Assembly (NCBI RefSeq): GCF_963662735.1 | Contig: NZ_OY759744.1 | Location: 1,158,153-1,222,152 of the forward strand | Reading direction: 5' to 3' | Length of the DNA: 64,000 nucleotides | Source of the DNA: an uncultured Methanoregula sp. | Lineage (GTDB): Archaea; Halobacteriota; Methanomicrobia; Methanomicrobiales; Methanospirillaceae | Part shown: positions 1 through 64,000 of the stretch, piece by piece | Numbering within the stretch: the first letter of the stretch is position 1 | How the letters are laid out: the number at the start of each line of letters is the position of its first letter | Notes under the pieces: model-generated | Told to the model about the DNA's origin: nothing | The model's input: the letters and a program-made list of their open reading frames with translations, nothing else | Database searches by the model: none | Translations under genes and position numbers: made by a program

Positions 1-145
1 CGCTTGTGGTAACCGGTATACATGTCAGGGACAGGACACCGGTTGCATCAACCGTGTACGAGGATTTCTTTTCCGCTGTCCCGGTACAACCGGCCATAAT
101 TGCAGATAGGATGAGCAGACCCGCAAAAAGAAGTGCCACACGCAT
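1..145 (-). CDS. Predicted lipoprotein, C-terminus beyond window edge
   Basis: Partial gene read leftward off the window. The ATG at 145 lies two bases after the stop of the upstream Nudix gene, so it is probably the last member of the queD operon visible here. The translated start is a short basic end (MR), a hydrophobic core of about 15 residues and a lipobox-like MAGC, followed by a Ser/Thr/Lys-rich stretch. That is the usual form of an exported, lipid-anchored protein in methanogens. About 48 residues are seen and none suggests a function. Confidence 0.7.
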   Translation of the reverse strand, partial: MRVALLFAGLLILSAIMAGCTGTAEKKSSYTVDATGVLSLTCIPVTTS

Positions 146-147
146 GA

Positions 148-645
148 TCAGCACCCGAGACAGCGCTGGATCAGGCAGATGGTTTTCCCGTCGATGATCG
201 CGCCATCGCGGACCATGGCGGAGAGATCTTTTGTCGGGACCTCAATGACCTCGATAACCTCATCCTCATCTTTCTCGTATTCCTGTGAAGGGGTAAGATC
301 GCGGGCTTCGAAGAGAAAGATCTTCTCGTCCGTGAACCCGGGTGTTGTATAGATGAATCCTTTTGGAACAATCGTCCCTGCAGCAAAGCCGGTCTCTTCA
401 ATCAGTTCCCGGCCGGCGGTCTGGAGCGGTTCCTCGCCAGCCTCCATAGTACCCGCCGGCGCTTCCAGGATATACTGGTCGATGGCATAGCGGTACTGGC
501 GCAGCAGGGTGCACCGCTCGCCGCTGATGGGAAGGATCGCCACTGCGTTACTCGGGTGAACGATCACTTTTTCCCGCTCCGCTCCCGTAGGGAGTCGTAT
601 CGTGCGCGTCTCGATCCAGAGTTTTCTTCCGCGAAAGATCTCCAT
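148..645 (-). CDS. Nudix hydrolase, ADP-ribose pyrophosphatase type
   Basis: A 165-residue protein with a perfect Nudix box at residues 65-87 (G-x5-E-x7-REL-x-EE-x-G-F), the Mg-binding catalytic loop that hydrolyses nucleoside diphosphates linked to another moiety. Length and the beta-rich N-terminus fit the ADP-ribose/NADH pyrophosphatase branch, though substrate cannot be read from sequence. The start is three bases before the queC stop region, so it appears to be the fourth gene of the queD-queE-queC transcript. The link to archaeosine synthesis is positional only. Confidence 0.9.
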   Translation of the reverse strand: MEIFRGRKLWIETRTIRLPTGAEREKVIVHPSNAVAILPISGERCTLLRQYRYAIDQYILEAPAGTMEAGEEPLQTAGRELIEETGFAAGTIVPKGFIYTTPGFTDEKIFLFEARDLTPSQEYEKDEDEVIEVIEVPTKDLSAMVRDGAIIDGKTICLIQRCLGC

Positions 646-1311
646 TTACTCCTCGTACTCAATGGGATCCGGTTTCCCGATCGCAGCAAAGGCTTCCTGT
701 CTGAAATGGCACGAACCGCAGGTGCCGCAGGCTTTCCCTTCGTTCCGGTAGCAGGACCAAGTATCTTCGTAGGGTACACCAAGTTTCATGCCTTCGCGCA
801 GGATATCGGTCTTGGTCATGCTGATGAATGGCGTGAACAGGGTAATCTTTGTGGAGTCCTTGGTGCCAAGGTCGATCACTTTCTGGAAAGCCTCGATGAA
901 TGCCGGGCGACAGTCGGGATACCCGCTGTAGTCCAGCGACTGGACCCCGATAAATATGGCATCGGCACCTTTTGCCTCTGCAAAACTGGTTGCAATCGAG
1001 AGCAGGTTGGCATTCCGGAACGGGACGTAGGTATTGGGTATATGCGCCCGGGCAGGATCAAACTCTTCGACTGCGATAGTCTTATCGGTAAGGCTGCTTG
1101 CCCCAAAACGGGTAAAATACCCGACATCCAGTTCGAGGAACTCCCGGGCATCGAGCAGACCGGCGATTTTCTTCGCACATGCCAGTTCCTTGCTCTCTGT
1201 TCTCTGTCCGTAATTCAGGTGAAGGGCTAGGATATCGTACCCTTTGCTTTTGGCCACGTACGCGAGGGTGGACGAATCCATCCCTCCTGAAAGTAAACAT
1301 ACGGCTTTCAT
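646..1311 (-). CDS. queC: 7-cyano-7-deazaguanine synthase QueC
   Basis: Converts 7-carboxy-7-deazaguanine to preQ0 using ATP and ammonia, the last shared step before archaeosine is put into tRNA by TGT. The PP-loop SGGMDS lies at residues 8-13, and a C-terminal zinc site has the pattern C-x8-C-G-x-C-x-x-C. The reading frame is open far upstream, but homology starts at MKAV; ATG at 1311 or 1314 overlaps the queE stop. Translational coupling with queE is therefore likely. The length of 221 residues is normal for the family. Confidence 0.95.
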
Positions 1312-1919
1312 CATTTTACCCCGATAATCTTGTGTAACTGCAACTGGAATCGCACCGGCAGGTTGTTGACCAGAATGAACCTGGTGATGGGTGTGTAATC
1401 TGAACCAGAGACCGGGGAGAAAAAAATCTCCCCGGCAATCCGGTGCGTATCCATGATTTCCTGCGCATAACGGCAGTCTGCCTCGTCGTGCACGACAAAC
1501 TTCACGCTGTCCTGTGGTCGGATCTTTTCGAGCAGGGCAAGGTTGCTTTGCTCTCCTGATGACGGGCACTTCACATCCATGCATATCGCTGCATACTGCT
1601 GGAGCTTCCCAAAATCGACAGTACCGTTGGTCTCGATATCGATCAGGGTCCCCCTACGGGAAAGTGAAGCAAGCAGATGCTCCAGGTCATCGGCCTGCAG
1701 GAGCGGTTCTCCCCCCGTAATGCAGACATAGGGCGGGTTGATCCGCCAGACCTGTTCGAGCACGGAATCGAGGCTCATCTCCATGCCACCGCTTTGTGAC
1801 TCCGGTGTATCGCACCAGCGGCATTTGAGGTTGCATCCGGCAAGCCGGATGAAGAGGCAGGGTTTACCCTGGTTCTTTCCCTCCCCCTGGAGGCTCTTGA
1901 AAATATCCGCGATCTTCAT
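1311..1919 (-). CDS. queE: 7-carboxy-7-deazaguanine synthase QueE (radical SAM)
   Basis: Radical SAM enzyme that ring-contracts 6-carboxytetrahydropterin to 7-carboxy-7-deazaguanine. The cluster cysteines are C29, C33 and C36 in the C-x3-C-x2-C form, followed by DTPE as in QueE proteins. An ITGGEPLL motif for SAM contacts follows. The 202-residue length is typical. The start overlaps the queD stop by four bases (ATGA) and the stop overlaps the queC start, so the three genes form a tight operon. Confidence 0.95.
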
Positions 1920-2320
1920 TCTTTAAGCTCAGCGCACGATGTTGGTGATTCCCAGACTCGGATTTTCGGTATGGTTGCTTTTATTCCCATCTCCCGGCAG
2001 ATCGCATAGAGATCGTCGCGGATAAGGACTGCTATCAGTTCGCTGGTTGGATCCCCCGGGGTTGTAATAACCGGGTTGAACTTCTGAATGCAGGGAACCA
2101 TCGGATCATCCTTGTTCAGGATAATCTGGTGATCGTATTTGTTGATGACCTGTTTGATCATACTGTAATCGATAAGGATTTGGGTAACCGGGTCCGGTTC
2201 CCCTTCCATCCAGACCTCGATCTTCCATCGGTGCCCATGAAGGTTGGCGCATTTGCCCTTATAATGGAGCAGACGGTGGCTGGTATCAATCTGCACCTCT
2301 TTATAGATCCCGACTTTCAT
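1916..2320 (-). CDS. queD: 6-carboxytetrahydropterin synthase QueD
   Basis: First committed enzyme of the deazaguanine pathway, acting on dihydroneopterin triphosphate. Zinc ligands are H15, H28 and H30 (the HGH pair), and C24 is the expected catalytic cysteine. The 134-residue length fits. It leads the operon queD-queE-queC. A TATA-like element about 25 bases upstream of the ATG implies a very short or absent 5' leader, common for first genes of archaeal operons. Confidence 0.93.
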   Translation of the reverse strand: MKVGIYKEVQIDTSHRLLHYKGKCANLHGHRWKIEVWMEGEPDPVTQILIDYSMIKQVINKYDHQIILNKDDPMVPCIQKFNPVITTPGDPTSELIAVLIRDDLYAICREMGIKATIPKIRVWESPTSCAELKE

Positions 2321-2364
2321 TGCTCATTATTGGAGAATGGAGGATATAATGTTATTATGAGCAA
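2320..2364 (-). promoter_or_regulatory. queD promoter with flanking inverted repeat
   Basis: On the minus strand a TATA-like ACATTATATCC is centred near 2348, which puts transcription start close to the queD ATG. An 8-base inverted repeat TTGCTCAT (2320-2327) / ATGAGCAA (2357-2364) flanks this box and could be an operator. The TATA call is moderate; the operator role is inferred. Confidence 0.45.
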
Positions 2365-2397
2365 CGGACAATAGTATAAGACAGGCAGGTGGGATGC

Positions 2398-2485
2398 CAC
2401 AATTTATAAATCGATCACCCGCGTTAGTACATATCCCAATGTGGGTTATCGATAACCACAATAAAAACTGAAATGAGGCTATTTA
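2398..2485 (+). promoter_or_regulatory. rpsL operon promoter and leader palindrome
   Basis: AATTTATAAATCG near 2400 is a good archaeal TATA box, predicting transcription start near 2427. The leader then carries the perfect 14-base palindrome GGTTATCGATAACC (2444-2457), extended by GTGG/CCAC with one bulged base. A GAGG ribosome-binding site lies near 2474-2477, before the ATG at 2486. The palindrome may act as RNA hairpin or DNA site for control of the ribosomal operon. Confidence 0.5.
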
Positions 2486-2914
2486 ATGGGACAGGGTAAA
2501 TTTGCAGCCAGAAAACTGGTTCGGGACTCAAATAAGTTCCGGTGGGCAGACAAAAACTATGCTCGCCGTGAACTCAACCTCGATGTGAAGTCAGACCCTC
2601 TTGAGGGCGCTCCACAGGCGAGAGGTATCGTGCTCGAGAAGATCGGTGTTGAAGCAAAACAGCCAAACTCCGCAATCCGCAAGTGCGTGCGTGTCCAGCT
2701 CATCAAGAACGGACGGCAGGTCAGTGCGTTTGCAGTTGGCGACGGTGCTATCAACTTCATTGATGAACACGATGAAGTCGAGATCGAAGGTATCGGCGGC
2801 CGTCTCGGCCGGTCCATGGGAGATATCCCCGGGGTCCGGTACGTGGTTACCAAGGTGAACAACGTCTGCCTCCATGAGATGGTCATAGGCAGGAAGGAGA
2901 AACCGCGCAGGTGA
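2486..2914 (+). CDS. rpsL: 30S ribosomal protein S12
   Basis: Decoding-centre protein of the small subunit. The conserved block [15 protein letters not shown], which carries the loop near the A site, is seen in the middle of the 142-residue protein, and the C-terminus ends in a basic RKEKPRR tail. The archaeal/eukaryotic-type length and [10 protein letters not shown] start fit uS12. It begins the classic operon S12-S7-EF-2, with only six bases before rpsG. Confidence 0.98.
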
Positions 2915-2920
2915 TTTAAG

Positions 2921-3499
2921 ATGACAGAAGCAGCCGGAAAGAAACTCCTGTTCAACCAGTGGGATGCCTCAGAAGTCAAGGTCAACGACCCCAGCCTCAT
3001 GCGCTACGTTACCCTCACCTCCCAGATCATCCCCCACACCTGCGGCAAGTTTTCCCGTCAGGAATTCGGAAAGAGCAATATGATGATCGTCGAGCGGCTT
3101 ATCAACCGCCTGATGCAGACCGAGAATAATACCGGAAAGAAGCAGCTTGCAATCCGGATCGTGCGGGATGCATTCGTTATCATCAACAAGAAGACCAAGC
3201 GCAACCCCATCGAGGTGCTGGTCGAGGCAATCGGCAATTCAGGCCCCCGGGAAGAGACCGTCCGTTTAAAATACGGTGGTATCAATGTCCCGAAATCAGT
3301 CGACACAGCACCCATGCGCAGGGTCGACACCGCAATTCACTTCATTGCTGAAGCAACCCTGAAGGGATCCAGCACCAGCAAAAAGAGTGCAAGTGCAGTT
3401 CTCGCCGATGAAATCATTGCCGCCTCCAAGGGCGACATGAAGTGCTACTCGGTCGGGAAAAAGGAAGAGCGCGAGCGCATTGCAAAATCCGCCCGTTAA
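2921..3499 (+). CDS. rpsG: 30S ribosomal protein S7
   Basis: Primary 16S rRNA-binding protein of the small-subunit head, uS7. The 192-residue protein has the conserved rRNA-binding N-terminal helix (NRLMQTENNTGKK region), the GGINVPKSVDTAPMRRVD block, and the A-rich C-terminal helices ending in KSAR. It is longer than bacterial S7, as expected for archaea. It sits between rpsL and fusA in one transcription unit. Confidence 0.98.
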   Translation: MTEAAGKKLLFNQWDASEVKVNDPSLMRYVTLTSQIIPHTCGKFSRQEFGKSNMMIVERLINRLMQTENNTGKKQLAIRIVRDAFVIINKKTKRNPIEVLVEAIGNSGPREETVRLKYGGINVPKSVDTAPMRRVDTAIHFIAEATLKGSSTSKKSASAVLADEIIAASKGDMKCYSVGKKEERERIAKSAR

Positions 3500-3523
3500 A
3501 CATCTTTTTTTGAGGTAATTTTC

Positions 3524-5719
3524 ATGGTCCGCGGCAAAAAATCAGTTGAGCGCGTAACTGAGCTCATGAAGGAACCGAAGCACATTCGGAATATCGGTAT
3601 TGTGGCACACATCGACCACGGCAAGACAACTCTTTCTGACAACCTGCTTTCAGGTGCAGGTATCATCTCTGAGGAGCTCGCAGGAAAGCAGCTCTTCATG
3701 GACTCAGATCCGGAAGAGCAGGCCCGTGGTATCACTATTGACGCATCCAACGTCTCGATGGTTCACGAGTATGAAGGTCAGGATTACTTAATCAACATGA
3801 TCGATACACCCGGTCACGTTGACTTCGGTGGCGACGTCACCCGTGCCATGCGTGCGGTGGACGGGGCCGTTGTTCTCGTCGACGCAGTTGAAGGTACCAT
3901 GCCCCAGACCGAGACCGTGCTCCGGCAGGCCCTCAAGGAGGGTGTCCGCCCTGTTCTCTTCATCAACAAGGTCGACCGGCTCGTCAATGAGCTGAAAGTC
4001 GATGAGATGGAGATGCAGATCCGGCTCGGCAAAGTTATCGACAAGGTCAACAAGCTCATCAAGGGCATGAACGAGGAAGCCTACAACAACGGCTGGAAAC
4101 TCGATGCCGGTGCGGGCACCGTTGCCTTCGGGTCAGCGCTCTACAACTGGGCAGTTTCCGTTCCATTCATGAAGAAGAGCGGGATCTCGTTCAAGATTGT
4201 ATTCGACAAGTGCCGTGCAGGCGACATGAAATACCTAGCAAAGAACAGTCCGCTCTCGGATGTTCTCCTGGATATCGTGGTTCATCAGCTGCCAAACCCC
4301 CTTGAAGCACAGAAGCGCCGTATCCCGATTATCTGGCACGGCGACAAGGAGACCAAGGAAGGAAAGTCGATGATCAACTGCGACCCCAAAGGTGCCGTTG
4401 CGATGATGGTCACCGATATTTCCTTTGATCCCCACGCAGGCGAAGTCGCCACCGGGCGTCTCTTCTCAGGCTCCCTCAAGCGCGGCGACACCCTCTACGT
4501 GATGGGTTCGGCAATGAAGGAGAACCGTCTCCAGCAGGTCGGTATCTTCATGGGACCCAAAAGGGTCGAAGTCGAGGAGATCGTTGCCGGAAACATTGCA
4601 GCTGTCACCGGTCTCAAGGATGCAATCGTTGGATCAACGGTCAGCTCCCTCATGGATGTCACGCCGTTCGAATCTCTCAAGCATTACAGCGAACCCGTCA
4701 TGACCGTTGCCGTTGAGGCAAAGAACATGAAGGACCTGCCAAAGCTTGTTGAAGTGCTTCGGCAGGTGGCCAAGGAAGACCCCACCCTCAGTATCTCCAT
4801 CAATGAAGAGACCGGTGAGCACCTGATCGCAGGCATGGGAGAACTCCACCTCGAGATCATCACCGGCCGTATCAAGCGCGACAAGGGTGTCGAGATCGTT
4901 ACTTCCCCGCCGATCGTGGTCTATCGTGAGACCGTTACCGGCACGGTAGAAAATGTCGAAGGCAAGTCCCCCAACAGGCACAACCGCTTCTACTTTACCC
5001 TCTCTCCCCTCCCCGATGAGATCGTCAACCTGATCAAGACTGGCGAAGTCTCCATGAACCAGCAGATGCTGGAGCGCCGTGACGTGCTCATCAAGGCCGG
5101 CATGGAAAAGGACGAGGCAAAGAGTGTCAAGATGATCAAGGGCACGAACATGCTCATCGACAGCACCAAAGGTATCCAGTACCTCAATGAGACCATGGAA
5201 CTGGTTATCGAAGGTATCCACGAGGCACTTGCCGGTGGCCCTCTTGCTGACGAGCCTGTCCAGAACCTCAAGATGGTTCTTACCGATGTCAAGCTCCACG
5301 AGGATGCAATCCACCGTGGTCCCGCCCAGGTCATCCCCGCAGTCCGTGGCGCCATCAAGGGTGGCCTGCTGCTTGCCGGGGACTCGCTCCTCGAGCCGGT
5401 CCAGAAGATCCAGATCACCGTCCCGATGGATCAGATGGGTGCAGCAACCTCCCAGATCCAGGGTCGGCGCGGTCAGGTTTTCGACATGACCAGCGAAGGC
5501 GACACCATCACTGTTGCCGGTAAGGCCCCTGTTGCCGAGCTCTTCGGGTTTGCCGGAGATATCCGGTCAGCCACCGAAGGCCGTGCAATGTGGAATACCG
5601 AGTTCGCAGGTTTCGAACTGGTTCCCAACAACATGGTCAAGGAAGTCGTTGTCGCTATCCGCAAGAGAAAGGGCTTAAAAGAGCAGATGCCCACGCCGAG
5701 CGACTACCTCTCTGTATAA
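3524..5719 (+). CDS. fusA: Translation elongation factor 2
   Basis: GTPase that translocates peptidyl-tRNA on the ribosome. The P-loop AHIDHGKTT lies near residues 28-36, the switch-[10 protein letters not shown] and NKVDR guanine-specificity motifs follow, and domain IV near the C-terminus contains IHRGPAQ, whose histidine is the expected diphthamide site. The 731-residue length is standard for archaeal EF-2. A leader of 24 bases separates it from rpsG and a T-tract follows the stop, so it likely ends the operon. Confidence 0.98.
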
Positions 5720-5740
5720 TCCCAGTCCCCAATACCCGTC

Positions 5741-5756
5741 CCTTTTTTATTTTCCT
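5741..5756 (+). terminator. T-rich terminator after fusA
   Basis: A run CCTTTTTTATTTTCC begins 22 bases after the fusA stop. Archaeal transcription commonly stops at oligo-T tracts without a strong hairpin. The assignment rests on position and composition. Confidence 0.5.
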
Positions 5757-5943
5757 GATTCTTCCTCTCTGTCCTGCCCTGTTGTAACCGTATGCAGGTT
5801 TTCAGGATGACCGTACGATGATAGCGGGGTCTTTGATCGGGCCAGAACCAGACCCGGCAGGGAAAACCTGTCAGGAATCAACATCGCATGACTGAACCGG
5901 GTGTACCCCTATGGCATAGTATAATCCTATAAGAAAAAAGTGC

Positions 5944-5967
5944 AGGAAGATTACCCTGGATCTTCCT
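5944..5967 (-). terminator. Hairpin terminator after cyclophilin gene
   Basis: A perfect 8-base stem AGGAAGAT/ATCTTCCT with an 8-base loop lies about 12 bases beyond the stop of the cyclophilin gene. On the minus strand it is followed by GCACTTTTTT, and on the plus strand by TGTTTTATT. It could therefore stop transcription from both sides of the fusA/cyclophilin junction. Confidence 0.55.
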
Positions 5968-5978
5968 TGTTTTATTGT

Positions 5979-6452
5979 TCAGATCATTTCGGCTTTAACG
6001 ATAACAACGTCCTTGTTCGGGCGGTCGCCGGGGCCGGTCTTGGTCTTGCCGATCTTGTCGACTACATCCATTCCCTCGACAACCTTGCCGAAGACCGGGT
6101 GCTTCCCGTCCAGGAAATTATTATTGACCAGGTTGATGAAGAACTGCGACCCGCCGGTATTCGGCCCCGCATTCGCCATGGAGATCGTCCCGCGATCATT
6201 TTTGTTGCCGGGCGGGAACTCGTCCTTGATTGCATAGCCCGGGCCTCCGCGGCCGGTACCGGTCGGGTCTCCGCCCTGGATCATGAACCCGCTGATAACA
6301 CGGTGGAATATCACGCCGTTGTAGTAACCTTTCTGTACAAGCGTCTCGAAGTTGCCCGCAGTAATGGGCATGTCGGGAGCAAGGGCAATGATAACCGCGC
6401 CCATGTTCGTCTCGAGCCGCACGAGTTTTCCGGTAGGTTCTGATGCTGTCAT
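5979..6452 (-). CDS. Cyclophilin-type peptidyl-prolyl isomerase, cytoplasmic
   Basis: Catalyses cis-trans isomerisation of prolyl bonds. The 157-residue single-domain protein shows the family blocks [14 protein letters not shown] (catalytic Arg in FHR), [16 protein letters not shown] and [15 protein letters not shown]. There is no signal peptide, so it should act in the cytoplasm. The next gene upstream encodes a near-copy with a lipoprotein signal, so the pair looks like a tandem duplication with divided location. Confidence 0.95.
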
Positions 6453-6532
6453 GATATGCTGCAGATGTATTGGGGCTGGAGCTTCATCTGTTTTGTGAAT
6501 GCCGGTCCCTGGGTCGGGCAGAAAAAAGAAGG

Positions 6533-7189
6533 TTAAATCATTACTGCTTTGGTGATCGTCACGTTCTGGAGCGGACGGTTTTCCTGTCCACCGGATGTCG
6601 GTACCTTTGCAATCTTATCAACAATGTCCATACCATCGACTACCTTCCCGAACACCGGGTGCATGGTGTCGAGGTAATTGTTATCGACCAGGTTGATGAA
6701 GAACTGCGACCCACCGGTGCCTGGTCCTGCGTTGGCCATGGCAATCGTTCCCCGGTCGTTCCGGTTACCGGTCTTGAACTCGTCCTTGATCGTGTAGCCC
6801 GGGCCGCCGCGACCGGTGCCGGTCGGATCCCCGCCCTGGATCATGAACCCGTCAATAACGCGGTGGAATATCACGCCATTGTAGTAACCTTTCTGTACAA
6901 GCGTCTCGAAGTTGCCCGCAGTAACGGGCATATTCGGATCGAGGGCCACGACAATGTCTCCCATATTCGTTGAAAGCCGGACACGTTTCCAGGAATCGGT
7001 GGAGACGGTCGTAACCGCAGTTGCAACAGGTGTTACTGCCGCTGTTGTTATCCCGGGGGTTGCCGTTGTTGTCCCGGTTGCTGCTTCGATTTTTACGGGT
7101 GATGCCGATTGCTGGGTACATCCTGCAGCGAGAAGAAGAGCTGCGATGAGTATACCTGCCAGCAGTACGGTGCGCACTGGAGATGACAT
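6533..7189 (-). CDS. Cyclophilin-type peptidyl-prolyl isomerase lipoprotein
   Basis: The start at 7189 gives a 218-residue protein that begins with a short N-region, a hydrophobic core and the lipobox LLAAGC near residue 23. A Thr/Ala/Val-rich linker of about 45 residues follows, then a cyclophilin domain nearly identical to the downstream gene ([33 protein letters not shown]). It should be anchored outside the membrane and help fold exported proteins. A longer start at 7261 would overlap the Cache-like gene and bury the signal, so I reject it. Confidence 0.9.
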
Positions 7190-7257
7190 GGTTAAGCTGG
7201 TTGGAATGATAAGAAAATAGAAGTTGCGGGATGGTTGTCCCGCAATTGGGGATGCGG

Positions 7258-7932
7258 TCACTCGCTCTTCTTCTCTTCCCTGCGGCCGAACCAGAAGATC
7301 GCGCCAACGGCGAGGATCATGGAAACGATGCCGGTGAGGATGATGAGCATACCCTTTGAGGTATACTTGTTGTAATCGTCCGCCGACATATCGATGGCGA
7401 GAACCGCGTACGTGTTACCGGAAGAGCCCAGGGCAGAATCATCGATGGGCGCATACGCGGAGATGAACGAGCCGTACCTGGTGGTATACGGTTCATTGGA
7501 CACCGTTGGAGCCGAGAGTGCCGAGAAGATCTCGAGCTTGTCGGGGGCGGTCGAGACTTCGCCTATCTTTGCCGAGCCCTGCGGGTCGTACTGTGAGAGA
7601 TCGTCGACAAGGAATGTTATGGTCTTGTCCGGGTTCACCTTGAGGATGTACGCATTGAGGATGTGATCATCCATGCTGCGCATGTTCCTCAGCTCGCGGC
7701 CTACGGCAAGATACGCCGGGGAAGTCTCATCGCCCGGCCTGAACCCGGAAATGTCGCTTGCATTGATCTGGGTTGCCATCACCCCGACCGTGGCTTTCAT
7801 GCCCTGCCTGACAGAGTCTTTGAGGGCATCATTTGCATTCGTATAGGCATATGCCGTGAGCCCCCCGATGATGATGATCACGAGGATAGCGCTCAGGATC
7901 TGTGTTGAGGATAATTTACATGAACCGGTCAT
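7258..7932 (-). CDS. Membrane-anchored Cache-like extracellular domain protein
   Basis: A 224-residue protein with a membrane segment at about residues 10-30, an external domain of about 155 residues, a second membrane segment at about 192-215 and a charged tail (GRREEKKSE). The layout and the GQGMKATV/ISGFRPGDE/YLAVGRELRNM features resemble the sensor part of double-membrane-spanning Cache receptors, but there is no HAMP, kinase or methyl-accepting domain. It sits one base after the PEGA gene and just before the lipoprotein cyclophilin. A sensor feeding another protein, or a purely structural surface protein, are both possible. Confidence 0.65.
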   Translation of the reverse strand: MTGSCKLSSTQILSAILVIIIIGGLTAYAYTNANDALKDSVRQGMKATVGVMATQINASDISGFRPGDETSPAYLAVGRELRNMRSMDDHILNAYILKVNPDKTITFLVDDLSQYDPQGSAKIGEVSTAPDKLEIFSALSAPTVSNEPYTTRYGSFISAYAPIDDSALGSSGNTYAVLAIDMSADDYNKYTSKGMLIILTGIVSMILAVGAIFWFGRREEKKSE

Positions 7933-7933
7933 T

Positions 7934-9526
7934 TCAGGATCGCCTCCTTAGTCCTGCCAATGCGATTATTCCTGCGAGTCCCCCGATCAGGATCGCAATC
8001 GACGGGGCGGATTGCGGTGTCGGGGAGGGTGCCGCCTGCAGGCTGATTGCAAGCGGGGTGGTCTGGCCCGAATTCACCGTCACTGTGGTCGAATAGTCCA
8101 TATACCCGGTATACCTGAGCAGGACCTGGTGCTGACCGGGAGTAATCCCGTCAAGAACTGCCGGGGTATAGCCTTTGAAGATATTATCGACAAGAACATC
8201 GGCTCCGGTCGGCGTCGAGACAATGTTGAGCCCGCCTGTTGCCGGTACCGGGGTGGGGTTTATGCCGATGGGCGTCAGGGCTGCCGTGAACGATGTCACG
8301 GTGTTGGGTACCACGTAAACGGTATTCATCCAGTCGTTGTACCCGGATGCTGTGAGCTTGAAGAGGTGGTTCCCGTTGGGAATATTGTTCAGCGTCAGGA
8401 CTCCCGAGGAGGGGATCTTGCCCTGGGTGTTGCTGTCCATGTATACGGTTGCACCGGGCATGGATGTGATGGCAACCGAGCCGTAGACTGCCGGGCTCAT
8501 AATTGCACTGAGTGCCTGGGAAGTGCCGCCGTTGACGTACACGGTCGTGGTATAGTCATTGTACCCGGAAAGGGAGAGCCGGAACGTGTGGCTGCCGGGA
8601 TAGAGCGTGACGGTCAGCGGGGCCTTTCCCTGGTAAACGCCGTCAACATAGACCAGTGCATGATCCGGGCTGGAGGTCACGGAGACCGTGCCGGTGCTGC
8701 GGGACGGCTGCGGGGACTGCTGGAGCACGGGCGAGTAGAACGCGGTCTGCCCCACGTTGACCGTGACGAGATTCGTATTGGGTGAATAGCCGGAGAGGGT
8801 GGCTTTCATGGAGTATGAGCCCGGGGGAAGGTTTGGTATCGTGATTGGCGAGTACCCGTAGAAGTTCCCGTTCATGTAGATCTGTGCGCCGTTCGGGGTT
8901 GACTGGGCATAGATGGCCCCGTTCTGGACCGGAGGCGTGGTTGTCGGTGTCGAGAGGGGGTTGATGGTGGAATAGACCGAGACGGTCTCCTGGTCTGCTG
9001 GCATATGGGAGGGAGCTCCAGTCCAGGTAGAATATCCGTCTTTGGTGACAGTGATTGTCGAAACCGGTGTTCCTGATGGGCTTATGGGAACCGTAAGACT
9101 TCCGCCGGCTGTAGTGCCCTGGGGAACACCATTGAATGAAACGGTGGCCCCGTCTACATTACAGTACGTGACGATCCAGCCCTTCCCGCCGCCAATTTCG
9201 GTTGGCTTCGTTGTCGGCAGGGTTACTACCGTCGGGATTGTTATCGTTGGTTCAGTTGTACGAATAGTTGTTGGCTGAGTAACTACCGTTGGGACGGTTA
9301 CCGTCGGTTCGGTTGTAGGAATGGTGGTGGGAACCGTTGTTCGTTCCGTTGTGGGCGCCGTGACCGGAGTGAATGGCACGGTAGTCGGCTCCGCAGTGGT
9401 GTCGATGATCACCGGGCCCGGGCCGACCGGTATCATGGCAGCCGTTGTGCTGTCAGCCGAGACCACCGGCAGGACGGCTGCACAGGCCGCAAGAGCGACG
9501 AGCAGGATGAGGTACAGATGCTTCAA
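7934..9526 (-). CDS. PEGA-repeat surface protein with C-terminal anchor
   Basis: Starts with a signal peptide (basic MKH, hydrophobic to about residue 25), then a Thr/Pro/Val-rich low-complexity stretch to about residue 110 that is probably glycosylated. Roughly five tandem units of about 75-85 residues follow, each with the PEGA pattern P-x-GA-x-v-x-v-[DN]-G-x-x-x-G-x-[AT]-P and a closing SGYxDY/NDW. The C-terminus is a hydrophobic helix and RRRS. PEGA domains occur in S-layer-associated proteins; the likely role is cell-envelope structure or binding. It leads the minus-strand surface cluster. Confidence 0.8.
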   Translation of the reverse strand: MKHLYLILLVALAACAAVLPVVSADSTTAAMIPVGPGPVIIDTTAEPTTVPFTPVTAPTTERTTVPTTIPTTEPTVTVPTVVTQPTTIRTTEPTITIPTVVTLPTTKPTEIGGGKGWIVTYCNVDGATVSFNGVPQGTTAGGSLTVPISPSGTPVSTITVTKDGYSTWTGAPSHMPADQETVSVYSTINPLSTPTTTPPVQNGAIYAQSTPNGAQIYMNGNFYGYSPITIPNLPPGSYSMKATLSGYSPNTNLVTVNVGQTAFYSPVLQQSPQPSRSTGTVSVTSSPDHALVYVDGVYQGKAPLTVTLYPGSHTFRLSLSGYNDYTTTVYVNGGTSQALSAIMSPAVYGSVAITSMPGATVYMDSNTQGKIPSSGVLTLNNIPNGNHLFKLTASGYNDWMNTVYVVPNTVTSFTAALTPIGINPTPVPATGGLNIVSTPTGADVLVDNIFKGYTPAVLDGITPGQHQVLLRYTGYMDYSTTVTVNSGQTTPLAISLQAAPSPTPQSAPSIAILIGGLAGIIALAGLRRRS

Positions 9527-9585
9527 GAATATCGCTTCCTTTACAAGGAAGATCTGGCTGACGAACGTATATAAATCGTGACGGT

Positions 9586-10767
9586 TTACGCGTGCAGCAT
9601 GCCGTGGATAACCCGGGAGAGCCGGTGCATACCCTCGGTGATCTGCTCATCGGACGCCGAGGAAAAATTCAGCCGGATCGTATCGGTGCCGCCGCCGTCC
9701 ACGTAGAACGGCATGCCCGGAAGCACGGCAACCTTGTTCCTGACCCCTTCATCAAAGACGGCCCGCGAAGCAAGGCCCGCTGGCAGCTTGGCCATGAGAA
9801 ACATGCCTCCCTCCGGCGTGGTATGGGAGAGTTCCGGCAGGAGATCGTCAAAGAGATCGCACATCAGCTTGCACTTCCTCTCATACACCGCAACGATCTC
9901 CCGTATCCTGTGGTCAGGATCATGGGTGGTGAGGTAGCGGTGCAGGATCTTCTGGCAGAGGAAGTTCGAATGGAGATCGGAGGCCTGTTTCACGATATTG
10001 AATTTGGCAAGGATCTCTTTTGGGGCAAACATCCACCCGATGCGCATCCCGGGGGCGACCGTTTTTGAGAACGAGCCGGAGATCACCGACTGGTCGGGCA
10101 GGTAGCGCTTGACCGGCAGCCGGGGTTTTGCATCAAAGAAGAGCTCGCCGAATGCATCGTCTTCGTAAAAGACGGTGTCGTGATTCCGCAGGATCTCGGC
10201 AATAGCCCGGCGCTTTTCCTGCGAGTACGTCCTGCCGGAAGGATTCTGGGAGTTGGGGATGCCGTAGAAGAATTTGGGCCGGGTGGAGACAACCATCCGT
10301 TCGAATGCCACAAAGTCGGGGCCGTCGTCTTCCAGCGGGACGGTGTCGATGACCGGCTCGTAGAGCGAGAAGGCCTCGATTGCGCCCAGGTAGCCGGGCC
10401 GCTCCATGCCGACATGGTCGCCCGGGTCAAGAAAGATCTTGGCAAACAGGTCGAGACACTGCTGCGAACCGTTGACGATCTGGATCTCCGAAGCCTCGGC
10501 CGGTATGCCCAGCCGGGTCCGGTACCGGGCTGCTATGTATTCCCGCAGGGGGAGGTACCCGTCCGTGGTGGTGTACTGGAGCGCCGTATGCGCTTCCTCT
10601 TCCATCACTTCCCGGGTTGCCTGTGCGATCCCATCGGTATCGATCAGTGCCGATGAGGGAAGTCCGCCGGCAAACGAGATGATGGAAGGATCGTTCGAGA
10701 CCCGGAAGAGTTCATCGAGGAACGATTCCTTCACCTTTGCAATCCTGCTGGCAAACCGGTATGTCAT
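9586..10767 (-). CDS. PLP-dependent aminotransferase, class I/II
   Basis: A 393-residue fold-type I aminotransferase close to the MocR-associated/2-aminoadipate (LysN-like) group. Seen features are the substrate loop SFAGGLPSSALID near the N-terminus, N-Q-N-P-S-G-R (PLP/phosphate side), YEDDAFGEL and the PLP-lysine motif SGSFSKTVAPGMRIGWM. The frame is open upstream to 10980 but homology begins at MTYRFASRI (10767). No HTH domain is attached. The amino-acid substrate is not determinable here; it stands alone and divergent from the DUF6790-like gene. Confidence 0.88.
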   Translation of the reverse strand: MTYRFASRIAKVKESFLDELFRVSNDPSIISFAGGLPSSALIDTDGIAQATREVMEEEAHTALQYTTTDGYLPLREYIAARYRTRLGIPAEASEIQIVNGSQQCLDLFAKIFLDPGDHVGMERPGYLGAIEAFSLYEPVIDTVPLEDDGPDFVAFERMVVSTRPKFFYGIPNSQNPSGRTYSQEKRRAIAEILRNHDTVFYEDDAFGELFFDAKPRLPVKRYLPDQSVISGSFSKTVAPGMRIGWMFAPKEILAKFNIVKQASDLHSNFLCQKILHRYLTTHDPDHRIREIVAVYERKCKLMCDLFDDLLPELSHTTPEGGMFLMAKLPAGLASRAVFDEGVRNKVAVLPGMPFYVDGGGTDTIRLNFSSASDEQITEGMHRLSRVIHGMLHA

Positions 10768-10830
10768 TTCGCTGTTCTCCGCGCTCTGTTGCTGGTAATA
10801 CGGTAGGTTACGGTGGACGAAAAACCCCTT

Positions 10831-10885
10831 CCTCCGGATCATCCGGACGGGACACCGTGCAGGAGGAACACCCGCGATCCGGAGG
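10831..10885. promoter_or_regulatory. Inverted repeat between divergent genes
   Basis: CCTCCGGATC (10831-10840) and GATCCGGAGG (10876-10885) form a perfect 10-base inverted repeat with a 35-base spacer, between the aminotransferase start (10767) and the membrane-protein start (10925). GGAGGATTAAAAC at the right arm overlaps a possible TATA box for the rightward gene. Binding by a dimeric regulator or DNA looping is possible. Confidence 0.35.
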
Positions 10886-10924
10886 ATTAAAACAGTCCAT
10901 GCTCCAACCTTCAACCGGGAATCT

Positions 10925-11440
10925 ATGGACATATCACCGGGACTTATCATACTCGCGCTCACCATTGTGGCGATCATCATTCACCTGATTATCAGGCGCC
11001 GGGAACTCGACCGCGAACGGACACTTGAGATCATCCTGCTCTGGACGCTGGTCATCGGTGTCGGTGCCGGAGGACTTATCAGCGCAATGGGTCACGTCTT
11101 CGTGCCCGACAAAATCGCCGAGATGATCGGGTGGCCCACGGGCAGCCCGTTCCAGTACGAAGTGGGGATGGCAAACCTGGCGCTCGGTGTCGTGGGGCTG
11201 CTCTGTTACCGGTTCCGGGACAACTTCTGGCTTGCCACGATCCTTTCCAATGCAGTTTTCCTGGCGGGAGACGGAGTCGGCCATGTACGGGATATCCTTG
11301 TAAATGCAAACTATGCGCCGTCCAATGCCGGCATCCCGCTCTACTGGGACTTCCTCTTCCCGGTCGCCCAGATCCTGCTCTGGCTGCTGCTCCATAAAGC
11401 GCGGATAGTTGCGCAGGCAGACCGGAAAGACGTGCTCTGA
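10925..11440 (+). CDS. Small integral membrane protein, DUF6790-like
   Basis: A 171-residue protein with about four hydrophobic helices (residues 5-23, 37-58, 80-98, 143-160) and short polar loops. The pattern GVGAGGLxSAMGH, PFQYEVGMANLALGV, GDGVGHVRDI and a C-terminal helix matches a small family of membrane proteins of unknown role (DUF6790, from memory). Conserved His and Asp/Glu within loops could bind a ligand. The downstream C_GCAxxG gene follows after about 70 bases and may be co-transcribed. Confidence 0.7.
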   Translation: MDISPGLIILALTIVAIIIHLIIRRRELDRERTLEIILLWTLVIGVGAGGLISAMGHVFVPDKIAEMIGWPTGSPFQYEVGMANLALGVVGLLCYRFRDNFWLATILSNAVFLAGDGVGHVRDILVNANYAPSNAGIPLYWDFLFPVAQILLWLLLHKARIVAQADRKDVL

Positions 11441-11513
11441 ACGGTATAATTTCCTTTTATTGGAACGGACCGGGTCCGCAATCCTTTTTTCCGCCAGGCA
11501 CAATCTGTACCGT

Positions 11514-11954
11514 ATGACTCTTACACGCGCCGACGATGCGGAAGCTATATTCCGGGGCGGTTTTTCCTGCGCCCAGTCCGTCTGCCTGGCCTTTGCCGAA
11601 GACTACGGGATCGACCGGGAAACTGCCCTGAAACTCTCCTGCGCCTTCGGGGGCGGGATGGGTCATACGGACAATGACTGCGGGGCCATGACCGGGGGTC
11701 TCCTGGTGATTGGCATGAAATACGGGCGTACCCGCCCCGAGGACCTGGCGGCAAAAGAGAAGACGTACGAGGTAACTAAAAAGTTCATCGCCGAATTCCA
11801 GCGCAGGAATCAATCCCTCCGGTGCACGGATCTCCTGGGCTACAATCTCTCCAATTCCCGCGAGCTCGGGCTCGCAACCGAGAAAGGCGTGTTCAAGAGC
11901 AAATGCCCGCTCCTGGTGCGGAGCGCTGCCGAGATTCTCGAAGAGATCTTATAA
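11514..11954 (+). CDS. C_GCAxxG_C_C family redox protein
   Basis: A 146-residue protein with the pattern GGFSCAQSV, a second cysteine in KLSCAFGGG, DNDCGAMTGG and a pair of C-terminal cysteines (RCTD, KCPLLV). This matches the C_GCAxxG_C_C family, thought to be small redox-active or metal-binding proteins, often near transporters or oxidoreductases. The reading frame is open earlier, but family homology and the compact size favour the ATG at 11514. Exact function is unknown. Confidence 0.85.
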   Translation: MTLTRADDAEAIFRGGFSCAQSVCLAFAEDYGIDRETALKLSCAFGGGMGHTDNDCGAMTGGLLVIGMKYGRTRPEDLAAKEKTYEVTKKFIAEFQRRNQSLRCTDLLGYNLSNSRELGLATEKGVFKSKCPLLVRSAAEILEEIL

Positions 11955-12179
11955 TCCCTTTTTTGAAACGAACATTTCCTTCCTCCCGCGGATGGGATCC
12001 GGTGGATCTTTCACCCGCAGCAGGACCCGGCATGGATACCGGAACGGGTGCACCCCCCTACCCCCCCATCACATATCTTCAGCTATCCCCCCTCACCCCC
12101 CACCCCCGTTTTCCCCAAATTCCAACTCCCCACGTTGTAACTATCGCTCCTCCCGACACGCCCGGTTCTATGTCAGACA

Positions 12180-12270
12180 GGGGCCTACCCCCCCGTCGCT
12201 TTGGAAGAGGAGGGGGGGTCACCCCCCACTAAGCATTTTTGTGGTGGGGGGGTGGGGGGTAGCCCCCCCT
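12180..12270. repeat. G/C-tract hairpin repeat, copy A
   Basis: About 90 bases made of alternating C and G runs: a GGGGCCTACCCCCC unit, a GAGGAGGGGGGGTCACCCCCC unit, the spacer CACTAAGCATTTTTGTGG, then G-rich and AGCCCCCCC parts, closed by CAAACATGAGTA (12274-12285). It shares near-identity with copy B 130 bases on. Each unit can fold into a G6-7/C6-7 hairpin with a tiny loop, and the G runs could form quadruplexes. The stretch 12048-12118 just before it is almost pure C-rich strand. Confidence 0.8.
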
Positions 12271-12399
12271 CCGCAAACATGAGTAGCCTGCCCGGTTTTG
12301 CAGCCGGCCTTGCGGTATTTCGCGTGGACGTTCCGGTGTGATCTGTGTTTTATGGGGCGTCCCAAAAATGGTAAGGAGGTCGGCATTTCCCGCGATCAT

Positions 12400-12485
12400 G
12401 GGGGGGCCTACCCCCCAGTCCCTTTGAAAGAGGAGGGGGGGTCACCCCCCCACTAAGCATTTTTGTGGTGGGGGGTAGACCCCCC
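12400..12485. repeat. G/C-tract hairpin repeat, copy B
   Basis: Direct copy of the 12180-12270 element with the same order: GGGGGGCCTACCCCCC, CTTTGAAAGAGGAGG, GGGGGGTCACCCCCC, CACTAAGCATTTTTGTGGTG, GGGGGGTAGACCCCCC. Small differences are changes in tract length and a few bases. The whole 11955-12597 interval holds no gene I can support; these repeats are its main content. Confidence 0.8.
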
Positions 12486-12597
12486 AGGTACGGGTGATAC
12501 AGCCGGGCACATTATCGCCACCCGTAATCCGGTTAATACTGCTTCCTGTCACGGGAAAAAAAGAGAATTTGTTGTTCCCGGATCGTACCGGAAACCT

Positions 12598-12822
12598 TCA
12601 AGCTGAGTCAGCGACTTCGATCTTGATAATCTCGGAATGGACGGATGCAATAATGGAGTGCAGTTCCGCATTCTGTGCCTGTCGCACCAGCTCGATCTCC
12701 TGCTTGATCCTGGCAAGCGCCTCACCCTGAGTGCTGCCATGACCGCGGGCTCCCGGGATCTCCACGCAGCGGGCGGTAAAACCGCCTTTCTCGTGGGATT
12801 CCGTGACGATGGTATAGTGCAT
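12598..12822 (-). CDS. HicB-family antitoxin-like protein, orphan
   Basis: A 74-residue protein with the HicB/UPF0150 RNase-H-like half fold: YTIVTE at the start, GGFTARCVEIPGARGHG and a helix GEALARIKQEIELV. HicB neutralises the HicA mRNA interferase, but no HicA-like double-stranded-RNA-binding frame lies within 200 bases on either side, and no C-terminal DNA-binding domain is present. It is therefore an orphan, possibly a relic or acting in trans. Confidence 0.8.
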   Translation of the reverse strand: MHYTIVTESHEKGGFTARCVEIPGARGHGSTQGEALARIKQEIELVRQAQNAELHSIIASVHSEIIKIEVADSA

Positions 12823-12873
12823 GATTATACAAAAAGGATGGAGTCCTAGACATAGTTTCTGGTCAGAATTGTG

Positions 12874-13638
12874 TCATTCCGACGGTTTTGGGTCTTCCTG
12901 GGCAGCTAATTTCCTGCGCTCGTACTCGGCCATGTGGCTTTCGACCCGCTCCCGGAACTCTTCCTCAAAACCATTGAATTCAGCGTCGAGCAGCCGCATC
13001 CGTGCCGCATCCCCGATCGCCTTGTGCGGCTTGATCACGTACCGGAATTTCTCCGGGATCCGGTACCTGATGTTTCTTGAGAAGATCGAGGTCTTGTCGA
13101 TCCCGTACTCCATGACAACGGACATACGGTCAAGGGATACGTGCTCCTTGAGCGAGAACCGGCTTTTGATCTCTGCCTGCAGATCGCGGATTTCGAACCC
13201 TTCCGTATTCACCCGGGCATGGTGGAAGGTCTCCATCTCCCGCTGCCGGGCAAAGAAGACGAGCGTGCCGATCTCGCGGCGGTTGAGGGTCTGCATGAAC
13301 CCCCGGAGATCCCGGTGCACTGCGTTGACCGCGACCCGTGCAGCGCGTTTCTGTGCGGAATCGAGGCTGAATCTGCGGTTATACTCCCGGGTCAGTCCGG
13401 GCTCTGCGAGATTGAACACCCTTCTCTTCCCGTCAACCCGCTTTCCCACGTCATCGGTGATGTTCTTCCAGAGTTCAACGTCGATATCATAACTGAAGGG
13501 TTTACCGGCAAACGAGAGGGAATCTGTCCCCGGGTCGTGCAGGACTACGCCTATCTCGATGGGGATCTGCATGAGCTGCCGGGTGCCGTAGATCCCGGCG
13601 AATTCCATATCGATGTAGGCTGTCAGGGGAGCAGGCAT
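12874..13638 (-). CDS. DEDDh-type 3'-5' exonuclease-like protein
   Basis: A 254-residue protein that starts with the exonuclease-I motif YIDMEFAGIYG (D-x-E), has an HRDL candidate for motif II in the middle and KPHKAIGDAARM near the end, matching motif III (H-x4-D). This is the DnaQ-like RNase-H-fold layout, with four metal-binding acidic residues. The sequence is otherwise divergent and the C-terminal 50 residues are Glu/Arg-rich and helical. DNA or RNA as substrate is open. It stands alone upstream of the DUF362 gene. Confidence 0.6.
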   Translation of the reverse strand: MPAPLTAYIDMEFAGIYGTRQLMQIPIEIGVVLHDPGTDSLSFAGKPFSYDIDVELWKNITDDVGKRVDGKRRVFNLAEPGLTREYNRRFSLDSAQKRAARVAVNAVHRDLRGFMQTLNRREIGTLVFFARQREMETFHHARVNTEGFEIRDLQAEIKSRFSLKEHVSLDRMSVVMEYGIDKTSIFSRNIRYRIPEKFRYVIKPHKAIGDAARMRLLDAEFNGFEEEFRERVESHMAEYERRKLAAQEDPKPSE

Positions 13639-13737
13639 GGCAGGTGAACCACAGAGAGGGGTGATGAAAGGGGATATTTTGTTGTTTTCTTGTCGTGCCC
13701 GGCGCCGGCTTTCGACCCGCAGCAGAGTATTATCGTA

Positions 13738-14649
13738 TCAGTCTTTGTCGAGCTGCTCCTGTATTTTTGCCGCAATCTCTTCTGCTTTCACGTCGAGCGG
13801 CACGAGCCGGATCGCTTTTGCGGATGAGATACCAATCCCGAGCTCAACGGCCCGGGCGATCTGTTCCTGGTCAAATATCCGGCCGTCTGCAACATCCGGA
13901 ACCGTGCCGAATGAACGGAGCAGGGCAACTCCCACGGCATCGATGGCAATCCGGTCTGAGCCCCCGATGATCACACCGGGACTGATGAGCTTGCCTTTAT
14001 CCGGGCCGCCGCTGGCAAAGCCTTCGGTGGCATCGAGCACGATGAGATCGGTCCGGAAAAATTTGTTGATCTCGGCGATCATGGAGCGCTGGTGCGGCGA
14101 GGTGTGCAGCTCGTTCATGAAATCGTAGTTGAGGTTCTGCACCCTGCGGGCGATACATCCCACCGCATTTTTCAGCGAGAGCGTGAAGTGGCCGCCGTAC
14201 CGGTGGGTCTTGAGGCAGCAGGTCTGGACAACATGGTCGGACCGCATGAAGGGTGCTGCCATGAAAAATCCCCGGTCCCAGTGGAGGCCGGGAGCCTGGA
14301 TCTCCAGCCACCCGTTGCGTTCCATCTCGTCAAGCACGGTTATGGCAAATCCCCGGTCCTTGGCAAGGGCAAGGATGCCCAGCTGGGCCAGAACATCCCG
14401 GGTCTCCCCGCCGCCGCTGCGCTCGGCAAGCGTGATCTTTTCGGGCTTCTCATCAGCAATCGCGGTGCAGAGCGCATCCAGCGTCTCGAGATGGGTTGAA
14501 GCCGGGAAGGGATCGGCGCTGTTGAAATTCGCCTTGACTGCTACTGACGAGCCGGCAAGGACCGAAAGGTCAAATCCCCCAAGAACGCTCTCAACACCTG
14601 CGAAGCGGTCCGCCGCATCGGCAATGAAGATATCAACGTGCTCTCCCAT
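13738..14649 (-). CDS. DUF362 domain protein
   Basis: A 303-residue protein carrying the DUF362 core: SSVAVKANFNSADPFPASTH near residues 33-52, TLAERSGGG, and CLKTHRYGGHFTLSLKNAVG near residue 165, then a long block with DATEGFASGGP. The family is frequent in anaerobes, often fused to ferredoxin domains, and its function is undefined. Here no Fe-S domain is attached. It is monocistronic, with about 185 bases before the methyltransferase stop. Confidence 0.8.
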   Translation of the reverse strand: MGEHVDIFIADAADRFAGVESVLGGFDLSVLAGSSVAVKANFNSADPFPASTHLETLDALCTAIADEKPEKITLAERSGGGETRDVLAQLGILALAKDRGFAITVLDEMERNGWLEIQAPGLHWDRGFFMAAPFMRSDHVVQTCCLKTHRYGGHFTLSLKNAVGCIARRVQNLNYDFMNELHTSPHQRSMIAEINKFFRTDLIVLDATEGFASGGPDKGKLISPGVIIGGSDRIAIDAVGVALLRSFGTVPDVADGRIFDQEQIARAVELGIGISSAKAIRLVPLDVKAEEIAAKIQEQLDKD

Positions 14650-14835
14650 GGTAATCTGTAAAAACTGGTATTGCGCTGAACGTTATCAACATGCGCATAT
14701 CGCCCTTCCCGGCCCGGGTTCATGCCCCCCCTGGGGGAGGGTTGCTCCCGTCCTGATTTTCCGCTGATATCTTGTGCAATGCTCCCGTGTATCTGCGGGA
14801 ATTGGCCGGATTGGCGGGACCGGGTGTGAGATGGG

Positions 14836-15606
14836 TTATTCCTGGTTCCCTTCCCTCTCAATCCGCCCGAGTGCAATTTTGCAATAGTGCGGATCAATCT
14901 CCACCCCGATACCGCTGCGACCGCACCGGGATACAGCAACGAGCGTGGAACCGCTGCCCATGAACGGGTCAAGTACTGTGTCCCCTACGAATGAGAAAAG
15001 TTTCATGCACCGGAGGGGGAGCTCAACCGGGAACGGTGCCGGGTGCCCGATTTTGGTCTTGCGCTCGCCATTGAATGTCCACAGGCCATTGGTCCAGGCC
15101 ATGAACTCATCCCTGGTAATATCCGACTGTCGCGTTCCGCTCGTCTTTTTCCAGGAATCCTTGTACAGGACAACGATCAGCTCCACCGGCGCGATCACGT
15201 ACGGTGCCGAGGCGCTCAGCCATGAACCCCAGGCAGTCCTGCGGGAGATGTTCCCCTCGTTCCAGATGATGGTCGAATGATAGGAGAACCCGGCGTCTTT
15301 TGCGATCGTTGTGAGATCGGCCCCCACGCTCTGCTGGCCGCCTTTGTTCTTGTCGAGCGGGATGTTGAGGCAGAACCGGCCGTCGCTCCTGAGCCAGTCG
15401 TGGCAGCGCCCCATCCATCGCCTGGAAAATTCCAGGTAATCCGCGTAGCTGGTCCGGTCATCGTGGGAATTGTACTGGATGTCCACATTGTAGGGTGGCG
15501 AGGTGACGACGAGATCAATACTCTCCCTGGGAATATTCTCTGTAGTGAATATGTCCTCATTGAGAATAGTGCACTGCCCCCGTCTTGAAAAAACACCGTT
15601 CTCCAC
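14836..15606 (-). CDS. DNA methyltransferase, N4-cytosine/N6-adenine, orphan
   Basis: A 256-residue beta-class amino-methyltransferase: catalytic motif TSPPYNV near residue 35 comes before the SAM-binding motif DPFMGSGST near residue 214. SPPY is more common in N4-cytosine enzymes. It starts at GTG (15606), backed by a GGAGAGG ribosome-binding site seven to eight bases upstream. No restriction nuclease is adjacent, so it is an orphan or regulatory methylase. The target site cannot be read from sequence. The divergent promoter region holds a strong palindrome. Confidence 0.88.
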   Translation of the reverse strand: MENGVFSRRGQCTILNEDIFTTENIPRESIDLVVTSPPYNVDIQYNSHDDRTSYADYLEFSRRWMGRCHDWLRSDGRFCLNIPLDKNKGGQQSVGADLTTIAKDAGFSYHSTIIWNEGNISRRTAWGSWLSASAPYVIAPVELIVVLYKDSWKKTSGTRQSDITRDEFMAWTNGLWTFNGERKTKIGHPAPFPVELPLRCMKLFSFVGDTVLDPFMGSGSTLVAVSRCGRSGIGVEIDPHYCKIALGRIEREGNQE

Positions 15607-15692
15607 GCGTACGTCCTCTCCTAGATCTTCGTTCTGCCAGTTGTATAGTATTTCCCTTATATGGTGCCGGACCGTTCCATTGAGCTAACCGC

Positions 15693-15712
15693 GAGGTTAT
15701 ACGAATAACCTC
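15693..15712. promoter_or_regulatory. 20-base palindrome between divergent genes
   Basis: GAGGTTAT (15693-15700), the loop ACGA, then ATAACCTC (15705-15712) form a perfect 8-base inverted repeat, midway between the methyltransferase start (15606) and the secreted-protein start (15796). The site is well placed for an operator acting on either gene. Confidence 0.45.
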
Positions 15713-15795
15713 TGCTATCATAGGAATATTATTTACTCCAGTGTCCATTACGAATGAGTGAAGGGTTTGATGGTATCTGATCGGAGTGGGGATAT

Positions 15796-16584
15796 ATGCA
15801 TAAACGGATGATTTCGCTCGCGTGCCTACTCCTTATTATCGGGAGTCTTTTCCTGGCTACGGCAGTGTGTGCACTTTCCGATACTATCGAAGTTCCTGTC
15901 AGCAATGATACGCTTGACCGGGACAGACCGGAAAATATAGCTGCCCTCAAGACCCATATCGCCTACGTCGGGGGATCCCAGGAAGCCCGGATGAACGGGG
16001 TGATCGCGTATGTCAACAATATCAGCGGAAGTGCAGGAGTCGAGAAACTCCAGGAGATACGGGACGATTACCTTGCCGCGGCGGCTTCAATCCCCGTCAT
16101 GCAGACCGCGGACCAGATAAATGCGCTCAGGGATGATATGTGCGCCCAGTCAAGGCTGTTTGCCGACGAGACAAAGAACCAGCTTGTGATGTTCAAGGGG
16201 ACGCCTGACGGCATGCGGGAGACTGCCGATGCTTCGATGAACGCGTTTGACATCTCGTTCAACAGTATGACCAATCCCCTCTGGCTATCCCGGCAAAACG
16301 CCCGGGTAACCATTTTCAGTCGTGAATCCCAGGAGCGCAACTTCACCCTCACCAGCCTGAGTGAAAAAGGTGTTGACATAACCCAGGCACGGCAGATCTC
16401 TGCCCAGATTGATGCAAAGCGCTCCGACCTGGAAGCAGCGCTGCGGAGCAACCAGGGCGATGCGATAACCCAAATAAATACCGGGCTCAAAAACCTCAAC
16501 CAGCAGTTCCGGAATACTGTTGGCGATTACCGCACAAAACTTGAGATCCAGATGAATGCCGCTGCAATCATAGCGATGAAATAA
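15796..16584 (+). CDS. Secreted helical protein of unknown function
   Basis: A 262-residue protein with a clear signal peptide (MHKRM, hydrophobic core, cleavage near TAVCALS at about residue 27). The mature part is rich in Ala, Gln and Asn with heptad-like helices (QINALRDDM, QISAQIDAKRSDLEAAL, INTGLKNLNQQF), so it is probably a helical bundle or coiled coil outside the membrane. I recognise no catalytic motif. It seems to be a lineage-specific envelope protein. Confidence 0.7.
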   Translation: MHKRMISLACLLLIIGSLFLATAVCALSDTIEVPVSNDTLDRDRPENIAALKTHIAYVGGSQEARMNGVIAYVNNISGSAGVEKLQEIRDDYLAAAASIPVMQTADQINALRDDMCAQSRLFADETKNQLVMFKGTPDGMRETADASMNAFDISFNSMTNPLWLSRQNARVTIFSRESQERNFTLTSLSEKGVDITQARQISAQIDAKRSDLEAALRSNQGDAITQINTGLKNLNQQFRNTVGDYRTKLEIQMNAAAIIAMK

Positions 16585-16653
16585 TCCTCTTTCCTGTTAT
16601 TCCGGTCCCGGAATTTCCGATATCCTCATCTCCCTTCGTACTGACATCTGTAT

Positions 16654-17157
16654 ATGCAGCAGCAGGACGGATGTAAAAATCCGATCACCTTCTTTTCCCT
16701 GGGAACTATCCATTCCCCATTCCACGATATTGCCGGGATGCCGATCCAGCCCAGCGGTGCACGGGGTGTCCGGGGAACCGTGGAAGTTGCCGATCAGTTT
16801 GCTGAAGGACTGAAGGATCTTGAGGGGTTTGCCCGGATAATCCTCATTTATTCATTCCATAAGTGCACCGGTCATGACTTGCACGTGAAACCGTTCCTGG
16901 ACCCGTCACCCAGGGGGATCTTTGCAACCCGGTCCCCCCGGCGCCCGAATGCAATTGGACTCTCGGTTGTCCGTCTTATCTCGATAAACGGTTTGACCCT
17001 TGCTGTGGAAGATGTGGACATTCTCGATGGCACGCCACTTCTCGATATCAAGCCCTATGTGCCTGCGTTCGATGCCTACCCGGAATCCTGCTGCGGGTGG
17101 CTCGAAACGGTGGCACACAATGCCGGTTCAGTCCGGTCGGATGGACGGTTCCGGTGA
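16654..17157 (+). CDS. trmO: tRNA (t6A37) N6-methyltransferase TrmO
   Basis: UPF0066/YaeB-like beta-barrel methyltransferase that adds a methyl group to t6A37 using SAM. The blocks GTIHSPF, GVRGTVEV, LEGFARIILIYSFH, and the family signature RGIFATRSPRRPNAIGLSVV are present, followed by DVDILDGTPLLDIKPYVP. The length of 167 residues is normal. It works on the same tRNA position as MtaB (40412-41734), which adds the methylthio group to t6A. Confidence 0.92.
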   Translation: MQQQDGCKNPITFFSLGTIHSPFHDIAGMPIQPSGARGVRGTVEVADQFAEGLKDLEGFARIILIYSFHKCTGHDLHVKPFLDPSPRGIFATRSPRRPNAIGLSVVRLISINGLTLAVEDVDILDGTPLLDIKPYVPAFDAYPESCCGWLETVAHNAGSVRSDGRFR

Positions 17158-17237
17158 ATGCCGGCTGATACAAACAAAAAAGGGCGATTCCAGGAGCAAT
17201 CCTTTATTGGCACCTGTGGATGACGTTATGATATACC

Positions 17238-17726
17238 ATGAGTTCAACACCCCCTCTTCACGGGATCACCGGCATCCTGCGCCCGTTCAAGGAATATCTC
17301 CAGTCCCTTGGGTTGTCCCCGGGCGACCAGGTCGTGTATTACGGCTGCGTAGGGACCTGCACGCCATTTGTGGAACTTCTGGCAATTGCTGTCCGGGGCC
17401 TGCACCTTGAACAGGTCTACGTCCCGCTGCTCGATGAGGAGAAGGCAAAGAAACTGCACGAGGTTCCTGATGCCGGCATGCAGGTAAGCAGTGAACCGGC
17501 CGTGCTGAACCCCCGTGTGCTTGTCATTATGGGCGGGCTTGCGATGCCATACATGCCGGTTACCAAAGAGCAGGTACGCGATCTTGCCCTCCGTCATGGC
17601 GATGCGAAGCTGGCCGGCGTCTGCTTCCAGAATATGTTCGAGAAAGCCGGCTGGCTGGACACGGTGGAATTCGATCTGATGATCAATGCCATGATCGAAC
17701 CGATCACCGTGACACGAAAAGAGTGA
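17238..17726 (+). CDS. Conserved methanogen protein, DUF2124-like
   Basis: A 162-residue soluble protein conserved in methanogens. It shows a Rossmann-like alternation (DQVVYYGCVGTCTPFVELL, LVIMGGLAMPYMP, LAGVCFQNMFEKAGWL) with several cysteines (GCVGTC, GVCF). I place it tentatively with DUF2124 from overall pattern and size. No catalytic residues can be named. It starts about 80 bases after trmO and may share its transcript. Confidence 0.65.
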   Translation: MSSTPPLHGITGILRPFKEYLQSLGLSPGDQVVYYGCVGTCTPFVELLAIAVRGLHLEQVYVPLLDEEKAKKLHEVPDAGMQVSSEPAVLNPRVLVIMGGLAMPYMPVTKEQVRDLALRHGDAKLAGVCFQNMFEKAGWLDTVEFDLMINAMIEPITVTRKE

Positions 17727-18476
17727 AGCGACCCGGGTGGAACCGGAACGCAGGAATTACGCCCTCCCCGTTTTTTTAATTCTGCCCTTATTCATGGCAC
17801 ATTTTTAGAAGGATTTTCCCCGGCTTGTACAAATTTTTCACTTCTGTTCCGTCTTCCCTCTCTTCGGGAGATCGGTCGCTCCCTTAGTACAAGACTTTTC
17901 ATTACCCTCTTTCTCTGCGGATTGGGCTGTTGCCGGCAATTCACGACACGGGTTCCGATGATCACCGGGTGTTCCCGATTCCCTTTTGCCCCATTGCATC
18001 TCGGTATCATACCTTGTTTCCATAAACCTACCGGGAGTTTATTGAGCATTTTTGAGGATCAATGGCGCTCTTTCGCACATCGTATTGTAGTGTGCAGACT
18101 ATGGGATAGATACCAGGCACTTTCTTTCCCGCATTTTCCCTGTGAAAAGCCCTTTGAAAAGGCGTTTTGGTACCAATGGGGACTCATCCGTTATCCGGAA
18201 CACGCCGTAAACGCCTGTGGTGTTATTCATTGAGTCCGGATGATACCTGACGGCTGGGTTTCCCCTGCAATAAACCGGGACTGTCACCCGTTGTCGGGCT
18301 CAGGAAACGATGAGGAGAGATTCTGTGATATTCGCGATTCCGATTGTCAGGCAGCCTTTGCGGACGCTTTTACCCATGAAGACGGGCTGTTGACGTGAAT
18401 AATGGCGTTTCTTACCTGGAAAAAAGCGCTTAGTATCCACTATACTGCTTAAATCCGCCCCAGGGGCCAGAATGAG
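17727..18476. other. Gene-free 750-base interval
   Basis: Between the DUF2124-like gene and frhB I find no frame with family resemblance, no tRNA and no clear repeat. Short frames on both strands lack ribosome-binding sites and homology. It may hold an unrecognised small RNA or decayed sequence. Confidence 0.4.
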
Positions 18477-18484
18477 AAAAAAAA
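18477..18484 (-). terminator. Oligo-T terminator of the frh operon
   Basis: Eight T residues on the minus strand begin one base after the frhB stop codon. Such tracts end transcription in methanogens, so this probably marks the 3' end of the frhADGB transcript. Confidence 0.6.
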
Positions 18485-18485
18485 T

Positions 18486-19412
18486 TTAGAGGTATGGGTT
18501 GCGGAGAGCCTTGCCCACACCGAACGTTGCACGTGCTGCAAGCGTTGCCTTGTTCTTCGTGATCTTCTCGTTTGCGAGCTTGGACACGAGTTCAAGACCT
18601 GGCTTGACCTTCTCGATGGGCTGGGTCTCAAAGACGCCTGCTGCCATTGCCTTGGCCCAGACCGAGTCACCGATCTTGGACCTGACCATGACGGTGCTCC
18701 ATCCGTCGGGGCTGCCGACTGAGCCGGTGGAGATGTCACCGAGGTTTGCTACGTAGTCAAGGCAGACGTGGCAGCCGGGCTGCTCGTACTTGTGGGTCAC
18801 CTTGAGCGGAAGCTGGACGACCTGTCCGCGCTTGCCGTATACCCAGAACTTGCCCTTGCCAATCTCCATCTTCTTGACGGATTCGAGCTTCATGGCTGCG
18901 TGGTCTTCCACGAGCTGCAGGATGCTCTGGTAGGGGAAGTTCTCCATGCAGAAGATACCTACTGCAAGGGCAATGCTTGCTCCAACGTCGCGCATCCCGA
19001 AGGGGTACAGCTGGGCTTTCCGGACTGCCTGCATCTGGCAGGGGGTGCCGACGATACCGATCTTGTCCAGACCGAAGCTGCGGGTTGCCTCCTTGAGGAG
19101 TGCAATGTTCGGGCTGATGTTGTACTTGGTACCGGCTGCTGCGAGCAGCTCAGCCTTGGTGTTGACGATCGCCGGGATAGGTCTCCAGGGTTCGATCATG
19201 TCGAAGTTGGAGCTGTCCTGAATGCACTTTGACGGGTGCTTGGCTGCAAATTCCTTGGTTGCTGCAACGATTGCACCGTCAATGATACCCTCTTCGAGGG
19301 CATATGCAAACAGCGAGGTAACGATACCGCCATCCTGGGCGTGCTTGAGAAGCTCCTTGTCGGTGCTTCGGGCTGAGATGCATGATTTGTAATTTCCGAG
19401 TTCTGCTCCCAT
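18486..19412 (-). CDS. frhB: Coenzyme F420-reducing hydrogenase subunit beta
   Basis: FAD and [4Fe-4S] subunit that passes electrons from the hydrogenase core to F420. Recognised blocks are SARSTDKELLKHAQDGGIVTS, AAAGTKYN, GTPCQM, GIFCMENFPY, KGKFWVYGKRG, GCHVCLDYVA and the near-invariant STGSVGSPDGWSTV. The ATG at 19412 (308 residues) has an AAGGTGA ribosome-binding site just upstream; a GTG at 19427 overlapping the frhG stop is less likely. It is the last gene of frhA-frhD-frhG-frhB. Confidence 0.95.
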   Translation of the reverse strand: MGAELGNYKSCISARSTDKELLKHAQDGGIVTSLFAYALEEGIIDGAIVAATKEFAAKHPSKCIQDSSNFDMIEPWRPIPAIVNTKAELLAAAGTKYNISPNIALLKEATRSFGLDKIGIVGTPCQMQAVRKAQLYPFGMRDVGASIALAVGIFCMENFPYQSILQLVEDHAAMKLESVKKMEIGKGKFWVYGKRGQVVQLPLKVTHKYEQPGCHVCLDYVANLGDISTGSVGSPDGWSTVMVRSKIGDSVWAKAMAAGVFETQPIEKVKPGLELVSKLANEKITKNKATLAARATFGVGKALRNPYL

Positions 19413-19423
19413 TTCAATCACCT

Positions 19424-20302
19424 TCACTGGAGTGCCGCCATTATGGCCTCGTTGATCGCCTCGTACTGGCTGATGACATCAGTGTTGAAGAACCCTCTCG
19501 GGCACTGCGCATAGCATGCGCCACACTTGATGCACAGGTCGCGCTCTCCCTGGGGCTTGCCATATTCCATGGTGATGGCATTGACCGGGCAGGCTGCGGC
19601 ACAGCTGCCGCATCCCATACAGAGACTCTGGTTGATGACGTTGGTCATCAGTTCGCAGAAGCATGCGCTGGTGGACTCGGTCATCTTCATGAGCGGGGTC
19701 AGGAATGCAGTTGCAAGGTCCTTCTGTTCCTTGGTTCCCTTGAGGAGCAGGTATGCCATGACGGCAACGTTCCTGATCAGCTGGGGGGTCGGTGCGCATC
19801 CGGGGATGTACACGTCGACCTTGATCAGGTCGCCGATAGGCAGGTATGCCTCGTGTGCCGGCTGGTTCTGCTGACCGCCACGGGAGAACCGGGTGATGTT
19901 GCCGTAGCAGGCGCAGCCGCCGAGGGCGACCACGATTGCTGACTTCTCACGGGTTTCCTTAAGTTCTTCAACTGCGAGTTTGTCGTTAATACAACATGAA
20001 CCCTCGACGAATGAGACATCGACTTTCTGGACGTGCCTTGCGTCTGCAAGTGTTGGCATGTACTTCAGGTCGACGTACTTGTCGAGGAGCGTTAACAATC
20101 CGGCGTAGTTGTCTGCTAATGCCACAGTACAACCGGTGCACCCACTGAGGTGGGTGTAGCCTAATGTAATCTTGTCTGCCACAGGCTTAACCTCCTTTTT
20201 TGTTTCTACAGGCTTTTGTGCTACATCAGCGGGTTTCGATGCCACCGGTTTAGGCGGTTCCGCGCTGGTGTTTTTCTTGAAGACACTTGATAGTAGTCCC
20301 AT
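19424..20302 (-). CDS. frhG: Coenzyme F420-reducing hydrogenase subunit gamma
   Basis: Small electron-transfer subunit with three [4Fe-4S] clusters. The proximal-cluster region has SGCTGC, then EGSCC, GGCACYG and GCAPTP; two ferredoxin-type motifs (CMGCGSCAAACP, CIKCGACYAQCP) close the protein. The ATG at 20302 gives 292 residues, with a Lys/Pro/Ala-rich N-terminal extension of about 40 residues overlapping frhD. A GTG at 20182, preceded by a perfect GGAGG at 20191-20195, would give a conventional 252-residue protein. Which start is used is open. Confidence 0.93.
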   Translation of the reverse strand: MGLLSSVFKKNTSAEPPKPVASKPADVAQKPVETKKEVKPVADKITLGYTHLSGCTGCTVALADNYAGLLTLLDKYVDLKYMPTLADARHVQKVDVSFVEGSCCINDKLAVEELKETREKSAIVVALGGCACYGNITRFSRGGQQNQPAHEAYLPIGDLIKVDVYIPGCAPTPQLIRNVAVMAYLLLKGTKEQKDLATAFLTPLMKMTESTSACFCELMTNVINQSLCMGCGSCAAACPVNAITMEYGKPQGERDLCIKCGACYAQCPRGFFNTDVISQYEAINEAIMAALQ

Positions 20303-20762
20303 AATCCACTCCAATAACTTCCAGTATTACCTGAATTGTCTTCGGTATGGCTTTCTCGAGTTCATCGGAAAGCCCGAGTTCGAACTCAGGAGCAGTAACC
20401 CTTGCAGGCTGGACTCCGATGATCGTAACTTCGATCTGATCCTTGATTCGCTGGAGCGGTTCGGTCAGATCCCACGAATGGGCGTCTTTATAGGCCCCCG
20501 GTGGTAGATCCTCCGGCCTGAGTTTTGTAATCTGCCCAGGTTCCGCGCCAAAGTCAGCAATATCGACAATGATGAGTTTCTTCGTCACTTCCGGGTCGAG
20601 CAGGGTAAAAATAAAGTGCGGGCCGCCAAGGCCTGCATCGATTATCGTCACATTGTCGGGAAGCGAGAGTTTTTCCATCTCCTCGATTACTGCTGGTCCA
20701 AAGCCGTCATCGGCAAACAGGGGGTTTCCACACCCTGCTATTACGATCTCTGAATACAGCAT
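20250..20762 (-). CDS. frhD: Hydrogenase maturation protease FrhD
   Basis: Endopeptidase of the HycI/HyaD type that trims the C-terminus of the large subunit FrhA after nickel insertion. The N-terminus VIAGCGNPLFADDGFGPAV contains the family G-N-x-L-x-x-D-D-G-x-G, whose Asp/Glu bind nickel, and DAGLGGPH follows. It has 170 residues. It lies ten bases after frhA and overlaps the longer form of frhG by about 50 bases. Confidence 0.93.
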   Translation of the reverse strand: MLYSEIVIAGCGNPLFADDGFGPAVIEEMEKLSLPDNVTIIDAGLGGPHFIFTLLDPEVTKKLIIVDIADFGAEPGQITKLRPEDLPPGAYKDAHSWDLTEPLQRIKDQIEVTIIGVQPARVTAPEFELGLSDELEKAIPKTIQVILEVIGVDYGTTIKCLQEKHQRGTA

Positions 20763-20772
20763 CGCAGGTTAC

Positions 20773-22140
20773 TCACTGGATGAGCTTCTGAGCCACTACC
20801 TTGTTTTCCTCATCCACGACGATCATGTGGGTTGCACATGATACACAGGGGTCGTACCCGCGCATGATGACTTCTGCGAGCTGCCAGGGTGCACCGGTGA
20901 GTGCAGCGCTGCAGGTTGCAAAGTTCCAGGTAGTTGGAACGAGCATGGAGAAGTACTGGACCTTCCAGTCCTTGACACGTGCGATGTGGACATCAGTTCC
21001 ACGGGGGGCTTCGTTGGATGCCCATCCGAGGGTTCCGTCACCGTCAGGGATGTAGTCTGCAACGACTTTGCCCTCAGTGTTGAGCTCGTCAAGGCAATCG
21101 ATCATCTCGTAGAAGCAGTCCGTGTATTCCATCTCACGGGCAATGTTCTGGCCGACGGTACCCTTCTCGTCATATCCCTTGTAGACGGCGAGACGTGCAC
21201 GGGGACCGACTTCAACGGGCTGGCCGTCGTACATCGGGATACCGGTGCAGGCTTCCATCTGCGGGTTGACCTTGGTTCCCATCTTGGTGGTTCCGCCAAT
21301 CGGGTAGCGGGGCTCTTCGAGTGAAACTTCCATCTCACCCATGTACCAGTCCCATGGCCTGACTTCCTTGAACCTGCGGATGTCCCAGCTGGGGCATTCC
21401 TCAAGGCTTGAGGATCCATAGAACGCGTGGGTTGCAAGGTAGCCCTGGTTGTGGTAACCGAGGGTCTTGGGCAGTGCGACCTTCATGCCGCCGACGTCCA
21501 CATGCTCGCGTGCCTGGTAATTCCGGAGGACCGCGATCATGAAGTCCATCTGTGCCTTGGCAAGGACAAGCCCTTCCTTGGCGAGGTCGTACATCTTGGT
21601 CTTTGCCAGTGGGGAGACATTGCGGTACATACCGCCGATACGGGTGTTCCTCGGGTGGATACAGTCGCCGCCGGATATCTGGCCGATGGTCTGGCTGATC
21701 TCACGGAGCCTCTGGATGCGCTTTGCAACGGTGCGCACCGGCTCTTCTGCCGTGAACGGGTTGATCTTGGTCTCGGTACCTGGTAAGTACAGGTCGGGCA
21801 GGATCAGGATATCGTGCAGTGCAATGCTGTGACACCGGTTGGCCAGCTGAAGGATGTGACGGAGCATAAGTGCATCCCGGGGGATCTCGCACTTGATGGA
21901 TGCTTCCATCGCTTCGGTTGCAGCAAGGTTGTGGGCAATCGGACAGATACCACAGACACGTGATGCGATCTTGGGAACCTGCTCGGGCGTCTTTCCGACG
22001 GCAAGCTTCTCGACACCCCTGACCGGGGTAATGGAACACCAGTTACCCGTCTCGATGATACCCTGGTCGTTGACCTTGAGCACCATCTTGGAGTGACCCT
22101 CATGTCTTGTGGTTGGGGAAATCTCTACAACTTTCGACAA
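20773..22140 (-). CDS. frhA: Coenzyme F420-reducing hydrogenase subunit alpha
   Basis: Large [NiFe] catalytic subunit that oxidises H2 to reduce F420 in methanogenesis. The nickel ligands are in RVCGICPIAH (C63, C66) and DPCVSCATH (C432, C435). The tail after the histidine (about 17 residues, MIVVDEENK...) is the expected peptide removed by FrhD. No selenocysteine codon replaces a ligand. At 455 residues it has a normal FrhA length. It heads the operon. Confidence 0.97.
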   Translation of the reverse strand: MSKVVEISPTTRHEGHSKMVLKVNDQGIIETGNWCSITPVRGVEKLAVGKTPEQVPKIASRVCGICPIAHNLAATEAMEASIKCEIPRDALMLRHILQLANRCHSIALHDILILPDLYLPGTETKINPFTAEEPVRTVAKRIQRLREISQTIGQISGGDCIHPRNTRIGGMYRNVSPLAKTKMYDLAKEGLVLAKAQMDFMIAVLRNYQAREHVDVGGMKVALPKTLGYHNQGYLATHAFYGSSSLEECPSWDIRRFKEVRPWDWYMGEMEVSLEEPRYPIGGTTKMGTKVNPQMEACTGIPMYDGQPVEVGPRARLAVYKGYDEKGTVGQNIAREMEYTDCFYEMIDCLDELNTEGKVVADYIPDGDGTLGWASNEAPRGTDVHIARVKDWKVQYFSMLVPTTWNFATCSAALTGAPWQLAEVIMRGYDPCVSCATHMIVVDEENKVVAQKLIQ

Positions 22141-22205
22141 TATTATCGCCTCATTTTATGTTGAGTTGTTCGAACTACAGTACAAAATTACTCTATACAT
22201 CTCTC

Positions 22206-22275
22206 ATCTCTAGAGATAATTGAGCGTACAAAGTACGTTCATCTCTATCTTGTACCAACCATTTTATAACCTTTA
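22206..22275 (-). promoter_or_regulatory. frhA promoter region with palindromes
   Basis: On the minus strand AGGTTATAAAATGG (22260-22274) is a strong TATA box, putting transcription start near 22238 and giving a leader of about 95 bases. Two inverted repeats lie around the start: CGTACAAAGTACG (22225-22237) and the perfect 12-base ATCTCTAGAGAT (22206-22217); TCATCTCTA also occurs twice. These are good operator candidates for H2- or F420-responsive control. Little else is seen in 22141-22439. Confidence 0.5.
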
Positions 22276-22439
22276 TGACTTAATCGGATGTCAAAAAAGG
22301 GCTCATATTCTCTTTTATTTCGATAACCTGTCCTGAAATGCCGCATTTGGTGGAATGATGCACAAATCGGCGGAAGATGGTAAAAAAAGAATTATATTTT
22401 TATCCGGATTCGTTTTATTGGAAAATCCGGACACGCAAG

Positions 22440-23306
22440 TCAGTCGTTGGCCTGCTTATCGCCGTTCAATTCATCGACCAATTCAGCAATGGTGGCCCGG
22501 CGCTCGGCATATGCATCGTGCTGGTGGATGCTCTCCTCGTTGGTCTGCTTGATCGTGACCACTGAATCCCCGGACAAATAGTCAAATTCTGCAAGAACTT
22601 TTTTTGCCATTTCGCGAACGCAGTCTTCCACAAATCGTGGATTTTTATGCGCGGTGAGAACTACCTGGCCCTCATCTCCCCGCTTCAAAAGCTCGTAAAT
22701 GCCGCTGCTCATCGAGTCCTTGAGAATACCGATGATCTCTTCGAGATCGACATGCTGGTCGTCATCAGTTTCTATACAGAGGAATCCACGGCCGCGCTGG
22801 TTGTGGGTTGCCATCGGGACTTCGTTGAAGAAGGCGTCAATAGCTCCCTTTTCAACATTGAGGCCCTGCAGGACCCGCATGGCCCGTTCTTTCATGATAT
22901 TCTGGGCGCACGGGCATGCCGTCATCCCGGTAACTTCGGCCCCGATACTTTTGCGCACGATCGGTTCGCGGAATGTACGCCTGGCAACTGCCCGGGCATG
23001 CACTTTTACTACTTCGTGGCAGACCGTATGGCTGACCGGTGTCTCACGCTTGACCATGAACTCGCTGCGCATGAACACTTCTGTCCGGTCGGCGTACTCA
23101 TGGCGATCCAGGAGTTTTCGCGCAACAACGCTGCAAAGCTTCTCGATCTGGTTGACATCACCGTCAATAGCCTGCTGGAGGACTTCATCGATCACTTCGA
23201 AGTTGCGGGAAAGATTTGCACCTTTGAGACTTCCGGGAAGATCTACATATACATCAAAATTGGAGATGAAAATTACCGGCCGTTTCTCGTGACGGTGAAC
23301 CTCCAC
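22440..23306 (-). CDS. mptA: GTP cyclohydrolase MptA
   Basis: Fe(II)-dependent GTP cyclohydrolase that forms 7,8-dihydroneopterin 2',3'-cyclic phosphate, the first step to the pterin of tetrahydromethanopterin. Family blocks include FDVYVDLPGSLKGANLSRNFE, EVTGMTACPCAQ (metal cysteine) and HNQRGRGFL. The coordinates mark the frame from GTG at 23306, but conserved MptA sequence clearly continues upstream in frame to at least 23387 without any ATG, GTG or TTG. The true start is therefore unresolved. Confidence 0.92.
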   Translation of the reverse strand: MEVHRHEKRPVIFISNFDVYVDLPGSLKGANLSRNFEVIDEVLQQAIDGDVNQIEKLCSVVARKLLDRHEYADRTEVFMRSEFMVKRETPVSHTVCHEVVKVHARAVARRTFREPIVRKSIGAEVTGMTACPCAQNIMKERAMRVLQGLNVEKGAIDAFFNEVPMATHNQRGRGFLCIETDDDQHVDLEEIIGILKDSMSSGIYELLKRGDEGQVVLTAHKNPRFVEDCVREMAKKVLAEFDYLSGDSVVTIKQTNEESIHQHDAYAERRATIAELVDELNGDKQAND

Positions 23307-23435
23307 GAGTTTTTTTACATTTTTTACACCGACCCGGGTGAGATTTATCCGGACATCAGGAGATGTCGCCTGGACGTCAGGAAGTTCTTTACTGAATGAT
23401 TTATCCGGGGCCTGTTCAACTTTTATGGTTTTAAT
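23307..23435 (-). other. In-frame upstream part of mptA, start codon unclear
   Basis: Translating upstream of 23306 in the mptA frame gives ELPDVQATSPDV and INLTRVGVKNVKKLVEV, which match the N-terminus expected for MptA. The frame stays open from the TGA at 23439-23441, but contains only near-cognate starts such as ATT (23433-23435) or ATA. A TATA-like AAATATTATATG on the minus strand near 23487 puts the transcript start upstream of this part. Confidence 0.7.
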
Positions 23436-23459
23436 AGGTCATCGCATCCAGCTTGGTTC

Positions 23460-23527
23460 TACGTGTGCTCTTTAGTTTTTTCATATAATATTTATGTGCT
23501 TTGTTGCTGATATCAAAGGGATCTACT
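23460..23527. promoter_or_regulatory. Shared mptA/ilvC divergent promoter region
   Basis: The AT-rich stretch TTTTTTCATATAATATTTATG (roughly 23475-23496) holds TATA-like boxes readable on both strands, between mptA (minus) and ilvC (plus). For ilvC it lies about 35-45 bases upstream of the ATG at 23528. Confidence 0.5.
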
Positions 23528-24517
23528 ATGTTAAAGAAATATTATGAGGCAGATGCAGATCTCGGCGTGCTGAAAGGCAAGAAGATCGCCGTGATCGGCT
23601 ATGGGTCACAGGGCAGGGGCCAGTCGCTGAACTTACGGGACAGCGGGCTCGATGTCGTGATCGGTCTGCGCCCCGGCAAGAGCTGGGACGCGGCAGCCAA
23701 AGATGGTATGAAAGTGATGAAGGTCGGCGATGCAGTCAAGGGTGCCGACATCATCCAGATCCTTCTGCCCGATGAGCACCAGGGCGCGGTATACAAGAAC
23801 GAGATCCTCCCCCACCTCACCGGGAACAAGTGCCTCATGTTCTCCCATGGATTCAACATCCACTTCGGGCAGATTGTTCCCCCGGAAAACGTGGATGTTA
23901 TCATGGTGGCCCCCAAGGGCCCCGGGTTCATGGTCCGCAGGCAGTACGAGGAAGGCAAGGGTGTTCCGGCTCTCATCGCCATTCACCAGGATGCCACGGG
24001 CAATGCCCACAAGGTCGCACTTGCGTATGCAAAAGGTATCGGTGCCACCCGGGCTGTCGTTCTTGAAACCTCGTTCCGTGAGGAGACCGAGACAGATCTG
24101 TTTGGCGAGCAGGCAGTTCTCTGCGGAGGTTGTACTTCGCTCGTAAAGGCCGGGTTCGAAACCCTTGTCGATGCCGGCTACGAGCCCGAGATGGCGTATC
24201 TCGAAGTACTCCACGAACTCAAGCTGATTGTCGATCTCATTTACGAGGGCGGTCTCACGAATATGCGCAAGTATATCAGCAACACTGCCCAGTACGGCGA
24301 CCTTACCCGAGGTCCCCGTGTTATCGGCCCCGAGGCATACGAGGCAATGCAGGAAATCCTTGAAGAGATCCAGAGTGGCAAGTTTGCCCGCGAATGGATG
24401 CTTGAGAACATGGTGAACCGCCCGGTCTTTACAGCACTCACCAATGCCGATGAAGAGCACCTTATCGAAGAGGTAGGCAAAGAAGTGCGGGGTATGATGC
24501 CCCAGTTCAGGAGATAA
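23528..24517 (+). CDS. ilvC: Ketol-acid reductoisomerase
   Basis: Class-I (short) enzyme of valine/isoleucine synthesis that isomerises and reduces acetolactate or acetohydroxybutyrate with NAD(P)H and Mg. It begins [12 protein letters not shown], then the Rossmann [17 protein letters not shown] near residues 24-40, MVAPKGPG and the metal-site [14 protein letters not shown] and [13 protein letters not shown]. At 329 residues it is full length. An upstream frame to 23501 is excluded because the ATG at 23528 matches the family start. Confidence 0.97.
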
Positions 24518-24631
24518 TACATCAATCCCAATCCTTTTTTGCACCTCCCGGAAAACGAAGAATGATTTCCGGAACAAAGAAACGTCCAGCTCTGCTACTA
24601 TTTTTTATCTGGACCCCCCAAGTATATCCTG
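24518..24631 (+). terminator. T-tract after ilvC
   Basis: CCTTTTTTGC lies about 15 bases after the ilvC stop (near 24532-24541), the only feature I see in this spacer besides a second T-rich stretch near 24600 ahead of the flavodoxin gene. Confidence 0.4.
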
Positions 24632-25117
24632 ATGAAGATTTGCATCATTTACCACAGCGAGACCGGCAACACCCGCCATGTTGCACAACACCTTGCCTCG
24701 GCTTGTGACGGTCACCTTATCGAAGTCAGTGACCGTGCCTCGTACATGAAGCTCACGCGGTTCCTTGTCTGGTGCAAGATGGCACGGGGGGAAGAGAAGA
24801 CCACGATAGAACCGCAGTCTATCGATGTTTCCGGTTATGATCAGCTGGTGTTCGGATCTCCGGTCTGGGCATTCAAACCTACGCCGGCGATTCATGCTGC
24901 AATTGATGCATTGAAGGGATGCGAAGGAAAGAAGGCAACGGCGTTCTGTACGCATGGCGGGCGCCCGGGGCAGACTGCCGAGGTCTTCCAGAAATGGATC
25001 GAAGCCCGCGGAATGAAATGTGTGGGCAATGCCAATATATCTGAAAAAGACATCGAAAACGAGAAGAAGACGCGGGAACTCGCTGGAGTCCTGATCAAAA
25101 ACGCGAACTATTCGTAA
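24632..25117 (+). CDS. Flavodoxin-family protein
   Basis: A 161-residue FMN-binding electron carrier or reductase domain. The phosphate loop SETGNTRHVA lies at residues 9-18, FGSPVWAFKPTPAIHA in the middle forms the second FMN contact and the CTHGGRPGQT loop the third. This NADPH-reductase-like flavodoxin type is common in methanogens; partner unknown. It is probably monocistronic, as its neighbours are unrelated. Confidence 0.88.
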   Translation: MKICIIYHSETGNTRHVAQHLASACDGHLIEVSDRASYMKLTRFLVWCKMARGEEKTTIEPQSIDVSGYDQLVFGSPVWAFKPTPAIHAAIDALKGCEGKKATAFCTHGGRPGQTAEVFQKWIEARGMKCVGNANISEKDIENEKKTRELAGVLIKNANYS

Positions 25118-25296
25118 CTCGCTGTCACGGCATGAGTGTAAGGCTCCATGGCCCTCTTTTTCCTGTTCGTGGGCTGCAACCGGAATCGGGGACTATGCCC
25201 GCTCCTTATTTCACCGATCTTTAAAAATTGTCGAACCGGGGGGGCTCCTTCCGGGGAAAGCCTTTTTGTCGGCAGGCGCCGTTATACTATACTATT

Positions 25297-25917
25297 ATGA
25301 CGGACCCGTATGAAGAACTCCTCAAACAGGCGTATTCCAATATCACGGAAAAAACCGAATCCTCTGAGCGTTTTGTAGTTCCCGAGGCAAAAGCGTACGT
25401 TGAGGGCAAGACCACGGTTCTTGAAAATTTCACCGAGATCGTCGGCAAAGTCCGCCGTGAACCGGATCACCTGATGAAGTTCCTTCTCGGGGAACTGGGG
25501 ACAAGCGGGAAAATTGACGGGAACCGGGCTATTTTTAACGGGAAGTTCGAGATTACCCTGATCAAAGCGATCATCAAGAGCTACGTGGAGGACTATGTCA
25601 TCTGCTCCGAATGCGGCAAGCCCGATACTCGTCTCGTCAAGGATGACCGGGTCATGCTCCTCCGCTGTGATGCATGCGGAAGTCACCGGCCGGTGCGCAA
25701 GAGGAAAGCTCGGACCGAGCCGGTTTCCGAGAACCTTGAAGAAGGCACCATTATGGACGTTGAAATTCAGTCAATCTCGAAACGTGGCGATGGTGTTGTC
25801 AAGATGGGCCGGTACATCATGTATGTCTCGAATGCGAAACCCGGCCAGAAGGTCAGGATCAAGATCTCACGCATATCAGGATCCATTGTCTTCACCGAGC
25901 GTGCTCCGGAAGAATAA
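25297..25917 (+). CDS. Translation initiation factor 2 subunit beta with TRAM domain
   Basis: Beta subunit of aIF2, which carries initiator Met-tRNA to the small subunit. The N-terminal helix, the domain [18 protein letters not shown] and the zinc ribbon CSECGKPDT...[10 protein letters not shown] make up residues 1-140. A C-terminal TRAM domain of about 55 residues ([29 protein letters not shown]) is fused, as in Methanomicrobia. The ATG at 25297 is chosen because earlier codons show no homology. It has 206 residues. Confidence 0.93.
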
Positions 25918-25947
25918 CCGATTTTTCGAGTCCTGACATACAGGATC

Positions 25948-25964
25948 GTATCAGATCCTGATAC
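25948..25964 (+). terminator. Hairpin after aIF2-beta
   Basis: GTATCAG-ATC-CTGATAC is a perfect 7-base stem with a 3-base loop, 31 bases after the aIF2-beta stop and followed by AATCTTTCTT. It is a reasonable terminator candidate. Confidence 0.45.
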
Positions 25965-26092
25965 AATCTTTCTTAGCTATCTGATAATCCGCTGAATGAA
26001 ATGGTTCCTTTTTTCAAGAGTGTTAGATAATTGCCATATCTCCTTGACGCGGTACGATACGGCTCTAAAAAAGTATGATATTTTAGGAAAAT

Positions 26093-26362
26093 TCAGTTCT
26101 TCTTTAATCCTTTGATAAGCTCGCTGCAGTGACCGCTGATCCGCTTGCAGGCCTTCTTGATGATCGGAATGGGATTTTTCTTTCCCTTTGTCGTAATGAG
26201 AAGTTCGGGATCCGAGAACTGGAACTCTATCATATACCGCGCAACATCTACGTCCGGATCACTCAGGAGCTCTTCGACAAGGGTATTCATAAACGTGTGG
26301 CCCTCTCCCTGTATAATGAGCCGTGCCTTGTCTTTCTCGAGTTCGAGTACCTTTACAATCAT
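26093..26362 (-). CDS. rpoL: DNA-directed RNA polymerase subunit L
   Basis: Small assembly subunit of archaeal RNA polymerase, pairing with RpoD like eukaryal Rpb11/Rpb3. The 89-residue protein has the family pattern LIIQGEGHTFMNTLVEELL, then DVARYMIEFQFSDPELLI and a Lys-rich C-terminal helix. An ATG at 26362 with a GGTG site upstream fits the normal length; the longer frame reaching 26488 overlaps the neighbouring MBL gene. Confidence 0.95.
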   Translation of the reverse strand: MIVKVLELEKDKARLIIQGEGHTFMNTLVEELLSDPDVDVARYMIEFQFSDPELLITTKGKKNPIPIIKKACKRISGHCSELIKGLKKN

Positions 26363-26462
26363 GCACCTATCTTTGGGAACGTGAAAACTATTAAGGTATG
26401 GGTAAGGCGTATGCTGGTGCGGATTCCTTTCTGCAAGAAATATTAGACAATTCTTATGCCCT

Positions 26463-27185
26463 TTATGGGAAATCGAATGATTCCCCATCCCTCCCTGTGT
26501 GCGGGAGATCCCAGGGAAGGAGATGGCTCATGTGAACGCAGCGGAAATCTTTTGGGGATAACTGGCCTGCGAGGGTACATGCGTCGAGATAGTTCATATG
26601 TTTCTGGATAATGATGCTCGATGGTACAATTGCATCCAGGAAGAGCATATCAAGATCATGCAGGAGATTCAGGCTTTTTTTCGGGATATCGATGTTGGTG
26701 TCGGAAGTGAAGGCTACCCGGGACTCCCCGGTTTCAAGAAGTACGCCGCAGGTGAATGCGGGGGGATGCTTGACCATAAAAAGGGTGACTTTTATCCCGA
26801 AGATATCAACCGGTTCATATGGCTGTATTGCCCCTTTCTCAAACGAGAGAAACCGGAATGTCTCTGCACAGTAATTCAGTACCTGGGGTGCGGCGAATGC
26901 CGGTGGGATATTCTGGACCCGGTAGAACTCTCCAAAGCCAATGAAATGATCGTAATGTCCATGCGTCCAGAGCACGGCATCGATGTGCGGCGAACCGGTG
27001 CGGAGGAGCTGGAACCGGAGATCCGGTGAGGTGTCGATGAGAAGATGCCTGCCATTATTCTCTACAAGGATAGACGTCCGCAGGCGTGTGAGCCCTTCTT
27101 TTTTTGCACGGGTGCACTGGGGGCAGTCACACCCTATACGGGGTGTTCCTACCGCGTCGCCCGTACCAAGAAGGGTAATCCTCAT
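26463..27185 (-). CDS. MBL-fold hydrolase, PhnP/RNase Z-like
   Basis: A 240-residue metallo-beta-lactamase fold protein. It starts with LLGTGDAVGTPRIGCDCPQC, typical of PhnP-like phosphodiesterases, has the zinc motif HGHYDH at residues 75-80, and later FTSDTN and HMSHL for the remaining ligands. The substrate may be a cyclic or oligonucleotide phosphodiester. It follows the AAA ATPase after one base, and the pair is probably co-expressed. Confidence 0.85.
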   Translation of the reverse strand: MRITLLGTGDAVGTPRIGCDCPQCTRAKKEGLTRLRTSILVENNGRHLLIDTSPDLRFQLLRTGSPHIDAVLWTHGHYDHFIGFGEFYRVQNIPPAFAAPQVLNYCAETFRFLSFEKGAIQPYEPVDIFGIKVTLFMVKHPPAFTCGVLLETGESRVAFTSDTNIDIPKKSLNLLHDLDMLFLDAIVPSSIIIQKHMNYLDACTLAGQLSPKDFRCVHMSHLLPWDLPHTGRDGESFDFP

Positions 27186-27186
27186 G

Positions 27187-28461
27187 TTACAACCAGTTCA
27201 GGTGTCGGATGGCTTCCCTGGTTCTTACCATAGTGATACCTTTCTCGATATCTTCGCGGACAATGGTCTGCCGCGCATCCATGAGTGCAGACAGGATCGC
27301 CTCCTTGACCATCATACGGAGATCCGAACCTGAGAACCCTTCCGTCTTGGATGCAAGTTCCTGGTAGTCGAGATCGCTGTGAAGAGAAGCGGTAACCTTT
27401 TTCAGGATATTCTTCCGCATCTCCTCATCCGGAAGGGAAAACTCAACTACCTCGTCGAACCGTCGCCACGCTGCTTCGTCAAGGAGTTGCGGGTGGTTGG
27501 TTGCGCCGATCAGGAGTACGCCGTTCCTGATAAGGTTGATCTTGTCGATATTTTTCAGGAGGGAATTGACTGCCCGTTTCATGGCCCCGTGGTCGTCAGC
27601 GGTACGGCTCTTTGCTACGAAATCGAATTCATCGATGAACAGAATTGCCGGGGACAGTTTCTTTGCCAGCTCGAAAATACGGTCAATATTCTTGGAAGTC
27701 TCCCCGAGATACTGGGAGGTGATCATGGAGAGACGCACTTCAAGGACCGGCATGTGCATGGTCCGTGACATTGCGAGGGCAAGGGATGTTTTTCCGGTAC
27801 CCGGAGGACCTACGAAGAGGAGTTTTCCGATCTCATAGATCCGGTGCTGCTGGAGGAAATCCCGATGGGTAAGGGCGTGCTGGATCTTTGTGATAATCGC
27901 CAGCTGCTCCGAAGTGCATACCAGATCCCCGATGTGCTGTTCGACCTCTTCGGGTGCATTGATGATGACAAGGTCAAGGGCTCCCCGGAGCTTTTCGTCT
28001 TCACCGATAAGTTTGGACAAGCGGGCATCGAGATGGGCTTTGGTATCTTCATAGGGCGGATTTGTGGCCCGGACTGCCTTATACGAGATGCCTGTGTTGT
28101 CCAGCTGCTCGAAATAAAATGCCAGGGCAGGGTTGCTCCCGATAAGGGATTTGCCGCCCTGTTTCAGGAACCACTGCGCGGCCGGTTCGAGAGCCGTTAT
28201 GCGGAGTCTCTGCCCGAATTCCTCGTAGGCAATGAACGGGTTTGCGGCAAGTTTCTGATGGGCATCCGCAATAGCCAGTGATCGTTTGATAAGGCCGTCA
28301 CTGACGTAGACCGGTCGCTTGACGTCGGATGCGCTGGTCACGCCAAAGATCTCGCGGCACGCGGGCGTCAGGTCATTGATATCAAGTTCTGGACTCTGGT
28401 TGATTATTTCAGCGGTCAGAACGACTTCCATTATTCGCAGGATTTCAGAATCACCAGACAT
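27187..28461 (-). CDS. AAA-family ATPase with a novel N-terminal domain
   Basis: A 424-residue protein with one AAA module. The Walker A GPPGTGKTS lies at 218-226, Walker B LFIDEFD ends near 280, sensor 1 GATNHP is near 310 and the arginine finger WRRFDEV follows. The last 90 residues form the helical lid (EGFSGSDLRMMVKEAI). The first 200 residues resemble no domain I know. It resembles substrate-remodelling AAA proteins rather than a proteasome ATPase. It is coupled to the MBL hydrolase gene. Confidence 0.88.
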   Translation of the reverse strand: MSGDSEILRIMEVVLTAEIINQSPELDINDLTPACREIFGVTSASDVKRPVYVSDGLIKRSLAIADAHQKLAANPFIAYEEFGQRLRITALEPAAQWFLKQGGKSLIGSNPALAFYFEQLDNTGISYKAVRATNPPYEDTKAHLDARLSKLIGEDEKLRGALDLVIINAPEEVEQHIGDLVCTSEQLAIITKIQHALTHRDFLQQHRIYEIGKLLFVGPPGTGKTSLALAMSRTMHMPVLEVRLSMITSQYLGETSKNIDRIFELAKKLSPAILFIDEFDFVAKSRTADDHGAMKRAVNSLLKNIDKINLIRNGVLLIGATNHPQLLDEAAWRRFDEVVEFSLPDEEMRKNILKKVTASLHSDLDYQELASKTEGFSGSDLRMMVKEAILSALMDARQTIVREDIEKGITMVRTREAIRHLNWL

Positions 28462-28505
28462 GGCTGTAACCTCAATTATTCTTTCCCGGAATGAATAAGG
28501 CTATC

Positions 28506-29381
28506 TCATCGCGTGGTTACGACGCAGCCATCACTGGTCACGATTATAGTATGTTCGTGCTGGGAGACAAGGGATCCTGGTATATCGGAAAGTACCGGGT
28601 ACCCGTGAAGGATCTGTGACCGGACAAGCGACGGGAAGGTGATATCCAGTTTCTTTTCACCCATCCACCTGCGGGCAAATGGCATTCCGCGACGATCTTT
28701 GATCTTCTCCATAACTGCACGCGCTGATGGGATGCGTACCGGCTTTTGTGAGATCTGTGAATATATCTCAATTCGCGTTTTCTCTCCTACGTGCCCGCTC
28801 CCGGTCGTTGCGAACGGCTCGATGGCAAATACCATGCCTTCTTCGAGTACTACCCCGCCGGCCATGCCCACGTTGGGGATTGTCGGGGAACAGTGTTGGA
28901 CATACTGGTCCAGGCCGTGCCCGGTGAGGTTGGAGATGGGACGATATCCCCTCCCCTCGATCTCCTTCTGGACCGCCGCCCCGAGTTCACCGGCAGTAAC
29001 GCCTGGTCCGACAGTTTTTATGGCAGATTCCAGCGCCTGTTCGGATGCCTGGAGGAGAAGGGAATTGCGGCCAAGATCAACGGTTGTCGCGGTATCCGCA
29101 ATGTATCCCTCAATCTGGACCCCGAGATCCAGTTTTACTACGTCACCCTGGACAAATACCCGTTCATCCCCATAGGATGCAGTATCGTGCGCTGCGTCCT
29201 CGTTTAAGGAGATGTTGAGGGGAAAGGCAAGCCCTGCCCCCTCTTCAAGGACCCTGCCCTCAATGGATTCGACGAGATCCAGGTACGATGTTCCAATCCG
29301 GGTTGCCTGAACACCTTCCCGGAGAATTTTCGCTGCAATGCTGCCCGCGTCGCGGTATTTGTCAAAGATCTCGTCCTTCAT
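28506..29381 (-). CDS. map: Methionine aminopeptidase, type II
   Basis: Removes the starter methionine from nascent proteins. The pita-bread-fold metal ligands appear as DLGVQIEGYIADTATTVD (two Asp), TGHGLDQY (His), FAIEPFATTG (Glu) and HEHTIIV with a final Glu-type loop. The 291-residue length and the archaeal insert fit the type-II class. Its ATG overlaps the stop of the upstream M24 peptidase by four bases. Confidence 0.95.
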   Translation of the reverse strand: MKDEIFDKYRDAGSIAAKILREGVQATRIGTSYLDLVESIEGRVLEEGAGLAFPLNISLNEDAAHDTASYGDERVFVQGDVVKLDLGVQIEGYIADTATTVDLGRNSLLLQASEQALESAIKTVGPGVTAGELGAAVQKEIEGRGYRPISNLTGHGLDQYVQHCSPTIPNVGMAGGVVLEEGMVFAIEPFATTGSGHVGEKTRIEIYSQISQKPVRIPSARAVMEKIKDRRGMPFARRWMGEKKLDITFPSLVRSQILHGYPVLSDIPGSLVSQHEHTIIVTSDGCVVTTR

Positions 29382-30505
29382 ATGATCAAATCCTCTGAAA
29401 AGTCCGTGAATTTCTCAAAACCCTTTGCCGTTACCGCTCCGATATCCTCGAGCCGCACCCCGCCGATTCCCGGGTAGTACAGCCCGGGTTCAATGGTGAT
29501 AACATTGCCTTTCTCCAGGTCTTTTCCCGCAGGACCCACGGTTGGCAATTCGTGGATATGCAGGCCGACACCATGGCCGAGATTGTGCACGAATCCTCTT
29601 GTATTGCTTTCATAACCGCAGTCTTTGAAATAATCCACGACTGCCTGATAGACATCGGATCCCGATACCCCGGCCCTGACCCGGGAGATGCCCAGCTGTT
29701 TTGCTCCGCGAAGCGCAGTGTACATATCACTGATATCCTGAGATGGCTCCCCTTTCACCACGGTCCGCGTCATGTCTGCGTAATAGCCGGTTTTTTCTTC
29801 AACCGGGAAGAGGTCGATGACAATGGGTTCGTTCGCTTTCAGGGCCCCGGTCCCGGTCATATGGGGGATTGCGGTATCCTCTCCGCAGGAGACGATCGTA
29901 TCCTCAGCACTGCATTCATGTTCGAGAAGGTGGCAGTGCATGACAAATCTCACATATTCCGATGTCAGCGGCGTTCCTTTGTAGTACAGGATGCCTTTTT
30001 TTACGGAGGATTTTCTGATTAGGAGGACCGCCTTTTCCATGGCAGATTCTGTAATTTTCTGAACCCGTTTCATGGTTACAATCTCGGCCCGGGTCTTTCT
30101 GGCTCTCATTGACAGAACCGTTCCGGTGTCTACCGAGACCGAACAGTAATCTCCGAGGACTGTTGCAAGTCCGTGAGGGAACTGGGGTGGGACGAGGATT
30201 TTTTTCCCTGCCATACCCGCGATCATCTTCGCGGTTGCCCGAACGGGATCTTTTTCTGTTTTCATGATCTCGGGAAGCCCGGCCTGGGTTCGTGTCATCA
30301 CTGCCGCAGTTGATTCGCGGGACGCGCGCCCGGTTTCCATATGAGAGACTATGATCGTCCCCTTCTCACCGGGCTTTTTGAAAAAGACAAACGGGTCACT
30401 TGTTGTAAACTGCGTCAGGTAGCGCATATCGGCATCCCGTGAAGAGGCATACATGACATAGGCATCGGCGTCATGTTCCGTGATTGCTGCTGAAATGGGA
30501 TCCAT
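29378..30505 (-). CDS. Xaa-Pro dipeptidase-like M24 peptidase
   Basis: Cleaves dipeptides with a proline at the second position, or a related proline-specific peptidase. The N-terminal creatinase-like domain covers about residues 1-140. The C-terminal M24 domain has DLFPVEEKTGYYADMTRTV (two Asp), HNLGHGVGLHIHE (His), VITIEPGLYYPGIGGVRLED (Glu, Glu). It has 375 residues and overlaps map by four bases, forming a two-gene peptidase operon. Confidence 0.9.
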   Translation of the reverse strand: MDPISAAITEHDADAYVMYASSRDADMRYLTQFTTSDPFVFFKKPGEKGTIIVSHMETGRASRESTAAVMTRTQAGLPEIMKTEKDPVRATAKMIAGMAGKKILVPPQFPHGLATVLGDYCSVSVDTGTVLSMRARKTRAEIVTMKRVQKITESAMEKAVLLIRKSSVKKGILYYKGTPLTSEYVRFVMHCHLLEHECSAEDTIVSCGEDTAIPHMTGTGALKANEPIVIDLFPVEEKTGYYADMTRTVVKGEPSQDISDMYTALRGAKQLGISRVRAGVSGSDVYQAVVDYFKDCGYESNTRGFVHNLGHGVGLHIHELPTVGPAGKDLEKGNVITIEPGLYYPGIGGVRLEDIGAVTAKGFEKFTDFSEDLII

Positions 30506-30567
30506 CTGTCCGGACTATTTGCAGTGAAACGTCAAGTACTTTTATTCCGGGGTCGACTTATCGGGTA

Positions 30568-30813
30568 ATGGATGCTAAGGCCAAAGACCAGTTCCGATGG
30601 AAATTTTACCGGTTAGCCGTGCAGCTGAATGCGATTATCCTTCTCGTTGCACTGGCTGCTCTTGCCCTGTTCCTCTTCCCGGGACAGTACCGCATACCCG
30701 CTATTGTCATTATGCTCGTGCTCGCGCTGGTCCTTTCCATCAGTTTCCGGAAAAAATATCTTGAAACGAAAGCATGGCTTCATGAACAACCGGAAGATAA
30801 TAAACCAGAATGA
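30568..30813 (+). CDS. Small two-helix membrane protein
   Basis: An 81-residue protein with two hydrophobic helices (about residues 18-37 and 42-60) and charged ends (MDAKAKDQFRWKF start; EQPEDNKPE end). I recognise no family. The ATG at 30568 was chosen because upstream codons overlap the divergent peptidase promoter. The next gene, a winged-helix protein, follows after about 20 bases, so it may be a regulator with a membrane partner. Confidence 0.6.
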   Translation: MDAKAKDQFRWKFYRLAVQLNAIILLVALAALALFLFPGQYRIPAIVIMLVLALVLSISFRKKYLETKAWLHEQPEDNKPE

Positions 30814-30836
30814 CCCGGTCAAAGGCCTGATTCACT

Positions 30837-31133
30837 ATGCTGGAAAAGATGAAGGAAGAAATTGAACTTTTGAGCCGGCATATCGAAGTAGCCCGCGCTG
30901 TTGTGGACCACCAGCCGATTGGGATCATGAAACTTTCAGAGCTGCTGGACCTTCCCTCTCACCGGATACGGTATTCCCTTCATGTGCTTGAGCAGCTGGG
31001 ATATATCCGCGCATCGCAGGAAGGGGCGGTTGCAACCCCGCGTACCCTTGAATTATTTTCCCATCTCAATGCGGATCTGGATGAACTGATCCATATGCTT
31101 GAGACCATGAAACCGGGGAAAAAGGGCCCTTGA
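30837..31133 (+). CDS. Winged-helix transcription regulator
   Basis: A 98-residue protein with an HTH region MKLSELLDLPSHRIRYSLHVLEQLGYIRAS at about residues 31-60, the classic helix-turn-helix plus beta wing of the archaeal wHTH group. N- and C-terminal helices (EEIELLSRHIEVAR; DLDELIHMLETM) could make a dimer. Targets are unknown. Confidence 0.78.
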   Translation: MLEKMKEEIELLSRHIEVARAVVDHQPIGIMKLSELLDLPSHRIRYSLHVLEQLGYIRASQEGAVATPRTLELFSHLNADLDELIHMLETMKPGKKGP

Positions 31134-31228
31134 AGGTCTATTGTGAATCATCCGGATTCTTATCCTTCATAGTTACCTTTAAAAGTACTCGGAAAGAATC
31201 TAATAAGGCGCATTGACGTATTGCAATT

Positions 31229-31301
31229 GCCTCCCTAACTCAGTTGGTAGAGTGTCGGACTGTTAATCCGAATGTCACAGGTTCGAGCCCTGTGGGGGGC
31301 G
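31229..31301 (+). tRNA. tRNA-Asn (GTT)
   Basis: Cloverleaf with acceptor GCCTCCC/GGGGGGC, anticodon stem TCGGA/TCCGA with loop CTGTTAA (anticodon GTT), and T arm ACAGG-TTCGAGC-CCTGT. Discriminator G; CCA not encoded. It lies six bases before the next tRNA. Confidence 0.95.
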
Positions 31302-31307
31302 TTTTGG

Positions 31308-31382
31308 GGGCCCGTAGCTCAGTCCGGTTAGAGCGCCCGGCTCATAACCGGGCGGTCATGGGTTCGAATCCCTTCGGGCCCA
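31308..31382 (+). tRNA. tRNA with CAT anticodon (elongator Met or Ile2)
   Basis: Cloverleaf with acceptor GGGCCCG/CGGGCCC, anticodon stem CCCGG/CCGGG around CTCATAA and discriminator A. The G1-C72 pair excludes the initiator, which starts A1-U72. Whether it is Met elongator or lysidine/agmatidine-type Ile2 cannot be settled by eye. Sequence similarity to the tRNA-Ile(GAT) at 42496-42569 in the acceptor is notable. Confidence 0.9.
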
Positions 31383-31474
31383 CTGCCATTTTTATGATTT
31401 TTCTTCTACCTGTTCTCTTGTCGTTGAAAATGGTTTGAAAACCTTTGTATCCCTGAACATTCATAGGGAGCAAC

Positions 31475-32506
31475 ATGAAATGTCCTGTGTGCGAGATGGA
31501 CTGCGTGCAGTCAGCAAAGGACATTCTTGCCATCCTCCCCACTGTTTTTCTTCCCTGTCCGCAATGCACAATACGGGCACTGGACAAGCGTGCCCCCCTT
31601 CCTGCGCTCGAATATGCTCTTCCCTGTTCGTGCGGCAAAAGGTTCATAGACGAGGTTTTTGCCCATATCTACGTGATCATGGTCGAGGAGGGTGATATCA
31701 GGTCAACCGATTCCCTGATTGCCGTGGGCTCTCCTCTCGTTCACCCGGGATATGCAATGGATCGCCCCCCATTCCTCCCGGCAAAGTCCCTCGTTTTACT
31801 CACTACGAAACCCTCTAAAAAAACAGCCAGGAGGCTTATCGATGAGGTCCCGGAATTGCGCGGGATTGTTAAAACCGAAAATTTTATCCCGGGTATTGCA
31901 AGTCCAGACCTGAACACCGTTCCTCAGGTGTACGAATTGTTAGCCGGGTGCGATGTCCGTGCTGACGTTTTCCCGCTCAGGACCGGACCCCTGGTGATAT
32001 ACAAACAGCAGTCACTTATCCACATCGAGTTTCCAAGGAGCGGGTACCCAAAAATCCGCTCCGTTGAGCAGCATGTGGGTAATCCTCCGGTACCGCTTTT
32101 CGTTGATGCCTGTTCCGGAGTGGGGACGCTGGGACTTACTGCAGCATGCCTTGGCACACCCCATGTTGTCATGAACGATGCCTGGTACGCTTCGGCGTTC
32201 TGGTCAGCGTTCAATCTCGAAGTGAACCGGGAATACCTGAAGGTAAACCGCGTAAAGATCTTTGAGCAGCTTTCGGACCTGCAGAAACACCCGGTTACGC
32301 ACGACCCGATCAAGATTGCTGAGGCCTGTGGCGACCAGATTGTTGAAGTCTACCAGGGGGATTTCCGGGAACTCCCGGCAGTTCTTCCACAAGGTATTGT
32401 TCCGGTCACTGCGCTTGATCTTTTCGATAAATCGGATCTGTCTCAAACCGGGAAGATCCGGCACGAATGGATCGAACGGGCCGGTGGCACCGCATTCATC
32501 CCTTGA
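31475..32506 (+). CDS. Predicted SAM-dependent methyltransferase with Cys-rich N-terminus
   Basis: A 343-residue protein. The N-terminus has two zinc-ribbon-like Cys groups (CPVCEMDC, CPQC and CSCGKR). A middle domain is of unknown type, and the C-terminal domain has a class-I SAM motif VDACSGVGTLGL at about 210-221 with VVMNDAWY as the acidic loop. It resembles methanogen-specific methyltransferase-like proteins of unknown substrate. It starts about 90 bases after the tRNA pair. Confidence 0.7.
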   Translation: MKCPVCEMDCVQSAKDILAILPTVFLPCPQCTIRALDKRAPLPALEYALPCSCGKRFIDEVFAHIYVIMVEEGDIRSTDSLIAVGSPLVHPGYAMDRPPFLPAKSLVLLTTKPSKKTARRLIDEVPELRGIVKTENFIPGIASPDLNTVPQVYELLAGCDVRADVFPLRTGPLVIYKQQSLIHIEFPRSGYPKIRSVEQHVGNPPVPLFVDACSGVGTLGLTAACLGTPHVVMNDAWYASAFWSAFNLEVNREYLKVNRVKIFEQLSDLQKHPVTHDPIKIAEACGDQIVEVYQGDFRELPAVLPQGIVPVTALDLFDKSDLSQTGKIRHEWIERAGGTAFIP

Positions 32507-32589
32507 TTCCTCTCCAGACCGGGAGAGGTATCCGAATACGAGATCTCCTGCAGGTAAAAAGCCTTTATTGGCCGGTGCACAAAGGTATA

Positions 32590-32898
32590 TGGGGACTAGC
32601 CCGGGTGGCTCGGCGTCACTTGTAACCCGAAACCGTCGGTACGCGGGGGGCGAAGTTTGACTGAGGCTGCAACGGCCTGCGGGAGCCTGTGCATTCTGAC
32701 GTTGAAACCTCGTCCTGTGAGGTCGATGGCCAGGTATCAATATTCCGGAGGGAATGGCGACCTGTTGCTGCGGGGACCGGTTCAGGCCCGGAAGGGAGCA
32801 GACTTACCGTAGACATTCGGCGCCCACAGGGTAACGGGGCGGAGGATGAGTGCTTTGGCAAACGTAGTAACGTACAGTCGACCGAGAACACGTCCCCA
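32590..32898 (+). ncRNA. ffs: Signal recognition particle 7S RNA
   Basis: Archaeal SRP RNA of about 309 bases. The Alu-domain block TTGTAACCCGAAACCG lies near 32623 and the conserved helix-8 tetraloop region TTCAGGCCCGGAAGGGAGCAG near 32780. The ends pair: GGGGAC (32591-32596) with GTCCCC (32892-32897), defining the terminal helix. A TATA-like TTTATTGG lies about 25 bases before the 5' end. The 3' end is only 12 bases ahead of the mdh ATG. Confidence 0.95.
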
Positions 32899-32910
32899 CG
32901 TTCGATTATC

Positions 32911-33858
32911 ATGGCAAAAGTGACCATTATCGGTGCGACGGGCAATGTGGGCATGTTTGCCGCGCATGCGATTTCTGCAATTCCTCACGTAAGCGAGATC
33001 CTTCTCTACGGTCGTGAAGGACGCGACTCTCTTCTGAAAGGGATCACCCAGGACCTTGGAGACTCCTTTGCTGCGCGTGGAACCGACATGAGGGTCAACT
33101 GGACAACCAACCTCAGGGACGCTGCCGGATCTGATGTTGTCGTTATGACAGCGGGTACCGCTCGCACCCCGGGACAGGATCGTATGGATCTTGCACTGGG
33201 AAATGCACGGATTGTTGCGCCGCTCGCACAGACGATTGGCGTGATCGCCCCGGAAACAAAAATTCTCATGGTGACCAACCCGGTCGATATCATGACCTGC
33301 ATCGCACTGAAATATTCAGGTCTGAAACCACACCAGGTGTTCGGACTGGGCACCCACCTTGACTCCATGCGCCTCAAGTCTCTTATCGCGTCTTATTTCC
33401 ATGTTCATGTAAGTGAAGTCCATACCCGTATTATTGGTGAGCATGGCGACAGTATGGTCCCGCTCTGGTCTGCGACTACGATCGGGGGCATCAAGATCTC
33501 CAACCTGCCGGAGTTTGCGCATCTTCCGGTCCAGGAAATAATCGACTCGGTCAAGAGCAGTGGGCAGTCCATCATCCAGAATAAGGGATCCACGGTATAC
33601 GGACCCGGGGAAGCAATTGCATCCCTTGTAAGGACAATTATCAGCGATGAGAACCGCATCCTCACGGTTTCTGCCTATGTCAAACGGGAAGTCCATGGTA
33701 TCGGCGATGTCTGTATCGGTGTTCCGACCCGGGTAAACCGCGATGGTGTCTTTCCTATTACCATCCGTATTGATGAGTCTGAAGTTATCGCATTCCGTGC
33801 GTCCGTTGAAAAAATACGGGAGAGCACACGCAAGGTTTTTGCCGCTCTCGAGGAATAA
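32911..33858 (+). CDS. mdh: Malate dehydrogenase (LDH-like)
   Basis: Oxidises malate or reduces oxaloacetate with NAD(P). The Rossmann loop starts GATGNVGM near residue 8, then TAGTARTPGQDRMDL, TNPVDIMT, the catalytic block GLGTHLDSMRLKS and IGEHGDSMVPLWS (proton-relay His). The 315-residue length is standard for the archaeal MDH-I/LDH-like family. Start at 32911, immediately after the SRP RNA; a frame running back through the RNA has no coding sense. Confidence 0.93.
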   Translation: MAKVTIIGATGNVGMFAAHAISAIPHVSEILLYGREGRDSLLKGITQDLGDSFAARGTDMRVNWTTNLRDAAGSDVVVMTAGTARTPGQDRMDLALGNARIVAPLAQTIGVIAPETKILMVTNPVDIMTCIALKYSGLKPHQVFGLGTHLDSMRLKSLIASYFHVHVSEVHTRIIGEHGDSMVPLWSATTIGGIKISNLPEFAHLPVQEIIDSVKSSGQSIIQNKGSTVYGPGEAIASLVRTIISDENRILTVSAYVKREVHGIGDVCIGVPTRVNRDGVFPITIRIDESEVIAFRASVEKIRESTRKVFAALEE

Positions 33859-34044
33859 CCCCTCCTGGTAGCAGATCTCAAATAGGTCAGCCTCTTTTAG
33901 GAGTCCATATTCCTATCTGGACGCCGGTCCTCGTCGTATCTCCCGGTTGGTTGAATATTTGTTTTCACATTTTGTGAAAACGGGTGATTAACCCGGTAAT
34001 CTAACCGTTCAAAGAACGAAAAAAGAGTGTTTTCCAACCTTGTT

Positions 34045-34302
34045 TCAGGTTAGTGTTACTTCAATGATCTCTGCCCGTTCGACACCGGGAATTGCGCTGA
34101 GTGTCTTTTCGAGCATATCGGTTTCGCCGCCGGCATCGTTCACGATTGCGGCAAACTTGATTGACTTGAGCCCAAAACCGATGGGTTCCTCTCGGATGTC
34201 CTGGATGCCCGGCAGTTTTTCCTTGAGCGCTTTCTTCAGCTGCTCAAGATCAACTTCGGGAGATTCGGGCATAACCCGCATAATGACTGCTACACTGCCC
34301 AT
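34045..34302 (-). CDS. ef1b: Translation elongation factor 1 beta
   Basis: Guanine-nucleotide exchange factor for aEF1-alpha. An 85-residue single ferredoxin-like domain with VIMRVMPESPEVDLEQLKKAL, GFGLKSIKFAAIV and the C-terminal VERAEIIEVT, the usual archaeal form. It follows the zinc-ribbon gene after three bases, an order also found in haloarchaea. Confidence 0.93.
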   Translation of the reverse strand: MGSVAVIMRVMPESPEVDLEQLKKALKEKLPGIQDIREEPIGFGLKSIKFAAIVNDAGGETDMLEKTLSAIPGVERAEIIEVTLT

Positions 34303-34305
34303 ACT

Positions 34306-34467
34306 TCACGGTCCCCCAAATCCACATTTCGGGCAGACGTAGGGAATGCTCTGTTCCCGGCACCGGTAGCACCGGCTGATCTCAACACCGCACGCGGGGC
34401 AGCCGAACTCGGTTGCACCCTCTTCTGCAAGCGGAGCGTTGCAGGATGTACACTTCTTATCTGACAT
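34306..34467 (-). CDS. Small zinc-ribbon protein, HVO_2753-type
   Basis: A 53-residue protein: start MSDKKCTSC, then FGCPACG, SRCYRCRE and VCPKCGFGG, i.e. four CxxC pairs that should hold two zinc ions in a double ribbon. HVO_2753-like proteins sit beside EF-1 beta in other archaea, so the partnership is conserved. A GGAGG lies about 11 bases upstream of the ATG. The role is probably linked to translation. It is easy to overlook because of its size. Confidence 0.88.
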   Translation of the reverse strand: MSDKKCTSCNAPLAEEGATEFGCPACGVEISRCYRCREQSIPYVCPKCGFGGP

Positions 34468-34510
34468 TTATGCTCCTCCAAGGATTCCTATAGTATCTCT
34501 TTTGGTACCT

Positions 34511-35134
34511 TTAAAAGGTTGTACCAATTGTTGTGCCCGGCACGGGCAAACCCTTCAGGAAATCCTGTACCCGCACTGGATCGGATCCTTTGATGATTGT
34601 AGTCTGTATCTTGTTCTTCAGAACGAATGGAATGAAAAACGGGTCAACAACTTCAGTTTTCAGGGGCTCTGATATCATCTCCTGTAACCTGCCTCCGATC
34701 ATTATACCGTTAATTGATTTGAGCAGGAGCAGGTCGAGGTGAAGCATACCTGCGACCCAGGCCGCAATAGAATCTGACGTGATATCCCAGGAATGGGGGA
34801 GAGGATCGTTTTTCCGGAGACATACATAGGGCAGGAAAACCGTTGAAACCTGCGGAACTGCAAGCAGCCCTGTCACTGCAATTCCTCCCTTCGATGAGAG
34901 GAGCCACCCATACTGCTCCATGGCGGCAATTGCCATCCAGTGAGCGGCATCGTCGTCAACATCCGCTCGTCTCACGGTGTCAGCGAACACACCTCCGCCA
35001 GGAACTATAAGCAGGGGTCTTTCCGATGCCAGGAGAAGTGGCATGAGATCCGGGATCCGCGGCAGCAGGCTTCCACCGATTTTGACTACCAGCGCGGTCG
35101 CCTTTACCGGAGAGGGTTGCTGCATTCTGATCAT
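34511..35134 (-). CDS. mfnE: Amino acid kinase-family protein, probable methanofuran-pathway kinase
   Basis: A 207-residue carbamate/aspartokinase-fold protein. The phosphate loop VVKIGGSLL and VPGGGVFADTVR are at the start, and DITSDSIAAWVA with a final GTTI match the kinase MfnE that phosphorylates the furan phosphate of methanofuran. A different amino-acid-kinase substrate cannot be ruled out. It is monocistronic and divergent from the PLD gene. Confidence 0.65.
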   Translation of the reverse strand: MIRMQQPSPVKATALVVKIGGSLLPRIPDLMPLLLASERPLLIVPGGGVFADTVRRADVDDDAAHWMAIAAMEQYGWLLSSKGGIAVTGLLAVPQVSTVFLPYVCLRKNDPLPHSWDITSDSIAAWVAGMLHLDLLLLKSINGIMIGGRLQEMISEPLKTEVVDPFFIPFVLKNKIQTTIIKGSDPVRVQDFLKGLPVPGTTIGTTF

Positions 35135-35191
35135 ATTCCCTGAAAATTATATCGCCAGATTATAAAAGGGGCATGGATAAACGGAAAATCT

Positions 35192-36856
35192 ATGCGCACC
35201 CTTCTCCTGCTCACGCTCCTCATGGTGTGTGTCATGCATGCGGGGGCTGTAGTGCAGATCATTGAGTTCTGTCCCGATCCCTATCTTCCCGATGACCCGG
35301 ATGAATATATTGTCATGTCCGGTACAGGATCGCTTGATGGGATTGTGGTATCCGATAATCACGGCGGTTTCCGGTTCCCTCCGGGCACAACTCTGGATGG
35401 TACCATAACCGTTGCCCGCAATGGGCCGGCATATGCCCAGGTCCATGGGCATAACCCGGATTTTGAATGGCTGGATTATTCCCCCACAATTCCCAATGTG
35501 ATTAATGGGGATCCACTCCGGCTTGCAAATACCCAGGATGAGCTTCTCCTGTATGAAAATGGGAACCTGGTGCAGAAGATTGCGTGGCCCGGGGATGTGA
35601 AACCCCGGGAAGGGCAGATCCATTTTCAGAAAAACGGTGTATGGGATCCCCGGCCTCTCCTGATCGGCCAATCCCGTCTCTCTCCAGAAACATATGCAAA
35701 TGTCTCGGTGACGGCGTTTGTACTGCCCGACAGCTCCGATGAACAATTTTCGTATGCTGTTGATCGCGCATCACAGGAGATCCTTCTCAATGTCTATGAA
35801 TTCTCCAGCCCTTCGATGGTGGATTCGCTCGTTGCGGCACACGCGCGGGGAGTTAATATTACTGTTCTTGTCGAAGGAGGACCGGTTGGTGGAATATCGC
35901 TGGAAGAAAAGGCCATGGTTGCAAGACTGAACCAGAGCGGTATTGTGACCCTGCAGATGGCGGCGCCAAAAGGCGGGCATGTTCCCTACCGTTATGACCA
36001 TGCCAAATACATGGTCCTCGACCGAAAAGCCGTGTTTTTAACCAGTGAAAATTTCAAATTCAGCGGTTTTCCCCCTCCGGGAATGAGCGGAAACCGTGGC
36101 TGGGGTGTATATCTGGAAGATCCAGCCCTGGCTAATTATTTTTCAAATGTTTACACCTCCGATACCGGTCCCGGGCTGGTCATTCCCTTTCCCGGAACCA
36201 CCGGGCCCGCCGAAAAGGCATTAGATACCCCGCGCACCGCTGAGTTTCTCCCGCAGAAATTTGATGGTGCAACGGTAGTCCCGGTAATTGCCCCGGATAC
36301 CAGTGACCAGATCACCAGTATGCTGGAGTCTGCCCGAAACTCCATTGAGATCGAACAGGCTTACATCACCAACGAGACGCCAACAACCCTGAACCCTTAC
36401 CTGGCAACAGCCATCAATGCTTCACGGCGGGGAGTTCATGTTCGAATCCTGCTGGATTCCTACTGGTATAATACTGCAGATAAAAACGACAACGATGAGA
36501 TGGTTATGCTGATTAACCGGATCGCCTCGGCCGAGCATCTCCCTCTTGAGGCGCGGTGTGCAGATCTCCAGCTCAACGAGATCGAGAAAATTCACAACAA
36601 AGGGGTAATTGTTGATGGGAGGAGTGTTCTGGTGAGCAGTATCAACTGGAACAGCAATTCCCCGAACTTCAACCGGGAAGCCGGTGTCATTATCGATCAC
36701 CCGGGGGTTGCCCGGTATTTCGGTGAAGTATTCGAAGACGACTGGAATCCCTCATCAAAAATCCAGACAAAACCTGCCGATTATCTCAAATATGTTGTTG
36801 TTGTCGCTGTGATTGCGCTACTCCTGATTGTCTATTACCGGCGCCACCGGTATTGA
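35192..36856 (+). CDS. Exported PLD-family phosphodiesterase with membrane tail
   Basis: A 554-residue protein with a signal peptide (residues 1-19), a lamin-tail-like beta domain to about 130, then two phospholipase-D modules with HKD motifs: H270-K272-D277 (DHAKYMVLD) and H468-K470-D475 (IHNKGVIVD). A hydrophobic helix near residues 530-548 and RRHRY end the chain, so the catalytic part is outside the cell. The substrate may be phospholipid or a nucleic acid. The combination of lamin-tail and PLD modules suggests an extracellular nuclease or lipase. Confidence 0.8.
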   Translation: MRTLLLLTLLMVCVMHAGAVVQIIEFCPDPYLPDDPDEYIVMSGTGSLDGIVVSDNHGGFRFPPGTTLDGTITVARNGPAYAQVHGHNPDFEWLDYSPTIPNVINGDPLRLANTQDELLLYENGNLVQKIAWPGDVKPREGQIHFQKNGVWDPRPLLIGQSRLSPETYANVSVTAFVLPDSSDEQFSYAVDRASQEILLNVYEFSSPSMVDSLVAAHARGVNITVLVEGGPVGGISLEEKAMVARLNQSGIVTLQMAAPKGGHVPYRYDHAKYMVLDRKAVFLTSENFKFSGFPPPGMSGNRGWGVYLEDPALANYFSNVYTSDTGPGLVIPFPGTTGPAEKALDTPRTAEFLPQKFDGATVVPVIAPDTSDQITSMLESARNSIEIEQAYITNETPTTLNPYLATAINASRRGVHVRILLDSYWYNTADKNDNDEMVMLINRIASAEHLPLEARCADLQLNEIEKIHNKGVIVDGRSVLVSSINWNSNSPNFNREAGVIIDHPGVARYFGEVFEDDWNPSSKIQTKPADYLKYVVVVAVIALLLIVYYRRHRY

Positions 36857-36918
36857 AGTGAATCAGGAAAATACACACGGCTGTTTCCAATCCCGTGTCG
36901 GATAAAAGAGTCAGGGAT

Positions 36919-37227
36919 TCAGATCTTTTTTTTCGCGCACTGACATACGTCGCATAAATTGATGTCACTTTCACCGGTAACGACCGCGAGCGCCCACCGG
37001 TCGATCATAACGTCCAGTTCGGACGATATCATCACTTCACCCGCACCCCGTTTCCTGCTCAGGTACTGCGACACCGCTGCCCTGGTAACACCAAGACGTC
37101 TGGCTGCATCACTCTGGCTGAGCCCCTGTTTCTGCACGAGCCTTGAGACCATCTCCGCTCTCATGGGGGGTAACAGGACCCTGACCATGGAATCACAGTG
37201 CATGAGGGTACAGGTGTGTTTGGTCAT
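36919..37227 (-). CDS. Xre-type DNA-binding regulator
   Basis: A 102-residue predicted regulator of the archaeal COG2522 type. The HTH QKQGLSQSDAARRLGVTRAAVSQYLSRK spans about residues 32-59, and the C-terminus has a CDVCQC metal-binding-like pair. The 5' end overlaps the downstream end of the neighbouring winged-helix gene by four bases, so both regulators are co-translated. Confidence 0.8.
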   Translation of the reverse strand: MTKHTCTLMHCDSMVRVLLPPMRAEMVSRLVQKQGLSQSDAARRLGVTRAAVSQYLSRKRGAGEVMISSELDVMIDRWALAVVTGESDINLCDVCQCAKKKI

Positions 37228-37469
37228 ACACAGGCCGGCTGAAGCTTATTCGTATGTTCTGCCCGGTTCTGATAGATGATCTGGCGGGCGTCACGGAAAT
37301 TGAACTTCTCAATGATGAGCTGACGCTCCTTGAGTTTCTTTAACGCATAGCGTACGGTTCGGGGTGCCAGGTGGCTCTTCTGTACAAGATCTTTGTGGGT
37401 CATTGCCCCACCCGCATCCAGTATCTCGAGCACCGTCTTTGAAGACGGTGGCAGTTGTGGAGGATACAT
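37224..37469 (-). CDS. Winged-helix regulator
   Basis: An 81-residue MarR/ArsR-like wHTH protein: GGAMTHKDLVQKSHLAPRTVRYALKKLKERQLI is the helix-turn-helix with recognition helix, followed by a short wing. It probably pairs functionally with the Xre-type gene overlapping its stop. An IR-like TGTTAACACTG stretch near 37476-37494 lies upstream and may be its own operator. Confidence 0.75.
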   Translation of the reverse strand: MYPPQLPPSSKTVLEILDAGGAMTHKDLVQKSHLAPRTVRYALKKLKERQLIIEKFNFRDARQIIYQNRAEHTNKLQPACV

Positions 37470-37539
37470 GTTGATAATGTTAACACTGTTAACATATCAA
37501 CCTGTCGGTAATTTAAACCGCGTATTTCAATAGTTCATC

Positions 37540-37905
37540 ATGTTCGAGCGACAGGAGCGAATGGCAGTCCTGCTTCTTGTTGGTGTTGCCGCTGCCGTTA
37601 TCTCGGCGCACCTTGTCCTCACCTATCTTGGAAAACAACCCTTCGCCCGCCCGTTCTCTGAGTCATCGGCCGATGGCGAACTGGTTTACACAGAAGGCCA
37701 GATCGATCAGATTACCCTCACAAAGGATGGCGATTATGCCCTCATCCGGATTGGTAATACCTCCCTGTTCACGCAATCACAACATATCCGGTCTCTCGGA
37801 CTGCAAAAAGGAGATAGGCTATCCGTGTATGGGGTCGTCCAGACCTATCACGGAAAAAAAGAACTTGTTGTAAATGCTGCGGATGATATCCGCCGTTTAT
37901 CCTAG
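37540..37905 (+). CDS. Membrane-anchored OB-fold protein
   Basis: A 121-residue protein with one N-terminal membrane helix (about residues 9-29) and an OB-fold-like domain (YTEGQIDQITLTKDGDYALIRIGNTSLFT, LQKGDRLSVYGVV). The OB fold could bind nucleic acid or oligosaccharide outside or inside the membrane; the motif set is too short to decide. It is divergent from the wHTH regulator. Confidence 0.65.
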   Translation: MFERQERMAVLLLVGVAAAVISAHLVLTYLGKQPFARPFSESSADGELVYTEGQIDQITLTKDGDYALIRIGNTSLFTQSQHIRSLGLQKGDRLSVYGVVQTYHGKKELVVNAADDIRRLS

Positions 37906-37956
37906 GAAAATCCCTGATGGCTGCCGGGGGTGCTATCCCCGAATTAAAATCCCTGC

Positions 37957-38555
37957 TTAATTTTCAGAAACTACCGGTAAGTCTGCACTTTTTTTGGGAT
38001 GTTTATTCGCAATTAATGCAAGGGCTTTCTGCGCCGCATCTCTGACCTCTCCATCCGGATCATGTAACACTTCTGTCAGTGGAGGGATTGCCTTCTCGTC
38101 ACCAATGCTTCCCAGCGCCCAGGCAGCATGTTTCCTGACGATCTTCTTAACATCCTTGAGAAGAGGGATGAGGGGGGGAACTGCCCGAACATCCCGGAGT
38201 TTCCCAAGGCCCCAGGCAGCCCCGGTCCGGAGCCACTTGTCTTTGGATCCCAGTGCCGCAATGAGCGGCTCAACTGCCCTGCGATCCCCGATCTTACCGA
38301 GGGACTTGGCCGCCAGCCACTGCACATCCACAAAGGGGTCGTTCAACGCTGCGATCAGGGGTTCTACTGCAGATTCGTCGCCTTCGGTTCCCAGCGCTTC
38401 CGCAGCCTTCCAGCGGAAATTGAGATTGGAATCTTTCAGGAGTGCAATATAGCCGAAAACCCGCTGTTTTTCCGCTCTACCTGGGCAGATCTCTCCTCCG
38501 GTGTCAGCTCGCGGGGTGTGTTTCCTTCCAAAACCGGTGTTTCATCATCCCCCAT
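37957..38555 (-). pseudogene. HEAT-repeat (PBS lyase-type) gene with frameshift
   Basis: The gene starts at ATG 38555 with MGDDETPVLEG and LTPEERSAQVER, then the frame shifts at a run of five T (38467-38471; A on the coding strand). Adding one A restores a single frame into FGYIALLKDSNLNF and at least four HEAT repeats (WKAAEALGTEGDESAVEPLIAAL; LAAKSLGKIGDRRAVEPL). As read, the upstream part ends at a stop after the run. It may be a decayed gene, a sequencing error at a homopolymer, or recoding. A 130-residue product starting at TTG 38346 remains possible. Confidence 0.8.
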
Positions 38556-38712
38556 GTATAGAATTCACCAGCCACCCATACGTGATGCCGGACCATTAAT
38601 TTTTCTCAGGTCCTGCGCCGTAAAACCGGCGATATTACCGGCAAATATCCTTGTACCGGAATTATCCTGAAAACAGAAAAACGAGGAGATGAATGACCCC
38701 GCTTGGGGTTTC

Positions 38713-39543
38713 TTAAGGTTGCATTTCGAGGGTTACGGAGAAGTTTTTCACGGTATGGGTGAGCGCACCCATGCTGATGGTATCAATGCCGCAGGCAGCA
38801 TAGGAGCAGAGCGAGTTCTCGTCAACTCCTCCGGAAACTTCGAGGACTACCTTATCCCGGAGCCCGCGGTTTTTGAGGAGCTCAACAGTAGTCTGGATCT
38901 GTGCCGGGCTCATATTGTCCAGCAGGATAATGTCAGATCCCACCTCTGCAGCTTTTTGGGCATCTTCCGGGGTCTCCACTTCAACCTCAACAATCCTGTA
39001 TGCCGATACTGCCCGTGCTTTCCTGATTGCAGTCTCCAGCGGGACAAGGATAAGGTGGTTGTCTTTAATCAATATCCCGTCGCTCAGGCTGGTCCGGTGG
39101 GGATCTCCGCCCCCGAGAAGGATAGCCTTCTTGTCAAGAGCGCGGGAGCCGGGGGCCGTTTTTCGCGTGCCGGCGATCCTGCATGTGGGATTGACGGATG
39201 CGATAAGTTCCGCCATCTTACGGGTCTGCGATGCGATCCCGCTCATCCGCCCGATGATATTGAGTGCTGTACGTTCAACGAAGAGGATCTTCTTGGCATC
39301 CCCGGACAACGCGAGAACTACATCACCCGCTCTTACCATTTCACCATCCTGCATCCGGTGCTCTGCAGTGACATGGAAGTATGCAAACAGTGCCGCTGCC
39401 TCTTCAAGGCCCGCAATGACGCCGGCCTGTTCGGCCCTGATGACTGCTGAACAGCTGACATCGGGAATGATGGCCTCGGATGTCACGTCCCCGAATGGGG
39501 CATCCTCCTCGATATAGTGCAGCAGGTGGTGAATTGATACCAT
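38713..39543 (-). CDS. nadC: Nicotinate-nucleotide pyrophosphorylase
   Basis: Joins quinolinate and PRPP to nicotinate mononucleotide in de novo NAD synthesis. Seen are EDAPFGDVTSEAIIP at the start, IAGTRKTAPGSRALDKKAILLGGGDPHR (substrate site), ILIKDNHL and the last-third VEVEVETPEDA and LEVSGGV. The 276-residue length is normal. It starts 17 bases after the nadX stop and forms an operon with it. Confidence 0.95.
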   Translation of the reverse strand: MVSIHHLLHYIEEDAPFGDVTSEAIIPDVSCSAVIRAEQAGVIAGLEEAAALFAYFHVTAEHRMQDGEMVRAGDVVLALSGDAKKILFVERTALNIIGRMSGIASQTRKMAELIASVNPTCRIAGTRKTAPGSRALDKKAILLGGGDPHRTSLSDGILIKDNHLILVPLETAIRKARAVSAYRIVEVEVETPEDAQKAAEVGSDIILLDNMSPAQIQTTVELLKNRGLRDKVVLEVSGGVDENSLCSYAACGIDTISMGALTHTVKNFSVTLEMQP

Positions 39544-39560
39544 GGTTTCCTGTCCGTTTT

Positions 39561-40319
39561 TTATGTTCCCACGACTATCGGATCGGTGATCTTCTCCAGC
39601 AGGGAAAGGATGGACAGGGCAGCAAGGAAGCTGGTTGCCGGGTTATCGGGGCTGGGAAAATTGGTCACTTTGATGTAGGCTTCCCCGAAGTCTCCTTCGA
39701 AGAACAATTCATGGATATTGCGGTCTACAGCAGGGTCAACCCATAATTCCACATCAGTGTCCTGCCCCGCGGCAAGACTCATGGCAACGGAGACGTTGAC
39801 ATTCTTTGGAAATGCCTTGATGCATTCATTGGCTTTTCCCGAGAAGATCTTTTTTCTCGTACCTGCCTCAATGCCCAGCGATGACGGACTCTTGGTCGTC
39901 CTCAGAAGGAGGCGGTTGATCTTCGAAATCCTGCCGATCTTGAGGTTATCCAGGCCAAAGATCGCCCCGCTCGGGATATAGATCTTCTTTCCGTGAGCCC
40001 GTGCAGTCCTGCGGCACTCGTCCCGGAAGTCCGGATCCGTGAGTGCCCCGACACTCATGACAATCATGTCTTTTTTATGGGAGAGCACGTCTATTGCGTG
40101 TGCCCGGACTGCATTGACGGAAGCTGCTTCGACTACAATGTCAATGTCCGATTCAATGAAAGCGTCGAAGTCCCGGTATGCCTGGGCCCCGCACATGGAA
40201 GCGATCTCCTGCGCCCGGTCAAAGACCTGATCATACACTGCAGAGATCGCAAAACTGCCGGTGTGGTGTGCAATAATGTGACCGATATTGCCACAGCCAA
40301 GCAGTCCGATTTTTATCAT
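39561..40319 (-). CDS. nadX: L-aspartate dehydrogenase
   Basis: Supplies iminoaspartate for quinolinate formation, replacing aspartate oxidase in anaerobes. The Rossmann motif GLLGCGNIGHIIAHH starts the protein, followed by DIVVEAASVNAVR, SVGALTD and IPSGAIFGLDNLKI with the catalytic core. It has 252 residues. NadA, the next enzyme, is not in this window. Divergent from mtaB. Confidence 0.93.
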   Translation of the reverse strand: MIKIGLLGCGNIGHIIAHHTGSFAISAVYDQVFDRAQEIASMCGAQAYRDFDAFIESDIDIVVEAASVNAVRAHAIDVLSHKKDMIVMSVGALTDPDFRDECRRTARAHGKKIYIPSGAIFGLDNLKIGRISKINRLLLRTTKSPSSLGIEAGTRKKIFSGKANECIKAFPKNVNVSVAMSLAAGQDTDVELWVDPAVDRNIHELFFEGDFGEAYIKVTNFPSPDNPATSFLAALSILSLLEKITDPIVVGT

Positions 40320-40411
40320 GATAAACAGATTACGGGTATAATCGGTTAAGCATTGTGATGAAACGGCGGGTCTTCCGGTGCATACTCCACGTCCTCTAAA
40401 GCAGACACGGG

Positions 40412-41734
40412 ATGACCCGTTTCAACACTCTTTTGTCCCATGCCTCCCTAGGAAATAATAGCTCTATGGCAACAGGAAGAATAGCGATCCCCCCGGAAAA
40501 ATCCTGTAGCAATGAAGTACTGGACTCACTGTGCAACCAGCGGGTATTCATTGAGACCTACGGGTGCCGGTATAATTTTGGCGATTCCGCGAAGCTTGCC
40601 GAGATCCTCCGGCACCATGGCAACACGCTGGTGAATACCGAAGAGGATGCCGATGTTGTTATCATTAATACCTGCTCGGTGGTTGGCCCGACCGAGAGGC
40701 GGATGCTCCGGCGCCTGTCCCAGCTCCGGGATCGCAATCTCTATGTAACCGGCTGCATGCCTGCAGTTCAGCGCGAAGCGATCCTGGCAGTCTGTAATCC
40801 TACCATCATCCCTCCGGATGCCATACAGGAGAAATATCGTAGTGTCCGGACTGTATCCAGCGATGGGATTGGCATAGTCCAGGTTGCGCAGGGATGTTCC
40901 GGTGTATGCACGTATTGCATCACCCGGTTCGCCCGGGGCCCCCTCCGGAGTTTTCCCCTGTCGGAGATCTGCGGGCAGGTCCGGGCATTTGCCGAACAAG
41001 GTACACCGGAAATCCAGTTAACGGCCCAGGATGTGAGCGCCTGGGGAATGGATACCGGGCACAAACTAGCAGAACTCCTGACAGAACTCGACCACATCCC
41101 TGGCCCGTACAGGTTGCGGGTGGGTATGATGAATCCTGCAACCGTACTGCAGGATTTGGATTCCCTCATCGAAGCATTTGCGGGTGAACATATCTTCAGG
41201 TTCATCCACCTTCCGGCGCAATCCGGATCGGATCGCGTCCTTAAAAAAATGGGGAGACGGTATTCCGTTCAGGACTTCGAAGATATCATATCCGCGTTCC
41301 GGCGGGCCTTCCCGGACATAACCCTGATGACCGACATGATTGTAGGATTCTGTGGCGAGACGGAAGACGAGTTTACCCAATCCCTGGAACTGGTAAAAAG
41401 AATCCGGCCGAACAAGGTGAACGTTACCCGGTATTCGGTGCGTCCCTTCACGCCTGTTGCATCAGAAAAGGATTTCCCTGATTCTGTCAAGAAAGACCGG
41501 TCCCGCGCCATGAATTCTCTCGCGGAACAGGTTTATTCAGGAATCAATCGTCCCCTGCTCAATCACAGAATTCCTGTAATCGTGACGGAAAAGATTCGGG
41601 ACGGGTCGGTGATGGCCCGGTCTCCCGGGTATATCGGGGTTGTGATAAACGAGGATCTCCCGATTGGGCATGCATGCCTGGTAGTCCTCAAAAGGGACCG
41701 GAAATACTTTTTTGTCGGGGAACTGGTGAAGTAA
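40412..41734 (+). CDS. mtaB: tRNA t6A37 methylthiotransferase
   Basis: Radical SAM enzyme converting t6A37 to ms2t6A. The UPF0004 cysteines C52, C88 and C115 and radical SAM cysteines C162, C166 and C169 (C-x3-C-x2-C) are present, then a TRAM domain in the last 65 residues (PVIVTEKIRDG, KYFFVGELVK). At 440 residues it is full length. The first 40 residues have no homology, so the start may be ATG 40466. TATAATCGG near 40337 is a possible TATA box. Confidence 0.92.
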   Translation: MTRFNTLLSHASLGNNSSMATGRIAIPPEKSCSNEVLDSLCNQRVFIETYGCRYNFGDSAKLAEILRHHGNTLVNTEEDADVVIINTCSVVGPTERRMLRRLSQLRDRNLYVTGCMPAVQREAILAVCNPTIIPPDAIQEKYRSVRTVSSDGIGIVQVAQGCSGVCTYCITRFARGPLRSFPLSEICGQVRAFAEQGTPEIQLTAQDVSAWGMDTGHKLAELLTELDHIPGPYRLRVGMMNPATVLQDLDSLIEAFAGEHIFRFIHLPAQSGSDRVLKKMGRRYSVQDFEDIISAFRRAFPDITLMTDMIVGFCGETEDEFTQSLELVKRIRPNKVNVTRYSVRPFTPVASEKDFPDSVKKDRSRAMNSLAEQVYSGINRPLLNHRIPVIVTEKIRDGSVMARSPGYIGVVINEDLPIGHACLVVLKRDRKYFFVGELVK

Positions 41735-41857
41735 AGGTTCACCATCTGTGATTTTCCATAGTCCGGGTGGACTTAACCCCTGATTCCGGAAACGAACGGT
41801 TTAATAGCCGGGCATCGACAATTCTTATCCTGATAACTACGACGGGGTAATGAGTAT

Positions 41858-42388
41858 ATGGACGAGATTGAAACCGGTTTTGAAAAACTGACCCAGAAGA
41901 TTGAGGAGATGCAGGGCAGGGAAAAAGAACTCTCTGACGAGATCCGGAAAAATGATGCCAGGCTGCTTGCGCGGATGGCAAAATCCGCAATCCCTGTCGT
42001 CAAGATCGTTGGCCTGAATATGCTTAAGATGGGCAAGCAGGACACCAAAGGGGAGATCTATGACCCTGCGTATTACCCTGCGAAAATGATCATCCTCGGC
42101 AAGAGCGAGCCCGCAGCATTCCGTCCCGATAATCCCTCAAAACAGGTGACCGACCAGTTCTGCGTCCTCTCGGAAGATGGCGACTTTTTCGAACTGATGT
42201 ACAGTTTCGACGGGTTCCTGACGGATTCGTATCTCAATCCACTCGATGAAAAAACTGCTATCGAACATTATGGCTATGATGTAATGTTCATGCTGTACCG
42301 GGCCCTCCACGATTACCTGGAAGGAGAAGAGGCCCTGGTTGAGGCCCTCGACAAAGTGATCGGGTACGTATTTGCCCGCAGCCAGTAG
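41858..42388 (+). CDS. Conserved hypothetical protein with N-terminal coiled coil
   Basis: A 176-residue protein whose first 40 residues form a heptad helix (FEKLTQKIEEMQGREKELSDEI). The rest has a compact acidic fold (QFCVLSEDGDFFELMYSFDGFLTDSYLNPLDEKTAIEHYG). I know no family. A TATA-like element near 41815-41840 and the tRNA-Ile next to it suggest a separate unit. Confidence 0.65.
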   Translation: MDEIETGFEKLTQKIEEMQGREKELSDEIRKNDARLLARMAKSAIPVVKIVGLNMLKMGKQDTKGEIYDPAYYPAKMIILGKSEPAAFRPDNPSKQVTDQFCVLSEDGDFFELMYSFDGFLTDSYLNPLDEKTAIEHYGYDVMFMLYRALHDYLEGEEALVEALDKVIGYVFARSQ

Positions 42389-42495
42389 GGAGAATTCTCT
42401 CCTGTAATTCTTTTTTTTTATCCGGCTTTGAAATCCCTGTTTTAAGAAGAGCCGTGGCCGTCTGGAAGGAACATGACAAAATGAGAAACGCTGGA

Positions 42496-42569
42496 TGGGC
42501 CCGATGTGATTCGAACACATGACCTCCCGGTTATCAGCCGGGCGCACCACCGGGCTATGCTACGGGCCC
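42496..42569 (-). tRNA. tRNA-Ile (GAT)
   Basis: Minus strand. Acceptor GGGCCCG/CGGGCCC, anticodon stem CCCGG/CCGGG around CTGATAA (GAT), T arm TGTG-TTCGAAT-CACA and discriminator A. No intron. Confidence 0.95.
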
Positions 42570-42705
42570 AAAAGTTTGCCGAGAATTTACCCTAATAACT
42601 ACTGCATTCGAGTTTTTATAAGTTGTGAATCCCCCCGGGAGATCCGGGATAGGTACAGATAGGGATATGTGCCAAAAAACCACGGTACTTATACGGAACC
42701 GGATC

Positions 42706-44475
42706 ATGGAACAGAACTATCTCCTCGGGAACGAAGCGATCGCCCACGCCTGTGTCGAATCAGGCGTGGATTTTGTCAGCGGCTATCCTGGTACGCCTTC
42801 TTCTGAAGTGATCGATACCCTGCGCATGCAGCCGGAGCGGTCGTATTATGTGGAATGGTCGGTGAACGAGAAGGTCGCACTGGAAAATGCTCTCGCTGCC
42901 GCATGGTGCGGCGTACGGGCACTCTGCACGATGAAGCATGTCGGGCTCAACGTTGCAGCCGATCCTCTTATGACCAGCGCATACACCGGCGTCACGGGAG
43001 GTCTCGTGATCTTAAGTGCGGACGACCCGTTTGCCCACAGTTCCCAGAACGAGCAGGACACGCGCTGCTATGCTCATTTCGCCAGGATTCCCTGCCTTGA
43101 CCCCGCAAGCGTGCAGGAAGCCCACGATATGATCCGCGACGCGTTCGAACTGTCCGAGGAGTTCCACCTGCCGGTTCTGTTCCGCCCGACAACGCGCATC
43201 TGTCACTCGAAAGGCGACGTGCAGCTGGGAGAAGCGCAAAAAAGCACCCGTAAGGGGGAGTTCCACAAGGATCCCCGGCAATACGTGGTGATTCCGGTGA
43301 ATACCCGCGTCCTGCACAAGAAACTCAACGAGAAGCAGCCGGCGATCAGGAAGCGACTGGTCGAGATGGGATTCAACCGGTACGAGATTCACGGGAAGAC
43401 CGCAATCATTGCAAGCGGTATCGGGGCATCCTATGTGCAGGAACTGCTGCCTCCCGGCGTTTCGTTCATGAAGATCGGTGCATATCCGATCGATGAGGAA
43501 TGGCTCGGGAACTTCGTGCAGAAGCATGAAAAAGTCCTCGTGATCGAGGAGCTTGCCCCGGAAGTAGAAGAGATCGTGCGGCAGGTTGCCGGGTGTGTCC
43601 CGGTCTTCGGCAAGAAGAACGGGTATGCCCCCTATGAGGGCGAACTCTCCCCTCTCGCTGTAGCGGGCATCATGGAGAAGGCCGGTTTCATCCAGAAGAC
43701 CCCCTTCGCTGCGATTGAACCTGTGCAGAACCTTCCTCCCCGCCCGCCGATCCTCTGCGCAGGCTGTCTCCACCGGAGCGCGTTCTATGCTATCAAAAAG
43801 GTGTTCCGTGATGCGATTTATCCCAGCGATATCGGGTGCTACACCCTGGGACTGCAGCTCGGGGTAGTTGATACCACGATCTGCATGGGGGCGTCCATCA
43901 CGGTAGCGAGCGGTATTGCGCATTCGGGCGAATCCCGCGACGTGGTCTGCACAATCGGGGACTCAACGTTCCTGCATACCGGAATCCAGGGCCTGATGAA
44001 TGCAGTCTATAACGGGGCGAACATGACGGTCGTGATCCTCGACAACCGGATCACCGCAATGACCGGCCACCAGCCCAACCCGAATACCGGCCAGACTGCC
44101 TGCGGCGTGGAATCACCGCCCGTTTCGCTCGAGGCGATCTGCCGGGCCTGCGGCGTCAGTTTTGTTGAAGGAATAGACCCGTATGATTTCACCGGCATGG
44201 TGAACGTGCTCCAGGAAGCCAAAAAGAGAAAGGGCGTCAAGGTCATCATCGCCAAGCAGATGTGCGTCATCTCGGCCCGCCGCGCAGGTGTGAAACGCGG
44301 GCGGTATGCGGTTGATGCGGAAGCCTGCACCGGGTGCGGCACCTGCGTGCGGTTCGGGTGCCCGGCCATAGAGTTTGTCAACGAGAAAGCGCAGATCAAC
44401 GAACTCTGCAGCGGGTGTGCGGTCTGTGCCCAGCTCTGCCCTATCGGGGCTATCGGGCGGGAGGGGAAGAAATGA
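42706..44475 (+). CDS. iorA: Indolepyruvate ferredoxin oxidoreductase alpha
   Basis: Oxidatively decarboxylates aryl pyruvates with ferredoxin and TPP. The first half has GYPGTPSSEVID and the pyrimidine-binding site; the second half the TPP block GDSTFLHTGIQGLMNAVYN; two ferredoxin-type motifs (CTGCGTCVRFGCP, CSGCAVCAQLCP) end it. The ATG at 42706 gives a 589-residue protein, the usual length. GTTTTTATAAG near 42614 is a TATA box. Confidence 0.95.
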   Translation: MEQNYLLGNEAIAHACVESGVDFVSGYPGTPSSEVIDTLRMQPERSYYVEWSVNEKVALENALAAAWCGVRALCTMKHVGLNVAADPLMTSAYTGVTGGLVILSADDPFAHSSQNEQDTRCYAHFARIPCLDPASVQEAHDMIRDAFELSEEFHLPVLFRPTTRICHSKGDVQLGEAQKSTRKGEFHKDPRQYVVIPVNTRVLHKKLNEKQPAIRKRLVEMGFNRYEIHGKTAIIASGIGASYVQELLPPGVSFMKIGAYPIDEEWLGNFVQKHEKVLVIEELAPEVEEIVRQVAGCVPVFGKKNGYAPYEGELSPLAVAGIMEKAGFIQKTPFAAIEPVQNLPPRPPILCAGCLHRSAFYAIKKVFRDAIYPSDIGCYTLGLQLGVVDTTICMGASITVASGIAHSGESRDVVCTIGDSTFLHTGIQGLMNAVYNGANMTVVILDNRITAMTGHQPNPNTGQTACGVESPPVSLEAICRACGVSFVEGIDPYDFTGMVNVLQEAKKRKGVKVIIAKQMCVISARRAGVKRGRYAVDAEACTGCGTCVRFGCPAIEFVNEKAQINELCSGCAVCAQLCPIGAIGREGKK

Positions 44476-45056
44476 GCGCCAGTTTCGATATCCTGATCGT
44501 CGGCATCGGGGGACAGGGGACGATCCTTGCCTCCAATGTCCTGGGCGAGGCCTGCCTGATTGAAGGCCGGCATGTCAAAGGTGCCGAAACCCACGGTATG
44601 GCCCAGCGCGGGGGTTCTGTCGAGAGCCATATCCGTATCGGCGGGGAGTTCGGCCCCCTGATCGCACCGGGACAGGCAGATCTCCTGATCTCTTTCGATC
44701 TGCTCGAAGCGCTCCGGTACTCGCACTACCTGAAAAAAGAAGGGAAGATGGTGATCAATCGTCACCTCGTTCTTCCGACATCGGTATATACCCAGAATCT
44801 TGCAGCACCTTCCGAAGATGAGATCGTTGCAGCACTAAAAAAGCACGAACTCTGTCTTCTCGATGCCGACCGGATCGCAATGGAAGCGGGAAGCCCGCTT
44901 TCCCAGAATGTCGTGATGCTGGGTGCGGCTGCCCGGTGGATGCCGCTTAAGCCGGCAACCCTCCTCGAATCTGTCCGGAGACTTGTACCAAAGAAGACTA
45001 TCGAGATCAACACGAAAGCGTTCGAAATGGGCAGGGATGCCGGCGGGAAGAACTGA
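44472..45056 (+). CDS. iorB: Indolepyruvate ferredoxin oxidoreductase beta
   Basis: Small gamma/beta-type subunit of the same complex. It starts DILIVGIGGQGTILASNVLGEACL, a pattern of the 2-oxoacid oxidoreductase gamma domain, with GAETHGMAQRGGSVESHIRIG next. It has 194 residues. The ATG overlaps the iorA stop by four bases (ATGA). The methyltransferase gene follows directly at the stop codon. Confidence 0.94.
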   Translation: MSASFDILIVGIGGQGTILASNVLGEACLIEGRHVKGAETHGMAQRGGSVESHIRIGGEFGPLIAPGQADLLISFDLLEALRYSHYLKKEGKMVINRHLVLPTSVYTQNLAAPSEDEIVAALKKHELCLLDADRIAMEAGSPLSQNVVMLGAAARWMPLKPATLLESVRRLVPKKTIEINTKAFEMGRDAGGKN

Positions 45057-45785
45057 ATGAGACGGCGGAGTGGAGCCCCCGGTGTGGACACGGTTTGTGA
45101 AGGGGATGCGCTCAAACTCCTGCCCAAGGTACCCTCCGGGACCGTTGATCTGATCATCACGGATCCCCCGTTTGCCATCGATTTCAAAGCACAGCGGCTC
45201 AACTACAACCGGAAAGGATCGAATGTCATCGAGGGCTACCAGGAGATCCCGGAAGAGGAGTACGGGTCCTTTACCCGTAGCTGGATGGCAGAAGCAGCCC
45301 GTGTTCTGGCCCCTTCCGGAAGCATGTACGTTTTTTCCGGCTGGAACCGGCTCCGGGATATCCTGGAAGGGCTGGATGCAGCCGGGCTGACAACCATCAA
45401 CCACCTTATCTGGAAGTACCAGTTCGGCGTGTTCACGAAGAAGAAGTACGTTACCAGCCACTACCATATCCTGTTCGTGGTAAAAGATCCCAAAAAGTAC
45501 ACCTTCAACAAGATCGACCATTATCCTGAGGATGTCTGGGTTATCAACCGGGAGTACTGGAAAGGAAAGATGAAAACCCCGACGAAACTTCCTCCGGAGA
45601 TTGTTCGTAAGATTCTCCTCTATTCCAGCAATCCCGGTAATCTTGTGCTCGATCCATTCCTTGGTTCGGGAACGGTTGCGATCGTGGCACAGCAGGAAGG
45701 GCGGCATTTCCTTGGCTTCGAGGTTGTGCCGGAATATTGTGCCTTTGCCCGGGCTTCCCTGTCCCCCACGAATGGCAGGCACTGA
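45057..45785 (+). CDS. DNA methyltransferase, N6-adenine type, orphan
   Basis: A 242-residue beta-class methylase. The catalytic motif DPPF lies near residue 40 (TDPPFAIDF), and the SAM motif DPFLGSGTV near residue 205. DPPF is typical of N6-adenine enzymes. Its ATG lies directly after the iorB stop, so it rides on the iorAB transcript; no restriction nuclease adjoins. This is the second orphan methylase in the window (14836-15606 is the first). Confidence 0.9.
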   Translation: MRRRSGAPGVDTVCEGDALKLLPKVPSGTVDLIITDPPFAIDFKAQRLNYNRKGSNVIEGYQEIPEEEYGSFTRSWMAEAARVLAPSGSMYVFSGWNRLRDILEGLDAAGLTTINHLIWKYQFGVFTKKKYVTSHYHILFVVKDPKKYTFNKIDHYPEDVWVINREYWKGKMKTPTKLPPEIVRKILLYSSNPGNLVLDPFLGSGTVAIVAQQEGRHFLGFEVVPEYCAFARASLSPTNGRH

Positions 45786-45841
45786 TGGCTGAAGGTACCG
45801 GATAACGGAATTTCTGTCCGAACCCATTCATGCAGGCTTCC

Positions 45842-46145
45842 CAGAAATGAGTAAGTGCTCTTTTTTCCCGTGCCATGCAAGGGGGGTCTACCCCCCCGTC
45901 ACCTGGATCAGGGTGGGGGGGGTCACCCCCCTGCCAGAAAAAACCGGGAGGGGGGGTATGCCCCCCACCCCTCCTTGCCAAAAATGAGTGGTGGGTTGTT
46001 GTGACCACTCGCGGATCCATCGCTTCGCGTGGAATTTCCGCCGGTAACTGTTCTGGTCGGGGGATATCAGAATTGAGTAGATCCCGGGATTTTTATTATC
46101 ACAGGGGGGGGGTGCCCCCCCGACCCCCCTTCTCAAATGTGAGTA
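45842..46145. repeat. G/C-tract hairpin repeat block, second locus
   Basis: Hairpin-forming units occur as GGGGGGTCTACCCCCC (45881-45896), a GTGGGGGGGGTCACCCCCC unit (45913-45931), GAGGGGGGGTATGCCCCCC (45948-45966) and GGGGGGGGTGCCCCCCC (46104-46121). Motifs like AAATGAGTA flank them (45842-45853, 45978-45990, 46132-46145), matching CAAACATGAGTA at 12274-12285. This block extends the family seen at 12180-12485. The interval 45786-46211 has no gene other than these. Confidence 0.75.
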
Positions 46146-46211
46146 AGTTACCGGTTTTCCGCAATGCAAGAGGGATTTCTCTCTTTGAAAAATCCGTAAA
46201 AACCAAGGAAA

Positions 46212-46295
46212 CGCTGAGGGGGGGAATTGAACCCCCGAGGCACTTTCGCACCACAGGCTTTCCAGGCCTGCGCCCTACCGCTAGACTACCTCAGC
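46212..46295 (-). tRNA. tRNA-Ser (GGA)
   Basis: Minus strand. Acceptor GCTGAGG/CCTCAGC, discriminator G, anticodon stem CAGGC/GCCTG around CTGGAAA (GGA), a long variable arm (TGGTGCGAAAGTGCCTC) and T arm GGGGG-TTCAATT-CCCCC. 84 bases, no intron. Confidence 0.94.
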
Positions 46296-46336
46296 AAAAA
46301 GTGTATCCTATGTATAAGCCGGGTATTTTTTTAATG

Positions 46337-48091
46337 CTATCCCTTTCTCCAGAACCGGTTGCCCTGCCTGCCATCCGGTTTTCTCTTCTGGAACGGGGCC
46401 TGTTTTTTATCCGGGGCCTTTGCTTGGCCCGGAGCCTTCGGCATCTCTGGTTTCTTATCACGGGGGATGATCTTTTCCGATTTTGTCCAGCCACGGGTAT
46501 AGGTTCCCGGGGCCATGAATACCGTCGTGGGTGCAATGACGAGACCGGTCTGGCCCGGCGTGAACCCTGACGAGGGTACCAGTGCCCGGCCAAGGCCGAT
46601 GAACTCGTTCTTCTGCGAGAGAAGTACGACCGTCTGGCCACGTTCAAATGATGGGCAGGAGATGATGCCCACTCCTGCCAGAACCGCGCCATGACAAATG
46701 GCATCGATCGCCGTGTCGCGGACAATGACGGGCGGGACATCGGGAACTGCCCGGTCTACCGGTAGGATCATGGAGACGAGTGCGCTGCGATCCCCGGACC
46801 GCGCGGCAACAGCCGCATCCTGGACGTTGTGAAGGGTATGCATGTCCTCTTCAGTGAATGTCCCTGATCGGGTGCGGCGCAGTTCCTGCATATGCCCCCC
46901 TACGCCAAGGGCGAGCCCCATGTGGTGGCAGAGCGACCGGATGTACGTACCGGCATCGCACTTGGCCCGGAAGAGGACAAGCCTTCCATCGATATCGAGA
47001 ATCTCCATCTCAAGGATTGTCCTGATGCGGAGGTTGCGTTTCACCGCACTCTTGCGGGGCGGGCGCTGGTAGAGGCGCCCGGTGAATTCCGTTGCGACCT
47101 CGCGGATGCGTTCCGGGGAAGCGTCCCCGTGCAGGCGCATCAGGCAGACATATTCCTTGTCGTGCTGGAGCAGGAGCGGGGCAAGCCGGACCGCGTTCCC
47201 GAGCATGATCAGGATCAGGCCCGAGACCTGCGGGTCGAGCGTGCCGGAATGCCCCACCGGGCAGCCCAGCATCTTCCCCACCCAAGCCGCCACCTCGTGG
47301 CTTGACGGCCCCTTTGGTTTGTCGAGCACGATGATTCCGGACCCGCTCCACAGGTGGACCTTCTCCGGCCCTGCCGGTTCAACCGTGTCTGTCATCGTAG
47401 TATCATCTCTTCTGGCAAGATAGGCATTGAGTGCCCCCAGTGTCCCTTCGAGCGACCCGTCCCCAACGACTGCCGGAGTAACGCCAGCTTTCTGCATCGC
47501 AGCGGCCGTGATCTCCCCGATCGCCATCACCAGGAGGCCCGGGCGCGAAGTCCAGATGGCTTTCGTAAACGACATGGCGCTTGTGAACAGGATCGCATCG
47601 GCAGGGATGAGATCAAGGGTATCCCCTGTTGGCTCAAGACCATAGCACCGGAACTCGCGGACAATCCCGCCCGCCGCGGTAATTGCATCCAGAAGGGCGG
47701 GGTTCGGGACTGCCGCCCGGGGGATGCCGATACGTTTGCCAGCGATCCAATTCCCGAGGTAAGGTACGAAATCCTTTGAATAAAAACTGGGGAGCGTTTC
47801 GGTCTCGATCCCATATTCCCGAAGTTCCTTTGCGGTCTGGGGCCCGATCGCGATTATCCGGGCGTCTTTCATCCCGCTTAGCCGGGGAGCGATCAGTTTT
47901 GCCGGCAGGGCACTGGTGAAAAAAACCGCATCGAACTCGCCCCGCCCGGCCGCTGCCACAAATTCATCAATCACGTTCTGGCGGACTTCGGAACGGAGGG
48001 GGTGGACGCTGTAGCAGGTGTGCCCGGACTCTGCACAGCGCGCTGCGTCGCTCTTTTCCTTTCCGGCAAGCCGGGTGATTGCGATCTTCAT
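46337..48091 (-). CDS. cbf5: Fused uroporphyrinogen-III synthase (HemD) and tRNA/rRNA pseudouridine synthase (Cbf5)
   Basis: One frame of 584 residues. Residues 1-232 are HemD-like (MKIAITRLAG, FDAVFFTSALPAKLIAP, IGPQTAKEL, ILFTSAMSF), forming uroporphyrinogen III for F430 and corrinoids. From M233 (ATG 47395) the chain is Cbf5, the box H/ACA pseudouridine synthase: GIIVLDKPKGPSSHEV, catalytic HSGTLDPQVSGL and a PUA domain, ending in a Lys/Pro-rich tail. No stop separates the parts. It may be one fusion protein, or Cbf5 may also start at 47395. Divergent from the TctA-like gene. Confidence 0.9.
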   Translation of the reverse strand: MKIAITRLAGKEKSDAARCAESGHTCYSVHPLRSEVRQNVIDEFVAAAGRGEFDAVFFTSALPAKLIAPRLSGMKDARIIAIGPQTAKELREYGIETETLPSFYSKDFVPYLGNWIAGKRIGIPRAAVPNPALLDAITAAGGIVREFRCYGLEPTGDTLDLIPADAILFTSAMSFTKAIWTSRPGLLVMAIGEITAAAMQKAGVTPAVVGDGSLEGTLGALNAYLARRDDTTMTDTVEPAGPEKVHLWSGSGIIVLDKPKGPSSHEVAAWVGKMLGCPVGHSGTLDPQVSGLILIMLGNAVRLAPLLLQHDKEYVCLMRLHGDASPERIREVATEFTGRLYQRPPRKSAVKRNLRIRTILEMEILDIDGRLVLFRAKCDAGTYIRSLCHHMGLALGVGGHMQELRRTRSGTFTEEDMHTLHNVQDAAVAARSGDRSALVSMILPVDRAVPDVPPVIVRDTAIDAICHGAVLAGVGIISCPSFERGQTVVLLSQKNEFIGLGRALVPSSGFTPGQTGLVIAPTTVFMAPGTYTRGWTKSEKIIPRDKKPEMPKAPGQAKAPDKKQAPFQKRKPDGRQGNRFWRKG

Positions 48092-48154
48092 TACGAACTT
48101 GTCGCCTCGGGATGTTATGATGGTTGTTATGTTGGTATGCATTTCGGTTGATTT

Positions 48155-49396
48155 ATGTCCGCGCTCCCGGATCTCTTCTCCATGATAGAGATCCTGCTTG
48201 GCGTGCTCATCGGTGTGGCTCTTGGCACCCTGAGCGGGATCATCCCCGGCGTCCATGCCAACACGCTTGCCGGTGTTCTCTTAAGTCTCCAGCTTGCACT
48301 CCTTGCACTTTTTGGCCCCGTCGCTCTCGCGGGGGCAATGTTCGCTGCCCTGATCACGCATACGTTTGTGGATGCCATCCCGAGTACATTCCTTGGGATC
48401 CCGGAAGCAGATACTTCCCTTGCAGTCCTTCCTGCCCACGCGCTCTGCATGGAGGGAAATGGCGAGGAAGCGGTCCGGATAGCAGCCCTCGGGAGTGCCT
48501 GCTCCATGGTGATCGCCGTCCCGCTCTCTATCCTCTGTTTCTTTGCCCTTCCCGCACTCCAGCCTTATTTCGACTGGTGGATCGGCATCCTGCTGATCGC
48601 CTCGGTGGGGTACATGATAGTCACCAGTGAAGCGCCCGGCTGGGCGCTGGCAATCTTTATCATTTCCGGTATGCTGGGTGCATTTGCCCTTCATTACGCG
48701 TTTCTCGGATGGCATACCCTTGCTGGGGGAAGTGCAGTCCTCATGCCGCTGCTCACCGGCCTGTTTGGGATCTCTGTTCTTCTCACAGCCTCCCGGGGAA
48801 CCCTGCCGGAACAACGTTTCCAGGGATTGCGGGTAGAGGACAGGACGGTGGTGAAGTGTTCGGTTCTGGGAACCCTTGCCGGTGTTGCCGTGGGATGGCT
48901 TCCGGGACTCTCAACTGCCTCTGCAAACGGTGTGCTGGCTTCGCTTATCGGGTACGAGAAAGATCGCCGTGCCTATATTCTTGCCACCAGCGCGGCAAAT
49001 ACCGCCAATGCATTCATCGGCCTTGCCGCACTCTTTGCCCTCTCGCGGATGCGCAATGGTGTCATGGTCGCTTTGTCGGAACTCCCGTTACCCACGATGA
49101 GTGAGCTTATGGTGGTCGGGGTCCTGGCTGCATGTGCTGCATACCTGATTACCATTGGATTATCCCGCTTTGCGCACCGCCTTCACGGGATTGACAGCCG
49201 GATGCTGAACCGGGTTGTGATCGCGTTTGTTGTATGTCTCTCGTTTCTCCTTACCGGCCCTTTTGGTATGGTAATCCTTGTCCTTGCAATCGCGGTCGGT
49301 CTCGTCCCCCACCTCGTGAATGTTCCGCGGATGTATTGCATGGGGGCGATCATGGTTCCTGTCATGTTGTGGTCTTTTGGTCTGGCGTGGATCTGA
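48155..49396 (+). CDS. TctA/DUF112-family transporter permease
   Basis: A 413-residue polytopic membrane protein with roughly ten to twelve helices. The N-terminal GVALGTLSGIIPGVHANTLA and central GVAVGWLPGLSTASANGVLASL are the paired repeats of the tripartite tricarboxylate transporter large subunit (DUF112). Small and binding subunits are not nearby, which is the normal state of archaeal DUF112 proteins. The substrate may be a carboxylate. Start at 48155 or a nearby ATG. Confidence 0.8.
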   Translation: MSALPDLFSMIEILLGVLIGVALGTLSGIIPGVHANTLAGVLLSLQLALLALFGPVALAGAMFAALITHTFVDAIPSTFLGIPEADTSLAVLPAHALCMEGNGEEAVRIAALGSACSMVIAVPLSILCFFALPALQPYFDWWIGILLIASVGYMIVTSEAPGWALAIFIISGMLGAFALHYAFLGWHTLAGGSAVLMPLLTGLFGISVLLTASRGTLPEQRFQGLRVEDRTVVKCSVLGTLAGVAVGWLPGLSTASANGVLASLIGYEKDRRAYILATSAANTANAFIGLAALFALSRMRNGVMVALSELPLPTMSELMVVGVLAACAAYLITIGLSRFAHRLHGIDSRMLNRVVIAFVVCLSFLLTGPFGMVILVLAIAVGLVPHLVNVPRMYCMGAIMVPVMLWSFGLAWI

Positions 49397-49507
49397 ACCC
49401 GAATCCCCCGTCTTTACCTTTATGCCCTCACGTATCATTCCCTGCTGTTCTTCCCCGCTGTCGTGATATGCGATCTTTATACTTCCCGGCATCCTTACCT
49501 TTCTGAT

Positions 49508-50383
49508 ATGCGGTCCTACTGGTTCGGCGATCTGGATGACGGGGTATGTAAGCCGTTTTTGGGGGATGCCGCCTCACGGGCTGGCAGGGTAGCCACTCTC
49601 CGTACCAGCCTTGAGGATTTTGTTCCTCTCGCATGGGAGGATGCCGTATCGTGCGGTATCTGTACCAGCCGGGCGGAATACATCGCCTCCCTCCGGGAAG
49701 TCTGTTTTTACGCTGCGGAACAGGAGGTCCGGGAACGGTACGCAGGCAAGGATGCCGAACTCCTCCAGATGGTTCGGACTCTCGACGAGATGGACAATGT
49801 CATCAACCTGCTATCCGAGCGGGTAGTGGAGTGGCACCAGGTACGGCATCCCACCTTCTCCCGCAAATACCGCAAAACCCCGGCGCACGTCCTGATTAAA
49901 ACCATTGCAACGAAAGGCCGCGGCGCTCTCGGCAGGACCGCCAGCCAGATTGAACAACTGGCAATGGCGAGGACAGATCTTGCCCGTGAAGTCTCCGACC
50001 GGGCAAACCGGGTTATGCCCAATACCAGTGCATTAATCGGCGGACTGGTCGCAGCCCGGCTCATGGCAATTGCAGGTGGTCTTCTCCCGCTCTCCCGGCT
50101 CCCGGCAAGCGTTATCCAGGTGCTGGGTGCCCGTACGGCCCTGTTTGCCCACCTGCGAACCCAGTCCCCGTCTCCCAAGCATGGGATCATCTTCCAGCAC
50201 CGGCGGGTTCACAATGCACCCCGGGAGGTCCGCGGAAAAGTCGCCCGGGTTCTCGCAGGGAAACTTGCCATTGCTGCAAAACTCGATTATTTCCGTGGAG
50301 TAGCGGTACCGGAATTCCTTGAGACCGCCCAGGCACGTATCGATGCCACGGGTGCTGGTACCGGCCCGAAGGAGCAGCCATGA
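49508..50383 (+). CDS. nop5: Box C/D RNP protein Nop5
   Basis: Scaffold of the box C/D RNP that guides 2'-O-methylation. The protein has a shortened N-terminal domain, then a coiled-coil domain (MDNVINLLSERVVEWHQVRHP) and the Nop domain with MPNTSALIGGLVAARLMAIAGGL, RLPASVIQVLGA and PKHGIIFQH. It has 291 residues, shorter than usual, mainly at the N-terminus and tail. The ATG at 49508 matches the family start. It overlaps flpA by four bases. Confidence 0.93.
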   Translation: MRSYWFGDLDDGVCKPFLGDAASRAGRVATLRTSLEDFVPLAWEDAVSCGICTSRAEYIASLREVCFYAAEQEVRERYAGKDAELLQMVRTLDEMDNVINLLSERVVEWHQVRHPTFSRKYRKTPAHVLIKTIATKGRGALGRTASQIEQLAMARTDLAREVSDRANRVMPNTSALIGGLVAARLMAIAGGLLPLSRLPASVIQVLGARTALFAHLRTQSPSPKHGIIFQHRRVHNAPREVRGKVARVLAGKLAIAAKLDYFRGVAVPEFLETAQARIDATGAGTGPKEQP

Positions 50384-51018
50384 TCCGTATCGGTGACGTG
50401 CTGGTATCCCGTGGGGAGGGGGATGTCTACGGCGAGCGTACACTTGCCGGTGCCCGGGTCTGGGACCCGTACCGGAGCAAGCTCGCGGCGTTGTATTACG
50501 TCGGGACCGGCGTTGAACTGACCCCGGAGATGCGGGTACTCTACCTCGGGGCGGCAAACGGTACGACCGTATCCCATGTTGCGGATTACACGGACGTGGT
50601 CTATTCTGTAGAATTCGCTCCGCATCCCATGCAGGATCTTCTGGAAGTGGCCCGGAGGCGCAAAAATATCGTGCCGATCATGGCGGATGCATGCCGCCCG
50701 GAACAGTACGCACCCCTGGTGGAAGCCGTCGACCTGCTCTACCAGGATGTTGCCCAGCCGGACCAGGCAGATATTGCGATAAGGAACTGCGTGTTCCTGA
50801 AAGAAGGCGGAACGCTGATACTCATGCTCAAGACGCGGAGTGTCGATGTGCGAAAAGAGCCAGGAGTGGTATTCCAGGATACCGTTGCAGCCCTTGAGGC
50901 AGCCGGGCTTCTGATCGGGGAACAGGTCTGGCTCGTTCCGTACCACCAGGATCATGCAGCCATAATCTGCACGAAACCCGGGTCGGGACAGAACACAGGG
51001 AGGCGCGGCGATGAGTGA
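50380..51018 (+). CDS. flpA: Fibrillarin-like rRNA/tRNA 2'-O-methyltransferase
   Basis: SAM-dependent catalytic subunit of the box C/D RNP. Recognised parts are the N-terminal DVYGERTLAG and WDPYRSKLAALY, SAM motif VLYLGAANGTTVSHVADY, VYSVEFAP, IVPIMADACRPEQY and LYQDVAQPDQADI with the catalytic Asp. It has 212 residues and overlaps nop5 (ATGA) and the next gene. Confidence 0.95.
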   Translation: MIRIGDVLVSRGEGDVYGERTLAGARVWDPYRSKLAALYYVGTGVELTPEMRVLYLGAANGTTVSHVADYTDVVYSVEFAPHPMQDLLEVARRRKNIVPIMADACRPEQYAPLVEAVDLLYQDVAQPDQADIAIRNCVFLKEGGTLILMLKTRSVDVRKEPGVVFQDTVAALEAAGLLIGEQVWLVPYHQDHAAIICTKPGSGQNTGRRGDE

Positions 51019-51730
51019 CGGGATTCGGGTTTACTCCGGGGCGGGGGCTCTGTCGGTTTTTGCAATCATCCTTCTTGTCATTCTCGTCATCCTCCTGATC
51101 CCCCTCCTTCTCCTTGGAGTCATTGGCGCAGCATTCACCCGGCTTGGCTTTTCCTGGATAGCCGCAATAGCTGTAGTCCTCCTGATGCTGTTTGGGAGTT
51201 TTATCAACATCCCGGTTTACCGGGTAAAGCGCGATATGATCCGGGTCTCCTGTGATAATCCATCCGGGTTTGATATCCCCGCCCCATTCATCTTGCAGCA
51301 GGTCTGGGAAACCCTGATATCCGTCAACTTCGGGGGGGCGGTGATTCCCGTATGTATCGCGATCTACCTGGTATACCAGGCAAACCAGATCACCGGCAAC
51401 TCCCTTCTCCTGCCGGCAACCGTTTGTCTTGTGGCCGTTGCCGGAGTATCCTTTGTTGCAACCCGGATGGTAAGCGGGTATGGTTTCAAAGTTCCCCTGA
51501 TCATGCCGGCATTGACTGCTCTCCTCATAGGAGTTCTCATATCCGGAGGAACGGGTCTGGCAGCGGCCGTGCCCGCTTGCGCAGGCGGGATACTTGGCAC
51601 CCTGATCGGTGGTAATATTGCCCACCTCTTCAGGATAAAAGACCTCGAAATTCCCCTGGTAAGTATCGGGGGCGCCGGGACGTTTGGTGCCGTATTTCTT
51701 TGCTGCATCCTGCCGGCGCTGATTGCATAA
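51011..51730 (+). CDS. DUF1614 integral membrane protein
   Basis: A 239-residue protein with six or seven hydrophobic helices. The long N-terminal helix (IILLVILVILLIPLLLLGVIG), then AFTRLGFSWIAA, GSFINIPVYRV and a C-terminal GNIAHLFRIKDLE match DUF1614. Function is unknown. It overlaps flpA by eight bases and is probably the last gene of the nop5-flpA operon. Confidence 0.8.
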   Translation: MSDGIRVYSGAGALSVFAIILLVILVILLIPLLLLGVIGAAFTRLGFSWIAAIAVVLLMLFGSFINIPVYRVKRDMIRVSCDNPSGFDIPAPFILQQVWETLISVNFGGAVIPVCIAIYLVYQANQITGNSLLLPATVCLVAVAGVSFVATRMVSGYGFKVPLIMPALTALLIGVLISGGTGLAAAVPACAGGILGTLIGGNIAHLFRIKDLEIPLVSIGGAGTFGAVFLCCILPALIA

Positions 51731-51791
51731 ACGACGAATCACTTTTTTGACCGGGCGGATCCTTCCGTATCCAGAGAAACGCAAGAAGAAG

Positions 51792-51864
51792 TAGCCCGGA
51801 GCAGATTCGAACTGCTGTCGGGGGATCCAGAGTCCCCCATGATTGACCGCTACACTACCGGGCT
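51792..51864 (-). tRNA. tRNA-Gln (CTG)
   Basis: Minus strand. Acceptor AGCCCGG/CCGGGCT, anticodon stem GGGGA/TCCCC around CTCTGGA (CTG), T arm AGCAG-TTCGAAT-CTGCT, discriminator A. No intron. Confidence 0.93.
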
Positions 51865-51927
51865 ATGTGCCTCATACTTTTTGCCGCTGTTGCCTAATTA
51901 AGGTGACGGAACACCGGCCCGTACCGG

Positions 51928-52653
51928 TCAAATGGATCCGGCCCGGTCGCAGCCTTTGCAGGCAAGGCAGACTTCTTTGATCGGCTGGATCAGTGCGCCC
52001 TTTTTGCAGAACGGCTCAATATCGTGTGCATCACGGATGTAATAGATATGCGGGACGAGAGAGATGTGGGTATAGGTTCCGCAGGGAACTCCGAGCTGGT
52101 CAGCAATAGATTTCTGGAGCTGGACAAGGGCATACATATTGGCTCCTGCGGCCGTGAGCATATCATTTGACCGGAAGATTACCCGCATATCCAGCCTGCC
52201 GTCACGAATAACGCACTGGATGAGCTGGAGGCAGGGGCAGTCGTCGAGTTTCTCATCGATAACCGGGTTCCAGGTAATGGCGATAGCTCTCCGGGTTTCC
52301 GGGGATGACCTGAGTTTTTCGACAATATAGGCTATCTGGTCGACATGTACCGGCTGACCATCCACAACCAGCTTCTCGCCCCAGTCAAAGAGCCTGCCGT
52401 GATAATCGTATTCAAAGGAGGCGTGCGAGCCCTGCAGCAGGTCCTTTGCGTACTGCTCGACAAATCTCTGCTGGAACCGGGAGCTCGGGCTTGTCATCGG
52501 ATCTGCGAGGGGGGTATCGACCTGCAGTGCGATCTCTTCGAATTCTACGGTAGCTTCGGCATTTTCTGTCCGGAGGAGCCAGCCTTTTTCCAGGATCATT
52601 TTGACTACCAGCTCGTGTGCCCTTCCGATGCTGGGTGCCCGGATAATTCTCAT
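51928..52653 (-). CDS. thyA: Thymidylate synthase, archaeal ThyA-type
   Basis: Methylates dUMP to dTMP with a folate or methanopterin C1 donor. The catalytic cysteine is C141 in CPCLQLIQ, RSNDMLTAAGANMYALVQLQ is the dUMP/cofactor block, and HISLVPHIYY closes the active site. The 241-residue protein is the short archaeal form. C-terminal cysteines (CLACKGCDRAG) are an unusual extra. It is monocistronic. Confidence 0.88.
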   Translation of the reverse strand: MRIIRAPSIGRAHELVVKMILEKGWLLRTENAEATVEFEEIALQVDTPLADPMTSPSSRFQQRFVEQYAKDLLQGSHASFEYDYHGRLFDWGEKLVVDGQPVHVDQIAYIVEKLRSSPETRRAIAITWNPVIDEKLDDCPCLQLIQCVIRDGRLDMRVIFRSNDMLTAAGANMYALVQLQKSIADQLGVPCGTYTHISLVPHIYYIRDAHDIEPFCKKGALIQPIKEVCLACKGCDRAGSI

Positions 52654-52735
52654 GCAAATAGGTGTGTCACAGTATATTGTATAAGTGTTGCATCTGCAGG
52701 AGCTGTTTTTCTATGGTTCTCTATGGGGTTGCTTA

Positions 52736-53231
52736 CTTAGTATCTTAGTTGTGCGTTTTTGCAGAGTCTGTATATATGATCTAAAGAAAAATTAGAAACA
52801 GTCTCTAAATCAACAACCATTGTAGCGTATCCGGTTTAAATTCATACAAATGTATAGTCGTTGCAAAAATTATTTCATCAATAATTATAAATTAACCTAT
52901 TACTGCAATAATTATAGTCGTACTTACCCGGTAACAGAATGCGCGACATATATACGATCTTCAAAGAGTGTGTTGAGATATCACTCTCCGGAAAGACCCT
53001 TGGATTGCATGGATAAAATCAAAAATCTTGCCACGAATTTAGAATCAGGGCTCAAATTACGCCCGAATTGGCCGGTAAAATCAACCACAAAGGATATATT
53101 AGCTCTTTTACAAATACTCTTTCATATTCCGTCAAAACGGAGTATGGGGCTCGTAGAATCGTTATTCGGCATTTGTCGAAAGCGATTCGCGGCTTGAATT
53201 GTATGATGTAATCTTTGGAGGAATTGAAATA
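52736..53231 (+). promoter_or_regulatory. AT-rich upstream region of the S-layer gene
   Basis: Between thyA and the S-layer gene I see no gene. The stretch is very AT-rich and contains direct repeats: CAATAATTATA at 52879-52889 and 52906-52916, and TATAGTCGT at 52853-52861 and 52913-52921. GGATATATTAGC near 53092 is a TATA candidate, giving a leader of about 115 bases with a stem ATTCCGT-CAAA-ACGGAGT. GGAGG near 53217 is the ribosome-binding site. This fits strong, perhaps regulated, expression. Confidence 0.5.
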
Positions 53232-56012
53232 ATGACTAAGCGATTTACTATCGCACTCGTTGCACTCGCACTTTTTGTGCTCGTTGCAGTAATGCCGGCA
53301 TCGGCCGCTTACTACAACACTTCACCTGTTATCAACCAGGGTGCAACAGTGTTTATTGGTGAGCAGGGGTTAAATCTGACCACTGCCATTCACTATGCAG
53401 AAGGAACACCTGTTACTAATGCCCCCCTTAACACCTCGATCGGCTGGTGGGCATCGGCAGCAACGATTACCAGCTCAGCACCGACCAAGTCCATCGATCT
53501 CGCATCACGCTACACGTCCCTGACCGTAGCACCGTCAGATTTCGTTGGATATGCCGGAAACTGGTATCTCCTTAACGGATCGGCAGTAATTATTGCCCCC
53601 GGCAAGACTGCCCCTCTGGCTGTAATTGTCGCCGCAGATCCAACGCTTGACGTTAAGATCTGGGACTTCAACCAGGCAACCGACATGACTGGGAAATCTG
53701 TCCCGCAGGGCGAGTACCTTGGTTTCCGCATTGAGACCAACATGTACCCAGCACTGGACAACCGCTACCGTTCAACCGTTTATGGCAACAGAAACGCTCA
53801 GACGGAAGGTACTGTAGCCGGCCAGGTCACTACCAGCGATGGTTTCATCGATATCAAGGTAAAGGATGAGTCCGGAACGACCTACACCGCTCTCTATAAC
53901 GATGCAAGCTCAACCGCTACTGACATCACCCGTCAGAACGTTTCGTTCCAGCCCTTCACCTGGGGTGACGGCACTGCCCTCCCCTGGATGCTGAACCAGA
54001 ACTGGTCAACCGGTAAGCTTGTAAACGGCCAGTATGCATACCCGGTCGGAACCTACACTGTCACTGTTGAGTCCAAGCTCAACAACATGAAGGACAACTA
54101 CAAGAATGCAGGTGCAGACTACACCGGCAAGACTGTTTCATCGACCCAGACCGTCCAGCTCGTTTCCGATACACTGAAGATCGAGGCAAACAAGGACTCA
54201 GTCGTCCGCAGCAAGCCGTTCTCGGTTACCATCACAGGCAAGCCCAACACCCAGTATCACGTATGGGTCAAGGGTACCAGCACCATGAAAGGTGGCTACG
54301 ATGACCAGCCTCCGTTCGTCAACCTGAACCAGGATGGCGTTAAGACTGATGCTACCCCCTATCCCGATGCAGGTCCAACTGCATACCAGATCAGCGGCAG
54401 CTCGGCTGGTGGGTACAACTACCAGAATGCAGGATCCACCACTACCCGTGTCTGGGACGATGTTGCCCACGGTACTACTACCGGCACCATTGCCACCCTC
54501 GGTAACGGTTCTTTCCTGAGCGCCAACGTCACAACTTCCGTATCCGGTACGAGAACTGTTGAGTTCCTTACCACCAACTGGACCAAGGCTCAGAAGTACA
54601 CGATCCATGTTGAGAAGTACGATGGAGTTCAGTACAAGAGCGATGAGGTAGATGTGAAGGTCGAGAAGGGCGCAGTCACCATCGTGGCAGCCGGCGACCA
54701 GAGCTATTACCTTGGCGAAGAGATCAAGCTCTCCGGTACGAACACCGAGACTTACAAGACCTACCTGTTCCTTGTCGGACCCAACCTGCCCACCAATGGT
54801 GCAAACATTGCAAAACAGGATCCGAGGAACTTCAAAGTAGTAAGCAACGACGTGACCACATTCCAGGCCGCTGATGTCCAGGGTGACAACACCTGGTCTT
54901 GGAAGTGGGGAACTGCGAGCTATGCACTCGATGCAGGCTCTTACACTATCTATGCAGTGAGCCAGCCCAAGTCGAAGGATGACCTGAGCCAGGCAGCCTA
55001 CGGCACGGTTTCCATTGTTATCAAGAAGCCGTTCGTATCAGCAACTGCATCCCAGTCCACCGTTGCACAGGGAGATCAGATCTTCATCACCGGTACCGCA
55101 GAAGGCCAGCCCTCAAAGGGTGTCCAGATCTGGGTGCTCGGTAAGAACTACCCGAAGTCCATTGACGATGTCAAGACTCAGTCCGTGAACTCTGATGGCT
55201 CGTTCAAGTACGAAATCACCCGTGACACCACCAAGGGTCTCTACGAGGGTCAGTACTTCGTCGTTGTTCAGCACCCGATGCAGAACGCCATCTTTGATGT
55301 CGTGGCACAGTCTGGAACCGGCAGCGATGCAGGCAAGACTGTAGTCATGAACATGCAGCTCGGCACTGCCGGCACGGGAACCAAGGTCTTCACGCTCCTC
55401 GGAGCAGGAAGCCTCCAGGGATCAGATGCAGCTGAAGCACTTGTCCAGGGAATCAACGACCCCAACGTCGATGATACCTACACCAAGCTCCAGTTCATCA
55501 TCGAGACCCCCAAGATCACCATTGCCCCGATCAGCGACAAGCACGTCGGTGACAAGTTCACCATCACTGCAACCACAAACCTGCAGGTAGATGACGACGT
55601 ACTCGTCCAGGTCGTTTCATCATCGTTCAAGCCGACTCAGAAGAGCCAGAGCGGCGAGTTCAGCGGCGCAGGCCAGACAATCAAGGTCAAGAAGGGCGAC
55701 AGCGGCCTTAACACGCTTTCCATCGATGTTGATGCATCGTCATTCAAACCCGATGAGTACCTTGTTACCATGTCCGGTGTGCTTGTAACTGCAAGTGACT
55801 CTGCACTGTTCAATGTTCTTGAAGGAACTGCCCCAACTGCAGTCCCGTCAGTAACTGCAACCGCAGTAGCACCCGTCACGACCGCAGCAACCATCGTCCC
55901 AGTCACCACAGTCCCGACCCCGGTCCCGACCACCAAGTCGCCCGGCTACGGTGCACTGATTGCGCTGATTGGCCTTGGTGCAGTTGCATTCATCGTCGTG
56001 CGCAGGCACTGA
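53232..56012 (+). CDS. S-layer glycoprotein
   Basis: Main cell-surface protein, 926 residues. A signal peptide ends near ASAA-YYN (about residue 26). The N-terminus (YYNTSPVINQGATVFIGEQGLNLT) matches the DUF3821/MEMAR-type S-layer family. Many N-x-S/T sequons occur. A Thr/Pro/Val-rich stalk precedes a PGF-CTERM-like tail: SPGYGALIALIGLGAVAFIV and RRH, with PGY in place of PGF. Archaeosortase would cut this tail. The GGAGG site is well placed before ATG 53232. Confidence 0.92.
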   Translation: MTKRFTIALVALALFVLVAVMPASAAYYNTSPVINQGATVFIGEQGLNLTTAIHYAEGTPVTNAPLNTSIGWWASAATITSSAPTKSIDLASRYTSLTVAPSDFVGYAGNWYLLNGSAVIIAPGKTAPLAVIVAADPTLDVKIWDFNQATDMTGKSVPQGEYLGFRIETNMYPALDNRYRSTVYGNRNAQTEGTVAGQVTTSDGFIDIKVKDESGTTYTALYNDASSTATDITRQNVSFQPFTWGDGTALPWMLNQNWSTGKLVNGQYAYPVGTYTVTVESKLNNMKDNYKNAGADYTGKTVSSTQTVQLVSDTLKIEANKDSVVRSKPFSVTITGKPNTQYHVWVKGTSTMKGGYDDQPPFVNLNQDGVKTDATPYPDAGPTAYQISGSSAGGYNYQNAGSTTTRVWDDVAHGTTTGTIATLGNGSFLSANVTTSVSGTRTVEFLTTNWTKAQKYTIHVEKYDGVQYKSDEVDVKVEKGAVTIVAAGDQSYYLGEEIKLSGTNTETYKTYLFLVGPNLPTNGANIAKQDPRNFKVVSNDVTTFQAADVQGDNTWSWKWGTASYALDAGSYTIYAVSQPKSKDDLSQAAYGTVSIVIKKPFVSATASQSTVAQGDQIFITGTAEGQPSKGVQIWVLGKNYPKSIDDVKTQSVNSDGSFKYEITRDTTKGLYEGQYFVVVQHPMQNAIFDVVAQSGTGSDAGKTVVMNMQLGTAGTGTKVFTLLGAGSLQGSDAAEALVQGINDPNVDDTYTKLQFIIETPKITIAPISDKHVGDKFTITATTNLQVDDDVLVQVVSSSFKPTQKSQSGEFSGAGQTIKVKKGDSGLNTLSIDVDASSFKPDEYLVTMSGVLVTASDSALFNVLEGTAPTAVPSVTATAVAPVTTAATIVPVTTVPTPVPTTKSPGYGALIALIGLGAVAFIVVRRH

Positions 56013-56180
56013 ACTAAAATCCAAATCTAAATTTTTTTAGTTAATTCACTGGGTTTCCAGTGCTGTTTTAATCAGAATCACGTACTTCTCGACTGGCATC
56101 TTTTTATTGTTCCAGCAGTCAAGATAGTTGTATACAGACCGCCTCTACACGGGGATGTATGCCGACGGGTGATTCTGAAA

Positions 56181-57704
56181 ATGAAAATGATTGCAAAAGT
56201 TCTTGATATCGCAACGAGAGGCATTCTTCTCAACCGGCTTGACGCACGTAGTATCGGAGTTCTCAACGGGGACCGTGTCCAGATCATCAACCCGAAAAAT
56301 GGCGTATCGGTTGCCGCGTTCGTGGAAACCACGTCGACAATAGCCCAGCAGGGCACCGGGGGGATTTTCCGGATAACCAATGAACGTCTGCACCTCGGGG
56401 ACGGGGACGAGATAGAAATCCGGGAAGCCGGCAGGCCCGCATCCCTTGATTTCATCAAAAAGAAGATGGATGGCGGGCGGCTGACAAAAGAAGAGACGCT
56501 GACGATCATCAAGGATGTTGTGAGTGATGATCTTTCACCGGCTGAGCTTACGGCGTTTATTACTGCCTCCTATATCAATCCCCTTGATATGGACGAGGTT
56601 GAAAACCTCACCCGTGCAATGGTGGAAACCGGGGAACAGATCAAATTCCCCTCCCGCCCGATTGTCGATAAACATTCCATCGGGGGAGTACCCGGTAACA
56701 AGATCTCATTTCTCGTTGTTCCTATCATTGCTGCAAGTGGATTGAAAATCCCAAAAACCAGCTCACGTGCCATTACGGGTGCGGGTGGTACTGCTGACCT
56801 CATGGAGGTACTGGCATTTGTCGAGTTCTCATCGGCAGAAGTACAGCAGATGACCGAGAAAATCGGGGGATGTATTGTCTGGGGAGGGGCTACAAACATT
56901 GCGCCAGCTGACGATCGCATCATCATCCAAGAATATCCGTTCAAGATCGATGCACGGGGCCAGATGCTGGCAAGTGTCATGGCCAAAAAATTTGCCGTTG
57001 GGGCCAATATCGTTGTAATTGATATTCCCGTTGGCCAGCATACCAAGGTGGCGACCATGCAGGAGGGTAGGAAACTTGCCCGGGAATTTATCGAGCTGGG
57101 AGAACGCCTCAATATGAAAGTCGAATGCGCCCTCACCTATGGGGACATACCTGTCGGTCACAGTATCGGCCCGAAGCTCGAAGTCATTGAAGCGTTACGC
57201 GTGCTGGAAGGTGCAACTGAGCCCAATTCCTTCATCCAGAAGAGCCTGTCGATTGCGGGTATTGCCCTTGAAATGTCCGGAAAAGCCCCGCGGGGTAGTG
57301 GTACTGCCATGGCACAGGATATTCTCACGAGCGGAAAAGCCTTGGAAAAATTCCGCAGGATCATTGAGATCCAGGGAGGAGATCCCAATATTAAATCCTC
57401 GGACATAATTCCCGGTGAACACCAGTATGTAGTAAAATCTCCGGCATCGGGATATGTGATCGAGATGAACAACACCTCCCTCATCACCCTTGCACGGACT
57501 GCCGGGGCACCCCACGATCGGGGTGCCGGAATATTGCTCCACGCGAAAAAAGGCAAACTGGTCAAATCTGGCGATCCGCTCTTTACCCTCTATGCAGACC
57601 GGAGCTGGCGTCTCCAGAATGCAATAGAAGAGGGACGGAGACTCATGCCCGTCCTTGTTGAGGGCATGCTGCTCGACCGGGTTCCTTCAATTACGGAGAT
57701 ATAG
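56181..57704 (+). CDS. deoA: AMP phosphorylase
   Basis: Splits AMP, CMP or UMP with phosphate to ribose 1,5-bisphosphate, feeding the AMP pathway to RubisCO or nucleotide salvage. The core [42 protein letters not shown]-like and IVVIDIPVG motifs are typical of the thymidine-phosphorylase-related archaeal family. A 70-residue N-terminal domain is present. An SD-like GGTGAT 7 bases before ATG 56181 supports this start; 507 residues. Confidence 0.94.
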
Positions 57705-57744
57705 ACCGATGTCCTGATATATGAGCAGATGTGGATATTTTAGC

Positions 57745-59139
57745 ATGTATAGTCATAGACATCGTTTCCTTTTTGCCCTGCTGTGTCTCGTTCTTCTCTG
57801 CAGTGCGGCACAGGCAACGACGAACCTCATGATTACTGTGCAGGACAGTCTCGATAATTCCTCTATTTCGCACGCAACAGTATTCCTTAATGGCGCGGAT
57901 TACGCCAGGACCAATGCGAATGGCCAGGTGTACGTCACTCATCTCGGAGAGAATGATCAAAGAGTCCAGATCACCATGAACGGCTATGATGACTGGCAGC
58001 AGACTATCAGTAAAAATGCAACATCCGTTTTGGCATTATTGAACCGTAAAACACTCACCCTCAAGGTGAACCTTTACGATTCGGATACACTGAGTCCCGT
58101 CTCCGGTGCCAACGTCAACCTCACTCTTGGAAATGTGTCACTTGGAAGACAGACGGATACTACGGGTTCTGCCTCCTTTGGAGTCAATGCACTGAACCTT
58201 TATTCCATCAATATTGACGCCAATAATTACCAGCCTCGGAGCGGAACCATCGATGTCGGGTCGACAAACCGCGAAGTCCAGTACTGGCTTCTCCCCGGGA
58301 ACCGGTTTTCTTTCATTGTAAAAGATAAGGATACCCAGGAGGCAATTCAGGATGCTGAGGTTCGTATCGATAGTATTCTTGCAGGAAAAACGGATTCACG
58401 TGGGATCCTCAACACCCCGGTCACACGGGGCCGATCATATACCGTTCAGATAACAAAGCCGGGTTACCAGACCCTGACTGAAACCCGGCTCATCAGCGAG
58501 TCGGATGCTTTAACCACCATGACAATATCAAAGGCTCCTATCGGGGCATTTGTGTATGTTTACGATGAAAGCCGGACTCCGCTGAGTGGGGCAGATGTTT
58601 TTATCAATGGAAGCCAGTCAGGAACCACGAATGAGTTCGGGCGCAGTAATTTCCCCAGTCTTGTGACCGGTGCATATCTCCTTGAAGTTAAAAAAGCCGG
58701 CTATATCTCGGTCAGCAAGGCGATAACCGTTGTTGATCAGGGCAAGGACTATACCTTCACTCTTCCCTATGAAAGTGCTGCACTGTCGATATTTGTCCAT
58801 GATAAAGATCAAAAAGTAGTGCCAGGCGCGTCAATTCTCCTGAATGGGAATTCTGCCGGGACTACGGATGACAACGGCCAGTATACCACCCATATCAAAT
58901 TCAACTCAGTTTACAATATCACCGCCACCAAAGACGGATACCAGTCGGCATCGGTCTCAAAGCAGGTCGTGCAGGGGAATGCTACGGATTCAGTCACCCT
59001 TGTAATCGAGAAGAATCTTGATCTCGGTCTGGTCTCAATGGTAATTCTGGGTGCAGTCTGCGTCCTGATCCTGTTTATCGTAATACGGATGATCGCTCAT
59101 AAGAGACGACGGCACGTAACGAGAAGAAACGAGATCTAA
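57745..59139 (+). CDS. Membrane-anchored repeat protein with carboxypeptidase-regulatory-like domains
   Basis: A 464-residue protein with a signal peptide (ALLCLVLLCSAAQA), five to six tandem Ig-like/PEGA-like units of about 80 residues (typical pattern GA-x-V-x-x-N-G-x-x-x-G-x-T-[DN]-x-x-G), a membrane helix near the end (VSMVILGAVCVLILFIVIRM) and an Arg-rich tail. It should display the repeats outside the cell. It shares this style with the PEGA protein at 7934-9526. Start at 57745 preferred over 57721, because it begins the signal peptide. Confidence 0.78.
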   Translation: MYSHRHRFLFALLCLVLLCSAAQATTNLMITVQDSLDNSSISHATVFLNGADYARTNANGQVYVTHLGENDQRVQITMNGYDDWQQTISKNATSVLALLNRKTLTLKVNLYDSDTLSPVSGANVNLTLGNVSLGRQTDTTGSASFGVNALNLYSINIDANNYQPRSGTIDVGSTNREVQYWLLPGNRFSFIVKDKDTQEAIQDAEVRIDSILAGKTDSRGILNTPVTRGRSYTVQITKPGYQTLTETRLISESDALTTMTISKAPIGAFVYVYDESRTPLSGADVFINGSQSGTTNEFGRSNFPSLVTGAYLLEVKKAGYISVSKAITVVDQGKDYTFTLPYESAALSIFVHDKDQKVVPGASILLNGNSAGTTDDNGQYTTHIKFNSVYNITATKDGYQSASVSKQVVQGNATDSVTLVIEKNLDLGLVSMVILGAVCVLILFIVIRMIAHKRRRHVTRRNEI

Positions 59140-59389
59140 CTTTTTTCTCAATTGTCAAATTATTCCTTTACATTATCCGGGCTACCGGGCAACGGGTATG
59201 CAGCATTTCACCCATCGTTATTGCTGATATGCAGGTATATAATCAGATTATTTTCTGTTACCCTGCTTGGCGTAGAGTAACTGGCATGAATTGATATCAG
59301 GACCAAAATACGGGGCCTTCTTTTCAAAAATCCCCAAACGCGTCAAATGAAATATTCGGGTAATTCTTTGGCATACCCTGGAAAAACAA

Positions 59390-59461
59390 CGGACCCAGCG
59401 GGAATCGAACCCGCGTCCTTGGGTTCGAAGCCCAAGAGGATATCCTCTACCCCATGGATCC
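59390..59461 (-). tRNA. tRNA-Arg (TCG)
   Basis: Minus strand. Acceptor GGATCCA/TGGGTCC with one G-T pair, anticodon stem TTGGG/CCCAA around CTTCGAA (TCG), T arm GCGGG-TTCGATT-CCCGC, discriminator G. No intron. Confidence 0.93.
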
Positions 59462-59517
59462 TTCTCATCATCTATACATCAAAAGATATTAAGTATTTTC
59501 TACCGATACACTACTGA

Positions 59518-59955
59518 ATGATTCTCTCCGCATCAGAATATGCCCGCCGGATTGATCAGCAATCCCCTGGAGGAAAACTCATCATCAATCCCTACCATAC
59601 TGCCTGCCAGCAACCGGCATCCTATGATCTCAGGGCAGATTCTGACATGACGTTACCCCGGGGAACCTGTACCCTGGTGCCAACACTTGAGTGGATCGAA
59701 CTCCCGATGGATCTTGCCGGGACCCTCCGTTGCCGCTCATCGTTTGGCCGGCGCGGGGTTCTCCTGGGAGCCGGATTCGTTGACCCGGGTTTTCGTGGTC
59801 AGCTAACTCTCTGTCTGACCAATCTTGGAACTGATGATATTACCCTGCATAAGAATGACCGGGTGGTCCAGATGATCCTTCACGAAGTCAGGAACAGTGA
59901 CAAGGTTTACGAAGGCCGTTATCAGGACAGTCTGGGAGCAGTTGAGGCCAGATAA
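59518..59955 (+). CDS. dUTPase/dCTP deaminase-family protein, probably dUTPase only
   Basis: A 145-residue trimer-fold nucleotidohydrolase. The motifs RCRSSFGRRG (71-80) and AGFVDPGFRGQLTL follow the Dcd/Dut family. The dUTPase aspartate is kept (D89), but the deaminase glutamate, ten residues further on, is replaced by C99. In dCTP deaminases that glutamate is essential, so this protein probably hydrolyses dUTP (and perhaps dCTP) but does not deaminate. It lacks the usual 30-50 C-terminal residues. It is followed after two bases by nrpR. Confidence 0.8.
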   Translation: MILSASEYARRIDQQSPGGKLIINPYHTACQQPASYDLRADSDMTLPRGTCTLVPTLEWIELPMDLAGTLRCRSSFGRRGVLLGAGFVDPGFRGQLTLCLTNLGTDDITLHKNDRVVQMILHEVRNSDKVYEGRYQDSLGAVEAR

Positions 59956-59957
59956 CT

Positions 59958-60908
59958 ATGATCCGAACCGAACGAAAATATATTGAAATTTTACGTATTC
60001 TCAAGGAACATCAGGATCCGATGGGTGCCAAACGGTTATCGGAACTGATGGCGGAGCGGGGTTTCATCCTGAGCGACCGGGCAGTGCAGTACTACCTCAG
60101 TTATCTCGATACCATGGGGTTCACTGAAAAAGTCGGAAACCAGGGAAGAATTCTGACCCCTATCGGGATGGCGGAGACCGATAATGCACTTGTTGATGAC
60201 CGGATTGGATTTATCATATCGAAGCTTGAACGCCTCGCGTACCGGAGTACCTTCGATCCATCAACCAGTACCGGCGATGTTGCGTACAACCTGTCCATGG
60301 TACCGGCAGAACAGTTTGAACCGGCAAAAGCAGCATTCGATGATATTGTCAAAGCTGGCTGCGGATTTTTTAATTCTTACCGGATCATTGAACGCGATCC
60401 TCGGATTCCTCCGGGCTATATTGGATTTATCACGATCTGCAGTATCTCCATGGATGGGGTATTCCAGCGCAAGGGTATCCCTGTAAAAATGGCATTCGGC
60501 GGGAGACTTGAGATTGAGGACGGGACACCCCGGCGTTTTCGGGATCTGATCGGGTACCGGGGTACAACTATAGATCCTCTCGAGTTATTCATTTCATCCG
60601 GGCTTACCTCCATCACCAGCTACACCAAGTCAAAGACCGGTATTGCGCTGGCGAACGTAAGAGAAGTGCCCTGTTCGGCACGAGAACCGGTCGAAGAGAC
60701 CATACAGCTCATGAATGCCTGTGGTTTTGTGTTTCCTGTCACCCTGGGGAATCAGGTGTTCAATCTTCCTCATAATCCCTACCGCCTGTCAATTGTGGCA
60801 TTCAGCGGCCTGAACTATATCGGGAACGTTGTAGAAAAAGGCATAGAGATCAAAACGGAAATCGGTGCCGGGAATATCCAGTTCTCGAAAGTGATGGAGA
60901 CTAATTAA
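59958..60908 (+). CDS. nrpR: Nitrogen-regulatory repressor NrpR (one-domain type)
   Basis: Represses nitrogen-assimilation genes and is relieved by 2-oxoglutarate. The first 70 residues form a winged HTH (ILRILKEHQDPMGAKRLSELM, ILSDRAVQYYLSYLDTMGF), then one NRD (DUF128) domain to residue 316. Longer NrpR versions have two NRD domains or a separate partner subunit, which is not seen nearby. It is convergent with the FtsZ/CetZ-like gene, the stops abutting. Confidence 0.88.
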   Translation: MIRTERKYIEILRILKEHQDPMGAKRLSELMAERGFILSDRAVQYYLSYLDTMGFTEKVGNQGRILTPIGMAETDNALVDDRIGFIISKLERLAYRSTFDPSTSTGDVAYNLSMVPAEQFEPAKAAFDDIVKAGCGFFNSYRIIERDPRIPPGYIGFITICSISMDGVFQRKGIPVKMAFGGRLEIEDGTPRRFRDLIGYRGTTIDPLELFISSGLTSITSYTKSKTGIALANVREVPCSAREPVEETIQLMNACGFVFPVTLGNQVFNLPHNPYRLSIVAFSGLNYIGNVVEKGIEIKTEIGAGNIQFSKVMETN

Positions 60909-63248
60909 CTATATCCAGGAGATATCATCCTTCTTTTTTATTGATTTTTCCCGCGTTTTCCGCGATTCTTCACCTTCCCGTGCCTGTTCTTCGGGATCAT
61001 TTTTTGAATCGGGGTCGGTGGCATTTTGAGTTTTTCTTCCCAGATGCAGGTTGGCCTTGAGAAGTGCGGAGTCCCGGGGCAGGGGAACGAATCCTTTCTG
61101 AACGGTTTTTCCCTCGAATATCTGGTCTCTTGCCCTGAATGAAGGCTCTTTGATTTCTATTGCCTGCCCTTCAGGTTTGGTTTCAGTATCGAATTCTTCC
61201 GGTATTACTTCTTCCAGGAACGACTCATCCGCGGGGATATACTTCTCCTGTTTAGGGACAGGAGATGTTTCCGGAAGCGGGGGAGCGGGGGGCACTGTCT
61301 TTTTTCTTGAGATGATAACCGTCCTTCTTTCAGCAGGCCTTCCCTGTCCGGGGACATCAACCGGGCCGCCCGGTTCGTTTTTCCCTCTCTCCGGACGTTC
61401 GGGTGGTGCCACCTCTCGCGGTTTAATGACGGTTCGTGGTGGCTGTTGGGGAAATGCCGGTTCATGGCCACTCTTTATGACGCGATCCGGAGTTGCGATG
61501 ATCCGCTGCTGTTGCAGCTCGCGCTCGATTCTTTGCCGGGGTGTTTCCTTTGGGGGTATTGGCGTGCTCATTGACGATCTTAGAGATGGCCTGCCCGTAT
61601 CGATTGGTTTTACCGGTTCCCGTTGTTCTGTGGGTGGTGAGGGCGGGTGCTGCCTTGGTTGAGGAGGCCGATCCGGAATTTTTTGCATTGGGGGGATCTG
61701 GTCCTGCTGGGTGACTTTCGGGCGTGTATGTACTGCCGGCGGAATGGATCTGCCCGGCGTTCCCCTGTCTCCCGTTGTACTCAGGGGTGGAGTAACCTGT
61801 CCTGCCGGTGCCTGCTTCACATTTGTATTGATATCCGGTCTTGCTACCGGTGGCATTCCGGCACCCGTATTCCGACCCGGCACCTGCGGCCATTCCGGAC
61901 GTGGTTCCCCTCTCCCCTCTCCGGATGGGGACTCCTCCCTATGTTTTACCGACTGACTTTCCCCTCTGCTCTTCTGCATATTCTGGGGCAGAACGATCAT
62001 TTCATCCGATATTTCCCCACGACGGCGGGGGGAGCGTATTGCAGCCCCTGCTTCTGCAGTCTCACTAATTGCTCCACGGATGGATGGGTGGCGGTAATAT
62101 TCCCGTATCTCCCGAAGTTCCTCAATACGGGGGATGTTCTCAAGACCCGAGAGCATGATAATGACTGCAATATTCTTTGTATTCATGACAGGATAATCCC
62201 CGGATCGGGTTTCAAGGCCGGCAATGCTCCGGTCGATCCATTTCCTCACCGTCATGAACCCTTTCATGGACAGTTCGTGCGTCGGGCCCGCCACAAGGAT
62301 GAGCGCTTTATGTGCACTTGTCATATCACAAGGCGTTGAAATCTCGTTGTAGATTGCCTGTTTGGCCAGATCGACAACCCTTGAGGCCTTCTTTTTATTC
62401 TCTTCATCAAAGATCCCTTTCGGCCGCAACTGGCCAAGAAAACCCAACGGGTTGTTAGTGGTATGTTCTACGGCATACCCGATCGTGATGAATCCCATGC
62501 CCTTCATGGTATTGAGGACTTCCCCGGAATCCAGTACAACCTCCGCAAGATCGATACCCCCGTCGGCCCTGAACTCTCCAGCCCTGAGAATAAGGCTGAT
62601 CCTGCGGACTATGGTGTCGTTCAGGAGACGATAGGTGACCATCTGCGGTGAAATCTCCTGTTCCTGTTTCCCGAAACCGAGTCTTTCTACGAACCCTTTC
62701 TCGCGGTTCAGTATCTTCTCTTTTAACGCCGCAGTCTTCTTGTACCACGTCTCGTTGTCAAAAAGAATCATGCCGTCAAGGAGTGGCGCGAGGATGTCAA
62801 TGTCATCTGCCGCCTTTGCGGACCGCTTTTCCCCCTCGGCAAGGCACGGGAGGGTGACAAGCCCGAAGATCGGTTCAACAATGGCAGACCTGAGTCCGGC
62901 AATGACATGCGGAGCAACATCCGTCAGGGATCCGCCAAGACCCAGGCAGATGACGATGGCATCGGTCTCGCCGGACTCAAAGTTCTGGATTTTAGCAATA
63001 ATCTCGCTGATATCGATTGCTGCTGTTGGTGCTGCAGATCTGTTGCGCTCATCGAAATGAGGATCGAGCGGGGGAAAAAATAATTTTGCAGAATCCGGGA
63101 GGGATTCAAGATTTTTGAGACATTCCTCCTCTACATCGACTGCCAGTCCCTGGACACAGGCGACTTTACTGCTCCGCCGGTCGGTTGCATAGAGCCGGTC
63201 CACAATTCTGGAACCTGCCCCCCCCAGTCCAATCGCCACTATTCGCAT
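60909..63248 (-). CDS. Divergent FtsZ/CetZ-family protein with long disordered tail
   Basis: A 779-residue protein. Residues 1-395 have the tubulin/FtsZ fold: start IGLGGAGSRIVDRL, the FtsZ-like block VTLPCLAEGEKRSAKAADDI near 131-150, and a T7-like loop GIDLAEVVLDSGEVLNTM near 231-248. The GGGTGTG box is altered to GLGGSLTDV (103-111). Residues 396-779 are Pro/Arg/Glu/Gln-rich, disordered, and end KKKDDISWI. It may form filaments or act as a scaffold. Start ATG 63248 preferred over GTG 63266. Confidence 0.82.
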   Translation of the reverse strand: MRIVAIGLGGAGSRIVDRLYATDRRSSKVACVQGLAVDVEEECLKNLESLPDSAKLFFPPLDPHFDERNRSAAPTAAIDISEIIAKIQNFESGETDAIVICLGLGGSLTDVAPHVIAGLRSAIVEPIFGLVTLPCLAEGEKRSAKAADDIDILAPLLDGMILFDNETWYKKTAALKEKILNREKGFVERLGFGKQEQEISPQMVTYRLLNDTIVRRISLILRAGEFRADGGIDLAEVVLDSGEVLNTMKGMGFITIGYAVEHTTNNPLGFLGQLRPKGIFDEENKKKASRVVDLAKQAIYNEISTPCDMTSAHKALILVAGPTHELSMKGFMTVRKWIDRSIAGLETRSGDYPVMNTKNIAVIIMLSGLENIPRIEELREIREYYRHPSIRGAISETAEAGAAIRSPRRRGEISDEMIVLPQNMQKSRGESQSVKHREESPSGEGRGEPRPEWPQVPGRNTGAGMPPVARPDINTNVKQAPAGQVTPPLSTTGDRGTPGRSIPPAVHTRPKVTQQDQIPPMQKIPDRPPQPRQHPPSPPTEQREPVKPIDTGRPSLRSSMSTPIPPKETPRQRIERELQQQRIIATPDRVIKSGHEPAFPQQPPRTVIKPREVAPPERPERGKNEPGGPVDVPGQGRPAERRTVIISRKKTVPPAPPLPETSPVPKQEKYIPADESFLEEVIPEEFDTETKPEGQAIEIKEPSFRARDQIFEGKTVQKGFVPLPRDSALLKANLHLGRKTQNATDPDSKNDPEEQAREGEESRKTREKSIKKKDDISWI

Positions 63249-63466
63249 ATGGTCAGCCTGTAACACCGATCGAGTCCGTAGTCAGATGTGAGGTACAATA
63301 ACACTGGAATAGAATTCCTTGTCGAAGTTCAATATCTTATAGGATCATTGTTCCCTCTTAAAAAAAATGTGTCCTTTGGAGCACTCATGATCCCATGCAA
63401 TGAATTGCCGGAAACCCCAAATGATGCTTTAAATAGTCCGATCCTCCTGCGTTTATCTCCGCTGGA

Positions 63467-63600
63467 CGGATTATAATCCGGGTGTGTCTTAATCAAACGT
63501 CAGATTGTCCTGATTTGGCGGAAATCCTCCAGAGGGAACAACATAAAATCATAATTTATTTAAACGCGTGTACGGTAATACTCAATAAGGTGAACAAACC
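63467..63600 (+). promoter_or_regulatory. mer upstream region with palindrome
   Basis: The perfect 14-base palindrome CGGATTATAATCCG (63467-63480) lies about 120 bases before mer, and ATTTATTTAAACG near 63555 is a TATA candidate giving a leader of about 20-25 bases. AAGGTGA (63587-63593) is the ribosome-binding site for the TTG start. The rest of 63249-63466 shows no gene. Confidence 0.5.
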
Positions 63601-64000
63601 TTGACATATGGAATTGAATTTGTACCAGGAAATGTCAATGTAAAGCAAGTTGTTAACTTCTGTAAACTTGCTGAATCCAAAGACATTGATTTCGCATGGA
63701 TCACCAACCACTACAACAACCGCCACTGCTACCCCACCCTTGCCGCCATTGCGCAGGCAACCACGTCCCTCAAGATGGGACCGGGTATCATGAATGCATT
63801 CACCGACACTCCGGCTGCAATGGCATCCTTTGCCTGCACCCTGAATGAGATTTCCGATGGACGTGCCGTTCTCGGTATCGGACCCGGTGACCTCTCAACC
63901 CTCCCGAAGCTGGCAATCAACCCCGAGAAGCCGGTTGGCCGCCTCGAGGAAGCTGTTGTGCAGATCCGCAAGCTCTGCTCCGGTGAGGAAGTCAAGAAGT
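63601..64000 (+). CDS. mer: F420-dependent methylenetetrahydromethanopterin reductase, C-terminus beyond window
   Basis: Reduces methylene-H4MPT to methyl-H4MPT with reduced F420 in the methanogenesis pathway. Partial: the first 133 residues are seen. The frame starts TYGIEFVPG after the initiator and continues ITNHYNNRHCYPTLAAIAQ, GPGIMNAFTDTP and GRAVLGIGPGD, all Mer hallmarks of the luciferase-like fold. The start is TTG at 63601, preceded at seven bases by AAGGTGA. The in-frame ATG alternatives are absent. Confidence 0.93.
   Translation, partial: MTYGIEFVPGNVNVKQVVNFCKLAESKDIDFAWITNHYNNRHCYPTLAAIAQATTSLKMGPGIMNAFTDTPAAMASFACTLNEISDGRAVLGIGPGDLSTLPKLAINPEKPVGRLEEAVVQIRKLCSGEEVKK

Follow-up and report, generated by a model that had tools for sequence, protein, structure and literature searches.

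The window analysed here is a stretch of 64,000 nucleotides from the genome of an uncultured Methanoregula sp., and positions 60909–63248 of its reverse strand hold a real gene, an open frame of 779 aa that runs from an ATG at 63248 to a stop codon at 60909. By its open reading frame, its Pfam matches and a core search of the order Methanomicrobiales, it is a complete second CetZ paralogue. An alternative GTG start at 63266 would add 6 residues, but the CetZ N-terminus fits the ATG at 63248 instead. The protein consists of a CetZ core (residues 1–381; 62106–63248, reverse strand), whose predicted fold has a pLDDT of 86 and a pTM of 0.86 in a model of residues 1–390, and a Pro/Arg/Glu/Gln-rich tail (residues 390–779; 60912–62081, reverse strand) with low conservation in the alignment of the Methanoregula group. 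An NrpR-like gene lies beside it at 59958–60908, and the upstream frame at 63601–63999 matches the Pfam family Bac_luciferase.

The CetZ family identity of the protein is secure. Pfam CetZ_C (PF21011) matches residues 205–380 with an E-value of 8.7e-44 (149.5 bits against a curated cut-off of 21.6), and Pfam Tubulin matches residues 2–170 above its curated cut-off (E = 7.8e-10), while the score for NCBIfam ftsZ (TIGR00065) is 37.3 bits, below the equivalog cut-off of 295.2. In a sequence search of the PDB, the top match is CetZ1 of Haloferax volcanii (E = 3.3e-47), and CetZ1 and CetZ2 are the best solved relatives. The AlphaFold2 model of residues 1–390, built from 61 orthologues, gave 4b46 (CetZ1) as the top Foldseek match (E = 7.1e-31). 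VIA-align of the core model gave Z values of 39.5 to CetZ2 (4b45), 39.4 to CetZ1 (4b46) and 35.4 to the M. thermophila CetZ (3zid), and about 29–32 for the TubZ, tubulin and FtsZ chains among the matches listed. Profile, sequence and fold matches thus agree that the core is a CetZ, and the membership of the tubulin/FtsZ superfamily claimed in an earlier note on this DNA is borne out. That note also held that the protein differs from the FtsZ, CetZ and FtsZl families; by profile, fold and tree it is a CetZ, and the part of the claim that stands is its failure in the T4 feature described below. Closer kinship with a Rossmann family outside the tubulins, which the note had named as a refuting outcome, was looked for and rejected, as all the PDB sequence and fold matches listed are FtsZ, CetZ, TubZ or tubulins. 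A phage origin was also rejected, with no PHROGs match at E 0.01.

The genome of the window (2.82 Mb, one contig) contains four tubulin-superfamily matches. Its CetZ_C matches are two, the window gene and, at 1377 kb of the contig (C1), a canonical CetZ some 393 aa long. Across the order, CetZ_C is present in 229 of 232 Methanomicrobiales genomes and in all 135 good-quality ones (completeness of 90% or more, contamination of 5% or less), with two or more matches in each of these except G074. Searching with the window core gave matches in 228 of 231 Methanomicrobiales genomes, and the best E-value is below 1e-46 in 135 of 135 good-quality genomes; canonical CetZ copies, which this core picks up in pieces, reach only about 1e-21 to 1e-36. 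The gene is a second CetZ of the order Methanomicrobiales, not an isolated oddity. The best 80 of 157 loci belong mostly to Methanoregula, Methanoculleus, Methanofollis, Methanogenium and other Methanomicrobiales. Among 41 loci compared, 39 carry the gene, covering 28 genera, and the same neighbours recur beside it. A luciferase-fold, mer-like gene (divergent) is seen in 26 loci from 21 genera, an NrpR-like gene in 26 loci from 18 genera and one resembling dCTP deaminase in 23 loci from 17 genera. These recurring neighbours support orthology and vertical descent. We take mer to be the name of the Bac_luciferase neighbour.

The counts given below rest on 83 orthologues, a sample of the core-search matches, 81 of which have a complete end; 30 of the 83 come from the window's own genus, so the counts are not independent. 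An orthologue with an in-frame stop (L052), one orthologue in two pieces (L120/L124), two fragments (L123 and L012), a cut copy of the window gene (L004) and identical copies were excluded from the site and tail counts, and L180 and the partial frame of L185 from the loop-signature counts. L027 and L016 were reassigned by hand to the canonical group, and in L078 no ATG lies close to where the start should be.

In the nucleotide pocket, alignment and site counts reveal a degenerate T4 loop, GLGGSLTDVA (62913–62942, reverse strand), which is one residue shorter than the canonical GLGGGTGSGG. As the earlier note had pointed out, GGSLTDV stands where GGGTGTG is expected, and the alteration extends to every orthologue sampled: the signature GGGTG[ST]G is found in 0 of 83 distinct orthologues and the loop is shortened by one residue in all 83. 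A shifted alignment of the box, which the note had allowed for, does not explain this, as the signature occurs nowhere in the window protein or in any of the 83. By contrast, it is present in 39 of 39 sampled canonical CetZ paralogues of Methanomicrobiales and in 52 of 52 other sampled CetZs, sets which were chosen by best CetZ_C score and are therefore biased to canonical copies. Not every CetZ-like protein has the strict signature: in Methanosarcinales-type CetZ rows (n = 6) it is replaced by SGGTGSS, in which the GTGS part is kept, unlike in the window protein. The T3 glycines are gone in the sampled orthologues (n = 83). When 376 ten-residue core windows are ranked by column entropy over the 83 orthologues, T4 takes rank 151 and T3 rank 313 in conservation.

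Other parts of the pocket are kept. These are the T1 loop IGLGGAGSR (residues 6–14; 63207–63233, reverse strand), with its glycines in 83 of 83 orthologues, the T5 region TLPCLAEGEKR (residues 132–142; 62823–62855, reverse strand), in which Glu138 is kept, and the T6 region FDNETW (62745–62762, reverse strand), in which Asn165 is kept; the first two blocks are indeed present as the earlier note had described them. The T5 Glu is present in 80 and the T6 Asn in 83 of 83 orthologues. The shortened T4 retains GG, and an Asp is common there (60 of 83). In relatives, the T5 and T6 residues contact ribose and base, and that they are conserved is a hint of nucleotide binding of some kind. Judging from the T3 and T4 losses, the protein probably does not turn over GTP and would be a "pseudo"-GTPase. 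An altered box in 83 of 83 orthologues, together with the recurring neighbours at the locus, is more than chance, and since the T4 membership feature fails, we placed the protein in a CetZ-derived pseudo-GTPase subfamily and not among canonical CetZs.

The catalytic T7 loop is intact. It reads VLDSGEVLNT (residues 238–247; 62508–62537, reverse strand), and its D240 and E243 align with VVDSSEIINT of canonical CetZ. The Asp is found in 83 of 83 orthologues and the Glu in 81, the other 2 having Asp, and this stretch takes rank 1 of the 376 ten-residue windows by column entropy over the 83 orthologues, which makes it the most conserved window of the core. A damaged T7, with Gly for the usual Asn and Glu for an Asp, had been proposed before, but the loop was then misplaced by about 7 residues: GIDLAEV (231–237) directly precedes the true T7. 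In FtsZ and tubulin, the hydrolytic site is made up by two subunits, one with GTP bound on a face and the next contributing its T7. As the phosphate loops are lost but T7 is kept above all, the simplest reading is that T7 serves the GTP of a partner. T7 could also be conserved for folding. E218A is reportedly a mutant form of CetZ1.

A phylogeny, as had been suggested, was run with 77 of 102 aligned rows. The 33 orthologues in it form one clade (support 99/93), and a branch with 100/100 support separates the CetZ side, where this clade lies, from the two FtsZs encoded in the same genome. The sister group is weakly supported (86/69): the nearest group is the second CetZ of Archaeoglobus-type genomes. 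This group, probably Archaeoglobaceae to judge partly from the two-CetZ pattern in print, has the T4 signature in 0 of 10 proteins and the T7 Asp in 10 of 10, with Asp at the position of the T7 Glu, and unlike the Methanomicrobiales group it has mostly lost the T5 Glu and the T6 Asn. Genome G375 has its canonical and its degenerate CetZ gene side by side on the same strand. With long branches, a single and a double loss of T4 may both fit the tree.

The tail is much less conserved than the core, with the commonest residue having a mean share of 0.37 against 0.81 in the Methanoregula group, and the whole-protein length of the orthologues ranges from 358 to 1141 aa. Some orthologues are nearly tailless (358–381 aa; e.g. 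L112–L117, L121 and L122). The earlier note had described a long, disordered, Pro/Arg/Glu/Gln-rich tail, which is present and predicted to be disordered, but had overlooked its conserved repeats and motifs. The motif DEMIVLP (61986–62006, reverse strand) is conserved by alignment and motif count, and of the 60 long tails 36 contain DEM[ILVM], against a shuffled mean of 0.46. The segment RQRIERELQQQR (61503–61538, reverse strand) is conserved among the aligned proteins of the Methanoregula group. A motif search also found a repeat of 18–19 residues, with two copies 18 residues apart in the window protein (residues 704–718 and 722–736; 61041–61139, reverse strand). Over 30 tails, the ungapped search gave a 15-column motif with a consensus of about [KQ]-[RK]-[PA]-[KN]-[DE]-x-x-[FL]-x-G-x-x-[IV]-S. 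All 30 tails have it, with 1–11 sites per tail and 167 in total, and the spacing between neighbouring sites is 17–19 residues in 89 of 137 cases.

The repeat was put to a hold-out test of six rounds, in each of which the motif was trained without one family and then scanned on that family. The held-out sites numbered 3, 30, 16, 50, 7 and 10, against shuffled means of 0.1, 0.33, 0.17, 0.82, 0.14 and 0.14, respectively; in the window's own group, when held out, 3 sites were found in 3 tails, with a shuffled maximum of 2. The repeat is therefore strong in relatives and thin in the window's own group. The repeat array of one relative was also searched in 6 genomes: in 3 of them the orthologous gene is the sole match, and nothing was found in the other 3, including the window's own, although their orthologues do carry the repeat, so this search is insensitive. 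Repeats folded into a solenoid were considered and rejected, as the repeat region of a relative (L099) was modelled by AlphaFold2 with a mean pLDDT of 45.8 and no secondary structure; its alignment has only 10 rows, and disorder is therefore likely but not proved.

At its C-terminus the protein ends with KKKDDISWI, as the earlier note had read, and the peptide DDISWI (60912–60929, reverse strand) is part of a motif that recurs in alignments and end-motif counts. With a pattern defined after the sequences were viewed ([ILVFM]-x-[WF]-[ILVMA] followed by 0–2 residues), it is found in 45 of the 60 orthologues that have a complete end and a length of 500 aa or more, the other 15 being without it, and in 2 of 21 shorter ones. 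The same pattern ends 22 of 22 FtsZ1 and 24 of 29 FtsZ2 proteins but only 2 of 425 other mechanically called ORFs, taken from 40 of the loci. By genus, at least one protein has it in 19 of 22 long-tailed genera versus 2 of 14 other genera, and outside the window's genus it is present in 23 of 30 proteins; on the tree, where 14 of the 33 rows show the motif, the trait must have changed five times. In the 45 end motifs, the residue before the aromatic one is S in 22, T in 6, F in 5, D in 4 and others in 8. The GID core motif is absent from the end of the window protein (DISWI), and GIDW is found in 3 of 60 long-tailed orthologues. As far as sequence can tell, the likeness to FtsZ ends does not lie in the Asp of GID but in the hydrophobic-aromatic frame and the acids that come before it. 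One exact DNA pattern for D-D-x-x-W-[IVM]-stop matches only the window gene in its genome, which says little on looser versions.

SepF is encoded in the window's genome (L263:1384–1749), and in the PDB sequence search with it only 3zie and 3zig were aligned. In PMC8178401, archaeal SepF is described as crystallised with the FtsZ C-terminal peptide, and the GID motif as nearly invariant in archaeal FtsZ1/FtsZ2 tails. For H. volcanii, PMC8187382 reports that SepF binds FtsZ2 and not FtsZ1, and that the CetZs have no role in division.

Our tentative explanation, which we hold at somewhat below even confidence, is that this second CetZ is a pseudo-GTPase whose T7 docks on GTP-loaded canonical CetZ and whose tail tethers it to a receptor of FtsZ tails, e.g. 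SepF. Its own pocket would lack the phosphate loops and keep the T5/T6 residues, and its T7 face would bind canonical CetZ at the end that carries GTP. The partner, the capping, the trans-hydrolysis and the SepF docking are what we infer here: docking on canonical CetZ is proposed because in FtsZ and tubulin filaments a subunit relies on the T7 of the adjoining one for its GTPase site, and since the canonical CetZ is the sole other CetZ in the genome, the protein would be its cap, or a co-subunit that triggers hydrolysis of the partner's GTP. It would offer no GTP to a further subunit. The tail would be a flexible tether of variable length with repeated 18–19-residue units, and the terminal Φ-x-W-[IV] may dock to a receptor of FtsZ C-terminal peptides, with SepF as the candidate, which would link CetZ filaments to the membrane or the division ring. 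What speaks for this explanation is the CetZ identity, the T4 loss alongside a kept T7 both here and in the Archaeoglobus-type second CetZs, the neighbouring canonical and degenerate genes of G375, the end motif shared with FtsZ1 and FtsZ2, and the SepF gene of the genome. What speaks against it is that T7 may be kept for folding, that T5 and T6 hint at a bound nucleotide, that strict T4 varies in other CetZ-like proteins, that the canonical comparison sets are biased, that the end peptide mostly lacks the GID Asp, is missing in 15 long and most short orthologues and was defined after viewing, and the H. volcanii reports on division and on SepF binding.

Poor GTP turnover and a nucleotide-independent scaffold, the two functions offered in the earlier note, are possible, but the kept T7 points rather to the GTP of a partner. 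If the protein were a homopolymer or scaffold that assembles itself without GTP and recruits clients by its tail, the lost phosphate loops, the retention of the entire CetZ fold and the repeated units of the tail would suit it, and residues 260–285 align in sequence with the long M-loop region of CetZ1. However, the top face with T3 and T4, which touches the T7 of a neighbour, should then be conserved too, whereas T3 ranks 313 of 376, and D240 and E243 would be left without a substrate, so that we regard such a scaffold as unlikely. Low probability is also given to a CetZ with slow or altered nucleotide binding, which would hold GTP, GDP or another purine through T1, T5, T6 and a rebuilt T4 and form a polymer of slow turnover. 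Conservation at T1 (glycines, 83 of 83), T5 (Glu, 80 of 83) and T6 (Asn, 83 of 83) speaks for it, as do the GG and the common Asp (60 of 83) of the short T4 and the SGGTGSS of Methanosarcinales-type rows, where strict T4 varies, but all 83 orthologues have the one-residue T4 deletion and are without the T3 glycines. No FtsZ or tubulin lacking the TG[ST] of T4 is known to us as an active GTPase. Still less probable is a monomeric adaptor or sequestering factor, in which the CetZ domain would be a binding module and the work would be done by the tail, for example in multivalent binding of clients or membrane; the tail repeats and linear motifs do recur across held-out families, but near-tailless orthologues retain T7 (Asp in 83 of 83), so the tail is not the common function.

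The preferred reading, a pseudo-GTPase that docks on canonical CetZ, has a bolder form that we consider rather unlikely: a one-faced tubulin, in which a CetZ that keeps only the T7 face would act as built-in cap and hydrolysis trigger for canonical CetZ filaments, and its repeat arm with the FtsZ-like end would tie these filaments to SepF and the division ring. If true, the archaeal cytoskeletons of shape (CetZ) and division (FtsZ) would be joined. In an order-wide paralogue, a ruined phosphate pocket beside a most conserved in-trans loop makes a sharp, testable prediction on the regulation of CetZ filaments, and the conserved FtsZ-like tail peptide would physically link CetZ to the division machinery. 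Such a paralogue would also give archaea a counterpart to the way labour is divided among subunits of tubulin polymers.

In the literature, two CetZs per analysed Methanomicrobiales genome were noticed by Brown and Duggin (2023, PMC9856176), who suggested "functional pairs", as stated in the available text of that paper. By elimination, the window protein should belong to the non-Halobacteria-like CetZ group (Archaeoglobales, Methanomicrobiales, Methanosarcinales) set out in the same available text, which makes no mention that we found of T4 loss, repeats or a C-terminal peptide and refers to few experimental studies of CetZ, in Haloferax volcanii; the words "lack", "degenerate" and "inactive" are absent from the main text of PMC9856176. 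Among titles and abstract openings of the open-access literature, no description was found of a CetZ without T4, with tail repeats or with the end peptide. According to Makarova and Koonin (PMC2875224), some archaeal FtsZ paralogues are without key motifs. The FtsZl1 and FtsZl2 families, as described there, are likewise divergent within the FtsZ-tubulin superfamily, and one described member has long C-terminal extensions, but their GGGTG(S/T)G is missing in the window protein, which is set apart from them by this description.

Compared with the SepF-binding peptide of archaeal FtsZ1/FtsZ2 (PMC8178401), the end of the second CetZ likewise has acids and then Φ-x-[FW]-[ILV] after a flexible linker, but mostly with W for F and Ser/Thr for the Asp of GID, and it is a putative ligand. 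Among the closest known systems are CetZ1 and CetZ2 of H. volcanii (4B46 and 4B45), which have the same fold (rmsd 2.2 and 2.0 Å over 321 and 323 residues, with 31% and 26% identity in these structural alignments) and share the CetZ_C domain and the CetZ-type T7 with the window protein, whereas the latter has lost the T4 GGGTGSG and T3 and carries a 380-residue tail with repeats.

In the window, several genes on the forward strand lie at lower coordinates than the gene for the degenerate CetZ. A DUF3821 protein of 937 aa (53199-56012, +), whose PGF-CTERM-like C-terminal end scores below the cut-off, is likely a protein of the surface-layer type. It is followed by a protein with repeated carboxypeptidase-regulatory/PEGA-like domains (57721-59139, +) and a hydrophobic stretch close to its C-terminus, and then by a dCTP deaminase/dUTPase-like gene and a regulator gene with winged-helix and NRD1_2 (NrpR-like) domains (59518-60908, +). 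Among the neighbours of the degenerate CetZ gene, the NrpR-like regulator gene recurs in 18 of 28 genera, on the strand opposite to the CetZ gene.

Three or four matches to CetZ_C (the CetZ C-terminal domain profile) per genome were found in 6 of 8 genomes of genus g24 (G012-G019), pointing to additional canonical CetZ copies. At locus L202 (G375:C2:69064-71304), a degenerate CetZ gene adjoins a canonical one on the same strand, and this co-oriented adjacency in genome G375 suggests a functional pair.

In draft genome G186 the orthologue of the window's degenerate CetZ (L052) is interrupted by an in-frame stop, and in G015 a single orthologue is split into two pieces (L120/L124); each may be an assembly error or a pseudogene. 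A 72%-identical orthologue (L266) lies on a contig titled Thermoplasmata archaeon (DQIQ01000096.1), of which the label or the binning is probably wrong.

The second CetZs of Archaeoglobus-type genomes (the f9 and f28 genomes; L187, L195, L197, L198, L199, L200, L201, L204, L205 and L206) are 301-339 aa long and have no tail. T3 and T4 are gone and the T5/T6 residues mostly so, while V[VI]DTSD is retained at T7. Judged by these sequences, they may represent a pseudo-GTPase lineage, either parallel to or shared with the Methanomicrobiales orthologues.
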